DNA of 46,381 bases. Origin: Brasilonema sp. CT11. Lineage in GTDB: Bacteria; Cyanobacteriota; Cyanobacteriia; Cyanobacteriales; Nostocaceae. The stretch is from assembly GCF_017982655.1 (NCBI RefSeq), contig NZ_JABXYX010000058.1, forward strand, positions 1 to 46,381, written 5' to 3'. A program made the position numbers and the translations under genes. Shown here piece after piece: positions 1 through 46,381 of this stretch (position 1 is the first letter of the stretch; every line of letters begins with the position of its first letter). The notes under the pieces are model-generated. The model saw only the letters and a list, made by a program, of their open reading frames with translations. It was not told the DNA's origin and ran no database searches.

Positions 1-192
1 TTTATTATCGGTAGTTCAATTGTAGTGAGTGTACAAGGGAACCTTTGGCAAACTTGGCTGATATCTTTAACGGTTGCTTTAGTCGCCACTGGCTTGGAAG
101 TAGTTTCGTTTCTTGGTATTGATAATCTGACAGTTCCTATAGGTAGTGCTGCACTGGCTTATGTTCTAAGCCAGTTGATGGGAAATGGGTAA
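1..192 (+). CDS. C-terminal fragment of a diacylglycerol/polyprenol (phytol) kinase family protein
   Basis: The window opens inside a gene, and frame 1 is open for 63 codons to TAA. The peptide is hydrophobic, with a likely transmembrane stretch (SLTVALVATGLEVVS), the segment GIDNLTVPIGSAALAY and a final short helix. A Glu followed about ten residues later by DNLTVP is typical of the C-terminus of the SEC59/DGK1/VTE5 family, CTP-dependent membrane kinases of polyprenols or phytol, often annotated as phosphatidate cytidylyltransferase. In cyanobacteria the likely role is phytol salvage for tocopherol or chlorophyll. The start and most of the protein lie outside the window, so substrate cannot be judged. 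Family assignment is from memory of the C-terminal motif only. Confidence 0.6.
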   Translation, partial: FIIGSSIVVSVQGNLWQTWLISLTVALVATGLEVVSFLGIDNLTVPIGSAALAYVLSQLMGNG

Positions 193-200
193 TTAAATCA

Positions 201-266
201 GTGAACAGTGAACAGTAAACAGTAAACAGTGAACAGTGATAACTGATAATTGATAACTGATAACTG
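201..266. repeat. Short tandem heptamer repeats (cyanobacterial STRR type)
   Basis: Seven-base units of the form GTGAACA/GTAAACA and then TGATAAC/TGATAAT run head to tail just after the kinase-like stop codon. Such short tandemly repeated repetitive sequences are characteristic of filamentous cyanobacteria. A near copy occurs at 7823-7872. They carry no coding sense here. Confidence 0.85.
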
Positions 267-283
267 TTCCCTGCTATACATCA

Positions 284-787
284 TCAGTAATGGTAGCGCC
301 CGTGACGGTAATATCTGTACGGGTTGTGATAGATAGAGCGGTCATAAATATGCTGGGGATGGTAGGGCCTGTGTTGGTAATCCCTGTTGTAATAATCATC
401 TCGCCCACGACGGTAATCAATGTACTCGGGATCGTAGCGCCTGTGTTGGTAATCCCTGTTGTAATAATCATCTCGTCTGCGGTCATCAATGTACTCGGGA
501 TGGTGTCCGCGACGGTAATAAGATCTGTAGCTTTGTGGGCAAGGTCTATGATAACGGTAATATCGACGAGTCTTGTAATGATGGTTGTGTTTATGATTTT
601 TTAGTTGTTCAGCATCAGTCTCCCAATTCTCCTGAGTTAACGAATTATCTTCAATTTGAGCAACTTGCGTTCCTAATTTTTCATAGTTTGGCTGTGTCTG
701 AATTCCTTTTTGGACTGATGCTGTGGCTACCTCTAATCCAAGACAACTGGGTAATAGTAAAGCACTAATTACGAATTTCCAAAACAT
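284..787 (-). CDS. Secreted Tyr/His/Arg/Asp-rich repeat protein of unknown function
   Basis: This 167-residue protein is not one I recognise. Residues 1-24 form a hydrophobic signal peptide (MFWKFVISALLLPSCLGLEV); a Cys at 15 sits in a poor lipobox, so a lipoprotein is possible but unlikely. Residues 25-65 are acidic and polar. From about 66 to the end the chain is almost entirely Tyr, His, Arg, Asp, Pro and Asn. Two near-identical units of about 23 residues stand out (PEYIDDRRRDDYYNRDYQHR and PEYIDYRRGRDDYYNRDYQH), matched by a DNA repeat of about 70 bp at roughly 345-495. An exported structural, metal-binding or surface-coating role is conceivable but unproven. The gene stands alone between the STRR and a long noncoding stretch. 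Confidence 0.72.
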   Translation of the reverse strand: MFWKFVISALLLPSCLGLEVATASVQKGIQTQPNYEKLGTQVAQIEDNSLTQENWETDAEQLKNHKHNHHYKTRRYYRYHRPCPQSYRSYYRRGHHPEYIDDRRRDDYYNRDYQHRRYDPEYIDYRRGRDDYYNRDYQHRPYHPQHIYDRSIYHNPYRYYRHGRYHY

Positions 788-1040
788 TGTTTCACATTCC
801 TTATTTCTTGTTCCCTAGCAAAACTAGGGAATGTCTACTGTGAGACTTTGGTTGAAAAAAGGATTTACGCAGTGAAACGAAAAATTAAGGCTGATTCTGC
901 TGAAGGATAACAAAGCCTCTATAAATGCAATACCATCCGCCCAGGATGAAGGGAGTTCTTGGTGAGCGCTATCTTGATTTTTGGATAAATTTTTATTGTT
1001 TATTAAGATTTATCGCAATTCTATTTCATTTGTGTGAAAG

Positions 1041-1095
1041 TGCCTGCGCGTAAGCGTAAAGCGTGCTGCAGGCATACGCGTAGTGGCTTTGCAAA
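1041..1095. repeat. GC-rich dispersed repeat with inverted arms
   Basis: A GC-rich patch in an AT-rich spacer carries inverted arms TGCCTGC (1041-1047) and GCAGGCA (1068-1074) and strings of GCGTAAGCGTAAAGCG. Similar GCGT/TACGCG-rich patches recur at about 26.1, 31.1 and 40.1 kb. The rest of 788-1200 shows only AT-rich leader sequence of the flanking gene, with nothing else supportable. Confidence 0.6.
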
Positions 1096-1200
1096 AACTA
1101 AAAGTCAGGGCATTAATTAACTCCTATTGCCGAATAAGAGGCTAAATGCCTACTTACCCAAGCAATAAAAGAAAAGTGGTTTTTAACACCCACCGTAGTT

Positions 1201-1380
1201 TTAGCTGTGGCAATTTTTGAGGTGACTATCAAGCTTGATTAATACAGCCCAAGTCTTGGCTGCAATGACACCATCAGCAACCAAAGAATAATGTGCTTGA
1301 AAATCTTTTACTGCTTTTTGTGTGCGATCGCTGAAGATACCATCAATTGCACCGGTGTCGAAACCGCAATTCTTCAGTTT
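1201..1380 (-). pseudogene. Remnant of a peptidoglycan-binding (PG_binding_1) domain
   Basis: The minus strand is open for 59 codons with no plausible start, bounded upstream by a TAG at 1381-1383. The peptide contains CGFDTGAIDGIFSDRTQKAV followed by KDFQAHYSLVADGVIAAKTW, the pattern of a PG_binding_1 repeat (G.IDG.FG..T..AV..FQ......DG..G..TW..L). It ends KLDSHLKNCHS. The complete N-terminal part is missing and a hairpin repeat (1429-1464) lies just upstream, so I read this as the tail of a decayed cell-wall-binding gene. A 50-codon ORF further upstream on the same strand (1558-1710) could be its detached N-terminus, but this is conjecture. Confidence 0.6.
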
Positions 1381-1428
1381 CTAATACTGAGGTAAAAAGC
1401 CATAGCACTCCTAAATGATTCGTGAAAA

Positions 1429-1464
1429 AAGATCCCCAACTTTCAGCTAGAAGCCGGGGATCTT
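1429..1464. repeat. Inverted repeat / hairpin GATCCCC...GGGGATC
   Basis: Arms AAGATCCCC..CTT and their complement face each other across a loop of about 12 nt. Imperfect palindromes of this type are scattered through filamentous cyanobacterial genomes as miniature repeats. It lies between a small ORF and the PG-binding remnant and could mark the insertion that broke that gene. Confidence 0.55.
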
Positions 1465-1557
1465 GTTTTTTCAAAACTTTTTTCTTGCCTTGATGCATTC
1501 CGCAGTATGCCTCATGCCTTGGAAGGCGTGTCAGATAGGAGTATGTCACAGAATTAT

Positions 1558-1710
1558 TCACCAAATGTCTGCTGTCTTTTTGTTATAAGGATCTCCTGTA
1601 AATGGTTGTACGCCAGTATTGGGATATGCATCGTCTGATGGTGCAAAAATACGCATCGCAGCTTCAGAAATATATTGGGTGACTTTAGCAAGTATTTCGG
1701 AGATAGCCAT
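1558..1710 (-). CDS. Small hypothetical protein (50 aa), possibly a broken N-terminus
   Basis: An ATG at 1710-1708 opens 50 codons: MAISEILAKVTQYISEAAMR, then a short segment with APSDDAYPNTGVQPFTGDPY, ending KKTADIW. A GGGGG run lies about 9-10 nt upstream as a possible ribosome binding site. The first 20 residues look like an amphipathic helix and the second half is Pro/Asp-rich. I do not recognise the family. It may be a genuine small protein, or the head of the gene whose peptidoglycan-binding tail lies at 1201-1380. The stretch 1711-2106 beyond its start is AT-rich spacer with no gene I can support. Confidence 0.4.
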   Translation of the reverse strand: MAISEILAKVTQYISEAAMRIFAPSDDAYPNTGVQPFTGDPYNKKTADIW

Positions 1711-2106
1711 AATATCAAACCCCCATTTTTGTTATCGCTTCACTTGCGATATGTCTTCTAATATATCTACTCTAGTTCTTCATATTCTCCTTGGTTGGGA
1801 TTGGCAATATATCTATATTTTCCGCAATAATCAGTGATATATAGTTGCAATACTTTAGATTAAAAAAACAGTTCAATAAACAATCAAGGATAAGGGAATG
1901 AAAGTGTCAATAAGATGATTTTTTATCTTTCATCCTTCGTTTGGCATAGTTTGACATTTCACTTAACTCTTTTAGGGATACCATCATTATTAATAAGTAT
2001 AACTATTAAAATTCATTAAATATTTTACTAAACTAATAATATAGTAGCCGTCAAAACTCTAGTTACAAGCACTTTTTGACAGTGCTCTTTCAATAGTTGA
2101 CATTAT

Positions 2107-2127
2107 TTATAGTAAAATTTACCATAA
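2107..2127. promoter_or_regulatory. Candidate NrtR operator upstream of pncB
   Basis: Seen: arms TTATAGTAAA and TTTACCATAA flank a central A, matching at nine of ten inverted positions. The centre is 43 bp upstream of the pncB ATG. Known: NrtR-family Nudix regulators repress NAD biosynthesis genes through palindromes of about 21 bp near such promoters. Inferred: this is the operator for the NrtR-like gene at 4413-5159. I saw no equally good copy in front of nadD or nadE, which fits pncB being the head of the cluster. Confidence 0.6.
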
Positions 2128-2160
2128 GTCAAAGAAGTATTCTTCTAAGGGCGCTATGTC

Positions 2161-3612
2161 ATGACTAGTTTCCCAAGTTTGAACCATGCATCCACAAACA
2201 ATCAGCAACAGCAGAACACACAGAATCAAGAACTGACACTTTCTACTGTTGATAGCAGCTTGCTGACAGACCTTTACCAGTTGACAATGGCGGCTTGTTA
2301 TGCGGGGGAAGGTGTAGAACAACGATGGGCAAGCTTTGAGTTGTTTGTCAGACGTTTGCCAGAGAATTTTGGCTATTTGATAGCTATGGGGCTGGCGCAA
2401 GTGTTGGAATATTTGGAAAAATACCACTTCAGTCCCTCTGGGATAGCGGCTTTGCAAGCAACTGGAATTTTTGCCAATGTTCCCGATAGTTTTTGGTCAC
2501 TCCTTGCTGAGGGACGTTTTACTGGCAATGTTTGGGCGGTACCTGAGGGAACAGCAGTGTTTGCGAATGAACCTCTGTTGCGAGTGGAAGCACCTCTTTG
2601 GCAAGCACAACTGGTAGAAACTTACCTTTTGAATACCATAAATTACCAGAGTTTGATTGCGACACGTGCGGCAAGATTACGCGATGTGGCGTCTGAAAAT
2701 GCAACACTGCTGGAATTTGGAACCAGACGGGCATTTAGCCCACAAGCATCTTTGTGGGCGGCGCGTGCTGCGCTGGCTGGTGGTTTGGATGCAACATCGA
2801 ATGTGTTAGCGGCGCTACAACTAGGAGAAAAACCTAGTGGTACGATGGCTCACGCTTTGATTATGGCACTGTCGGCAATGGAAGGTAGCGAGGACCAGGC
2901 ATTTACTGTTTTTCATCGTTATTTCCCTGGTGCGCCCTTATTAATTGATACTTACGATACTATTGCAGCTGCCGAGCGGTTGTCTGCAAAGGTTAATTCC
3001 GGGGAAATCCAATTAGCCGGGGTTAGGTTGGATTCTGGTGATTTGGTGTCATTGTCAAAACAAGTGCGATCGCTTCTTCCAAATGTGTCAATTTTTGCAA
3101 GTGGCGACTTGGACGAGTGGGAAATCGCGCGGCTTAGGGCTGCTGGTGCGCAGATTGATGGTTATGGGCTGGGAACGCGACTGGTGACTGGTTCTGCTGT
3201 TAATGGAGTCTACAAACTCGTAGAAATTGATGGCATCCCCGTGATGAAACACTCGAGTGGTAAGGCAAGTTACCCAGGACGTAAGCAGATTTTTCGCTCT
3301 TTTGAGGGAAGTCAGGTGAAAGCAGACTCTTTGGGCTTGGTGAGTGAAGAATACGAAAGATATGGAAACGAAGAATTTCCTCAATCTTCACATCTGCCTT
3401 TGTTGCAGTTGTTTGTTAAGGAAGGTAAACGAGTGCAACCGCAACAGACTTTGGCAGAAATTCGACAAAGGACTGCCACTTCCGTTGCTAGTTTACCAGA
3501 CCAGACGCGACGTTTGGATAATCCTGTACCGGTAAGAGTGGAGATTTCTGCCCAGTTACAACAGTTGACTGAAAAGACGAAGAACCTGACTGGACTGGGC
3601 GCACAGAAGTGA
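2161..3612 (+). CDS. pncB: Nicotinate phosphoribosyltransferase
   Basis: This 483-residue enzyme joins nicotinate to PRPP, with ATP hydrolysis, to give nicotinate mononucleotide, the entry step of the Preiss-Handler NAD salvage route in the cytosol. Family signatures are TDLYQLTMAACY (about 36-47), LEFGTRRAFSPQA (184-196), the GTMAH segment ending at His231 (equivalent to the phosphorylated His), RLDSGDL (289-295) and FASGDLDEWEI. The first 28 residues are a polar Asn/Gln-rich extension absent from most relatives, so an internal start is possible, although the ATG at 2161 is the only good one. It heads the run pncB-nadD-nrtR-nadE and has a palindrome 34 bp upstream of its start. Confidence 0.93.
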   Translation: MTSFPSLNHASTNNQQQQNTQNQELTLSTVDSSLLTDLYQLTMAACYAGEGVEQRWASFELFVRRLPENFGYLIAMGLAQVLEYLEKYHFSPSGIAALQATGIFANVPDSFWSLLAEGRFTGNVWAVPEGTAVFANEPLLRVEAPLWQAQLVETYLLNTINYQSLIATRAARLRDVASENATLLEFGTRRAFSPQASLWAARAALAGGLDATSNVLAALQLGEKPSGTMAHALIMALSAMEGSEDQAFTVFHRYFPGAPLLIDTYDTIAAAERLSAKVNSGEIQLAGVRLDSGDLVSLSKQVRSLLPNVSIFASGDLDEWEIARLRAAGAQIDGYGLGTRLVTGSAVNGVYKLVEIDGIPVMKHSSGKASYPGRKQIFRSFEGSQVKADSLGLVSEEYERYGNEEFPQSSHLPLLQLFVKEGKRVQPQQTLAEIRQRTATSVASLPDQTRRLDNPVPVRVEISAQLQQLTEKTKNLTGLGAQK

Positions 3613-3694
3613 GGGAGAAGAATTTTTCAGTGTTGACCAATGACTAATGACTAATATCAGACTCATATTTGATTTTTGTGAAACTAGGTACATT

Positions 3695-3718
3695 GTTAAG
3701 CGTTAAGCGTTAAGCGTC
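3695..3718. repeat. Tandem heptamer GTTAAGC x3
   Basis: Three exact head-to-tail copies of GTTAAGC lie between pncB and nadD. This is an STRR-type repeat and gives the spacer no coding content. Confidence 0.85.
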
Positions 3719-3758
3719 TTCACGAGTAAGTTCATAAATCAAACCGGATTCCTATACT

Positions 3759-4343
3759 ATGAAAGTTGCTCTGTTTGGTACGAGTGCTGATCCACCAACT
3801 GCTGGACACCAAGCGGTTATTCGTTGGCTGTCAGACCATTTTGATTGGGTGGCAGTTTGGGCGGCAAATAATCCATTGAAGTCGCATCAAACCCCTTTGG
3901 AACATCGGGTAGCGATGTTACATTTCTTGATTTTGGATATAGATTCGTCAAAGCATAATATTGCTTTGGAACAGGAATTAAGTTACTTGAGAACGCTGGA
4001 AACTTTGGAGAAAGCAAAAGAACGTTGGTCAGAGGCGGAGTTTACGTTAGTAGTTGGTTCAGATTTACTAGTTCAATTGCCTCGTTGGTATCGTATTGAA
4101 GATTTGTTGCAGCAAGTACAACTTTTGGTCATACCGCGCCCAAGATATGCAATAGATGAATCTAATTTACATATTGTGCAAAAACTCGGCGGGAAAGTCA
4201 CGGTTGCCAAGTTTATTGGTCTAGATGTGTCCTCAACAGCGTATCGTAAAAATGGCGATCGCGAAGCCCTGACACCTCTGGTCGTTGATTATATTCACAA
4301 AGAGCATTTGTACAAATGTCTACCCGAAAATTTAACTTGTTAA
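3759..4343 (+). CDS. nadD: Nicotinate-nucleotide adenylyltransferase
   Basis: This 194-residue nucleotidyltransferase adenylates nicotinate mononucleotide to deamido-NAD. The N-terminal GTSADPPTAGH (7-17) is the (H/T)xGH-type phosphate-binding motif with its preceding G.F/T.DP.H.GH pattern. NNPLKSHQTPLEHR (37-50), VVGSDLLVQLPRW (98-110) and VSSTAYRK (157-164, a form of ISSTxxR) are also family marks. It sits 146 bp after pncB and 69 bp before the regulator, so it probably shares regulation with both. Length is normal for NadD. The AAxNP-type segment supports a mononucleotide substrate. Confidence 0.9.
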   Translation: MKVALFGTSADPPTAGHQAVIRWLSDHFDWVAVWAANNPLKSHQTPLEHRVAMLHFLILDIDSSKHNIALEQELSYLRTLETLEKAKERWSEAEFTLVVGSDLLVQLPRWYRIEDLLQQVQLLVIPRPRYAIDESNLHIVQKLGGKVTVAKFIGLDVSSTAYRKNGDREALTPLVVDYIHKEHLYKCLPENLTC

Positions 4344-4412
4344 ACTATAAGCACTTTTGCCAAACAACTCCAAATTCCAAACTCAAAATTGCATTCAATT
4401 GAAAACGGCTAT

Positions 4413-5159
4413 ATGCCAGGACACAACAAAATAAAGATTGTACACGCGCTAAAACAACCTCCTTTAGCAGATTTCAAGGTCGGTGTTGATAATGTTATTT
4501 TCTCTGTAGATACTGCACAAAATCGACTGCTGGTTCTATTAGTCATGAGACAGCAGGAGCCATTTTTAAATTCTTGGAGTCTTCCTGGTACTTTGGTGCG
4601 TCAAGGTGAGTCTTTAGAAGATGCTGCGTATCGGATTCTGTCTGAAAAAATAAGGGTAAAAAACCTTTATTTAGAGCAACTTTATACCTTCGGAGGACCA
4701 TCACGTGATCCCCGAGAAGCAAGCGATAGTTATGGTGTACGTTATCTATCGGTGAGTTACTTTGCCCTCGTGCGATTTGAGGAAGCAGAATTGATTGCTG
4801 ATGGAGTCACTGGAATAGCTTGGTATCCGGTGAAACAATTGCCGCAACTAGCTTTTGACCATAACAAGATTTTGGCATACGGACACAGGCGTTTGCGAAA
4901 TAAGTTGGAGTATAGTCCAGTCGCGTTTGAAGTGTTGCCAGAAGTGTTTACTTTGAATGATTTATATCAGTTATATACTACAGTTTTAGGAGAAATATTT
5001 TCGGATTACTCTAATTTTCGAGCGCGTTTACTCAAGTTAGGTTTTCTATACGATACAGGAATAAAGGTGTCGCGTGGTGCTGGTCGTCCAGCTAGTTTAT
5101 ATAAATTTGATGCGGAAGCTTTTGCTCCTTTTAAGGATAAACCTTTGGTTTTTCTTTAA
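4413..5159 (+). CDS. nrtR: NrtR-type transcriptional regulator (degenerate Nudix domain plus winged helix)
   Basis: Chosen start is the ATG at 4413 (248 aa); an upstream TTG at 4389 would add eight residues without similarity value. The N-terminal half is a Nudix fold: FKVGVDNVIFSVD, then the Nudix-box region LPGTLVRQGESLEDAAYRIL. The C-terminal third (about 170-248) ends in RGAGRPASLYKF, typical of the winged-helix domain of NrtR. The catalytic REUxEExG signature reads RILSEKIRV, so two of three metal-binding glutamates are lost. This fits a sensor of ADP-ribose or a related nucleotide rather than a hydrolase. It lies directly before nadE, the same adjacency as slr1690-slr1691 in Synechocystis (recalled, not checked). 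Confidence 0.85.
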   Translation: MPGHNKIKIVHALKQPPLADFKVGVDNVIFSVDTAQNRLLVLLVMRQQEPFLNSWSLPGTLVRQGESLEDAAYRILSEKIRVKNLYLEQLYTFGGPSRDPREASDSYGVRYLSVSYFALVRFEEAELIADGVTGIAWYPVKQLPQLAFDHNKILAYGHRRLRNKLEYSPVAFEVLPEVFTLNDLYQLYTTVLGEIFSDYSNFRARLLKLGFLYDTGIKVSRGAGRPASLYKFDAEAFAPFKDKPLVFL

Positions 5160-5209
5160 TTGAAACATTGGCAAGACAAGACGTAATTATCTATAATCCT
5201 TAATCCAAT

Positions 5210-6910
5210 ATGAAGATAGCGATCGCTCAACTTAATCCTACCATTGGTGATTTGCCAGGGAATGCCCAAAAAATTCTAGAGGTGGCACGAAAAGCAGTTG
5301 CAGATGGTGCACGTTTATTATTAACGCCAGAACTTTCTTTATGTGGCTATCCACCCCGTGATTTATTGCTTAATCCTAGTTTTGTTCAAGCAATGGAAAT
5401 TGCTTTAGAACAACTAGCACAAGATTTGCCTCCAGAACTCGCTGTGTTAGTAGGCACGGTTGAAGAAAATGTAAAAGCACACAAGACGGGCGGTAAAACT
5501 TTATTTAATAGTATCGCTTTGTTAGAAAGGGGAAAAGTCAAGCAAGTTTTTCACAAGTGCCTTTTACCAACTTATGATGTTTTTGATGAAAATCGCTATT
5601 TTGAACCAGGTTCAGAAGCTAGTTATTTTACCTTAGATGATATTCGTATTGGCGTCACAATTTGCGAAGATTTATGGAATGATGAGGAATTTTGGGGTAA
5701 GCGAAGTTATGTCACGAATCCAATTGCTGACTTAACAATTTTGGGTGTAGATTTGATTGTGAATTTGTCGGCTTCTCCTTATAATGCTGGCAAGCAGAAG
5801 TCTCGCGAAGCAATGCTTAAGTATAGTGCAGTGCGTTTTCAGCAACTGATTCTCTATGCCAATCAAGTCGGGGGAAATGATGATTTAATTTTTGATGGTA
5901 GAAGTTTTGCTTTAAATCGTCAAGGTGAAATAGTCTGTCGTGCCTGTGGTTTTGAAGAGGATTTGAGAGTTGTGGAATTTGATGAGGTGCAACGAGATTT
6001 GCACTCAGGTTCTATAGCACCAGAATATGAATCTCAAGATGAAGAAATTTGGCACGCTTTGGTTTTAGGATTGCGAGATTATGTTCGCAAGTGTGGCTTT
6101 TCTAAAGTTGTGCTGGGTTTAAGTGGTGGAATAGATTCTTCATTGGTGGCGGCTGTTGCTACCGCAGCATTGGGTAAAGAAAATGTCCTCGGTATCCTGA
6201 TGCCTTCGCCCTACAGTTCTGAGCATTCTATCAGCGATGCTTTGGCATTAGCAGAAAATCTTGGTATGAAAACTCATATTTTACAGATAGGGGAGTTAAT
6301 GCAAGGCTATGACAATACGTTAGCTGAGTTATTTGCCCGAACAGAGTTTGGACTGGCAGAGGAAAATATTCAATCCCGGATTAGGGGCAATTTATTGATG
6401 GCAATTTCTAATAAATTTGGCCATCTGTTGCTATCTACTGGTAATAAGTCAGAAATGGCAGTTGGTTACTGCACTCTTTACGGCGATATGAATGGGGGTT
6501 TGGCGGTGATTGCTGATGTGCCCAAAACCCGCGTTTATTCGATTTGCCATTGGTTAAATCGCAATGATGAAGTTATCCCGCAAAACGTTCTGACCAAAGC
6601 ACCCAGCGCCGAACTCAAACCCGGTCAACTTGACCAAGACTCGCTACCGTCTTACGAGGTTTTGGACGACATATTGCAACGGTTGATTCACGATTACCAA
6701 TCTCCAGAACAAATTATCGCTGCAGGTCATGACCCAGAAATAGTAAACCGAGTGACTAATTTGGTGGTGCGTGCGGAGTTTAAGCGACGACAAGCACCCC
6801 CCGGATTGAAAATTACGGTTCGCGCCTTCGGAACTGGTTGGCGAATGCCTATTGCTAGTAAATGGGCGTCTTTGCAATTCAAAATTCCAAAAAAGATCCA
6901 ACCTGTTTGA
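5210..6910 (+). CDS. nadE: Glutamine-dependent NAD+ synthetase
   Basis: This 566-residue two-domain enzyme converts deamido-NAD to NAD with ATP, using ammonia released from glutamine. The N-terminal nitrilase-like glutaminase domain has its triad at Glu41 (LLTPELSLCGYPPR), Lys116 (VFHKCLLPTYD) and Cys152 (GVTICEDLW). The C-terminal synthetase domain has the P-loop-like SGGIDSS (305-311) and STGNKSEMAVGYCTLYGDM. Length and order are complete. The ATG at 5210 begins MKIAIAQLNPTIGD, the standard beginning. It completes the pathway started by pncB and nadD and follows nrtR by 50 bp. Confidence 0.95.
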   Translation: MKIAIAQLNPTIGDLPGNAQKILEVARKAVADGARLLLTPELSLCGYPPRDLLLNPSFVQAMEIALEQLAQDLPPELAVLVGTVEENVKAHKTGGKTLFNSIALLERGKVKQVFHKCLLPTYDVFDENRYFEPGSEASYFTLDDIRIGVTICEDLWNDEEFWGKRSYVTNPIADLTILGVDLIVNLSASPYNAGKQKSREAMLKYSAVRFQQLILYANQVGGNDDLIFDGRSFALNRQGEIVCRACGFEEDLRVVEFDEVQRDLHSGSIAPEYESQDEEIWHALVLGLRDYVRKCGFSKVVLGLSGGIDSSLVAAVATAALGKENVLGILMPSPYSSEHSISDALALAENLGMKTHILQIGELMQGYDNTLAELFARTEFGLAEENIQSRIRGNLLMAISNKFGHLLLSTGNKSEMAVGYCTLYGDMNGGLAVIADVPKTRVYSICHWLNRNDEVIPQNVLTKAPSAELKPGQLDQDSLPSYEVLDDILQRLIHDYQSPEQIIAAGHDPEIVNRVTNLVVRAEFKRRQAPPGLKITVRAFGTGWRMPIASKWASLQFKIPKKIQPV

Positions 6911-6991
6911 ATGAGCGAATCTTGAATGTTTGAGAAGGAAGATCCCTACTGGATTTACAATTCCTTTGATGGTGTAAAAAGTATTTCTCTT

Positions 6992-7822
6992 ATGGCGAAT
7001 CAAACTCCAATCCCTGTTGTTGTCATTGGTGCTGCGGGCAAAATGGGTCGCGAGGTCATCAAAGCGGTGACGCAAGCAGCAGATATGAATCTTGTAGGTG
7101 CGATTGATACAACAGCTGAATATCAAGGTCAAGATGCAGGGGAACTAGCGGGTTTAAGTGAACCTTTGGAAATTCCAATTACCAATCAATTGGAACCGAT
7201 GCTGGCGTTTGCATCGCAAGGAAAACAGCTAGGGGTGATGGTAGATTTTACTCATCCGAGTTCAGTGTATGACAATGTTCGTAGTGCGATCGCCTATGGA
7301 ATTCGTCCAGTTGTGGGTACCACTGGCTTAAGTCCAGAACAAATTCAAGATTTAGCAGAATTTGCTGATAAGGCAAGTACGGGGTGTTTAATTATTCCCA
7401 ACTTTTCCATTGGTATGGTACTACTCCAACAAGCAGCAGTTGCGGCTTCTCAACATTTCGACCACGTGGAAATTATTGAACTGCATCATAACCAAAAAGC
7501 TGATGCCCCCAGCGGGACAGCAATTCAAACTGCTCAGATGTTAGCAGAAATAGGTAAAACATATAACCAGTCTCTTGTGGAAGAAACCGAGAAATTACCA
7601 GGAGCAAGAGGTAGTACAGCCGAGGAAGGCGTTAGAATTCATAGTGTGCGTTTACCAGGACTGATTGCCCATCAAGAAGTGATTTTTGGTGCTGCTGGTC
7701 AAATTTATACTCTAAGACATGATACGAGCGATCGCGCTTGCTATATGCCAGGAGTATTACTAGCAATTCGCAAAGTCCTCCAGTTAAAGTCGTTAGTATA
7801 TGGATTAGAAAAAATTCTTTAA
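6992..7822 (+). CDS. dapB: 4-hydroxy-tetrahydrodipicolinate reductase
   Basis: DapB reduces hydroxy-tetrahydrodipicolinate with NAD(P)H in lysine and meso-diaminopimelate synthesis. The preferred start is the ATG at 6992, giving 276 aa that open [20 protein letters not shown]. An in-frame ATG at 6926 would add 22 residues unlike the family. The dinucleotide-binding GAAGKMG is at 13-19, and the catalytic region [15 protein letters not shown] is at 164-177, with His165/166 and Lys169. It lies 81 bp downstream of nadE on the same strand. A functional tie is not required, though the enzyme is a pyridine-nucleotide user. Confidence 0.94.
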
Positions 7823-7872
7823 CAGTAAACAGTGAACAGTGAACATTGGTAACTGGTAACTGATAACTGATT
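7823..7872. repeat. Short tandem heptamer repeats after dapB
   Basis: Units of GTAAACA/GTGAACA and GGTAACT/GATAACT follow the dapB stop, closely resembling 201-266. They fill most of the short spacer before the next gene. Confidence 0.8.
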
Positions 7873-7910
7873 TAAAAAATTCAGCACTCACCACTTACAA
7901 CACAGCACTC

Positions 7911-8600
7911 ATGATCGTCCCATTAACTCGTCAGAAATTTGAACAACTCATTCCCCTAATTGCCACTGGTCCGCAGTACAAATACTACTGGGGGAAATTT
8001 CCAGACTTTTTACAACGGCTGCTCATTTCTGTTGTGGCCGTAGCTGTTGTTTTCGTGATTAAAGTGATTCTGCGGGTTGATTTTGGTGGAATCATCTTTT
8101 TGCTAGGGCTAATTGGTGCCCTTTACTGGCTGTGGGGACCAGTGTTTTGGGCGAGTATGCGGAATGTGAAAAGCCGTCGTTGTAAGTACAGCGGTTTTCT
8201 CCGTGGTCGAGTGCTGGATTATTGGATTGCAGAAGAGTTAATGGGTAAACAGGAAACCGTTGATAACAAAGGCGATTTGGTGATTGTCGAAAACCGAGAA
8301 AAACGCATTCACTTAGAAATAGGTGATGATACAGGATTTACGGCTGAGTATAAAGCACCACTGCGTTCTGCCTACAAAGTTATTGCTCGCGGTCAGAGAG
8401 CAGAATTATTGGTAATGTCAAATCGCTCAGATTTAAGCACTATTGATGAAATTTCGGATATTTATATTCCCAGTCGCGACTTGTGGGTGAGTGATTATCC
8501 TTGTATACGACGGGATTTCTTTACTGAGGTGAGTAGCCGCCTGCGCCGTGATGAAGAAGATGAAAGACCGCGTCGCCGTCGCCGTAGGGTGGAGAGATAA
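7911..8600 (+). CDS. Conserved cyanobacterial membrane protein with basic tail
   Basis: This 229-residue protein has two closely spaced hydrophobic segments at about 38-55 (LLISVVAVAVVFVIKVIL) and 60-78 (IIFLLGLIGALYWLWG). A soluble part follows with alternating charged strands, then a strongly basic C-terminus (RRDEEDERPRRRRRRVER). Orthologues in cyanobacteria are sometimes labelled phosphate ABC transporter permease, but I see no permease-type multi-span topology, so I would not adopt that name. The start at 7911 gives MIVPLTRQKFEQLIP. It is the last plus-strand gene before the convergent restriction-modification pair. Confidence 0.7.
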   Translation: MIVPLTRQKFEQLIPLIATGPQYKYYWGKFPDFLQRLLISVVAVAVVFVIKVILRVDFGGIIFLLGLIGALYWLWGPVFWASMRNVKSRRCKYSGFLRGRVLDYWIAEELMGKQETVDNKGDLVIVENREKRIHLEIGDDTGFTAEYKAPLRSAYKVIARGQRAELLVMSNRSDLSTIDEISDIYIPSRDLWVSDYPCIRRDFFTEVSSRLRRDEEDERPRRRRRRVER

Positions 8601-8659
8601 ATACGATAGTCCCTACATCCCCATAAATATCCTTATACGTTCACATTGGGTGTAACTGG

Positions 8660-9865
8660 TCAAATGTTGCAGTTCTGATTACAAGTCTGTTTCACTAGTT
8701 CGGCTTGAACCTTGAGTGCTTCTTGTGCCAGTACACTTTTAATATGGAGTGCAAGCGCACGAGCTAACAGGGGTGCAACAGCATTTCCAACCTGATCATC
8801 TTGTGTAAGCCACTTGGCTTTACGGGTAAGATTCCCAAAAAAACGATAATCATCATCAAACGATTGAAGTCGTGCAGCTTCGCGAACAGTCGTTCCTCTA
8901 GAAAGTATTGGGTGAAGAATATCTGTTCGGTGATTACAAGTCACTGTTCGTGAAGGCTTTTCACGATTAAGCTTCCAAACATTGCGCTTTTTTGTCCGCA
9001 ACTCAACTGGCAGAAGCTGGTTATCCCCACCTTCAGGTATTTGGGCGTAACGCGCCTGAACTCGATCACAATGTTTAATAGCACGATGGTTAAATATCAT
9101 TCCTGGAGAACGAGATCCCCGGTGTTCGCGCTGGTATAAATTGTAGTAGTTACCACTATGTAATAATTCTTCTGCACCTTCTCCAGCATCTATTAAAGGA
9201 AGGTCACAGAGAGCTTCCCATGCTGTTACGTAAGGCAAGGGAGTTTCATTAAAAAGATGAAGCTGCTGGTTAAGGGTTCCATGCGTCGCTTGCGGGAAGG
9301 ATATTGCAGTGCAACCCTTTGGAACTGCTAATAGAATGAACCGTGGTCGATGTTGTGGCACACCGTAGTTGGCAGCATCCAGTATACGCGCCTCACAGCA
9401 ATATCCAATGCGTTCAAACTCTCGGAAAAGGGCATTGACCACATTCCCTCCTTGCATGGACTTGATGCCCTCAACATTCTCAAACAGTACTACCCTTGGC
9501 TCTAGCTCGGAAGTTAGGCGTATAAAATCAAGAAAGAGGTGATTTTTTGGGTCGTCAGCAATTCTCAGACCAGCAAGACTGTAGCCTTGACAAGGTGGTC
9601 CACCACAAAGTACATCAACACTTCCAGGGATCAGACCAGCAGCTTGGAGAATTTCCTTTCCGCTTAAAGACTGGATGTTGCGGTGCAGACAAACTGTACT
9701 TGGGTGATTGTGGCGAAAAGTCTGTACTGCCTGCTCGTCAACATCGACTGCTAAAGCAGATGTAAAACCAGCCTTACGAAAGCCCTCAGTCAATCCCCCT
9801 GCACCACAGAACAGGTCTACACAAGTAAAAGAGTGAACTTTGAAGTGACTGGATTTGTCGGTCAT
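8660..9865 (-). CDS. DNA (cytosine-5-)-methyltransferase
   Basis: This 401-residue methyltransferase transfers a methyl group from S-adenosylmethionine to cytosine C5. Motifs are in the standard order: I, VDLFCGAGGLTEGF (16-29); IV, GGPPCQGYS with nucleophile Cys92; VI, FENVEG (128-133); VIII, QHRPRF (171-176); the variable target-recognition stretch of roughly 180-320; then AARLQSFDDDYRFFG and QVGNAVAPLLARAL (IX-X). The preceding gene on the same strand ends 73 bp upstream and looks like a nuclease, so a type II restriction-modification pair is likely. Target sequence cannot be read from the protein. In heterocystous cyanobacteria related enzymes may also be solitary. Confidence 0.93.
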   Translation of the reverse strand: MTDKSSHFKVHSFTCVDLFCGAGGLTEGFRKAGFTSALAVDVDEQAVQTFRHNHPSTVCLHRNIQSLSGKEILQAAGLIPGSVDVLCGGPPCQGYSLAGLRIADDPKNHLFLDFIRLTSELEPRVVLFENVEGIKSMQGGNVVNALFREFERIGYCCEARILDAANYGVPQHRPRFILLAVPKGCTAISFPQATHGTLNQQLHLFNETPLPYVTAWEALCDLPLIDAGEGAEELLHSGNYYNLYQREHRGSRSPGMIFNHRAIKHCDRVQARYAQIPEGGDNQLLPVELRTKKRNVWKLNREKPSRTVTCNHRTDILHPILSRGTTVREAARLQSFDDDYRFFGNLTRKAKWLTQDDQVGNAVAPLLARALALHIKSVLAQEALKVQAELVKQTCNQNCNI

Positions 9866-9938
9866 GCTTTTAAAATGTTAGCTCAAAGCGCTGTTAATTT
9901 TACCACTCAATGGAAGTTTACAGGGCTAGACAGCTATG

Positions 9939-10850
9939 TCAAGGAGGGGTTATCCGCTGGTAAGTTTGGAGAAAAGCAAGTACAGCATCTTTTTGAGATA
10001 GCGTTGCCTGTATCTTGTCTCCATTACCATATCTAATTTCAACTTCAAATTTCAACGCTGGAGTATCTATACTAGTTGCACTATAATTTTCAACAAACTC
10101 AATTGCTTCTATTACAGAGGTGATTTCGTATACAACTCCATGTAGCGGCAATACGCGGACAAGGGTTATCTGCCTTGTCAGAGAGTTTTCAAGCTCCTGT
10201 ATAAAACCATCAACCTCTTGCTGATGCAGCATGATCATTTGTTTAATAACCTGAAGACGTTCAACTTGGGTGAGAGCGTTGTAAGTTGAAATTTTTGCCA
10301 AGTAGTCATTGTCAGGCGTTGTATCACTTGAAGTAATATCTAAACCAACCTTTCGGAAAGCCATAGCAGCCATACTAGTCGTAAAATAAAGCACTTTAAA
10401 ATTTAAGTTTTTTAGCTGCTGAATTGAGGGAGCAGTAAAATCTCCGGCTAGAATGACGCCTGCGAAAGGTGCATAATGACTATTCGTCTCTACTAAAGGT
10501 AGAATAGCGCCTTGAATCTCCTGGACTTTGTTTTTTGAATGCCTTGTTCCTTTGCGCCAAGCAACCTCTACAAATGCTAGGGGATCACCCAATTTTGTAA
10601 CACTTCCACCACCTTCTAGCACATAATCTAGATCATGCTTACTGCCATATTTATCAGTCCAGGTTGCTTTCTTCAAATTTCCCCTTGCAGGGCGTGGTTC
10701 CTTCCTATCAAGGTATAGCCCGTGTTTGGTCGCTACTGGTATTAGTAGATATTCAGCAAGTATTTCCAAAAATTCGCCAAGTTTTTGACCGAACGCGTGA
10801 GCGGGTGAATCTGCCACAGCTATCCTCCAATCCCAAGACTGTATATCCAC
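9939..10850 (-). CDS. Putative type II restriction endonuclease (PD-(D/E)xK-like)
   Basis: This 303-residue protein opens MDIQSWDWRIAVADSPAHAF. I do not recognise a named family. A helix with acidic residues (GEFLEILAEYLL, 25-36) is followed by KHDLDYVLEGGG (71-82) and AFVEVAWRKGTRHSKNK (92-108). The spacing Asp73/75, Glu95, Lys100 resembles a PD-(D/E)xK nuclease core in which the lysine is displaced from the usual ExK position. The gene lies directly upstream of the cytosine methyltransferase on the same strand, which is the main reason for calling it a restriction enzyme. A VEVAWRK-type strand is common among cognate endonucleases. Other DNA-binding roles remain possible. Confidence 0.55.
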   Translation of the reverse strand: MDIQSWDWRIAVADSPAHAFGQKLGEFLEILAEYLLIPVATKHGLYLDRKEPRPARGNLKKATWTDKYGSKHDLDYVLEGGGSVTKLGDPLAFVEVAWRKGTRHSKNKVQEIQGAILPLVETNSHYAPFAGVILAGDFTAPSIQQLKNLNFKVLYFTTSMAAMAFRKVGLDITSSDTTPDNDYLAKISTYNALTQVERLQVIKQMIMLHQQEVDGFIQELENSLTRQITLVRVLPLHGVVYEITSVIEAIEFVENYSATSIDTPALKFEVEIRYGNGDKIQATLSQKDAVLAFLQTYQRITPP

Positions 10851-10976
10851 CCCTTTGTAACACCTTCGTGACTCTGGAAAGACTGTATTTAGAATTTAGC
10901 CGAAATTAGACAAAAAAATATGCTGCGCGTGTCAATCAGTATATTTCTTGCAAAAAGCTGGTTTAAAGATATTTTT

Positions 10977-11141
10977 AACCGCAGATGAACGAGGCAGTGC
11001 GTTGCGGAGCCAGTGCGAATGACGGGTTTCCCGCTCTCACAGCATCTGGCGTTGGGGTTCCTCCTTTGGGTGCACCTGCCGTGCAGATGGCAGATAAATA
11101 CAGATCATTTATCTGTGTGCATCTGTGTTTACCTGCAGTTT
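10977..11141. repeat. Nested dispersed repeats (palindromic repeat interrupted by a GC-rich repeat)
   Basis: The outer element has arms AACCGCAGATGAACG (10977-10991) and a matching CATCTGTGTTTACCTGCAG side ending near 11141. With CAGATAAATACAGATC and ATTTATCTGTGTG between, this is the CAGAT/ATCTG palindromic repeat common in Nostocales. About 95 bp of GC-rich sequence (GGCAGTGCGTTGCGGAGCCA, then GACGGGTTTCCC) splits the left arm. Related GC-rich blocks are at 14290-14540 and 31080-31215. The spacer 10851-11172 holds no gene that I can support. Confidence 0.65.
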
Positions 11142-11172
11142 GATTTTCACTTCTTGACTTTTGCTCTTTGGT

Positions 11173-11979
11173 TTAGGACTCAGCACTAGAAGACTGACTA
11201 AAAATAGGGGAAAGGTAAGCAACTAAAGCACCGAGAAGAAAACCGGAAATGTTGCGAACCAGGGGTAACCAGTCGTTTGTTCGTGTCACTACTGGTCCAA
11301 TACCGAAGGAGATAAATAAGATTCCCCATAAAGGCGAGAAGATTAAAGCCCATTGCCAAGCAACAACTTGTCCTGGGCGACGAGGTTGAGCTGCAAATCC
11401 ACAAATGACTCCACCAATAGCAGAAGAAATCAAAGTGAAAATCCACTGCTCGCGTGGTAATCCGGGAACGACAGCGCAACCTCCCCGAAGCAAACAAGTT
11501 TTCACTGTTTCCATTGCTTGTAGGATGGCTTGGTCTTCCCCTTCTTCTCGCACAAAGTACAAATTGCCAAAGCGGGTTTGTAATTCAATCCAGAAAGTAC
11601 GCGGTAGAAGATCATAAACAGCGTCACCCACACTAAAGCTGAGAATGTTACCGCCACGGGAATCAGCAACTAGCAAAACGCTTTTGTCATCCAAACCCCA
11701 AAAACGAATAACAGCTCGACCTGGAGTACGGTCATATTGAGTTAAGACTCGCAGTTTCCAGCCAGTATCGGTTTGAAATTGTTCTAGTTGCTTAACAAGA
11801 TTTTCTTCTTGAACGCTGGTAAGAGACTTAGCTAAGTCTACAACTGGGGTTGGGGTATCAGGTAATAGTTCAGGATTGTCATAAGCGTATGCGCTGGGAG
11901 AATGCGTCATCCAAATCGACCCAGCCAGGAAAAATACTGTTACAAAAGCCAGAATTCGTTTCCAAAAACTTTGCTGCAT
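11173..11979 (-). CDS. TPM-domain protein, TLP18.3-like (photosystem II repair family)
   Basis: Start taken at the ATG 11979 (268 aa); an upstream ATG at 12018 would put 13 residues before the signal peptide. Residues 1-32 are an export signal ending in SPSAYAY. The TPM domain follows (about 45-165), with TPVVDLAKSLTSVQEENLVK, WKLRVLTQYDRTPG and LLVADSRGGNILSFSVGDAV. The C-terminal part has three hydrophobic segments. Family knowledge: TPM proteins such as plant TLP18.3 and Synechocystis Sll1390 are thylakoid proteins involved in photosystem II turnover, and related domains have acid phosphatase activity. Role here is inferred from that similarity. It is monocistronic with a hairpin separating it from the upstream operon. 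Confidence 0.78.
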   Translation of the reverse strand: MQQSFWKRILAFVTVFFLAGSIWMTHSPSAYAYDNPELLPDTPTPVVDLAKSLTSVQEENLVKQLEQFQTDTGWKLRVLTQYDRTPGRAVIRFWGLDDKSVLLVADSRGGNILSFSVGDAVYDLLPRTFWIELQTRFGNLYFVREEGEDQAILQAMETVKTCLLRGGCAVVPGLPREQWIFTLISSAIGGVICGFAAQPRRPGQVVAWQWALIFSPLWGILFISFGIGPVVTRTNDWLPLVRNISGFLLGALVAYLSPIFSQSSSAES

Positions 11980-12127
11980 GAGCTTTTTTATACAAATCTC
12001 AACAGGAAAAGTGAACAAGTTGTTTTAAAAGAGTACTGGAAAAGTGAGACTTCTTTACACTTTTTAACTCTAATCTAATATCTCAGATCTAGAACTCACT
12101 GAGCAAGCTTGTCTGTAAGGTTGGCAT

Positions 12128-12167
12128 ATGAGAATAAGAACGCAAAGCCTTGCGCCCTTATTCTCAT
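12128..12167 (-). terminator. Stem-loop terminator candidate after the YtxH/DUF948 operon
   Basis: Perfect arms ATGAGAATAAG (12128-12138) and CTTATTCTCAT (12157-12167) enclose a second inner stem CGCAA/TTGCG. It lies 15 bp beyond the stop codon of the DUF948-like gene. No clear T-run follows, so termination efficiency is uncertain. Confidence 0.6.
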
Positions 12168-12182
12168 AGAGATTTACACACT

Positions 12183-12782
12183 CTATTCTTTATCAGACCA
12201 ATTCTCAGATTCTTTCTGATGGTGGGAATCCTGTTCATCAAGATTGTTTTCCCCACTACCAACGTTGTAGTCATTGTAATCGTTGTAATTCTTGTTCTTG
12301 CCGTATCCTTGTGCAGGTGTGAAGCGGTTTTCCTGCCTTAGTAGGGCTTGCCGTTCTTGTAATGTCAGCTTTGCTTTTTGAGATGGCGATAGACGCTCAA
12401 CTGTTCGCCTGGAAGATTTGGAGCGTGTGAAGGTTTTCCAAGCAGCTTGCACACCAACCATAAAACTGCGCGTCCCTGTTTGAACGTTTTGTGCTTGCTT
12501 TTTAGCACTATCCAAACTTTGATCCACTTGTTTAACCACTTGACCAGCACTTTTAACACCTTCACTGACATCATCAGTTAAGTCAGTGATTTCCAAGCTA
12601 GTCATGCGAATAGCATCGAGAGTGGGCGGTAACTCTCTATAAAGAGTGTCAAATAATTTTTCTGCACTGCGAGCTGCTCTTGCTAATTCCTGCAAAGCTG
12701 GTATTGCCGCCACCAAAACAGCAGTCAGACTGGCGGCGACTAGGAGTATGGACAGTCCCAGCCAAAACAGGGGGTCAATCAC
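12183..12782 (-). CDS. DUF948-like membrane-anchored coiled-coil protein
   Basis: This 199-residue protein has one N-terminal membrane helix (LFWLGLSILLVAASLTAVLVAAIP, positions about 5-28). A long amphipathic helical region follows (about 30-125), with heptad-like Leu/Ile/Val spacing (ARAARSAEKLFDTLYRELPP, LTDDVSEGVKSAGQVVKQVD). This is the arrangement of DUF948 proteins. The tail is basic, then polar and Asn/Asp-rich with repeated NYNDYNDYNV-type residues. It is 14 bp downstream of the YtxH gene, and the two are almost certainly cotranscribed. The exact function is unknown; stress-related envelope roles are suggested for the family. Confidence 0.72.
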   Translation of the reverse strand: MIDPLFWLGLSILLVAASLTAVLVAAIPALQELARAARSAEKLFDTLYRELPPTLDAIRMTSLEITDLTDDVSEGVKSAGQVVKQVDQSLDSAKKQAQNVQTGTRSFMVGVQAAWKTFTRSKSSRRTVERLSPSQKAKLTLQERQALLRQENRFTPAQGYGKNKNYNDYNDYNVGSGENNLDEQDSHHQKESENWSDKE

Positions 12783-12796
12783 TTTGATATCTTCTA

Positions 12797-13144
12797 CTAA
12801 TTATCTAAATGTTGAGGAACGGTATCGGACTTTTCTTGAGCACTTTGCTGCTTCATTGCTTGGCTTTCGCGCAAACTAGCATCAATACCTGCTGAAATTG
12901 CCTCCCGCAGTCGGTCTAAAGTATCATCCCAGTTAGAGCGTGCGTTTGCAGAAAGGCGGTCTGCCTGTATTTGGACACTCGTTGAAATATCTTCTGCCAA
13001 TTCTGGCAAAGCACTGGCAGATTTCTTCAAGAGTTGACGGGTTTCGCGTCCTGTGCGTGGAGCAATGAGCAACCCAGTTAAAGCACCAATGGTTGCGCCT
13101 AGCATCATACCGCCAAAAAATGATCCAGAACGGTTGTTAGACAT
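12797..13144 (-). CDS. YtxH-domain protein
   Basis: This 115-residue protein begins MSNNRSGSFFGGMMLGATIG. A glycine-rich hydrophobic helix then leads to LLIAPRTGRETRQLLKKSAS, the hallmark of the YtxH family (G..LLAP.SG.ETR..L). The remainder (50-115) is a charged amphipathic helix of the type that forms coiled coils. Relatives are general-stress or gas-vesicle-associated proteins of uncertain biochemistry. It is followed 14 bp later by the DUF948-like gene, so the two may form one membrane-associated unit. An AGGAGAG-like ribosome binding site is visible about ten bases before the ATG. Confidence 0.85.
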   Translation of the reverse strand: MSNNRSGSFFGGMMLGATIGALTGLLIAPRTGRETRQLLKKSASALPELAEDISTSVQIQADRLSANARSNWDDTLDRLREAISAGIDASLRESQAMKQQSAQEKSDTVPQHLDN

Positions 13145-13265
13145 TTTTTTGTTTCTCTCCTTACACCCATTCTATGTGGGTTTTCACGCCTTGCAAAATC
13201 CAAAAGATTTTATCTTTCTAAATTTAGAGAGACAATTGATTCGCCAGAAAGGTTGCCCTTACTGC

Positions 13266-13595
13266 CTACTTTCTCTTTTTCACTAATTTTGCTCGGAACC
13301 TCAGAAAATTACTCTGCCAGACTTGCTGTCCAAGTGCAACTAGACTGAAAATCTGTCGCAGCCGCTGGATTTGTAGTCGTGCTGGTTGATCTTTATGCCG
13401 TAGATTATTAATATTCCCAAGACTAGTGTAAAGAGCTTGTGGTGCTGTATATAGTACTGCATGGGAACTACGTTCAGCAGCAATAAAGATATTAGCTATT
13501 CTTGTCAGTCGCCTCTTCAGTCGCCGCACTCGCCAAGCCACGTAGAGAAGAATCAGCGAGATCAGTATGTTGATGACAACAACGACTGTAACCAT
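13266..13595 (-). CDS. Small conserved membrane protein, unknown function
   Basis: This 109-residue protein has an N-terminal membrane helix (VVVINILISLILLYVAWRV). A strongly basic region (RRLKRRLTRIANIF) and a mostly helical, Arg/Lys-rich body follow, ending RFRAKLVKKRK. By the positive-inside rule the C-terminal body would be cytoplasmic. It lies 121 bp upstream of the YtxH gene on the same strand and is probably in the same transcription unit. I do not recognise a named family. The codon use looks like that of its neighbours, supporting a real gene. Confidence 0.65.
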   Translation of the reverse strand: MVTVVVVINILISLILLYVAWRVRRLKRRLTRIANIFIAAERSSHAVLYTAPQALYTSLGNINNLRHKDQPARLQIQRLRQIFSLVALGQQVWQSNFLRFRAKLVKKRK

Positions 13596-13741
13596 TGCTT
13601 AATTTTGTTGCACCCACTGTAATTTTTGCTCTTATTATGACTTTAATTGAAGCTATGAAAATCAGTCTGAAGTTGAGTTTTCGTCAATGTATCAAGCGCT
13701 AAGTGGGTTGCTACTAAAGTGAAACAAATTTTTAGATTTCT

Positions 13742-14113
13742 TTAAGAAGAAGTTAGGCCATGTTTTTTCAAATCATCCACAGAAACCGCTTCCAAAGCTC
13801 TAGCGTGGGTTGCTGAGAGGATAACAGGGGGAGCAACGCCAGCCTCAACAGCCTCTTGCCAGCGACCAGCACATAAACACCAGCGATCGCCTTCTTTCAA
13901 ACCAGGAAATTGATATTCGGGAACTGGGGTACTAAGGTCGTTTCCTCGTGATTTGGTGAATTCAAGAAATTCTGTTGTCACTTGGGCGCAAACAACGTGT
14001 AACCCAAAATCCATACCACCTGTGTTACAAAACCCATCGCGATAATATCCAGTCACGGGAGAAGAGCAGCATATTTCTAGCTTTGTGCCGAGCACGTTTG
14101 TTGCTTCTGTCAT
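13742..14113 (-). CDS. DUF2237 family protein
   Basis: The ATG at 14113 (123 aa, MTEATNVLGTKLEICCSSP) is preferred over the ATG at 14152, whose 13 extra residues lack family resemblance. Conserved segments are PVTGYYRDGFCNTGGMDFG, HVVCAQVTTEFLEFTKSRGN, FPGLKEGDRWCLCAGRWQEA and GVAPPVILSATHARALE. This matches DUF2237 (COG3651), a small cytosolic family with conserved Cys, Asp and His residues whose function is not established. The invariant cysteines are all present. It stands alone, and the 13596-13741 and 14114-14250 flanks show only spacer sequence. Confidence 0.9.
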   Translation of the reverse strand: MTEATNVLGTKLEICCSSPVTGYYRDGFCNTGGMDFGLHVVCAQVTTEFLEFTKSRGNDLSTPVPEYQFPGLKEGDRWCLCAGRWQEAVEAGVAPPVILSATHARALEAVSVDDLKKHGLTSS

Positions 14114-14234
14114 CGCCAATTCCTTTAAGTTTGTGTGACTGTTTCTAAGCAATCAAATATAATGCCTCAGTCGTTCGAGTCACGACTTTAGCGACCTTAC
14201 TTTATGATATAAGAAATTTTCTTAGCCATTTCAA

Positions 14235-14545
14235 AATCGTTATATCTATGAGTTATGAGTGATGAGTTGTCACTTTTGGTGTTCACTCTTCACTCTTCAC
14301 TCTTGAACGCCAGACGCACGGCAGGTGCTACAACGGGACACCAGTTGCTACAAGTCGGCAGAGCCGGATGCCCTTCGGATTCGCAGTCGCCTACGGAGGG
14401 AGACCCTCCTGCAGCGCTGTCTCACCAGATACCTACGGAGGGAAACCCTCATCAAGTACTGGCTCCCCAACGCACTGGCTCGGGAACCTCCCTCCGTAAG
14501 CATGTGGCGTCCGCGCAGCCTCACCCCCCATCTGGCTCCTCCTAA
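14235..14545. repeat. Dense cluster of dispersed repeats
   Basis: The spacer starts with STRR-like units (GAGTTAT, GAGTGAT, then TCACTCT repeated three times). A GC-rich mosaic follows, with GCCAGACGCACGGCAGG, two near copies of CTACGGAGGGA.ACCCTC (at about 14391 and 14432), and AACGCACTGGCTCGGGAACC. Blocks of the same character occur at 10990-11080 and 31080-31215. Long open frames here on the plus strand are repeat artefacts. It abuts the 3' end of khpB at 14554. No gene is supported between 14114 and 14553. Confidence 0.75.
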
Positions 14546-14553
14546 CTCCTCAG

Positions 14554-15072
14554 TTACTCCATTGATGCAAGGCGTACAACAAGGTGACGATGCGGTTCTT
14601 TTCCTCGGCTGAAGGTTTCTAAGTCACCAAACTCTTTTAAAAAAGTGTGAATTTGACGGCGTTCGGCTGAACTGAGTGACTTGATTTCTGCCTCTTGACC
14701 AGAAAAACGCACTTGCTGAGCTGCTGCTTCAGCTATTGCGCGAATTTGGGCGTCTCTCCTAACGCGGTAGCCATTCAATTCAACAGTGTAAGAGGCTTGC
14801 TCTCCTTGTAGTTGACTTAAGTTGAGAATAGAATTTGCTAGATACTGAATCGCATCTAGCACTGAACCATCGGGACCGGTTAAAATTTCGATTTGTTCGG
14901 GTGATAAATTGGTTTCACCAATTGTCAACCAGTAACTATCCTGTTCTGGGGATTCTTCATCCTCAGCGACGGCTATTTCTTTCTCACCTTTTATATCAAC
15001 AGATAGCCCACTAAGTTGCAGCAGGGTTTTCAACCACTCCTGACCTCGTTTCATTCGACTGTCTGTCATCAT
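14554..15072 (-). CDS. khpB: KhpB/Jag-type RNA-binding protein (KH plus R3H)
   Basis: This 172-residue protein has an N-terminal acidic segment (SVDIKGEKEIAVAEDEESPE). A KH-like domain carries the G-x-x-G loop in ILTGPDGSVLDAIQYLANSI, and a C-terminal R3H domain (about 115-172) has ERRQIHTFL, the Arg-x3-His motif. KhpB/Jag proteins bind RNA in the cytosol, and in other bacteria affect cell-wall synthesis and division. Its start overlaps the yidC stop by one base (TAATG), so translation is coupled. It is the last gene of the rpmH-rnpA-PH-yidC-khpB run, the classic neighbourhood for this gene. Confidence 0.85.
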   Translation of the reverse strand: MMTDSRMKRGQEWLKTLLQLSGLSVDIKGEKEIAVAEDEESPEQDSYWLTIGETNLSPEQIEILTGPDGSVLDAIQYLANSILNLSQLQGEQASYTVELNGYRVRRDAQIRAIAEAAAQQVRFSGQEAEIKSLSSAERRQIHTFLKEFGDLETFSRGKEPHRHLVVRLASME

Positions 15073-16217
15073 TACCCTGTAGTCTTTTTCTTAGAACTTT
15101 TTGGTTCAAACGGTAGCGCTTTTTGTTTTGCGCTTTCTTCTTCTTTCTCCTGAGTATCTACAATTTTTTGTAGTTCCTCTGGTAGGGGTTCACGCGTGAG
15201 AATATAGGTTTGCAATGTCTGGAAAATATTACCAATCACCATATACATCAGCACCCCAGCTGGCAGCGGGAAGAACAAGAACATCCCTGAAAAGATCACA
15301 GGCGTGATTTTGTTAACAGTGTCCTGCTGCGGGTTGGCATTCGTGGTATTTTGCCCGGAAAGGATTTGGCTGACGTAAAGAGTAATACCAAACAGGATGA
15401 CCATGGCGACAATATCCCAGTGAACAACGCCGTCTGGATCAATTGCACCAACTCTACCTAAGGCATCAATAAAGAGAAATCCTTTGTTTGAGGCGAGTCC
15501 GGGAATTGTTCCTTGGATTGTAACATCCCCTGGTTGTAAGGCTTCTATATTACCCTGTGCATCAACTCTTATCCTTTCCTCCCCTTTGGTAATTTTCCAT
15601 TCAGGGATTAACTGAGTATCGGGGTGTTCTGCTAAAACTGCCTGAAAAGGTTTACCCTCCTGAGTTTGATATTCTATCTTCGTATGTTCTCCCACTGCTA
15701 ATTTGTTGCCTCCAGGAAGGATGGCATTTACCTTAACGTGTTCCCCTTCAGAAATATAAATATTTTGTGGGGGAGTCGCAAAGGCTTGCGGTTGAATTCT
15801 TTCAACTTGTTCTGCAGGCAAGACTTGGAGATTCACGCTATAGTTAACGCCAGCAAAAGGTGAACCCCGCAAAGTCGCAAACAGTGCCAGTAATACTGGC
15901 ATTTGTAGCAGCAGTGGCAAACAACCTGCAAGCGGGTTGCCAAATTCTTTTTGGACGTTCATCATTTCTTCCTGCTGCTTTTGCGGATCGTCCTTATATC
16001 GCTCTTTAACTTCTTGCATCCGCTTGTTCATCAGGGGTTGGACGATCCGCATCCGTCGCATATTGCGAATTGATCCAGCACTCAGGGGATAGAGCGCAAA
16101 GCGGATGATCAATGTTAATGCTACAATCGCCAGTCCATAGCTAGGCACAATGCTATAGAACAAGTCTATGATTGGCAGCATCACGTTGTTCGAGAGAAAC
16201 CCGATACCAAAATCCAT
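15072..16217 (-). CDS. yidC: Membrane protein insertase YidC/Oxa1/Alb3
   Basis: This 381-residue insertase places proteins into the plasma and thylakoid membranes, alone or with SecYEG. It has a hydrophobic N-terminal segment ([29 protein letters not shown], in part), then the basic loop [20 protein letters not shown] characteristic of the family. [22 protein letters not shown] follows, and membrane spans resume at about 268 to 345. Between roughly 125 and 265 lies a long polar insertion, usual for cyanobacterial YidC. The basic C-terminus (KSSKKKTTG) may contact ribosomes. It is in the ribosomal rpmH operon and overlaps khpB. Confidence 0.93.
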
Positions 16218-16328
16218 TATTCTGAATTCAACCTGAGATACTGTAAATTGACATCATCTAATTTATCTAAATCATGATTTAGATTGCGACTAGCGTGCTA
16301 CTACGGATAGCCGCACATTATATTAATT

Positions 16329-16461
16329 GGGGAAATGAGAGTAAGGGAGTGTGGGAAAGTGGGAGTGAGGGAGTGAGGGAAAGTGGGAGTGTGGGGAAAT
16401 ATTCCTTCCTCCTTCGTTCCCTCCTTCCTTCTGTCCCTTTCTCCTCTTTCCCCTCATCCTC
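16329..16461. repeat. Purine tract followed by pyrimidine tract (GGGAGTG/TTCCCTC repeats)
   Basis: Between yidC and the PH-domain gene the plus strand has about 65 bp of almost pure purine with repeated GGGAGTG and GGGAAAG. An AT break is followed by about 60 bp of almost pure pyrimidine (CTTCCTCC, TTCCCTCC, TTTCTCC). The halves are roughly inverted copies and could form an imperfect hairpin or triplex. A relative of this repeat lies inside cbiA at 26899-26980. Confidence 0.75.
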
Positions 16462-16466
16462 ACTTA

Positions 16467-16856
16467 TCACTGCTTAGCGCCCGCATAATTGGGATTTTTG
16501 GCGATGACTTTTTCTTCAATGTAGTCATAAATTTCCCGAAACTTAGGAAGCGCCCGTATTTCCAGACGGCTACCGTCTCTTAGGGTTATAACCATATCCC
16601 CCCACATGCCAAGACCACGGGGGACTTTCGCCATTTTGACAATTTCTGAGTAAATGATGTCGCTGCGAGAACGTCCCATCCAACCACCCATGACAGAGAT
16701 CCTGCGATCAGTGATACGGAAGCGCAGCCACAATGCCCTGACAATCGCCCCAACTGTCAATGGAAGACCAATAATAGTGAATCCAATCAATATACTTATG
16801 ATCAAATCCCCAATATGTGGACCACCCTCATAATAAACTTCTTCACGAATACCCAT
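16467..16856 (-). CDS. Bacterial PH-domain membrane protein (YdbS/bPH2-like)
   Basis: This 129-residue protein has an N-terminal hydrophobic stretch (LIISILIGFTIIGLPLTVGAIVRALWL, in part). A compact strand-rich domain follows: RFRITDRRISVMGGWMGRSR, IIYSEIVKMAKVPRGLGMWG, DMVITLRDGSRLEIRALP. That pattern, with a turn near each strand and a final helix (FREIYDYIEEKVI), is the bacterial PH domain. Its start overlaps rnpA by 14 bp. In cyanobacteria this gene is a fixed member of the rnpA-yidC cluster, but the protein's biochemical role is not known. Confidence 0.8.
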   Translation of the reverse strand: MGIREEVYYEGGPHIGDLIISILIGFTIIGLPLTVGAIVRALWLRFRITDRRISVMGGWMGRSRSDIIYSEIVKMAKVPRGLGMWGDMVITLRDGSRLEIRALPKFREIYDYIEEKVIAKNPNYAGAKQ

Positions 16857-17250
16857 TGAACACCTCAGCTTGTTCCAATAACTGCTCTAATTCTTGCAGA
16901 AATTGTTGGGTCACGCACTCTATATCTGCTGCTGGTTTCACAACAACGACAATCCGCCATCCTGGTGACATTTTGGGCAACAACTGATACAAAGCTGCTG
17001 CAATTTGACGTTTGAGGCGGTTACGAACAACTGCTCGTTTGCTAACCTTTGTGCTAATCGAAATTCCTATTTGGGCTGGAGTCAGATGCTTTTTTACAGT
17101 TTCAAGAGCCGTATCACAAGAAGGCTTAGAGGAAGGAGATGGTCGTAATGCTCTCAATGTTATATGTGAACCATGACGACGGATTCCTTCGCGGAAAACT
17201 GCCTGAAAATCTCTTCGGGATTTTAGCCGATTTGCTTTGGGCAATGCCAC
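16843..17250 (-). CDS. rnpA: Ribonuclease P protein component
   Basis: This 135-residue basic protein is the RNase P partner that helps the catalytic RNA cleave tRNA 5' leaders. Marks are the N-terminal MALPKANRLKSRRDFQAVFR, then IGISISTKVSKRAVVRNRLK followed by RQIAAALY, which holds the conserved RNR motif, and a strand with GWRIVVVVKPAA. It lies 27 bp after rpmH and overlaps the PH-domain gene, the order universal around bacterial rpmH. Length is slightly longer than in Escherichia coli, owing to a polar insertion at about 35-55. Confidence 0.92.
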   Translation of the reverse strand: MALPKANRLKSRRDFQAVFREGIRRHGSHITLRALRPSPSSKPSCDTALETVKKHLTPAQIGISISTKVSKRAVVRNRLKRQIAAALYQLLPKMSPGWRIVVVVKPAADIECVTQQFLQELEQLLEQAEVFNGYS

Positions 17251-17277
17251 AACTGCTATGATTAGCTTTTCTATTCC

Positions 17278-17412
17278 CTAAACGGTCAAACGGTGGCGTC
17301 CCTTTTTCCTTCTTGCCCGGATAACGTTTCTACCATCTGGAGTTCGCATTCTAGCGCGAAAACCTGAGGTTCTTTTTCTCTTGCGGCAAGTGCCTTCCAA
17401 TGTTCTCTTCAT
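17278..17412 (-). CDS. rpmH: Large-subunit ribosomal protein bL34
   Basis: A 44-codon frame runs from ATG at 17412 to TAG at 17278. The product starts [20 protein letters not shown] and ends [15 protein letters not shown], which is unmistakably bL34: a small, highly basic protein of the 50S subunit that binds 23S rRNA. It heads the operon rpmH-rnpA-PH-yidC-khpB, with 27 bp to rnpA. The AT-rich 17413-17500 upstream must hold the promoter. The gene is easily missed because it is so short. Confidence 0.97.
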
Positions 17413-17615
17413 TTTTTTATCCTCTTAGACAATTATCATAAAAAAAAGTCACGATTCGCTATTATATCATAATGTTTGTTGTTTTTATCCAGCAGTCATG
17501 CTAAAGCTAGAAAGCCGTCATCAGTCATTTGTCTGTTGTCAATGATAACGGCAAAACTCTAACCGTTGCTGTGCAACGCAGGTAGTGGTAATCTATTTGC
17601 CTTGCTTTGACTCAC

Positions 17616-17642
17616 TAATGACTGATGATTCATGAGTCATTA
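17616..17642 (-). terminator. Inverted repeat just past the DUF2808 gene
   Basis: Arms TAATGACT (17616-17623) and AGTCATTA (17635-17642) flank an 11-nt loop, starting one base beyond the DUF2808 stop codon. It may stabilise or end that transcript. It is also similar to heptamer-type repeats (GACTAAT) found elsewhere here, so either reading is possible. Confidence 0.4.
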
Positions 17643-17643
17643 C

Positions 17644-18156
17644 TTAACTAATACTTATGATCCACGTGCCGATGTAGCGGGATAATGGCACATCGCCGGG
17701 AGACTGAATTGAGCAGTTAAAATAGAACATTCCCCCAGAAGACGGGTTTTTCACGTTAGAGAGAATCAACTCAACATCGGTACCTGCTGGTACTGGTTCT
17801 TGGGGAAAAATTTCAAGAACGTGATTTTCTTTATCCCACTTCACCTCCGAGAGTGCAATTTTTTTGCCTTTAGCCTTGACCTCAATTTCCTTGCGGTCAA
17901 ACGTTCCTTGGTAGTAATTAGGATAAGAAATCACAAATCGAGCAACTGCTGTTTTCATCTTTTTACTAGAAATTTTCAGTCTGTATCTGTCCCAGCCATT
18001 AGTTTGACCGCCAAAATCTAATCGGAACGGCAGCTGATTTTCGCCTTTGACACCACTAAATATCGTCAACCCTGGCAAACTTTGTGCCCAGCTTATAGCT
18101 GGTATTCCAGCTAGCAAACAACTTGTCACGGCTAAAGTAGAGAGTAAACGTCGCAT
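17644..18156 (-). CDS. DUF2808 family exported protein
   Basis: This 170-residue protein has a signal peptide (MRRLLSTLAVTSCLLAGIPA, cleaved near AWAQ). A domain then carries PGLTIFSGVKGENQLPFRLD, FGGQTNGWDRYRLKISSKKM, AVARFVISYPNYYQGTFD, WDKENHVLEIFPQEPVPAGT and a C-terminal SRYIGTWIISIS. This fits DUF2808, a cyanobacterial exported domain, largely beta, with unknown activity. It is monocistronic and precedes the ribosomal operon, which is transcribed in the same direction from further left. Copies of this family are often several per genome. Confidence 0.85.
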   Translation of the reverse strand: MRRLLSTLAVTSCLLAGIPAISWAQSLPGLTIFSGVKGENQLPFRLDFGGQTNGWDRYRLKISSKKMKTAVARFVISYPNYYQGTFDRKEIEVKAKGKKIALSEVKWDKENHVLEIFPQEPVPAGTDVELILSNVKNPSSGGMFYFNCSIQSPGDVPLSRYIGTWIISIS

Positions 18157-18857
18157 GGTTAAGCTCCTGAGGCAGAAATAGGTCTTTTGTTTAAAATAAC
18201 TAGGACGAAACGTTCGTAACTAAAACTTTACTACTTAACATTTGGATATTGGGACGTAAATTGCTAATATAAAGTGTCATTCTCAGTACCATAGCCGGAA
18301 AATTGCTTTCTAATACTAAGTGTATACACATAAAAAAAATGATGAATTTGAAGTCACTGAAAACACGCTTGAAATTTTAATTTGTTACCAAATATGTATA
18401 GATATATATAAAATGTTATAAAAATTGAAAAAATGAATATGAAAATTAGTAGTTAACTTGAACGAGATTCGATAAGATAAGTTGTAATCAAGTCAGGGTT
18501 GACTAATATTATTTGGGGATAGTTTTTGAGAATTTGACTAATATTGCAATATGTAAAAAAATCCATAAAAATTCTTGAATCCCTAAAAGAAGTTGAAGAC
18601 AAACACGTAAAATTTGGGGATTGACATAGGATGTGTAATAGAAGCCCCTCTTTTCATATACATGGGAATCTGGAAACCCTGCAAGAACCAAATTGAAACT
18701 TTGCGTAGGTCATTATCGATTTTGAGAGCGAAGGTAAAATTGATTGGGCAAACCAACTGCTAGTAGCTGCTGCCCATGCACGATAAGTGCGCCTATTGCC
18801 TCTTAAGAAAAATTTCACAAATTGCCAAAAATAGGTATTTATCTTCAAGGAGATTGC
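18157..18857. other. AT-rich intergenic region with pnt leader
   Basis: Roughly 700 bp without a convincing gene. 18157-18660 is AT-rich and contains promoter-like sequence for the DUF2808 gene. A plus-strand scrap at 18709-18786 reads VIIDFESEGKIDWANQLLVA then AAHAR and stop, with a coding-like composition but no start, perhaps a gene relic. The last bases hold the pntAA ribosome binding site AAGGAGA, seven nt before the ATG at 18858. Confidence 0.6.
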
Positions 18858-20021
18858 ATGAAAATAGCAGTTGCCAAAGAAATTGAAGTCTGTGAGCGTC
18901 GAGTTGCCTTAATTCCTGACATCGTTGCCCGATTGGTAAAACAAGGTGTAGAAGTGTCGGTAGAAACTGGTGCAGGTGAGCGGGCTTTCTTTTCTGATGC
19001 TGCTTATGAAGCAGCAGGAGCGAAAGTGATCACTGATACCGCTCAATTATGGGGCGAAGCAGATATTCTGCTTAAGGTGAGTCCACCTCAAGAGCGAGAA
19101 GATGGACGCTCAGAAATTGACTTACTCAAGGAAGGATCTGTACTCATTAGCTTTCTTAACCCTTTAGGAAATCCATCCGTAGCGCAGCGACTGGCAGAAC
19201 GCAAGGTAACTGCTATGAGTATGGAGATGATCCCGCGCACGACTCGGGCACAAAGTATGGATGCTTTATCGTCGCAAGCATCAATTGCAGGTTACAAAGC
19301 GGTTCTAATTGGTGCAGCAGCATTACCAAAATATTTCCCGATGTTGACAACAGCGGCAGGAACGATCGCTCCTGCGAAAGTGTTTATCATGGGGGCTGGT
19401 GTGGCTGGCTTGCAGGCGATCGCCACCGCCAGACGCTTGGGAGCGATCGTCGAAGCCTTTGATATTCGTCCCGCCGTTAAAGAAGAAGTCCAAAGTTTAG
19501 GGGCAAAATTTGTCGAAGTCAAACTAGAAGAAGAAACAACCGCCGCTGGAGGCTACGCCAAAGAAATTTCTGAAGCCAGCAAACAGCGCACTCAGGAAGT
19601 TGTCGCCGAACACGTCAAGAATGCTGATGTGGTGATTACCACCGCCCAAGTTCCTGGTAGAAAAGCACCTGTTTTAGTTACTGAAGAGATGGTAGCGCAG
19701 ATGAAACCAGGTTCAGTGATTGTGGATATCGCCGCTGAACAGGGTGGTAACTGTGCTTGCACTGATCCCGGTAAAGATATTGTGTGGAATGGCATCACTA
19801 TCATTGGTCCCATCAATTTACCATCATCGATGCCAGTTCACGCCAGCCAACTTTATTCCAAAAATTTGTCGTCGTTGATGCAACTGTTGATTAAAGACAA
19901 AGCTTTAAATGTCAACTTTGCCGACGACATCGTTGATGCGGCTTGTGTTACCCACGGTGGCGAAATTCGTAACCAACGGGTGAAAGATGCCTTACAAGCT
20001 TTGAGCGGTGTGGCAAGTTAA
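18858..20021 (+). CDS. pntAA: NAD(P) transhydrogenase subunit alpha, part 1 (NAD(H)-binding domain I)
   Basis: The ATG at 18858 is chosen because AAGGAGA precedes it and the product (387 aa) begins MKIAVAKEIEVCERRVALIP, as in the family; an upstream ATG at 18822 lacks both. The protein is related to alanine dehydrogenase: ERRVALIPDIV, MSMEMIPRTTRAQSMDALSS, and the Rossmann motif FIMGAGVAGLQAIATARRLG near 188-207, which binds NAD(H). It is the peripheral cytosolic domain of the proton-translocating transhydrogenase, coupling hydride transfer from NADH to NADP with the membrane proton gradient. The three-gene split (AA, AB, B) is usual in cyanobacteria. Confidence 0.94.
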   Translation: MKIAVAKEIEVCERRVALIPDIVARLVKQGVEVSVETGAGERAFFSDAAYEAAGAKVITDTAQLWGEADILLKVSPPQEREDGRSEIDLLKEGSVLISFLNPLGNPSVAQRLAERKVTAMSMEMIPRTTRAQSMDALSSQASIAGYKAVLIGAAALPKYFPMLTTAAGTIAPAKVFIMGAGVAGLQAIATARRLGAIVEAFDIRPAVKEEVQSLGAKFVEVKLEEETTAAGGYAKEISEASKQRTQEVVAEHVKNADVVITTAQVPGRKAPVLVTEEMVAQMKPGSVIVDIAAEQGGNCACTDPGKDIVWNGITIIGPINLPSSMPVHASQLYSKNLSSLMQLLIKDKALNVNFADDIVDAACVTHGGEIRNQRVKDALQALSGVAS

Positions 20022-20089
20022 TTAATTTTTGTAATAAGTGCTGACGTGTACTTATTACAACTCAATTTGCATAAGGAGTATATCGAGCG

Positions 20090-20383
20090 ATGACAGAAGC
20101 ATTAATCGCTGCCTTGTTTGTGTTTGTTTTGGCATCCTTTACTGGATTTGAAGTTATCAACAAAGTTCCACCAACCCTCCACACACCTTTGATGTCAGGT
20201 TCCAACGCCATTTCTGGAATTGCTGTACTGGGTGCGATCGTGGCTTCTGGTGCTAGAGAGACGAATTTATCAGTCATTTTAGGTTTGATTGCCGTGATTT
20301 TGGCAATGGTTAACGTGGTGGGTGGCTTCCTAGTCACAGACAGAATGTTGCAAATGTTCAAGAAAAAGGAGATTAAGGCGTGA
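20090..20383 (+). CDS. pntAB: NAD(P) transhydrogenase subunit alpha, part 2 (membrane)
   Basis: This 97-residue membrane protein has three predicted spans: LIAALFVFVLASFTGFEVI, SNAISGIAVLGAIVASG, and LSVILGLIAVILAMVNVVGG. The loop NKVPPTLHTPLMSGSNAISG is strongly conserved in the family. It supplies part of the proton channel (domain II). An AAGGAG ribosome binding site lies upstream of ATG 20090. The stop codon TGA overlaps the GTG start of pntB, so the two are translationally coupled. Confidence 0.93.
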   Translation: MTEALIAALFVFVLASFTGFEVINKVPPTLHTPLMSGSNAISGIAVLGAIVASGARETNLSVILGLIAVILAMVNVVGGFLVTDRMLQMFKKKEIKA

Positions 20384-21786
20384 GCGACTTTTTACCAACC
20401 GGGATTCAGCTAACGTATTTAATCGCTGCATCCTTATTCATTCTGGGTTTGAAACAGCTGGGATCACCCGCGACAGCACGACAAGGTAATGTTGTCGCAG
20501 CTGTGGGGATGCTGTTGGCTATTGTGGCAACAATGCTGGATCAGCATGTGTTGAACTATGAAATGATTTTGGTAGGGTTGGTTATTGGATCTTTGATTGG
20601 TATAGTCGCCGCCTACAAAGTCCAAATGACGGATATGCCCCAAATGGTGGGTTTGCTGAACGGCTTGGGTGGTGCAGCATCTGCACTCGTTGCGGTTGCT
20701 GAATTTTGGCGGTTGCTAGGAAACGGTGAAGCAATACCTCTTGATGCCAACATCTCCATGTTGCTGGATGTGTTAATTGGTGGTGTCACCTTCACAGGAA
20801 GCTTTGTAGCCTTTGCAAAACTGCAAGGTATTATGAGCGGTTCCCCAATTACATTTCCTTTGCAGCAACCATTTAACCTCTCGCTTCTGGTTGCCTTTAT
20901 TGCGGGTAGTGCTTATTTAATTATTTCTCCCCACAGCTTACCTGTCTTCTTAGGAATTGTTGCTGTTTCTCTAGTGTTGGGTGTGATGTTCGTCATCCCC
21001 ATCGGTGGCGGCGATATGCCTGTGGTGATTTCCCTGTTGAACTCGTTTTCAGGGTTAGCGGCGGCTGCTGCTGGTTTCGTGGTGATGAACAATATGTTAA
21101 TCATCGCTGGTGCATTGGTGGGAGCATCTGGGATCATCCTTACCGAGATTATGTGTAAGGCGATGAACCGTTCTCTATTCAGTGTGCTGTTCAGTGCTTT
21201 TGGTACAGTGGCTGCGTCTGGTGGTGCTGGTGGTGATGCAGGTACAACCGATAAAAGTGTCCGCAGCATTGATCCCGAAGAAGGCGCAATGATGTTGGGT
21301 TATGCTCGTTCTGTGGTGATTGTTCCTGGTTATGGTATGGCGGTTGCGCAGGCGCAGCACAACATACGTGAATTGGCAGATCAGCTAGAACGTATGGGCG
21401 TGGATGTGAAGTATGCAATTCACCCTGTTGCTGGTAGAATGCCGGGACATATGAATGTGTTGTTGGCTGAGGCGAATGTGCCTTATGAACAGCTCCATGA
21501 TATGGATGATATCAATCCTCAGTTTGAGCAGACGGATGTCGCTTTGGTAATTGGCGCGAATGACGTGGTGAATCCAGCGGCGCGGAGTGATACAAATAGC
21601 CCGATTTATGGTATGCCAATCTTGGAAGTGGATCGGGCGAAGCAGACAATTGTGATTAAGCGCGGTATGAGTGCGGGTTTTGCTGGTGTCGATAATGACT
21701 TGTTCTACAAGAATAAAACGACGATGCTCTTTGGTAGCGCTAAGGATATGGTTGGAAAGTTGGTTTCTGAAGTGAAGCAACTGTAG
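20380..21786 (+). CDS. pntB: NAD(P) transhydrogenase subunit beta
   Basis: This 468-residue protein is translated from a GTG at 20380 that overlaps the pntAB stop by four bases (GTGA). The first 280 residues form about eight or nine membrane spans with the channel segments MVGLLNGLGGAASALVAVAE and MPVVISLLNSFSGLAAAAAG. The C-terminal domain III binds NADP(H) through VIVPGYGMAVAQAQHNIREL and VALVIGANDVVNPAARSD. With PntAA and PntAB it forms the membrane transhydrogenase that supplies NADPH. A partial duplicate of its last 57 bases lies 115 bp downstream. Confidence 0.95.
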   Translation: MSDFLPTGIQLTYLIAASLFILGLKQLGSPATARQGNVVAAVGMLLAIVATMLDQHVLNYEMILVGLVIGSLIGIVAAYKVQMTDMPQMVGLLNGLGGAASALVAVAEFWRLLGNGEAIPLDANISMLLDVLIGGVTFTGSFVAFAKLQGIMSGSPITFPLQQPFNLSLLVAFIAGSAYLIISPHSLPVFLGIVAVSLVLGVMFVIPIGGGDMPVVISLLNSFSGLAAAAAGFVVMNNMLIIAGALVGASGIILTEIMCKAMNRSLFSVLFSAFGTVAASGGAGGDAGTTDKSVRSIDPEEGAMMLGYARSVVIVPGYGMAVAQAQHNIRELADQLERMGVDVKYAIHPVAGRMPGHMNVLLAEANVPYEQLHDMDDINPQFEQTDVALVIGANDVVNPAARSDTNSPIYGMPILEVDRAKQTIVIKRGMSAGFAGVDNDLFYKNKTTMLFGSAKDMVGKLVSEVKQL

Positions 21787-21901
21787 GGAATTGTAGATTA
21801 TGGATACAGCATAAATCCAAAATCCCTTTTATGGATCGTGTATAAGCTTGCTAAGGGTTTGTCCTGAGGCAACTTTTTTTATGGTCAAAATTAATACGAG
21901 C

Positions 21902-21958
21902 TTTGGTAGTGCGAAGGATATGGTTGGAAAGTTGGTTTCTCAAGTGAAGCAGTTGTAA
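21902..21958 (+). pseudogene. Duplicated 3' tail of pntB
   Basis: By eye, 51 of 57 bases match the last 57 bases of pntB (21730-21786), including the stop position. The frame reads FGSAKDMVGKLVSQVKQL and stop. Differences are mostly synonymous (two are stop or Glu/Gln changes), which suggests the copy was once under coding constraint, for example as the end of an older or alternative pntB tail. It has no start and is not expected to be translated alone. Confidence 0.8.
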
Positions 21959-22012
21959 GAGAAACGAACCGCCAAGGCGCAAAGAGCGCCAAGGAAAGAA
22001 TATATAGACAGG

Positions 22013-22089
22013 ACTTACGCACTGAAAACTCGAAACCTGGATCCCCCCTAGCCCCCCTTAAAAAGGGGGGGGATCTCTTTTGCGTAAGT
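22013..22089. repeat. MITE-like element with ACTTACGCA termini
   Basis: Terminal inverted repeats ACTTACGCA (22013-22021) and TGCGTAAGT (22081-22089) bound a 77-bp segment. Its middle forms the hairpin GATCCCCCC...GGGGGGATC. This structure is common as miniature elements in filamentous cyanobacteria. Just before it (21961-21996) is another familiar repeat, GAACCGCCAAGGCGCAAAGA. Together these fill the pntB 3' spacer with no gene. Confidence 0.7.
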
Positions 22090-22122
22090 TTTACCTAAGT
22101 TTTCACAAATACACAAACACGC

Positions 22123-22152
22123 TGTAGAGACGTAGCACGCTACGTCTCTACA
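22123..22152. repeat. 30-bp palindrome TGTAGAGACGTAGC / GCTACGTCTCTACA
   Basis: Fourteen-base perfect arms are separated by AC. This TAGAGACGTAGC palindrome is a widely dispersed cyanobacterial repeat. It lies between convergent pntB and the small membrane protein gene, so it could also act as a bidirectional terminator hairpin. Confidence 0.75.
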
Positions 22153-22177
22153 TTTTGACGCGAGATTTCAAGGAGAA

Positions 22178-22390
22178 TTATTTTTTCTTCTTGGGTTTAG
22201 GGGCTGTGCTCTTAAAAGCATTGTTCTTAGAAGTGGTGCTAGAACTAGCGCGTCGCATTTCGCGTTTTTCATCTTCTCGCAAACGGCGATCGCGCCAACC
22301 TGCCAGCGTCAAATAACCAACGCCTCCCGTAACTGCTACAAGCAGCACCGCAGCAACTGAAGCCAAAATAGTCAGAAATTGAGTTTCCAC
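22178..22390 (-). CDS. Small single-span membrane protein next to petN
   Basis: This 70-residue protein has one membrane helix (FLTILASVAAVLLVAVTGGV, then GYLTLAGW). A charged linker (RDRRLREDEKREMRR) and a Lys/Pro-rich tail ending KPKKKK follow. It starts seven bases after the petN stop on the same strand, so the two are very likely cotranscribed. I do not know a named family. The adjacency to a cytochrome b6f subunit makes a thylakoid location plausible, but no specific role can be read. Confidence 0.7.
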   Translation of the reverse strand: METQFLTILASVAAVLLVAVTGGVGYLTLAGWRDRRLREDEKREMRRASSSTTSKNNAFKSTAPKPKKKK

Positions 22391-22397
22391 GATTCTC

Positions 22398-22487
22398 TTA
22401 GAGTCCGTTGCGACCCCAAACTACCATTGAAATAGACCAAGTGAAAACAACAAGTAAAGTAACCCAGCCGAGTGTCAAAATTTCCAT
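22398..22487 (-). CDS. petN: Cytochrome b6f complex subunit PetN
   Basis: ATG at 22487 opens 29 codons to TAA at 22398. The product begins [20 protein letters not shown] and ends MVVWGRNGL, almost identical to known PetN (subunit VIII, usually MAILTLGW...). It is a single membrane helix needed for assembly of the cytochrome b6f complex of photosynthetic electron transport. The gene is short and easily missed. It is followed at seven bases by a small membrane protein gene. The divergent gene at 22560 lies 72 bp away, so both promoters share that spacer. Confidence 0.96.
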
Positions 22488-22559
22488 AGTGCTACTTTTA
22501 AACTCAATAGAAAACGCCTCTAACATTAATAATACTAGAAGCCCGTTCAGAACTAAAGT

Positions 22560-23036
22560 TTGGATTCCTCAGTGAACAAGATTTTAGATCCTCAACTGAT
22601 GGCAGAACGCATTGAATCCCTCAAAGCTGGGATACTCGCGGGTTTTAGCCTGATGATAGCTTTTTTTTTCACCACGTTGCTGAATAATCTGGTGCTAGCA
22701 AAATATTTTGAGCACCTGGGCAGTCTGGCGATCGATTCGCTAGGTTTACAATTGTTGCTCAAGCTTGGGATTGCAGTTTTTTGTGGTTTGCTCTTTGGCG
22801 TTACCTACCGCTATATCATCCGCTCAGATAAAAATCCTCAATTGAAAGCTGGGGGAGTGTTAGCGTTTGGCTTAGTACGCAGTTTAACCCAAGTCGATGT
22901 TGGGCTGTCATATTCTAGAGATATATTGCCTTTTGTGGTTCTGGGAGTCGAAAGTATTTTGTGGTTTGTGTTGGCAGCATTTTTTCTTGATACTGCCATC
23001 CAACTCGGCTGGATTAAGCCTTTTCAATCAAATTGA
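22560..23036 (+). CDS. Conserved cyanobacterial membrane protein, unknown function
   Basis: This 158-residue protein starts at TTG 22560 (or a GTG four codons later). It has four predicted spans: [59 protein letters not shown] (weaker) and [20 protein letters not shown]. The N-terminus ([15 protein letters not shown]) resembles other cyanobacterial inner-membrane proteins without a named function. It lies 33 bp upstream of the P450 gene on the same strand and may be cotranscribed with it. No ATG is available near the start. Confidence 0.72.
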
Positions 23037-23069
23037 TTCATAAAATATATCTATTGTCAATATAAGCAG

Positions 23070-24452
23070 ATGAATTTACCCAATCCTGTTAAAACCCCGT
23101 CTTTTTTACAAAGAATCCAATGGGTTGCTGATCCTGTAGGATTTATGGAAAGTGCGGCTCAGGAATATCCTGACATTTTTACTGCTAAGATCATTGGTTT
23201 TGGAGATACCGTCGTATTCGTACAGCATCCGCAGGCAATTCAGGAAATTTTAACTAATGATAGAAAGAAGTTTGCTGCCTTAGGTAGAGACAACACTATT
23301 TTGTTACCCTTAGTAGGTAATAATTCTATCTTGTTGCTTGAAAAAGAACGTCATAAACGACAACGACAACTATTGATGCCCCCCTTTCATGGAGAAAGAA
23401 TGCGAGCCTATGGAGAATTAATTCGTCATATTACAGAGAAAGTCTGGGATCAATTACCACAGCAACAACCCTTTGTAGCTCGTACTGTCATGCAGGAGAT
23501 ATCGCTACAAGTCATGTTACAAGTTGTCTTTGGTTTACATGAAGGAGAACGTTACCAAAAACTCAAGCATCTATTAGGATTACTGACAAATTTGTTTGAA
23601 TCACCACTCAAGTCTAGCTTGCTATTCTTCCCCTCCCTGCAAAAAGATTTAGGCGCTTGGAGTCCTTGGGGAAGGTTTGTGCGCCAACGTCAGCAAATTG
23701 ATGAATTGCTTTACGCTGAAATTGCTGAACGCCGTGCACAAAGCAATCCAAACCGTATTGATATCCTCTCATTGCTGATGTCCGCACGGGATGAAAAGGA
23801 TCAGCCAATGACGGATCAAGAGTTGCGTGATGAGATGATAACTCTAGTGTTAGCTGGAATGGAAACCACTGCATCAGCAATGGCTTGGGGATTATATTGG
23901 ATTCATCGATTGCCAGAAGTTCGTGAAAAACTGCTCCAAGAACTGGGTTCGCTTGGTGATTCACCAGATCCGATGAGCGTTGTCCGACTACCTTATCTAA
24001 GCGCAGTCTGTAATGAGACTTTGCGTATTTGCCCCGTTGCAATTTTGACTTTCCCCAGAGTCGTGCAAGAACCCTGCGTACTACTGGGACATCGGTTAGA
24101 GCCAAATACTATAATGCTTGGCTGCATCTATCTCACTCATCAGCGCGAAGATTTATACCCACAGTCTAAGCAGTTTAAGCCAGAGCGCTTTTTGGAACGC
24201 CAATTTTCGCCCTATGAATTTATGCCTTTTGGGGGTGGTGTCCGTCGCTGTATAGGTGATGCTTTGGCTGTGTTTGAAATGAAGCTTGTTTTGGCAACTA
24301 TCGTGTCACGCTATCAGCTTGCATTCACTACCAATCAACCAGAACAACCTCAACGACGAGGAGTCACCCTTGCTCCTAGTGGTAAAGTCAAGATGATGAT
24401 AACAGGAGAACGGAAGTTTCAAGAGTCTCCAAAAGTAGCAGCAAGTGTTTAG
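23070..24452 (+). CDS. Cytochrome P450, CYP110-like
   Basis: This 460-residue heme monooxygenase shows all landmarks. I-helix oxygen-activating LVLAGMETTASAMAW is near 262-276, K-helix ExxR is in NETLRICP (around 314-321), the PERF motif is in FKPERFLE, and the heme-binding loop is FMPFGGGVRRCIGDALAVFE with the proximal Cys. The N-terminus PNPVKTPSFLQRIQWVADPVGFM (quoted in part) is typical of CYP110, the most widespread cyanobacterial P450 family, whose members hydroxylate fatty acids, alkanes or terpenes. No redox partner gene is adjacent. It is 11 bp upstream of the ccmK-like gene, a notable pairing. Confidence 0.92.
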   Translation: MNLPNPVKTPSFLQRIQWVADPVGFMESAAQEYPDIFTAKIIGFGDTVVFVQHPQAIQEILTNDRKKFAALGRDNTILLPLVGNNSILLLEKERHKRQRQLLMPPFHGERMRAYGELIRHITEKVWDQLPQQQPFVARTVMQEISLQVMLQVVFGLHEGERYQKLKHLLGLLTNLFESPLKSSLLFFPSLQKDLGAWSPWGRFVRQRQQIDELLYAEIAERRAQSNPNRIDILSLLMSARDEKDQPMTDQELRDEMITLVLAGMETTASAMAWGLYWIHRLPEVREKLLQELGSLGDSPDPMSVVRLPYLSAVCNETLRICPVAILTFPRVVQEPCVLLGHRLEPNTIMLGCIYLTHQREDLYPQSKQFKPERFLERQFSPYEFMPFGGGVRRCIGDALAVFEMKLVLATIVSRYQLAFTTNQPEQPQRRGVTLAPSGKVKMMITGERKFQESPKVAASV

Positions 24453-24463
24453 AGTAAGTAAGC

Positions 24464-24802
24464 ATGACTTTAGCACTAGGCATGATTGAAGTTTATGGCG
24501 TTCCTACAGCAGTGGAAGCGGGGGACGCCATGTGTAAAGCTGCCCGTATCACCCTTGTTGGGTATGAAAATACTGATTTAGGGCGAATTACTGTGCTTAT
24601 CCGGGGAGCAGTAGGTGAGGTTAATGTTGCGATCGCAGCAGGACTTGAGGCGATACCGCGAGTCAATGGTGGTGAGGTGCTTTCTCATCACATAATTCCT
24701 CGTCCCCATGAAAATTTAGAATATGTTTTGCCGATTTATCAATCAGTAAATATTGAGCAATTCAATTCTGATATCCGATTTCCACCGCCATTGTCGGCGT
24801 AA
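24464..24802 (+). CDS. ccmK: Carboxysome shell protein CcmK paralogue (BMC domain)
   Basis: This 112-residue BMC-domain protein begins MTLALGMIEVYGVPTAVEAG and carries AAGLEAIPRVNGGEVLSHHI and PRPHENLEYVLPI, all standard for CcmK hexamers that tile the beta-carboxysome facets. The pore loop, normally KIGSG after VGYE, is NTDLG here, so the pore Lys and Ser are replaced by Asn, Thr, Asp and Leu. The C-terminal tail (SVNIEQFNSDIRFPPPLSA) is longer than in CcmK2. It sits outside a ccmKLMN operon, right behind a P450 gene, as is common for accessory paralogues (CcmK3-6 types). Which subtype cannot be settled by eye. Confidence 0.88.
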   Translation: MTLALGMIEVYGVPTAVEAGDAMCKAARITLVGYENTDLGRITVLIRGAVGEVNVAIAAGLEAIPRVNGGEVLSHHIIPRPHENLEYVLPIYQSVNIEQFNSDIRFPPPLSA

Positions 24803-24829
24803 AAACTGTTGAATACTGAGTTCTCATCC

Positions 24830-24881
24830 GCCTAGGACTGTAAGTCCTGGGCTGCATAGCCAAAGTCCATTTTAATGGACT
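24830..24881. repeat. Pair of hairpins downstream of ccmK
   Basis: GCCTAGGACT/AGTCCTGGGC (24830-24852) and AGTCCATT/AATGGACT (24864-24881) form two stem-loops, 28 bp after the ccmK stop. They may terminate transcription, but the double-hairpin layout with AGTCC cores also resembles dispersed repeats of filamentous cyanobacteria. Confidence 0.55.
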
Positions 24882-24970
24882 AAAATTGTAACTTGTTTTT
24901 GAGTAGATTTCAACAGTATTTTATCTAAGCATTAGTGGTTTATTTGTAATGGTGTAAGATATCAGTCAAT

Positions 24971-25957
24971 CTACTTTAATGGAATAAAACCTACTCGTTG
25001 GACAATCTGTTGTCCACTAGGGGAGATGGCAAAGTCAATAAATTGTTTTGCTCCTGGACTGGTTTTACGCGGTACGACTAAATAAACGACTCGACTAATA
25101 GGATAAGTACTATTTTTAATTGCAGCTTGATCAGTAGGAGAAATTCCATTTACAGAAACAATACGAACCGTTTTTTGATTTTCTAACTGAGAAACTGTGC
25201 TGTAAGTGATGCCATTATCACCTAACTCACGTAATAGCGCAGTCGTTTCATCTTTCTTGATTGTGGTGAAATTTGCACTATCAGGTGCAAAAGATTCCTC
25301 CAACAGCACAACTTCCTGAAAGAATGTATATGTACCACTATCTGGAGAGCGATTAATAACTTTTATTGGTAGGTTAGGACCTCCTACTTGTGACCAGTTA
25401 GTGATTTTTCCTTGAAAAATTCCCTTCAACTGTTCCATAGTCAATTCCCCTTTATACGGGTTGTTGACGCCTACTGCGACAGCCAAAGCATCGCGGGCAA
25501 TTGGAACTTGCACGAGTCCAGCCTGTGCTTCATCAGCTTTTAGGGGACGTGAACTAGCAGCCATCAACACTTTGCCGTCTCTCAAGTTTTGAATCCCTTT
25601 ATTGGTACCATTGGGACTACCATTTGGTAAGCCATAAGTTGTAGGCAAGGAAGGGTTTACGGGATTAAACGCAATTTGCAGCTGCTTGATCAAAGCGACT
25701 ATCGTGACGCTACCATCAATTGTGAGCACACTTGGATTGGGTAGACTGGTATCCAAGTTTGATGTGTTAAAACCTTGAACTGTAGTGGGTGTCGCAGTTT
25801 GCTGTCCAGAAGAATTAACAGAGGGCTGAGTCTGTTGGTTGGATGCAAAAGGCAAGCTATTTCGGAAGAACCACACACCAAACCCTAAAAGCCCTAGAGT
25901 GACGAGCAGAGATAGCACTAAAGTGAATGTTTCTTTACTGTTGCTTTTATTAGCCAT
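24971..25957 (-). CDS. PstS-like phosphate-type ABC transporter substrate-binding protein
   Basis: This 328-residue protein has a membrane anchor or uncleaved signal (FTLVLSLLVTLGLLGFGVWF, about 11-30) and a Ser/Thr/Gln-rich linker. A periplasmic binding fold of the PBP_like_2 type follows: LTIDGSVTIVALIKQLQIAF, LMAASSRPLKADEAQAG, VPIARDALAVAVG, LKGIFQGKITNWSQVGG and RSPDSGTYTFFQEVVL. TMEQLKGIFQGKITNW and SGT are hallmarks of PstS-like proteins. No transporter permease or ATPase genes are adjacent, so this is an orphan binding protein, perhaps working with a distant Pst system or in sensing. Ligand is inferred only. Confidence 0.83.
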   Translation of the reverse strand: MANKSNSKETFTLVLSLLVTLGLLGFGVWFFRNSLPFASNQQTQPSVNSSGQQTATPTTVQGFNTSNLDTSLPNPSVLTIDGSVTIVALIKQLQIAFNPVNPSLPTTYGLPNGSPNGTNKGIQNLRDGKVLMAASSRPLKADEAQAGLVQVPIARDALAVAVGVNNPYKGELTMEQLKGIFQGKITNWSQVGGPNLPIKVINRSPDSGTYTFFQEVVLLEESFAPDSANFTTIKKDETTALLRELGDNGITYSTVSQLENQKTVRIVSVNGISPTDQAAIKNSTYPISRVVYLVVPRKTSPGAKQFIDFAISPSGQQIVQRVGFIPLK

Positions 25958-26094
25958 GAGTGCTTGCAGGTATTGGAAGTTTATAAATTAGTATGGTCTA
26001 AATAGTGGCTAGTATTCCCTATAATGCCGCTTCAGCTATCAATAGATACGCCGAATAAACCGCTATCTCTATGCTACAGAAGTCTGTCAGTATG

Positions 26095-26195
26095 TGGTGC
26101 GATCGCTTCTCTACGAGACGCTGCGCGTTCCCCCTCTGGGCGTGCGCTTGCGCTTACGCGCTCTGCGCTCCCTTGCGATCGCTTCTTCAATTTCA
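26095..26195. repeat. Dispersed repeat (GCGATCGCTTCTCTACGAGACGCTGCGCG type)
   Basis: Two GCGATCGCTTCT segments (26100 and 26176) flank GAGACGCTGCGCGTTCC and GGGCGTGCGCTTGCGCTTAC. A closely related block is at 40068-40180. These recur as interspersed repeats and contain HIP1 octamers. Short open frames here are incidental. The remainder of 25958-26244 is spacer. Confidence 0.75.
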
Positions 26196-26244
26196 ATATC
26201 TGCAAATTGATCAGATTCAAGCTTTTTGCAATATTCCTACTAAG

Positions 26245-27675
26245 TTAAGGCGTACACGAGATTTTAGTCAATTTAAATACAGAACACTCCTCTAAAAATC
26301 GCTTTGGAATTTCTAGACTATCTCCCCAATGTTGATGAATGTAAGAAGTATGTAGAGATGGAAGCAAATTCCATCCTTCATCGCCTGTGGATTCTTCGGA
26401 GTCGTAGCGATAAGTTTGAAACAATGGCGAATGGGGAGTTGAGATTAAGCGGGAACGATGAAACTCATGTCCGTAAACGGTTGCACCTGCACTTACCAAC
26501 AGACTATCCTGTAAAGCAACTGCTCGACGATACCCTAAGGTAAGACGCTTACCCATCACGGCTGTTGTGGGCAATACTCCTACCATTGACCAAGATTTAT
26601 CCTCAAAATCGACGATTTGCTCACATAGATACATTAATCCGCCACATTCAGCAATGGTAGGCATTCCAGAGAGAATTGCTGTTTTGACTGCATCGCGGAC
26701 GCTGTTGTTTTGGGCTAGCTGTTGGGCAAAGACTTCTGGAAAACCACCGCCAAAATACATCCCTTGCACATCTTCTGGTAATCCAGCGTCTTCTAAAGGA
26801 CTCCAAAAAACCAGTTCTGCACCCAACTGCTGTAGCAAGTCAAGATTGTCTTGATAGTAGAAATTGAAAGCGCGATCGCGCGCTACGGCTATTCTTACGG
26901 AAAGTGGGGAGTGAGGGAGTGAGGGAATAACTTCTCTCCCTCTTTCACTCTTTCCCTCTCTCGTTCCCTCTGTCCTTAAAAGTGGTAACAAGCGTTCCCA
27001 GTCAAAGCAAGTATTTCCCAAATGGGCGAGTCGGTCAATTAAAGCCTGTAGTTGAGGAAGTTCTGCAGTAGGTACTAAACCCAGGTGTCGGTCTGGTATT
27101 GTAATATTTTCCTCACGCCGCAACACCCCAAGAATCGGTAGTTGCAGAGGTTCTAGGGCATCTTTGAGAAGGGATAGATGGCGATCGCTTCCCACTCGAT
27201 TAAGTACAAGCCCAGCAATTTTGACTTTTTGGTCAAATGAGCAATAACCGTGTGCGATCGCAGCTACAGAACCAGACAACCGACTGCAATCTATCACCAA
27301 TACTACAGGTAAATTCAGTAACCGCGCTATATGAGCCGTACTAGCAAAGTCATTTACCCCACCCCTGAGCTTGGGGTGGGGTTGGGGTGGAGTAACTCCA
27401 TCAAACAGCCCCATCACTCCTTCTATTAAAGTATATTCAGATACTTGAGACTGATGATAAAAACATTGCTTGATGTATTCTTCTGATGTCAGCACAGGGT
27501 CTAAATTGCGACAAGCGCGACCTGTGACGTGCTGATGAAACATCGGGTCGATGTAATCCGGACCAACTTTGAAAGATTGTACTTGTGTACTTCGTTGACA
27601 CAAAGACGCCAAAAGGGTGAGCGTGACTGTCGTCTTGCCCACCCCGCTGCGTTCTCCTGCAATAACTAAAGCCAT
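26245..27675 (-). CDS. cbiA: Cobyrinate a,c-diamide synthase
   Basis: The ATG at 27675 (476 aa, MALVIAGERSGVGKTTVTLT) is preferred to one 21 bases upstream. CbiA amidates cobyrinate side chains using ATP and glutamine in cobamide synthesis. The N-terminal P-loop (GERSGVGKTTVT) starts the dethiobiotin-synthetase-like domain, and the C-terminal class I glutaminase domain has Cys in AECGGLMYL and the late GHEFHRS segment. Two stretches look like in-frame repeat insertions: PPQPHPKLRGGV after GVMGLFDGV, from a GGGGTGGGG repeat (27358-27392), and EGTREGKSERGREVIPSLPH between the domains, from GGGAGTG/TTCCCTC repeats (26899-26980). Both fall in probable loops, so activity may survive. Confidence 0.92.
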   Translation of the reverse strand: MALVIAGERSGVGKTTVTLTLLASLCQRSTQVQSFKVGPDYIDPMFHQHVTGRACRNLDPVLTSEEYIKQCFYHQSQVSEYTLIEGVMGLFDGVTPPQPHPKLRGGVNDFASTAHIARLLNLPVVLVIDCSRLSGSVAAIAHGYCSFDQKVKIAGLVLNRVGSDRHLSLLKDALEPLQLPILGVLRREENITIPDRHLGLVPTAELPQLQALIDRLAHLGNTCFDWERLLPLLRTEGTREGKSERGREVIPSLPHSPLSVRIAVARDRAFNFYYQDNLDLLQQLGAELVFWSPLEDAGLPEDVQGMYFGGGFPEVFAQQLAQNNSVRDAVKTAILSGMPTIAECGGLMYLCEQIVDFEDKSWSMVGVLPTTAVMGKRLTLGYRRAVALQDSLLVSAGATVYGHEFHRSRLISTPHSPLFQTYRYDSEESTGDEGWNLLPSLHTSYIHQHWGDSLEIPKRFLEECSVFKLTKISCTP

Positions 27676-27897
27676 AAAGAAGTTAAAAGTTACCAAAAAA
27701 GAACTCAGAACACAGTTGTCAGAACTCAGAATTAATTATAGGCACAGGCTGACCCTAAGCGACTTGCCTTGAGCGCAGCCAAAGGGTTTTTGAACAGTTA
27801 AATTAAGAGGACTTTATCCGTGGGGATATTCTGTGTTTTGCGTTCTTCTTAAAGCTATTGACTTTTATACAACTTTGTGAAATATTCTCATAATTAT

Positions 27898-27922
27898 CCC
27901 CTCTCCTTGATAAGGAGAGGGG
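27898..27922 (-). terminator. GC-rich hairpin beyond opcA
   Basis: Perfect 11-bp arms CCCCTCTCCTT and AAGGAGAGGGG enclose GAT, about 30 bp past the opcA stop. It could terminate the pentose phosphate operon. The same CCCTCTCCTT hairpin is also a frequent cyanobacterial repeat, so both roles are possible. Confidence 0.55.
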
Positions 27923-27953
27923 TGCCCGTGAGGGCGGGGTGAGGTCTTAACGA

Positions 27954-29330
27954 CTAACTTTTAGCTCCCAACTTGAGTATTTTCGCTGTAAGTGCGAGAC
28001 CTTCTTCAAAAAGTGCCTCATGACCCCAGCGTTGCACCTGTTGGCTAAGTAAAACTTCTGCTTTTTGTTCGGAAAGTGAAGTCACTTGTTGAAATACACC
28101 ACTAGCTTGGGCACCGCCTTGTGTTTCCATGCGCATACAACCACCTGTTTCCGAACAGATGAGAGTCCCGCAGTTTGCCTGTGGATTTGTGGAACTTAGG
28201 CGCAGGGCAATCAAATCACCAGGAATTTCACCTGCATCACCAACTGGAACCCCTGCCAACTCTGCTTCTATTTGCCGTTGACCTTGTGCACTGAAGTTAA
28301 TTTTGGTGATGTCGTAATCTCCGCTTTCTTTTTGATAGGAAACCGGATGCCATTCTAAGCGACTTGCCAGCCAACCCAAAAACATCAGTGCTTGTACGGA
28401 GTTGCCTTTTTCATAATCAATGTTAACTCTGTCAATTTCTACTAAGGCAGCACGACGTTGGGGTGGATCGTAAGCTTCGGCTGTTAATTCCTGCCATCCT
28501 GAAAGACGACGCCAGTTCAAATCAGCTAGTGGAATATCAGATTCTACCAACTGTTGCAAGTTGAGTAAATCGCTTTCTGACTTGTTAAAGTAGCAGGAGT
28601 CTACAATCACGTTGTTGCAAACTGCCGATAGTCTCTTGAACAAACCGTTGTTAAGGTCTGGTGTTGCTTTCCACCAGAGAAACTTGGGCAAGCCACCAAT
28701 TAACAATGCTTGAATCATCCCACCAACTCGTTCTAAAGCAGCAGCTGTTCCTGTGAAAGTAATGTATTCACAGCAAACGAGTGCACTTGCGGACTGCTTT
28801 TGAATTGGGCAGTAGGCAGAGACTTGAGCCGTTACCCCTACATCTTCGCCACCTATTGGAGATAGGGCAATAATCCGGCAGGGGTTGCGAATGGCAATTT
28901 CATCAGCAATTCGAGGGCTACTGGCATCTGGAGCATAAGATCCACCATTACCGTTTTGGACAGTTGCCCCATTACTTTGACGTTTGGAGAATTCTTGCCG
29001 CAAGACAGCAAGCGTTTCTTCTGTTGCTATTCCTGTCTGTGTCAAACCATGAGTTTTTTGTACTTCTCGCAACGCTGTTTGTGTTTGGGGACCGAGAATA
29101 CCATCAATAGGACCTTTGTAAAGTCCCAAACCAGCCAATAGATACTGGGTTTCCTCGGGTTCGTAAACAACCAAAGTAAATGTTGTGGCGCGAGTGGCAG
29201 CAGGAAGTGCACCGTCTTCACCTGCAATACCGTAACTTTGCCAAATCTGACTTAGTTCCGCTTCAATATCTGTCAGCGAAACATCCTTGGGAGCTTGAAG
29301 TGAGAAAATTGTAGAAGCTTGGGAAGTCAT
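27954..29330 (-). CDS. opcA: Glucose-6-phosphate dehydrogenase assembly protein OpcA
   Basis: This 458-residue protein activates Zwf allosterically in cyanobacteria and is needed for the oxidative pentose phosphate pathway in heterocysts and in the dark. Residues about 55-110 form a peptidoglycan-binding-like repeat (GLYKGPIDGILGPQTQTALR, then VQKTHGLTQTGIATEETLAV), usual in cyanobacterial OpcA. The main OpcA domain follows, with RNPCRIIALSPIGGEDVGVT, VCCEYITFTG, PKFLWWKATPDLN and CNNVIVDSCYFNKSESDLLN. Conserved Cys residues, redox-sensitive in this system, are present. It lies 93 bp downstream of zwf, the order seen in Nostoc punctiforme. Confidence 0.92.
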   Translation of the reverse strand: MTSQASTIFSLQAPKDVSLTDIEAELSQIWQSYGIAGEDGALPAATRATTFTLVVYEPEETQYLLAGLGLYKGPIDGILGPQTQTALREVQKTHGLTQTGIATEETLAVLRQEFSKRQSNGATVQNGNGGSYAPDASSPRIADEIAIRNPCRIIALSPIGGEDVGVTAQVSAYCPIQKQSASALVCCEYITFTGTAAALERVGGMIQALLIGGLPKFLWWKATPDLNNGLFKRLSAVCNNVIVDSCYFNKSESDLLNLQQLVESDIPLADLNWRRLSGWQELTAEAYDPPQRRAALVEIDRVNIDYEKGNSVQALMFLGWLASRLEWHPVSYQKESGDYDITKINFSAQGQRQIEAELAGVPVGDAGEIPGDLIALRLSSTNPQANCGTLICSETGGCMRMETQGGAQASGVFQQVTSLSEQKAEVLLSQQVQRWGHEALFEEGLALTAKILKLGAKS

Positions 29331-29336
29331 AACAAT

Positions 29337-29370
29337 TGAAGTATGAAGTATGAAGTTATGAAGTATGAGT
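29337..29370. repeat. Heptamer repeats GAAGTAT in the zwf-opcA gap
   Basis: Tandem GAAGTAT/GAAGTTAT units lie between the opcA start and the zwf stop. This is a typical STRR insertion; it leaves the gene order intact. Confidence 0.75.
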
Positions 29371-29423
29371 TGCAGAAGGATAAAGGAGAAAAATTTTATT
29401 TATATCCCTTACCCTTCATTCTT

Positions 29424-30953
29424 CTATAATCTGCGCCAACGGCGACCATCTTGGTTAATTAACAACTCCGCTTCGGCTGGTTCCCAAGTGCCAGCTTCAT
29501 ATCGGGGAACGGACGCGGGGTCACTTGGCGTATCCCAAACAGAAAGGATTGGTGTTACCACTCGCCAAGCAGCTTCCACTTCGTCTGCCCGTGTGAATAA
29601 TGTCTGGTCGCCCATCATACAATCTAAAAACAGGCGATCATAGGCATCGGAAGTTGCTTGGATACCAAAAGAACCATAAGTAAAGTCCATATCAACGGAA
29701 CGGGTACGGAATGCTGCTCCTGGCATCTTGACTTCAAACCGTAGAGAAATTCCTTCGTTAGGCTGAATCCGCATTGCCAAAATGTTCCCAGCCATTTGTT
29801 GGGCAGCAGATGGAAACATCCGCGAAGGAACTTCACGGAAGTGTATGGAAATCTCACTGACTTTTTTTGGCATCCGCTTACCAGTACGCAAGTAGAACGG
29901 AACTCCTTGCCAGCGCCAGTTATCAACCATAAACTTCACCGCCACGTAGGTGGGTGTTGTGGAGTTTGCAGCAACTCCGGGTTCTTCATGATAACCAGGC
30001 ACAGGTTTACCCTTCATCCACCCAGCATTATACTGACCCCGTACTGCAGAACGGTGGAGATTTTGGACATCAGCTAATCGGGTGGCTTGGAGAACCTTCA
30101 CTTTTTCCGTACGGATGCTCTCAGCATCTAGGGAATTGGGAGGTTCGATCGCACTCATGCAAAAAAGTTGCATCAGGTGGTTTTGCAACATATCCCGCAG
30201 TGCGCCGGAGCTTTCATAGTATCCAGCTCTGTCTTCAACTCCCACGGTTTCTGCTACAGTGATCTGAACGTGATCAACAAATTGGCGATTCCATAAGGGT
30301 TCAAAAATCGCATTGGCAAAGCGAAACACCAATAGATTCTGAACTGTTTCTTTCCCGAGGTAGTGGTCAATCCGGTAGACTTGCTGTTCTTTGCAATATT
30401 TCTGCACCACTCGGTTCAGACTTTGGGCTGATGCCAAGTCGCGACCAAAAGGTTTTTCAATGACTAGACGATGTTTGTCGGGGTCTTCCAGCATCCCCTG
30501 TGAGCCAAGTTGCTTGATTGCTTCTGGAAAGAAATTTGGTGCCACAGACAGGTAGAACATCCGGTTTCCCCGTGTTCCCCTTTTCTCGTCTAACTCACTC
30601 AATAATTTATTGAGTTTTTGATAAGTTTCTGGCTTATCCATATCACCAGAACTGTAGAAAAGACCTTGGGAGAAGTCTTGCCAGAGTTCCTCCGCACCGA
30701 CACCGCCATGAGCTTCTTCCATGCCCTTACGCATTTGTTCGCGGAAGTATTCATGGCTCCAGTCGCGACGTGCTACGCCAACAATGGTGATTTCTGGTGG
30801 AATGCGTCGTTCTTGTCGCAGTTTGTACAGTGCTGGTACGAGTTTGCGCCAAGTCAGGTCACCGGAAGCACCAAAGATAGTTATAATCTGAGGTTCCGGC
30901 ATCCGTTGCTGTTGCAGACCAACCCGCAGGGGATTTTCTAGCAGACTGACCAT
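29424..30953 (-). CDS. zwf: Glucose-6-phosphate 1-dehydrogenase
   Basis: This 509-residue enzyme oxidises glucose 6-phosphate with NADP, the first step of the oxidative pentose phosphate pathway and the main NADPH source in heterocysts. Cofactor motif [15 protein letters not shown]-like (about 23-36) is followed by the substrate site [20 protein letters not shown] and [12 protein letters not shown]. The ATG at 30953 gives the usual start ([20 protein letters not shown]). It is upstream of opcA and downstream of tal, as in the Nostoc fbp-tal-zwf-opcA cluster. The 276-bp gap to tal, which includes a dispersed repeat, leaves room for a zwf-specific promoter. Confidence 0.96.
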
Positions 30954-31034
30954 AACAATTTTGGGGTTTGGATGTAAGATTTGCGATTAGAAATTGGGGA
31001 AATTGTCCCTTTTGGGGATTAGGGACAATAGGAA

Positions 31035-31215
31035 TTGTTAGTCGTTAGTTGTCAACTAGTTATCAGTGATCAATTATTTGATCACCCTATGGCTAACGCC
31101 ACGCCTTACGGCTATCGGGAACGCCCGTCGCCTAGGTCGGGAGAACGCCACATGCTTCAAGCCGGGAAACCCGTCCAACGCAGTGGCTCCCCTCCAAAGA
31201 GCGCTGGCTCACTGA
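31035..31215. repeat. Dispersed GC-rich repeat between tal and zwf
   Basis: Heptamer-like GTTAGTCGTTAGTTGTC leads to a GC-rich mosaic (GCCACGCCTTACGGC, GGGAACGCCCGTCGCC, GCCGGGAAACCCGTCCAACG, CAGTGGCTCCCC). The GGGTTTCCC and AACGC.GTGGCTC segments match blocks at 11000-11040 and 14460-14490. It inserts about 150 bp into a metabolic operon. Confidence 0.75.
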
Positions 31216-31229
31216 TAACTGTTAAGTTC

Positions 31230-32375
31230 TTACACAGGAGACAACTGTTTAACCTTGCTTTCCAGAGAGTTCATCAGTGATTCAAAGGGCTTGACAAACT
31301 TATCGATACCTTCAACAAGCAGTTCGTCCATCACTTTGTTGATATCAATGTTGATGTCTGGATCTTTGAGGCTTTCTATCAGTTGGTAAGCTTCTTCTGT
31401 GCCTGTTTCAATGCGGCTGGCGACGTCGCAGTGGTCAGCACAAGCATCAATTGTGGCAGGTGGCAAGGTGTTGACAGTATCAGGACCTACGAGTTCATCA
31501 ACATACATCACGTCACTGTAGCTGGGGTCTTTGGTGCTGGTGCTTGCCCACAGGAGACGCTGTACTTTTGCTCCCTTAGCTGCCAAAGCTTTCCAGCTGT
31601 CTGTCTGAATAATCTTTTTGTATTCTTGGTAAGCAATTTTCGCGTTGGCGATCGCTACTTTTCCTTTGACATCTGTAAGCTTAGCTTCTAGGGCAATGTC
31701 ATCAACGCCTTTTTTTAATTTTGCGTCAATTTTACCGTCAATATTCGAGTCAATCCGGCTGAGGAAGAAGCTTGCCACAGAGGCAATTTTGCTAATATCC
31801 TTACCTTCGGCTGCCCGTTTTTCTAAACCACTAATGTAAGCCCAAGCTGTTTTGATGTAGCTGTCAACAGAGAACAACAGCGTAATGTTGACATTAATGC
31901 CATCAGCGATGACTTGTTCAACTGCAGGTAAACCCGCTTTTGTACCGGGAATTTTAATCATGACATTTTCCCGACCAATTTCTTGGTAATAGCGACGGGC
32001 TTCTTTGATTGTTGCCTGTGTATCATCAGAAATGCTTGGTGGAACTTCGATGCTGACGTAACCATCCAATCCATCGGTTGCATCATAAACCGGGCGTAGA
32101 ATATCACAGGCGTTGCGGATATCTGCAAAAACTAGCGATTCGTAAATTTTCTCTGTTGGTAATCCAGCCTTGATTCCTGCTTCTATATCAGCGTCATAAA
32201 TCGCGTTTCCGGCGATCGCTTTTTCAAAGATGGCTGGATTGGAGGTAATCCCACAGATGCCTTTATTTTCAACCTGGTCTTTGAGTTCGCCAGATTGAAT
32301 AATATCACGGCTCAAGTTATCCATCCAGATACTTTGACCGTAGTTTTTAATTTCCAGTAATTGATTAGTTGCCAT
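31230..32375 (-). CDS. tal: Transaldolase
   Basis: This 381-residue enzyme moves a dihydroxyacetone unit between sugar phosphates in the non-oxidative pentose phosphate branch. Diagnostic parts are SIWMDNLSRDIIQSGEL with GICGITSNPAIFEKAI (the TSNP motif), the Schiff-base lysine in NVMIKIPGTKAG, and RLLWASTSTKDPSYSD. Length fits the longer TalB-like/Tal class of cyanobacteria. It lies between fbp and zwf on the same strand with gaps of 157 and 276 bp. In Nostoc punctiforme this cluster is induced in heterocysts (known). I find no clear NtcA site here. Confidence 0.95.
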   Translation of the reverse strand: MATNQLLEIKNYGQSIWMDNLSRDIIQSGELKDQVENKGICGITSNPAIFEKAIAGNAIYDADIEAGIKAGLPTEKIYESLVFADIRNACDILRPVYDATDGLDGYVSIEVPPSISDDTQATIKEARRYYQEIGRENVMIKIPGTKAGLPAVEQVIADGINVNITLLFSVDSYIKTAWAYISGLEKRAAEGKDISKIASVASFFLSRIDSNIDGKIDAKLKKGVDDIALEAKLTDVKGKVAIANAKIAYQEYKKIIQTDSWKALAAKGAKVQRLLWASTSTKDPSYSDVMYVDELVGPDTVNTLPPATIDACADHCDVASRIETGTEEAYQLIESLKDPDINIDINKVMDELLVEGIDKFVKPFESLMNSLESKVKQLSPV

Positions 32376-32532
32376 AGCTGTATTTGTTTGACTCCTGCTT
32401 CTAATGTATCTAAGTGACGTTTGTCAAGTTGTTAGTTGTTAGTCGTTTTACTGACCGATCACGACTAACGACTAATCACTTGCTTATGCCTGAGGTGCCT
32501 ACTACACCTTCAATTGCGCTTTCTACGCTCTT

Positions 32533-33582
32533 CTAGTGACCGTTTTGAATGAAAGACTCTACCTTTGCAACATTTTTTGGGCTTCCAATAATTAAAGGTG
32601 TGCGCTGGTGTAGTTTTTTCGCTACTACCTCTAAGATATCCACGTGTCCGGTAGTAGCGCGACCACCTGCTTGCTCAATCACAAAAGCCAAGGGAGCAGA
32701 TTCATAGAGTAAGCGCAGTTTACCTTCTGGTTTCGGAAGTGTCCCTGGGTAGAGAAACACACCGCCTTGAAGCAAAATTCTGTGGATGTCACTTACCATT
32801 GCCCCACTATAGCGAGCGGTATAGCCTTCTGTTCTGTGGACATAGCGAACATATTCCCGAATCGACTCATCCCACTGCCAGAAATTGCCTTCGTTGACGC
32901 TGTATACAGGACCGTGTTCAGGAATCCTGATGTTTTCTTCAGTCAGGATAAATTCCCCTAAACTAGGGTCAAGGGTAAACGAATGAACTCCCCTACCAAT
33001 AGTATAGACTAGCATTGTGCTCGGGCCATATAATATGTACCCTGCTGCAAGTTGGTGGCGTCCAGAAGCTAGCAGATCAGCCGCTTCACCATTGAGGTCA
33101 CTTCCTTCCTGTTGCCGAATTGAGAAAATCGAACCCAAACTGAGATTTGTATCAGTGTTGGATGAGCCATCTATGGGGTCATACAAAAGAGTGTAACGAC
33201 CTATGGGGCAGTTTTCCGGAATGTAATAGGGTTTTTCCATTTCCTCAGAAGCTAGGCGACAAACTAAACCGCTTTGCTTGAAAACTGAGATAAAGACATC
33301 ATTGGCATAGACATCCATCTTTTTGACGGATTCTCCCTGCACATTGACATCCCCTGTAAATCCGAGAACCCCTTCCATTAAACCTGCATGGCTGAGGCGA
33401 CGAGCAATCAGTTTGCCAGCTAGCGCGATCCGATTCATCAGCGCACTCAGATCCTGTGCTTGAGGTGAGAAGCTCTGAAGTTGCTGCAGAACATGACGCG
33501 ATAATGTTGTACAATCCCGATCTAACGCCTTGTCTGCCACAACGTTCGTATTTAACTCCAAAGATTCCGGCGCTCTGGCCAT
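32533..33582 (-). CDS. fbp: Fructose-1,6-bisphosphatase, class I
   Basis: This 349-residue metal-dependent phosphatase hydrolyses fructose 1,6-bisphosphate. Motifs include [20 protein letters not shown] (metal-binding DPIDGSSN), [40 protein letters not shown] and [20 protein letters not shown] with its Glu. It is a class I enzyme, distinct from the bifunctional GlpX-type phosphatase. As the first gene of fbp-tal-zwf-opcA it lets heterocysts recycle fructose phosphates back through Zwf. The ATG at 33582 is preceded by GGGAGG, a good ribosome binding site. Confidence 0.95.
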
Positions 33583-34164
33583 TTTTTAACCTCCCTAGAG
33601 ACTAGGTGTTTTTGTGGTTCATCCCGTGTGTTGCAACTTGTGGTTGCTGCCTCTATCTTAGAAAGGTAATTTGACAACTGAAATGTGATTTTAGATAAAC
33701 TAAAGAAATGAATCACCAATGGGTCTATACAAAGCTGAGTCCCCAGTCTCGAATTCTATACTTGAGTAACTCTACTCACTCTTCCTGAGAGTTTAGATAC
33801 AACAGTCTTTTTTCCCCAGAATCATCTGTAGATATACTTGATTTTCCTGTATAACAAAGCTAAAGTCTTCTGCGACGAGAGTTTTGTTCCTGACCCCACT
33901 CGCTGGGTAAACTTATAGAGTCATCGAAAAAAACACAAAACTTGCAAATTTTCCACTTCTAGTGTCTGGAACGTTGCTAAGCAAACTTTAGCGTTGGAAA
34001 AGCCGACTCATCATGACTATAATTTTGGAGTCACAACAAAGTCGGGCATCACTTTTGACTTCACCGAATTGTTTAATTTGTTGTTTCTAGATCTTTCAGC
34101 AATCAATAGCTTGCATAACTAGAAAACAATCTGTTATCATGATTATTCATCGCTCTTGAGATTA
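33583..34164. other. Upstream region of the fbp operon
   Basis: About 580 bp with no gene. It must contain the main promoter of fbp-tal-zwf-opcA. I looked for a GTA-N8-TAC NtcA site and did not find a clean one. The segment 34000-34164 next to the RRM gene's stop contains no obvious hairpin. Confidence 0.6.
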
Positions 34165-34440
34165 TTATCTTTTAACCCAACTACCTCGTCGCTCCTCCTC
34201 GCGCGGTTTAGACTTATTAACCCTGAGTTGACGACCCATCCATTCAGCGCCATCTAGTGCTGTAATAGCTGCATCCTCTTGGGAGTCTTCGCTCATGTCT
34301 ACAAAGGCAAAACCGCGCAAGCGGCCAGTTTCGCGGTCAGTAGGTAAGACAACTCTTTTGACCTCGCCATATTCTGCAAATACTACTCTTAAATCTGCTT
34401 CTGTGGCGCGGTAGGAGAGATTTCCAACGTAAATAGTCAT
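34165..34440 (-). CDS. RRM-type RNA-binding protein (Rbp family)
   Basis: Start taken at ATG 34440 (91 aa), because MTIYVGNLSYRATEADLRVV is the standard beginning; an upstream frame would add 26 unrelated residues. RNP2 is IYVGNLSY (3-10) and RNP1 is RGFAFVDM (about 44-51), within a single RRM. The tail EERRGSWVKR is short and lacks the glycine-rich extension of some cyanobacterial Rbp proteins. These cytosolic proteins bind single-stranded RNA and many are cold-induced. The roughly 390-bp spacer upstream probably holds a long 5' leader. Confidence 0.9.
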   Translation of the reverse strand: MTIYVGNLSYRATEADLRVVFAEYGEVKRVVLPTDRETGRLRGFAFVDMSEDSQEDAAITALDGAEWMGRQLRVNKSKPREEERRGSWVKR

Positions 34441-34758
34441 GTGAATCACGTAAGTCGCAACTAAGAGCGAACAATTCAGCGTGAGACAAGGTAAAAAAAC
34501 AGCAGAAACTGCTTGCATTTAGCCTGACTCACCAATAGCAAAGAGCGCATGTAAAAATCCAACGAAGTTGAACCTTATTACGACTTCGCCAGCGGTTGGA
34601 CTGAATTTTCGCATACGCTACATATGATAACTGATTTTGTCAATTTTCTAAGTATGAGATTTTACAATCGCAGATCAATTGCAATTAGCTTAACTTATAG
34701 GTTCCAGTACAATCTATAGTCAATCAAGTTTTGTTTAATTTTTTTACCAGTTTATTGC

Positions 34759-34787
34759 AAAGATACTAAGGAAAGCTTAGTATCTTT
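34759..34787 (-). terminator. Perfect 12-bp hairpin after the 75-aa gene
   Basis: Arms AAAGATACTAAG (34759-34770) and CTTAGTATCTTT (34776-34787) flank GAAAG. It lies 44 bp beyond the stop of the leftward small gene at 34832. The stem itself ends in a T-run on that strand, which is compatible with intrinsic termination. The rest of 34441-34831 is AT-rich leader/promoter sequence of the RRM gene. Confidence 0.65.
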
Positions 34788-34831
34788 ACTGATTTCGGTG
34801 ATATCTCCAAAAATCTTGGTATATTTGAACT

Positions 34832-35059
34832 TTATTCAATGCTAATCGACTGAGGACCACCAGCTTTGCCGTTCTGTGCTTGAGCAGATTGAGTGTTAAA
34901 AGTCGTATAGCTACTTGAGTTGAGTTGCTCACTGAGCCAGCTTTTAACAGGATCGTCAGCAAGGTTGAGTCGTAGCAAACCGGAAACGAAACCGCCTAGA
35001 AAAGAAAGTGGATGGTGGGTGAATTGTTGAAATATTGGTTTCAATTCATCAACGAACAT
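34832..35059 (-). CDS. Small conserved cyanobacterial protein (75 aa)
   Basis: The product begins MFVDELKPIFQQFTHHPLSF and continues with the compact motif LGGFVSGLLRLNLADDPVKSW. A flexible Ser/Thr/Gln-rich tail ends GGPQSISIE. The first 50 residues look like a small helical domain with a Gly-rich turn. An AGGAGA site lies a few bases before ATG 35059, supporting a real gene. I do not know a named function. It has its own terminator-like hairpin and stands between nrdJ and the RRM gene on the same strand. Confidence 0.75.
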   Translation of the reverse strand: MFVDELKPIFQQFTHHPLSFLGGFVSGLLRLNLADDPVKSWLSEQLNSSSYTTFNTQSAQAQNGKAGGPQSISIE

Positions 35060-35240
35060 GAAGGTTCTCCTTTAAAATTGACCTTTGTTAAGGCGATCGT
35101 AACTCAAGATCTCTTTTAACTTCTAGTTGATCGTTAGCTTCTTCGCCCTAAGCCCCGCACCATAGCCTAAGGCTTGGTGACGGGATATAAAGCGGGTAAT
35201 TAAAGAAGGGGGAACTTCCGAGAGCAGACTGCTTGACTAT

Positions 35241-36311
35241 TTACATCAAGGTTTGTTCAGGCATCATGCACTTATCAGAGTCGCAACCTGCTGGTCCTGC
35301 TTCGATTAAATCGCCGAAATCATAGCGGCTTAAAACAGCATGAAAGTCTTCTGTTTTGCGGTGCATTTCCACTTCTTTCATCAGCTGATCGTACCGTTGT
35401 TTTGTTATCGGCTCAAAAGGTAAGCGAGGAAAAGTTTGAAGGTCGTCAAACCGTGCCAGAAGTGCAGCACTGATGTAGCCTTGATCATTTTTGATGGCTT
35501 CGTATATCCGAGTTCCTAAGGTTTCAACTTCATTTTCCCGTAACTCAATGGTAGCAGAGGTGTTATGTGTGACATAAAATCTCTGTACCTGCATGTAGAA
35601 ATCTATTTGGGCGATCGCACTAAATTGACTGATATCTATTTTATCAGCACCTGGTAAATCGGCCCAGGCTACAGCGACCGGAATTTCCACCAACCATTCG
35701 CTGACTCGCGGATCGAAGGGGTCATTCAACAATGTACCGTCGTCATCTTTATCTGATTGGGAGGGTATAACGTTGTACCCATACTCAAGACAAGCCAAAG
35801 CAACGGGATCATTTTTGCGACAGGTAATACGACGTATAAATCTTTGTGCTTTGGGGGGATGCCATCCGGGGCTAGCACCTGTCAACAGAGACTTGGTACC
35901 ACTTGGTTGAACTGTGGTGCAGCGGTTTGGACGTTTTAAACCGTGGCGATCGCAGTAATCCCAAACAACACGATGTACAGTTTCTTTCCAAAAACTTAAG
36001 TATTCCTCCTCTTGACGTTTAAACGCCAATCCTTCATCGGTTGCAGGTCTTCCTTTTTCCCACCAGCGCAACCAATCAACCCCAAAAGCATGAACAAAGA
36101 AATCAAATAACCCAGTAAAAGAAACACCGACAATTGGGTCTAATTCGCGGCTGTACTGGTAGCGGGGTTCAATAAATTTGTGATGTAGAAGCGCTGCTAC
36201 AGACAAAGCACCAGCGGTGAAAGCTTCCTCCTGTTCTTTGGAGTTATTTGGATCAATTTGGTTGAGGTGAATTTCTGAGAGATTGCAGTGAAAATTTGAG
36301 CCAATAATTTC
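35241..36311 (-). CDS. nrdJ: Class II ribonucleotide reductase, 3' exon
   Basis: This is the second exon of the adenosylcobalamin-dependent reductase, 356 codons beginning EIIGSNFHCNLSEIHLNQI at 36311. Treated alone it would need a TTG start with no rationale, whereas after intron removal it continues the active-site motif NPCG-E. It includes RYQYSRELDPIVGVSFTGLF, the QPSGTKSLLTGASPGWHPPK nucleotide-binding segment and a C-terminal redox pair in GPAGCDSDKCMMPEQ (CxxxxC). The joined protein is 765 aa, normal for the class. The enzyme makes deoxyribonucleotides with a cobalamin-generated thiyl radical. Confidence 0.9.
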   Translation of the reverse strand, partial: EIIGSNFHCNLSEIHLNQIDPNNSKEQEEAFTAGALSVAALLHHKFIEPRYQYSRELDPIVGVSFTGLFDFFVHAFGVDWLRWWEKGRPATDEGLAFKRQEEEYLSFWKETVHRVVWDYCDRHGLKRPNRCTTVQPSGTKSLLTGASPGWHPPKAQRFIRRITCRKNDPVALACLEYGYNVIPSQSDKDDDGTLLNDPFDPRVSEWLVEIPVAVAWADLPGADKIDISQFSAIAQIDFYMQVQRFYVTHNTSATIELRENEVETLGTRIYEAIKNDQGYISAALLARFDDLQTFPRLPFEPITKQRYDQLMKEVEMHRKTEDFHAVLSRYDFGDLIEAGPAGCDSDKCMMPEQTLM

Positions 36312-36691
36312 CAATTTTGTTATCCTAAAGGCTTTTTATCCCTTAGTTCTGGAGGTTTCCCTCATAGCCATTGCTGGGATACAACTGGTCAATTCCAGTT
36401 CAGTTCAGCATAACTTTTCTACTATTTCGTAGCCGGGGACTCGTGGGGGTATTATATTCTTTTCGGTTATCAGTTCCCACTGTTCACTCAAAAGGTTCAA
36501 CCCCTATGCGTTGCACTACCTTATACTTTTTAATTATATGGTTAGCTCAAGATTAGCATACAGTTATTAATGAGTCATTTTATAGTTAGTTAATAATAGT
36601 TTTTGAAATTTTAAATAACAATTAAAAACTCACCTTTTCTGCTTAGCCTTCCTTGAATTTCCCCGGTTTTTAACGTGAGGCAAAACTATCT
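36312..36691 (-). ncRNA. Group I intron in nrdJ
   Basis: The reductase frame breaks after NPCG (ending at 36692) and resumes at EIIG (36311). The 380-nt insert begins AGATAG and ends in G, as group I introns do. Exon 1 ends in U, and the exon end CGUGUGGU pairs with GCCUCACG inside the intron (36674-36681) at seven of eight positions, with G.U at the splice site: a P1 helix with its guide. The seven nt just before that guide (UAGUUUU) pair fully (two G.U) with exon 2 GAAAUUA, a P10 helix. No endonuclease ORF is present. Group I introns in cyanobacterial reductase genes have been described, so the type is known. The core P3-P8 was not folded. Confidence 0.88.
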
Positions 36692-37918
36692 ACCACACGG
36701 ATTTAATGCGTAACGAGCCAAACGATGCTCTAATTCACTTTCAGAAATTTGAGGATAATGCTCTTGCAACCAATCTTTGGCTTTACCCAGAGCATAAGCC
36801 TTGAGAAAATCTACTTTTTGTTCATGATTTTTCAAAAGATCACAATTAGCTCTAGCGACAGCTTCACCAGCCCATTGAATCGCACCTTCACCGCTGTAAT
36901 ACTGTTTGCGGACAGCATCAATACATTCTTCTAATGTGGGCTTTTGATGAAAAACTCTTGTATGGTTTGCCATCCTCAGAGGATCACGCTCTGGATCGAT
37001 GCGCCAGTTGCCATTTTCATCCTGTTGCCATAGATTATCCTTGGCAACTGCAAATAAATGATCCTCACTAGAACTTTGACGTATACCAGCTGATCGTCTA
37101 ATGTTACCAGCAACAATTGTGACAGCTGCTCGATCAATTAATAAACAGCATTCAACAGAGTTTAACTGTCGTCCTACAGCTTTATTCAAAATGGATGCAC
37201 AATGCTCGTACAATTCTGGTAATTTTACAGGATTCGCAACTCCTCCAAAACCGTTGAGAGGTTCTCCTGCTTGACGTACGTCGCTAAGATCAACAATAAC
37301 TTGAATGTCTTTTGAAAATCGTTCATCGGTTGAGAGTTCCAACAAGCTTTGATAAGATTGCACCCAACCTTGACGGCTATCTCCAACGTAGATAGTGACA
37401 AGATGACTCTCAATTTTGACTTCTGTCTGCTCGCGACGCTGACTTGGTGGCGTCATACCAATTTCACCTTGCACTTGTACATCAAGGTGATTACGGATAG
37501 GGGGCAACTTGTTGATATATTGTGATTCTAAAACAGCTCCAGTCCCGCAGCCCATCATTGCCAAATCCATCATCAACCCGAAAGCACTCCAGTCTTGCAG
37601 GTTGGTAGATGTACAGTTATAAGCCCCAGAAAAGTTTTTTTGCTCTTTTATCCAATTTGTACCGCCAACCCATAACCAACGTCCGCTAGGTAGTGCTTTC
37701 AAGTTTCGCTGCATCCGTTGTAAAATATCAGCTTCGTGTGGAAGTAACTTCCCGATGGTGATCAAGCCATCGATAGTGCGATCACACACCTGATCCCAAG
37801 TCTCTCTGACTCCAGCCTCTTGACGACGGCTATAGGTTCTAAAAAACACTGGATTGGCAGCTGGGGCAGTTTCTGGAAATTTTGCACCTTGGCGTTTCTT
37901 TTCAAGTTCACGAACCAT
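36692..37918 (-). CDS. nrdJ: Class II ribonucleotide reductase, 5' exon
   Basis: First exon, 409 codons from ATG 37918. It contains SGAYNCTSTNLQDWSAFGLM, with the reductant Cys102, and LAMMGCGTGAVLESQYINKL. It also contains the segment SAGIRQSSSEDHLFAVAKDN and ends ARYALNPCG, where Cys408 is the thiyl-radical residue (NPCGE motif of class II). Without splicing the reading frame would meet Arg then TAG immediately after Gly409. It is monomeric and B12-dependent, so it depends on the cobamide pathway that includes cbiA in this window. I saw no cobalamin riboswitch in the 37919-38180 leader. Confidence 0.92.
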
Positions 37919-38142
37919 AGATAATCAAGCCTTGTTGCTCACCGACATAGATTATGACTATACGCCAAGTGCAATGAGAAGATAAAGATTGAAAAATTGT
38001 AAGATTTGCGCTGTGTGCGTGGCTAGACTCATTGCAGTATAATTATCCTATGTCTAAGCCGTCACGCCTTTAATTTGCACACAGTCCACAGGTAAGATCT
38101 TTGCCAGCACCCTTTTTTATTCTTTTTGAACTTTAAATTTTT

Positions 38143-38196
38143 AATTAGATCCTTCGCTTCGCTCAGGACGCTACGCGATTTTGAATTTTGAATTAC
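38143..38196. repeat. Repeat at the start of the Alr4036-like gene
   Basis: A GATCCTTCGCTTCGCTCAGGACGCTACGCG repeat-type patch (quoted in pieces) is followed by ATTTTGAATTTTGAATTACT. The latter TTTTGAA heptamer repeat runs into the coding frame at 38181 and supplies its likely TTG start. Confidence 0.6.
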
Positions 38197-38774
38197 TTAC
38201 CGCCCCTTGGCGTTCTCCTCTCGCCCATGCCCTTGATCGTCACGATAGCCAGCCATACTCGCGCTACTTTCAACTTGCAACAGTCCAAACTGACGGACGC
38301 CCAGCTAATCGTACTGTTGTGTTTCGGGGATTTCTAAGCGATACTAATTTGCTGAAAATTATCGTTGACACACGCAGCGAAAAAATTGGTCAAATACTCC
38401 ATCAACCTTGGGCAGAAATTTGCTGGTACTTTACTATTACTCGCGAACAGTTCCGCATAGCTGGAGAATTGTCTCTCATCGACGCCAATCATCCTGACTC
38501 AGAACTGCAAAAAGCTCGTCAGCAAACGTGGCAAGATCTTTCAGACAATGCTCGTGTACAATTTGCTTGGCCCCATCCTGGAAAACCTAGAGCTGATCAA
38601 GAAGCTTTCTCATCTTCTGTTGCTGATCCCGCTCATCCTCCACAAAACTTTTGCTTGTTATTGCTCGATCCCGTGCAAGTGGATCACCTAGAATTGCGTG
38701 GCGATCCCCAAAATCGTTGGTGTTATCTCAGAGATAATTCTCACAATTGGTCTACAACTGCGATTAATCCGTAA
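38181..38774 (+). CDS. FMN-binding pyridoxamine-phosphate-oxidase-like protein (Alr4036 family)
   Basis: This 197-residue protein resembles the Alr4036 group of PNPOx-like split-barrel flavoproteins. It has APWRSPLAHALDRHDSQPYS, FQLATVQTDGRPANRTVVFR, IVDTRSEKIGQILHQPWAEI, CWYFTITREQFRIAGELSLI and the C-terminal LLLLDPVQVDHLELRG. TVVFRGF and the R-x-x-K segment are the FMN phosphate contacts in such folds. Whether it oxidises pyridoxamine phosphate or another substrate is not established. No ATG is available; the TTG at 38181 lies in a TTTTGAA repeat, so the true start may have been replaced or may be slightly downstream. Confidence 0.82.
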   Translation: MNFELLTAPWRSPLAHALDRHDSQPYSRYFQLATVQTDGRPANRTVVFRGFLSDTNLLKIIVDTRSEKIGQILHQPWAEICWYFTITREQFRIAGELSLIDANHPDSELQKARQQTWQDLSDNARVQFAWPHPGKPRADQEAFSSSVADPAHPPQNFCLLLLDPVQVDHLELRGDPQNRWCYLRDNSHNWSTTAINP

Positions 38775-38869
38775 ATAATTCCTGCTTTCCTTGAAGTTTA
38801 ATTGCTGTCGAATCGCTTCTACTTCTAGCACAGTCAAGCTAACTAAGTACAAAGCAGATACTTGCGTGT

Positions 38870-38915
38870 TATAGCAGGGAGCACCGGAGTTGGGAGCAGG
38901 GAGCAGGCTTGAAAG
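38870..38915. repeat. GGGAGCA repeats
   Basis: Units of GGGAGCA (GCAGGGAGCACCGGAGTTGG then GAGCAGGGAGCAGG) lie in the 38775-39052 spacer ahead of the AraC-type regulator. They are heptamer-type repeats. The remainder of that spacer is AT-rich promoter sequence. Confidence 0.7.
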
Positions 38916-39052
38916 TCCTGTGGTTTCCGTGTTTTCTCATTAGTTGATGTCCTAATCTACCTGGCAACTGCTATAACTACGCTAGAAATTGCTTAGGTCT
39001 AGAAGCGGTGATATGCTTAATGCATAAAACTCTCATTTAAAAACAAAATATA

Positions 39053-40054
39053 ATGGTGTCAACCATTTCTGTAGATGACTACTACCAACTTTGGTACAGT
39101 AACAACGAAAATATCCAGCAAAGCGATCCAAGCGACAGTTCTGATGTCAGTTATATTTGTCCACCACAGTTTGGCAAAGGGTACGAGCGCTGCATTGAAC
39201 TGCGTGATATCAGCCTGCTGATTATTGATGAGCAATTCCACGATGATTTGATTTTTGAAAGCAAATCCGAGGAAATGCATGTTGATGAAACGGAAATTGG
39301 TTTTCACCTGGCTGGAAATTACAACTGCATTGATGCTGGCAAAAATTTCATTGATAGCGCTGGTTATTATGGTACTCAGACCAAAGTTGTAGCTCTAGGA
39401 CAGAAGCGGCTTCTCAAGATTGATATTCATTTACAACCTCATATATTGAGTAGTTTTATCACGAATAAAACAGAGCAAATTCCTCCAGAATTAAAAAGAT
39501 TACTTGAGCCTAACAAACAAAGTCATCAGAATCATCAAGTCGATACTACCACTGCGGCGATGCGCTTGCCGCTTGAGCAAATTTTGAACTGTCCTTTTCA
39601 TGGATTAACCAAACAAATTTATCTAGAAGGCAAATGTTTAGAGTTAGTTGCTTTGAAATTAGAACAATTAACCCAGAGTAACCATGAGTCAACAAAATCG
39701 ACTCTTCTCAAATCAGATGACATAGAACGCATATATCAAGCAAAAGACATTTTAATTCAAAAATTAGACAACCCCCCAACACTAATACAACTGGCGCGAC
39801 TTGTTGGGTTAAACGATTACAAACTCAAGATAGGATTTCATCAAGTTTTCGGTACAACTGCATTCGGCTATCTGTACCAGCAGCGAATGGAAAAAGCACG
39901 CTTACTGGTTTTAGAAGGGAACATGAGCGTTAAAGAAATAGCGCGTGCAACTGGTTATCAAAACCAGAGCTATTTTAGTCTCGCTTTTCGCAAAAGATTC
40001 GGGGTTAATCCTAAATCTTATCGGTTTAATGATGAGTCAAAAATTGGTGGGTGA
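39053..40054 (+). CDS. AraC-family transcriptional regulator (PchR-like)
   Basis: This 333-residue regulator has a C-terminal AraC domain with two helix-turn-helix units. The first is in NPPTLIQLARLVGLNDYKLK (about 240-259), the second in SVKEIARATGYQNQSYFSLA, ending FRKRFGVNPKSYR. The N-terminal 200 residues form a ligand- or effector-binding region (ERCIELRDISLLIIDEQF, HVDETEIGFHLAGNYN) like those of PchR-type siderophore regulators. It lies directly upstream of an AMIN-TonB receptor and so probably activates iron-siderophore uptake. Phased direct repeats at 40364-40395 are candidate binding sites. Confidence 0.87.
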   Translation: MVSTISVDDYYQLWYSNNENIQQSDPSDSSDVSYICPPQFGKGYERCIELRDISLLIIDEQFHDDLIFESKSEEMHVDETEIGFHLAGNYNCIDAGKNFIDSAGYYGTQTKVVALGQKRLLKIDIHLQPHILSSFITNKTEQIPPELKRLLEPNKQSHQNHQVDTTTAAMRLPLEQILNCPFHGLTKQIYLEGKCLELVALKLEQLTQSNHESTKSTLLKSDDIERIYQAKDILIQKLDNPPTLIQLARLVGLNDYKLKIGFHQVFGTTAFGYLYQQRMEKARLLVLEGNMSVKEIARATGYQNQSYFSLAFRKRFGVNPKSYRFNDESKIGG

Positions 40055-40067
40055 TATCAAGTTTTGT

Positions 40068-40180
40068 ACGTGGCGATAGCTTCTCTACGAGACGCTGCGC
40101 GTATGCCTACGGCACGCCTTACGTCTAACGCTCTCTGGGCGTGTGCTTGCGCTTACGCCCTCTGCATAGCGGCAGATCAC
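40068..40180. repeat. Dispersed repeat (GCGATAGCTTCTCTACGAGACGCTGCGCG type)
   Basis: A block beginning CGATAGCTTCTCTACGAGAC and containing CTGGGCGTGTGCTTGCGCTT matches 26095-26195 over long stretches, with extra material inserted (GCCTACGGCACGCCTTACGT). It occupies part of the 40055-40493 spacer. The remaining sequence up to the receptor is AT-rich promoter DNA. Confidence 0.8.
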
Positions 40181-40363
40181 TCCGTGAATACTGTCAATAA
40201 ACCACGTTTCATTAAGAGTCCGATTGATTAGTGTTTATTGCCAAGAGAACCGAACCTCGACCATACACTTGTTTACTGGTTAAAACAGACTTTAAATGAA
40301 GGAAATCTTTTAAATATACCTAAAAAATGCGGGTTCATCATAGCAAAATGACACCTATTTCTG

Positions 40364-40395
40364 AAAAAATCCGTAGAACATTAAAAAAAATCCGT
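40364..40395 (+). promoter_or_regulatory. 21-bp-phased direct repeats AAAAAATCCGT, candidate AraC-type operator
   Basis: AAAAAATCCGT occurs at 40364-40374 and again at 40385-40395, with start points exactly 21 bp apart (two helical turns), 99-130 bp before the receptor ATG. AraC-family dimers classically bind direct half-sites with this phasing. The adjacent regulator at 39053-40054 is the obvious candidate. This is inference from spacing; no similar pair was seen before the second receptor. Confidence 0.5.
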
Positions 40396-40493
40396 CTACC
40401 AGCTAAATAAGTATTCCGGAAAACAGCTAATCCAGATAATGTTCTTGAAATATGTTCTTAACTGGTGTGGCGTGACAAAGTAAAAATAAAATT

Positions 40494-43214
40494 ATGAAAT
40501 ATAAGCACCTTGTTCCCAGTCTGTTGCTCACAGGCGCAATATTGGCATTGCTCACAACTCCTGCACTCAGTGAGGAGAAATCAACAATTGCAGTTGACAA
40601 AAGTAGAGCATCTACTCAAACTGCTGGAAACTCGACTCAACAATCACCTCTAGCAACCAATTCCGAATCAGTTAAACCGATAACAGACATTCCGCGAGTC
40701 AGTGAGATAGAACGTCCAGCTAGAAGTGCCAGAATGCTGGTGCAATCGCCAACTCCGCAAGCAACACCTACTTCACGAATTGTGCAAGTCAGCTTCGTGA
40801 AGGCAAATCCCACCTCCAAAGGTTTGGAACTGGTTTTGCAAACTTCCAAAGCTGCTACGTTGCAACTGGATAATCGGACTCAAGTTAATAGTAATACCTT
40901 CATTGTTGACATTCCTAATGCTCAACTGCGTTTACCAGGTGACAGACCGTTCACATTCCGCTCACAAAAACCAATTGCGGGTGTTACTGAGATAACGGTG
41001 ACTAACTTTGATGCTAATACTATCCGGGTAACGGTGATAGGTGAAGCGAGTGCACCAACAGTTGAGTTGTATGACAGTCCAAAAGAGGGTCTGATATTCA
41101 GCGTGTCAACTGCTGCTTCCATTGCACAACAACAAGGGCAAACACAACCAACTGGGCCACAAACTCAGCCAGGAACTCAGCCAGGGAATCAAACCCAGCC
41201 AACTCAACCATCTGCTTCTGGTGATGAACCAATTGAGTTGGTAGTGACGGGTACACAAGACGGATATAACGCACTAGATAGCACAACTGCTACAAAAACT
41301 GATACCCCAACCCGTGACATTCCCCAGTCAATTCAAGCCATTCCGCAAACAGTCATCAAAGATCAGCAAATCACCCGGATTGGCGATGCTGCACGCAATG
41401 CCAGTGGTGTCACAGTGCTAGGAGGCATAGGTAACCTGACTGACAACTACATCATCCGAGGATTTTCCACATACAATAACCTGAGAAATGGTTTTGCAGT
41501 TCAAGATAATTATATCAATCCGAGCAGCGTTGAACGAATCGAAGTTCTTAAAGGTCCTGCTTCGGTGCTATATGGTCAGTTTGAACCAGGTGGTGTAGTC
41601 AATTATATCACCAAACAACCGCTTGCAACTCCCTCTTATTCGGGTGAATTAACGATTGGAAGTTACAATTTATATCGCCCCTCCTTTGATATTTCTCAAC
41701 CACTTACTTCTGATAAAAAGTTGTTGTCTCGCCTGAATTTTAGTTATGAAAATTCTGGTAGTTTTATCGATTTTGTGAATAGTGAAGGTTTTTCAATAGC
41801 ACCTGTATTATCCTTGAAACTTAGCGATGCCACAACTTTGACTTTGGAATATGAACATAATACTGTTAATCGGACTTCAGATGATGGTTTGCCACCTGTT
41901 CGTGAATCTTTTCAGCTTCCCATCAGTCGTTTTTTAGGAGAACCAAATACCAGCTACTATAAGTATCAATCTGATTTGGCTAGCTTGACTTTGGAGCATC
42001 GCTTCAATGATAATCTACGGCTACGTAGTGGCTTTTTAACTAACCTCTATCATGCCGATTATGCAAGCGTTCCAGCAGACTCACTTCAAGATGATGGTCG
42101 TACAGCATTACGAAGATTGTCAACGGGTCTTGATTACTATAAATCATTTACTTTACAAAATGAGCTAGTCGGCAAGTTCAAAACTGGTTTCATCAATCAT
42201 CAGGTGCTCCTAGGTGTGGAGTACAATTGGACCCTATATGGTAATGATTTCATTCGCAATCCTGCTCCCGGCATTGATATTTTCAATCCAGTTTATGGTG
42301 CGACATTACCAACTAGTTTCAATACGAATGCAAATGATGAAACTAAAAGAAATACCGTCGGTATTTACTTGCAAGATCAAGTAACATTGCTTCCAAATTT
42401 GAAGTTACTGGTTGGTGGGAGATACGATTTTCTCAACTACAAATTTAGAGAAATAGACTATAACAACAATCGTGAACTAATTTCTCAAGAGGAACTTAAC
42501 GATGAAGCATTTTCTCCTCGTGTGGGACTCGTTTACCAACCGATAGAGCCAATTTCCCTTTATGCTAGTTACAGCGAATCTTTTGTACCCAACAATAGTA
42601 GAACAGTTAGTCGGTCACCATTAGAACCTTCTCGTGGAACACAGTATGAAGCAGGCATTAAAACCGAGTTGTTGGATGGCAAGCTTTCGGCAACACTAGC
42701 AGCGTATGAGATTAAAAAAACCAACGTATCTACAACCGATCCCAGTAATACTGATTACTCAATAGCTGCTGGAGAAGTTAAGAGTCGAGGTATTGAATTG
42801 GATATCGCTGGGCAAATTTTACCTGGTTGGAATGTGATTGCTTCTTTTGCCCATAATGATACGTATGTCAGCAAGGATAACAGCCTACCTGTGGGTGACA
42901 GATTAGCTGGTGTGCCACGAAATAGCGCTAGCTTGTGGACAACTTATGAATTTCAAAGTGGTTCCCTCAAAGGATTTGGATTTGGTGGAGGACTATTTTT
43001 TGTAGGCGATCGCCAAGCTTTACTACCAAACAATGAAGTTGTCATTCCCTCATACGTCAGAACTGATGCCTCTATTTTTTATAAAAAAGAAAATTGGCAA
43101 GTTGGTCTGAACTTCAAGAATCTTTTCGATACTAAATATTATGATTCATCTGGCTACTATCTGCGTCCTGGTGCGCCGTTGACTGTTCTGGGAACAATTT
43201 CTGTGCAGTTTTGA
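40494..43214 (+). CDS. TonB-dependent siderophore receptor with N-terminal AMIN domain
   Basis: This 906-residue outer-membrane protein has a signal peptide (LVPSLLLTGAILALLTTPAL, cut near ALS). An AMIN domain follows (about 94-203, SRIVQVSFVKANPTSKGLEL to GLIFSV), then a Gln/Pro/Thr-rich linker (205-245). PIELVVTGTQDGYN starts the receptor proper, the plug holds RDIPQSIQAIPQTVIKDQ, VLKGPASVLYGQFEPGGVVN and YIIRGFSTYN, and the beta-barrel ends in a Phe (LGTISVQF). Receptors of this type take up ferric siderophores using TonB-ExbBD energy. It follows an AraC regulator and precedes a PepSY protein. Its N-terminal 320 residues are closely repeated at 44883. Which siderophore is recognised cannot be read. 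Confidence 0.93.
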   Translation: MKYKHLVPSLLLTGAILALLTTPALSEEKSTIAVDKSRASTQTAGNSTQQSPLATNSESVKPITDIPRVSEIERPARSARMLVQSPTPQATPTSRIVQVSFVKANPTSKGLELVLQTSKAATLQLDNRTQVNSNTFIVDIPNAQLRLPGDRPFTFRSQKPIAGVTEITVTNFDANTIRVTVIGEASAPTVELYDSPKEGLIFSVSTAASIAQQQGQTQPTGPQTQPGTQPGNQTQPTQPSASGDEPIELVVTGTQDGYNALDSTTATKTDTPTRDIPQSIQAIPQTVIKDQQITRIGDAARNASGVTVLGGIGNLTDNYIIRGFSTYNNLRNGFAVQDNYINPSSVERIEVLKGPASVLYGQFEPGGVVNYITKQPLATPSYSGELTIGSYNLYRPSFDISQPLTSDKKLLSRLNFSYENSGSFIDFVNSEGFSIAPVLSLKLSDATTLTLEYEHNTVNRTSDDGLPPVRESFQLPISRFLGEPNTSYYKYQSDLASLTLEHRFNDNLRLRSGFLTNLYHADYASVPADSLQDDGRTALRRLSTGLDYYKSFTLQNELVGKFKTGFINHQVLLGVEYNWTLYGNDFIRNPAPGIDIFNPVYGATLPTSFNTNANDETKRNTVGIYLQDQVTLLPNLKLLVGGRYDFLNYKFREIDYNNNRELISQEELNDEAFSPRVGLVYQPIEPISLYASYSESFVPNNSRTVSRSPLEPSRGTQYEAGIKTELLDGKLSATLAAYEIKKTNVSTTDPSNTDYSIAAGEVKSRGIELDIAGQILPGWNVIASFAHNDTYVSKDNSLPVGDRLAGVPRNSASLWTTYEFQSGSLKGFGFGGGLFFVGDRQALLPNNEVVIPSYVRTDASIFYKKENWQVGLNFKNLFDTKYYDSSGYYLRPGAPLTVLGTISVQF

Positions 43215-43232
43215 TTTTTGTAAACTCGAAAG

Positions 43233-43256
43233 TGCATCGGGACTTCCCCCGATGCA
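43233..43256 (+). terminator. Stem-loop TGCATCGGG/CCCGATGCA after the receptor gene
   Basis: Nine-bp perfect arms with loop ACTTCC sit 18 bp after the receptor stop and 48 bp before the PepSY gene. It could attenuate read-through or mark a processing site. No T-run follows. Confidence 0.55.
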
Positions 43257-43304
43257 TCAAGGGGATTTAGAAGGGTAAAAAACTTAACTTGCTTTGTGGC
43301 AATT

Positions 43305-44444
43305 ATGAACCGGAAAAAACTACGCAATATCCTTTTTTACCTGCACCAATATATCGGTTTTTTTGTCGGACTGTTGCTAATTGTCATTGGCTTGACAGGT
43401 AGCTTGTTAGTGTTCGAGCAAGATTTGGATCGCTTTATGATTGCCCAACAGTATGGACACATTACTCCGAAACCCGTGCAGTTATCCCCAGAAGATATGG
43501 TGAATACAATACAGGCGAAATATGCCGCGCAAGGTGATATGCATCTTTTTCGTATTTATTTGCCAGATACTTCTTCTTCTCCCTATGTGGGGCAGTTGTC
43601 ATCAGCTGATGAGGAAAGGATAGAAGTTTTTGTCAACCCTTATACAGGCGCAATTATGGGTGAGCGTATAACCTATAAAACTTTAATAGGTATACTCCTT
43701 AAACTGCACGTTAGCCTGATGGCAGGCGAAACCGGAACTATAATTGTTGGCATTGCTGCCTTTCTAATGTGTATCCTCACCATCACAGGTTTTATTCTTT
43801 GGCCTGGTTGGCGTAAGCTAATTGCAGGCTTCAAAATCAAGCTTGATGCTCATCCTCAAAGGGCGAACTTTGACATTCACAAAGTCGCTGGCATTATCAC
43901 TGTGGTTTTTTTATTCTTTACTAGCTTTACAGGTTTTTGCTGGAACTTCGGCGGTTTCACTGAACCAATCATTTATGCTGTGACATTCACCCCAGAACAA
44001 TCTGAGCTAGTATCTAAGCCAATTGCTGGAAAATCGACTTTAGGACTGACACAACAACTAAAAATTGCTAATGCTGCTTTACCAAGTGCTGTTACCAAAA
44101 GCATTTACTTCCCTGATAAACCAGAAGATGCTTTACAAATTCGCATGAAGCTGCCGCAGGAAAGTTCAGATTATGGTGACAGTAATGTTTATCTTGACCA
44201 GTACAGTGGTGAGGTTTTGCGAGTTGATAATGGTTTAAAAATGCCGTTGGGCGATCGTGTCCTCAATTCTTTTACTCCTCTACACTACGGTACTTTTGGT
44301 GGCTTACCTACTCGCATTCTCTACGTGTTTGTTGGACTTGCACCGTTAGTTCTATTTCTTACTGCCTTTATGATGTCGTGGTATCGATACTGGGCCAAAC
44401 CTAAAAGAGGCGATCGCACAATAGAACTCTCACACAAACAATGA
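43305..44444 (+). CDS. PepSY-associated transmembrane protein (iron uptake-linked)
   Basis: The ATG at 43305 (379 aa, MNRKKLRNILFYLHQYIGFF) is preferred to a GTG nine bases earlier. Predicted spans are at about 17-38 (LLLIVIGLTGSLLVF), 143-168, 197-222 (VAGIITVVFLFFTSFTGF) and near the C-terminus (ILYVFVGLAPLVLFLTAFMM). Large extracytoplasmic parts hold PepSY-type segments (FVNPYTGAIMGERITYKTLI, VYLDQYSGEVLRVDNG). This family often accompanies TonB siderophore receptors, and some members act as ferric-siderophore reductases in the inner membrane. That role is inferred. Conserved His residues (HQYIG, LKLHVSL, FDIHKV, LHYG) would suit heme binding. Confidence 0.85.
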   Translation: MNRKKLRNILFYLHQYIGFFVGLLLIVIGLTGSLLVFEQDLDRFMIAQQYGHITPKPVQLSPEDMVNTIQAKYAAQGDMHLFRIYLPDTSSSPYVGQLSSADEERIEVFVNPYTGAIMGERITYKTLIGILLKLHVSLMAGETGTIIVGIAAFLMCILTITGFILWPGWRKLIAGFKIKLDAHPQRANFDIHKVAGIITVVFLFFTSFTGFCWNFGGFTEPIIYAVTFTPEQSELVSKPIAGKSTLGLTQQLKIANAALPSAVTKSIYFPDKPEDALQIRMKLPQESSDYGDSNVYLDQYSGEVLRVDNGLKMPLGDRVLNSFTPLHYGTFGGLPTRILYVFVGLAPLVLFLTAFMMSWYRYWAKPKRGDRTIELSHKQ

Positions 44445-44714
44445 AAAAGAACTAATAACTGAGCACCGCAAATCTATAATCCAAAATTGATAAAAGTGCA
44501 TACTTTATTATCATGATGAATACATGAGTTTCCTGGTTTTGAGAAGTTCAAAGGCGAGTGCGTACTCTTAGGCATACTCAAACAATTGCAACCGATTGCT
44601 TTTAGTAGTGTGTGCTTGAGTCCTAATGTAGTCATAATCAAGTCAAGTCTGGAAAATAGTTACTAATTTATTCTAATAATTACTTTGAGATAGCTGCCTT
44701 AATGGCTTTTCGTG

Positions 44715-44750
44715 CAACGCCGAACTTTTACTGGTAAAAGAGTTGCGTTG
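44715..44750. repeat. Bulged inverted repeat CAACGC..CTTTTAC / GTAAAAG..GCGTTG
   Basis: Outer arms CAACGC and GCGTTG and inner arms CTTTTAC and GTAAAAG close on TG, each side with a four-nt internal bulge. It lies 133 bp before the second receptor start, in the 44445-44882 spacer that otherwise shows no gene. It could be a terminator for the PepSY gene or a leader structure for the next gene. Confidence 0.5.
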
Positions 44751-44882
44751 ACTTCTATGTAAAATTTTATTTTTTATCGTTTCATCAAGCTTGCTTTTTG
44801 AATGCAAAGAAATTTCAATAAATCCTATACAACGATATATCAACCACAAATGAGTCTGGCGTGATGGAGTCAGAGAAAAAAT

Positions 44883-45914
44883 ATGAAATTTAAGCAACTT
44901 GTTCCGAGTCTGTTGCTGAGTAGCGCGATAGTAGCGTTGGTCAGCGCTCCTACTAGAAGCCAGGAAATATCATCCATTGCAGTTGACAAAACTACGACAT
45001 CGACTCAGCGTAGCAATGCTCCTTTAGAACCCGCTCTTGGCGATGCAAAGAATCAACAATCACCATCTGCAACCAATTGGGAGTCAGTAAAACCGATAAC
45101 AGACATTAGGCGAGTCAATGAGATAGAACGTCCAGCTAGGAGTGCCAGAATGTTGGTGCAATCGCCAACCCCACAAGCTACACCTACTTCACGAATCGTG
45201 CAAGTCAGCTTCGTGAAGGCAAATCCTACAAACAGAGGTTTGGAACTAGTTTTACAAACTTCCAAAGCTGCTACGTTGCAACTGCAGAACCGCACTCAGG
45301 TTAATAGTAATACCTTCATCGTTGACATTCCCAATGCTCAACTGCGTGCACCAGGCGACAGACCCTTCTCATTCCGCTCACAAAAATCAATTGCGGGTAT
45401 TACTGAGATAACCGTAATAAACTTTGATGCCAATACTATCCGAGTGACGGTGATAGGTGAAGCAACTCCACCAATTGTCGAGTTATTTGATAGTCCAAAA
45501 GAAGGTCTGATATTCAGCGTGTCAACTGCTGCTTCCATTGCACAACAACAAAGGCAAACACAACCAACTGGGCCACAAACTCAGCCACAAAGTCAAACCC
45601 AGCCAACTCAACCATCAGCTTCTGGTGATCAACCGATTGAGTTGGTAGTCACGGGTACACAAGATGGGTATAGTGTACCAGATGCAACAACTGCAACCAA
45701 AACCGACACCCCATTGCGTGATATTCCTCAATCAATTCAAGCCATTCCGCAAACAGTGATCAAGGATCAGGGAATCACGCGGATTAGCGATGCGGTTCGC
45801 AATGTGTCTGGTGCAGTTATCACATCGGGCTATGGCAACGTTACTGGCGATGTCATCTTGCGCGGCTTTAGGAATGCTACTACTTTAAGGAATGGATTTA
45901 TAGAACCCATTTGA
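44883..45914 (+). pseudogene. Second AMIN-TonB receptor, truncated by a transposase gene
   Basis: 343 codons closely match the N-terminus of the receptor at 40494: signal peptide, AMIN domain (SRIVQVSFVKANPTNRGLEL), Gln/Pro linker and start of the plug (RDIPQSIQAIPQTVIKDQ). The match stops at LRNGF, where the first copy continues into the plug and barrel. Here the frame ends FIEPI and stop at a junction with transposase sequence. The whole barrel is absent from the window, so the product cannot act as a receptor unless the rest resumes beyond 46381. Differences from the first copy are scattered, so the duplication is not very recent. Confidence 0.85.
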
Positions 45915-46381
45915 CATCTAAGAAGAGGCTGCAAGCCTCTGAACCATCAGCCGAATGAAACAAAGATTAACTTTGGCAGTCGCATTAGCTAGAGTTCTCT
46001 CAAAGTTCTTAACGAGAATTTTGCATCTTTCCATCCAAGCATTTGACCGTTCAATTACCCACCTCGCAGCAACCGGAACAAACCCAGATATCCTTAATTC
46101 TTTCTTTTCTTGTTTTGATGGTTTTGGCGAAAGTTCAAACCTGATTTTCGTCATTATTTGGGGATAAACTTTTTCTAGCTTCTCCCTCAAATACTCAGGA
46201 TGATAACCGTGGTCTAGCAGAATGGTGATTTTGGGAATATTGACGGGTTTTGATTGGAAATAATCGATGTTTTTAGTCACCGGGGGAATGACTGGGAAAA
46301 TGAGCCACACGAGTGTTTGTTGATTCGTCGGTGCAGAAGGGTACTCGTAGTTATAAGGCTGGCTCATTTTCTTTGTCCCAA
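45900..46381 (-). mobile_element. Insertion sequence interrupting the receptor (partly in window)
   Basis: The element begins somewhere between 45899 and 45917, where homology of the receptor to its paralogue ends, and runs past the window end. A hairpin AGAGGCT-GCA-AGCCTCT lies at 45924-45940. Terminal inverted repeats and the target duplication cannot be defined because the other end is not visible. Confidence 0.7.
45918..46367 (-). CDS. IS5-like DDE transposase, probably internally deleted
   Basis: 149 codons from ATG 46367 to TAG 45918. The N-terminus (MSQPYNYEYPSAPTNQQ) matches the usual opening of cyanobacterial IS5-type transposases. The middle has TILLDHGYHPEYLREKLEKV with the second catalytic Asp, and the C-terminus has FVPVAARWVIERSNAWMERC with the catalytic Glu in WVIERS, then KNFERTLANATAKVNLCFIR. 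Full-length relatives are about twice as long. The expected first Asp region is missing after PTNQQ, so a deletion joins head and tail. Transposition activity is doubtful. Confidence 0.75.
   Translation of the reverse strand: MSQPYNYEYPSAPTNQQTLVWLIFPVIPPVTKNIDYFQSKPVNIPKITILLDHGYHPEYLREKLEKVYPQIMTKIRFELSPKPSKQEKKELRISGFVPVAARWVIERSNAWMERCKILVKNFERTLANATAKVNLCFIRLMVQRLAASS

Follow-up and report, generated by a model that had tools for sequence, protein, structure and literature searches.

The window, the whole stretch of 46,381 nucleotides from Brasilonema sp. CT11 analysed here, raises the question of how a reductase gene can yield its product when its reading frame breaks off inside the NPCGE motif. 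Its nrdJ gene (minus strand) is interrupted by a 380-nt insert, 36691-36312, between the Gly and the Glu of this motif, of which C408 and E410 are presumably catalytic, by analogy with the Lactobacillus enzyme. Taken as a whole, the evidence is best explained by a group I intron whose splicing rejoins Gly and Glu, a reading to which we give a probability of about 94%. P1 would position the 5' splice site at the U.G pair that follows the Gly codon, P7 would bind the guanosine that cuts there, P10 would align exon 2, and the freed end of exon 1 would attack after the terminal G, joining Gly to Glu and restoring NPCGE. The exact site, the homologues at the same site, the core traced by covariation and the in-frame stop are direct results; the splicing chemistry, and splicing in the intron's own cell with or without helper proteins, would be those expected from knowledge of group I introns. 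The window copy offers a clean candidate ribozyme intron for testing, placed where a central enzyme has its catalytic codons, and it can be compared with dozens of relatives.

The interrupted nrdJ gene

The frames end exactly at Gly and resume exactly at Glu, as the earlier note had it, and both halves match TIGR02505, the profile of adenosylcobalamin-dependent ribonucleoside-triphosphate reductase (Table 1). Reading past ...LNPCG into the insert gives R and then a stop, which leaves an unspliced nrdJ frame of 410 aa. The insert stands in phase 0, its length of 380 nt is not a multiple of three, its second codon is an in-frame TAG and its last base is G, the terminal base already claimed for it. 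Its description as ORF-less also held, the window ORF check returning no ORF of at least 60 aa wholly inside it on its own strand. It is a single copy within its own genome.

Table 1. Features of the interrupted nrdJ gene and its insert, in window positions
Feature	Positions	Strand	Basis or detail
nrdJ exon 1	36692..37918	minus	409 codons, ends ...LNPCG; TIGR02505 E 2.1e-100, profile positions 16-378/724
P1 exon strand CGUGUGGU, U.G at 5' splice site	36692..36699	minus	anchors, comparison
Very probable group I intron, 380 nt	36312..36691	minus	site, homologous inserts, covariation, fold, RF00028 weak match
In-frame UAG, second intron codon, also start of P10 strand	36686..36688	minus	sequence
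P10 intron strand UAGUUUU	36682..36688	minus	anchors, covariation
Internal guide sequence (P1 3' strand) GCCUCACG	36674..36681	minus	anchors, comparison
P3 5' strand CCGGGG	36661..36666	minus	anchors and covariation
P4 5' strand UCAAG	36652..36656	minus	anchors and covariation
P5 and loop, enlarged in window copy and nearest relatives	36555..36648	minus	by eye
P4 3' strand CUUGA	36547..36551	minus	anchors and covariation
P7 5' strand GCAUAG	36504..36509	minus	anchors and covariation
P7.1/P7.2 region; site of the GIY-YIG endonuclease gene in relatives L034, L085	36446..36503	minus	comparison, unaided fold
P3 3' strand CCCCGG	36433..36438	minus	anchors and covariation
P8 hairpin	36419..36432	minus	anchors, covariation, unaided fold
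J8/7 AAAAG	36414..36418	minus	motif anchors
P7 3' strand UUAUGC	36408..36413	minus	anchors and covariation
P9.2 hairpin (our own label)	36325..36346	minus	anchors, covariation, unaided fold
Terminal G of intron	36312..36312	minus	sequence
P10 exon 2 strand GAAAUUA	36305..36311	minus	anchors, covariation
nrdJ exon 2	35241..36311	minus	356 codons from Glu (EIIGSNF) and stop; TIGR02505 E 6.2e-116, positions 379-723/724

The earlier note also held that the B12-dependent supply of DNA precursors needs splicing. For the B12-dependent route itself this may fairly be said, because the unspliced frame ends at 410 aa. The same genome holds uninterrupted class I-type genes side by side, one NrdA-like (771-aa open frame) and one NrdB-like (384-aa), and the total dNTP supply therefore need not depend on nrdJ splicing. 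These two stop-free genes would suit a history in which the insert is a degenerate group I intron that has lost splicing, with nrdJ reduced to a pseudogene and its task left to the class I enzyme. We consider such a decay very improbable: the window copy forms its core helices, both exons are open, with 94.9% (exon 1) and 98.6% (exon 2) amino-acid identity to the nearest NrdJ among the kept loci, that of Brasilonema angustatum (L001), and the near relatives L001, L002, L003 and L077 all retain the intron.

Ribozyme core and splice-site pairings

No Rfam family was found in the window at the cutoff. In a permissive search the best match was RF00028 (Intron_gpI), with 25.2 bits against a cutoff of 50 (E 2.2e-4); it stops at the P3 3' strand, short of P7, and runs about 60 nt into exon 1. 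The group I covariance model that the earlier note had named as a check thus came out as the best match and stayed under its cutoff, whereas a different group I intron at the same site of another nrdJ (L041) passes it with 75.1 bits. The match being weak, relatives and covariation were used.

Full-length alignments put the P7 3' strand of the window's clade in the wrong place, and strands from 41 introns (the window and 40 loci) were therefore taken by motif anchors, which gave 33 distinct rows of 102 columns. L041 was excluded as a different intron, the last of two anchor matches was taken by hand in L028, and L038 and the window's clade had P9 replaced by N. Standard pairs form in 94.6% of the 1643 cells of these rows, against 79.7% in shuffles and 36.6 to 49.3% in slid controls, counts that the self-chosen anchors bias towards structure and that shared ancestry also inflates. 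Two-sided changes affect 231 cells (76.8 in shuffles) and 25 pairs (19.9 in shuffles), and the covariation score is 0.394 versus 0.133. On four of five measures none of 500 shuffles equalled the real set; on the fifth, further pair types, 5 of them did.

Across the same 33 rows, the cells of P3 (99.0% paired), P4 (100%), P6 (100%), P7 (86.4%) and P8 (98.2%) each include two-sided changes, P5 standing outside the count. P7 is GCAUAG/UUAUGC (5'/3') in the window and otherwise GACUAG/AUAGUC, GCGUAG/GUACGC or GCGUAC/GUACGC, plus small variants, with a sixth pair formed in 6 rows and absent in 27. All counted pairs form in the window copy except the P1 U-U and the last of five P8 pairs. An unaided fold of the exon end and intron, which none of 100 shuffles matched in stability (z = -4.36), contains P1, P3, P4, P8 and P9.2. 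The P3-P7-P8 core is thus present as a P3-P7 pseudoknot with compensatory changes, and the lack of such a core, which the earlier note had named as a refutation, was not borne out. Because of the homologues at the same site (42 of 80 loci), the covarying core helices and the stability of the fold, the insert is more than chance; a pseudogene made by a random insert was rejected.

The low score from the general RF00028 model might also be taken to mean a group II intron or some other kind of insert. This has next to no probability in view of the covarying P3-P7 pseudoknot, the P1 with U.G and the terminal G, and no Rfam family reached its cutoff in the window; a group II intron was rejected, as was an intein, the length being out of frame and stop codons standing in frame. 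Identity as a group I intron, which the earlier note had proposed, is carried by P1 with its U.G, the P3-P7 pseudoknot with P4-P6 and P8, the terminal G and P10.

Subgroup IA is defined by extra stems, P7.1 and P7.2, between P7 and P3. The intron probably belongs to it, because of its P7.1/P7.2 region, with a stem that shows up both by eye and in the unaided fold, outside the covariation count, and because of its likeness to phage sequences. Stretches in several phage records, among them Caldibacillus phage CBP1, Yersinia phage phiR1-37 and Bacillus phage AR9, resemble the 3' half of the intron, with identities of about 71 to 73% over 90 to 147 nt, a similarity by sequence alone; the phage matches amount to 44 records, 20 of them listed, none of which spans 80% of the query. 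In the introns of L018, L019, L029 and L036, the P8 loop holds a common GTGTTGAGC...GGAGCC insert resembling a small dispersed repeat.

Both splice-site pairings that had been drawn by eye do form: in P1, CGUGUGGU pairs with GCCUCACG at 7 of 8 positions, with U.G at the cut and a single U-U mismatch, and in P10 all seven pairs of UAGUUUU with GAAAUUA are standard. The U.G at the 5' splice site occurs in 33/33 structure rows and 65/65 distinct introns, and G is the last base of the window copy and of the 41 further introns listed. The bacterial P1 is constant apart from its end pair; two-sided change is found only in two viral sequences, and the P1 covariation comes from these sister introns.

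The codons under P1 are CCG TGT GGT in 42/42 carriers versus 3 of 32 readable non-carriers (5 of 37 being unreadable), an association that is inflated by shared ancestry, yet carriers and non-carriers are intermixed on a quick NrdJ tree (95 rows, exon 2). On this tree, a guide only because long branches meet near the viral rows and two of these (L149, L154) are placed among bacteria, the bacterial intron label needs 17 changes, 7 of them forced by starred branches. One intronless nrdJ, L007, retains CCG TGT GGT and adjoins carriers on the tree, a possible precise loss.

P10 cells are paired in 90.5% of cases (33 rows), and P10 covaries across the splice junction at exon 2 position 6, with A-U in 16 rows, G-C in 11 and other combinations in 6. 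The 65 distinct introns form a mean of 6.35 of the 7 pairs, against 6.09 with shuffled partners (maximum 6.20 in 2000); all seven are present in 47 introns and fewer, down to 3, in 18, and six Anabaena-type rows have just 3 or 4 in the tested register. With GAAATTA or GAAATCA at the start of exon 2, the matching P10 strand starts TAA, TAG or TGA, which in the window is in frame, and a stop lies within the first three intron codons of 64/65 distinct introns. We infer that a ribosome would halt ahead of the ribozyme core; a stop codon doubling as P10 strand would be a simple tie between translation and splicing.

The intron family in bacteria and among known introns

A scan of genome contigs with exon 1 gave 136 relatives, of which the best 80, cyanobacterial by their titles, were kept. 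The intron family stands at the exact same site, NPCG/E (the slash marking the insertion point), in 42 of these best 80 nrdJ loci, L046 and L047 included. The position, which the earlier note had singled out, is instead a widely common one in cyanobacterial nrdJ; the window intron is of a kind already known and is not unique. Besides L041, the remaining 37 loci are without the family: 17 align straight through the site, two of them (L059, L062) with an insert eight codons downstream, and 20 have other inserts nearby, at NP/C (408), near FHC/N (417) or less sharply placed (L070, L074). These 20 look like inteins, as their lengths are multiples of three.

Several genes hold more than one element. 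In L046, L047, L118 and L125, the CG/E intron is accompanied in one gene by an intein-like insert after FHC, eight codons downstream. Upstream of its intron, at ~1176-1484, L118 also has roughly 240 additional nt that contain stops and lie between residues 386 and 409 of NrdJ, possibly another intron. A single genome (G156) contains two nrdJ copies, L114 and L115, each with its own intron of the NPCG/E family.

The L077 intron belongs to the window's clade (97/89), yet its NrdJ pairs with that of L004 (82), whose intron lies in another clade (100/97). Because these groupings disagree, the intron has likely been exchanged among bacteria too.

Beyond nrdJ, an RNA model of P4-P6, built on an 18-row alignment with some coordinates set by hand and the window's clade excluded except L006, matched 59 of 291 genomes of the order. 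Thirty-two of the places were read: 25 lie in nrdJ (at least 56.7 bits) and 7 elsewhere (at most 52.8 bits), two of the latter, L112 and L123, passing RF00028. The score is no clean divider, because the window's own copy receives just 38.6 bits, and the model may miss copies of the window's clade. The weak off-site matches include a tRNA-Met in L113 (ARAGORN) and one more partial tRNA in L110 (Rfam), and the L031 intron, used to search plasmids, had a single weak match, in Clostridioides difficile. The genome of the window itself contains a second group I intron-like stretch, on contig C391 (30813-31000, minus strand; L121 1414-1601), with 28.6 bits from RF00028 (cutoff 50); by eye, its host gene reads like rtcB and the ORF that follows has LAGLIDADG-like motifs.

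Group I introns are familiar in such genes: PMC2795772 counts over 100 of them in RNR entries. One from Nostoc punctiforme PCC 73102, lying in its ribonucleotide reductase (RIR) gene, is attributed to Meng et al. 2007 in PMC12702839, PMC1995217 and PMC3984707, and one citing review places it under nrdE. As far as these citations describe it, it resembles the window intron in being a group I intron of a cyanobacterial ribonucleotide reductase gene. Another strain of the species, N. punctiforme NIES-2108 (L031; not strain PCC 73102), has the NPCG/E intron family in nrdJ at the same site as the window. By its title, the paper of Meng et al. (J Bacteriol 189:2150) reportedly concerns an intron with an insertion sequence element, whereas the window copy has 380 nt and no ORF, a comparison by description only. 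IStrons (PMC4227781) likewise join a group I ribozyme to mobile DNA; the window copy, in contrast, is 380 nt without ORF or transposon gene.

Viral relatives and endonuclease genes

Three large metagenomic contigs of IMG/VR, viral by that database's call, carry the intron family at the same nrdJ site: L085 (151 kb), L135 (147 kb) and L166 (200 kb). The bacterial intron of Anabaena sp. UHCC 0204 (L034; 896 nt) contains a GIY-YIG gene (Pfam E 2.3e-10), and a search of viral contigs with this endonuclease gave 9 loci, the best being L085, 77% identical and inside a same-site nrdJ intron. A pattern search returned 15 viral stretches, two with the intron in nrdJ (the L085 contig again, and L135); a third case, L131, has a faint reductase likeness, but its pattern lies on the opposite strand. 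With the window's exon 2, 80 of 112 viral nrdJ loci were kept, and one of the 80, L166, has the intron (blastn E 1e-4, 249 nt, ORF-less). An exact-match pattern of the window's own subfamily found no viral contig.

PHROG matches in sampled stretches include DNA polymerase, head protein and tRNA-His guanylyltransferase on the 151-kb contig, DNA polymerase and exonuclease on the 147-kb contig and a terminase small subunit on the 200-kb contig. The scan of chosen ORFs gave no match for 9 of 20 proteins (5/10 and 4/10), and a terminase was not found in the viral records with Pfam PF03237 (one record) or with phrog_2 (three records), which we take to be the terminase large subunit.

A phage occurrence of the NPCG/E nrdJ intron was not found reported in the open full-text literature as far as its accessible text goes, including PMC3653736, PMC6293099, PMC2814812 and PMC5050341; a report elsewhere is possible. 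What appears new is the presence of this family in large viruses at the same nrdJ site, and the relatives suggest travel between bacteria and viruses.

This likeness might reflect the conserved ribozyme core alone, without bacteria-virus exchange. The intron tree (67 rows, L115 of 68 being dropped for a missing anchor; root for drawing only) has 196 columns of constrained core and is unrooted, the contigs are metagenomic and viral just by IMG/VR's call, and the place of L149 and L154 among bacterial NrdJs means that whole genes move too. We nevertheless regard a core-only likeness as unlikely. L085 and L034 share 77% identity in their endonucleases, against 64.9% in their exon 2 DNA and against 57% between the exon 2 product of L085 and that of the window; the introns of L085 and L034 are 79.2% identical over about 890 nt. 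The viral introns also stand at two places among the bacterial ones, L085 and L135 beside five introns of Anabaena type (96/86), L166 beside L118 and L124 (90/99), and no branch has the three on one side in any of 200 bootstrap trees. The NrdJ tree groups them differently: a starred branch (100) separates L085 and L135 from every bacterium and from the remaining viral rows, and L166 is placed with viral rows (80).

Judging from these relatives, the window intron would come from a family that homing endonucleases have mobilised and that large viruses share at this nrdJ site, and it would be a copy without endonuclease gene; neither a match nor a remnant of the L085 or L135 endonuclease was found in it. 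The relatives make concrete the question of whether phages carry introns into or out of bacterial housekeeping genes: with the same gene and phase, an endonuclease gene in a virus and in a bacterium, and remnants in bacteria, cleavage and homing can be predicted directly.

The L135 intron differs from that of L085 in its gene, which lies in P8 rather than P7.1; this 273-aa frame scores 17.6 bits with NUMOD3 (cutoff 20.4, E 0.0036), a weak match, and by eye has a PD...E.K pattern. This endonuclease gene may be broken, because its start lies in another frame. Among bacterial introns, L039 and L104 (E 4e-14) contain pieces of it, interrupted by gaps and stops, and weaker matches occur in L103 (E 0.004) and L102; L061 retains DNA resembling the ends of the GIY-YIG intron. 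In L120, a 650-nt intron of the NPCG/E family follows NPCG, and by eye its P8 loop holds a broken piece like the L135 endonuclease.

The L085 gene has a further peculiarity, a stretch of 127 codons, from SLRGDANLLTTEG to VVTHN, immediately before CG and ending two codons upstream of the intron; its Pfam intein match lies below the cutoff (25.4 versus 35.8 bits, E 1.3e-5). The exon end is here ATTGTGGT and the guide GCCTCAAT, so that P1 matches the intein-like stretch. L135 has CTTGTGGT and GCCTCAAG at these places, and L166, with 60 of the 65 distinct introns in all, has CGTGTGGT and GCCTCACG. The three changed P1 cells in the viral introns all pair, with a chance of 6 in 16 each, which is suggestive, and not proof, of an adjustment of the guide to the intein-like end.

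We lean, with some reserve, towards a wider view in which one intron family would shuttle between filamentous cyanobacteria and large phages at NPCG/E of nrdJ, driven by at least two unrelated endonuclease genes and ending as ORF-less copies such as that of the window. In one virus, the active site would then be built by RNA splicing followed by protein splicing two codons apart, with a guide altered so as to pair with the intein gene's end, that is, a ribozyme adapted to a neighbouring intein. Inserts starting at residue 408 (NP/C), probably inteins, are also found in ten viral nrdJ loci, such as L160, L168 and L198.
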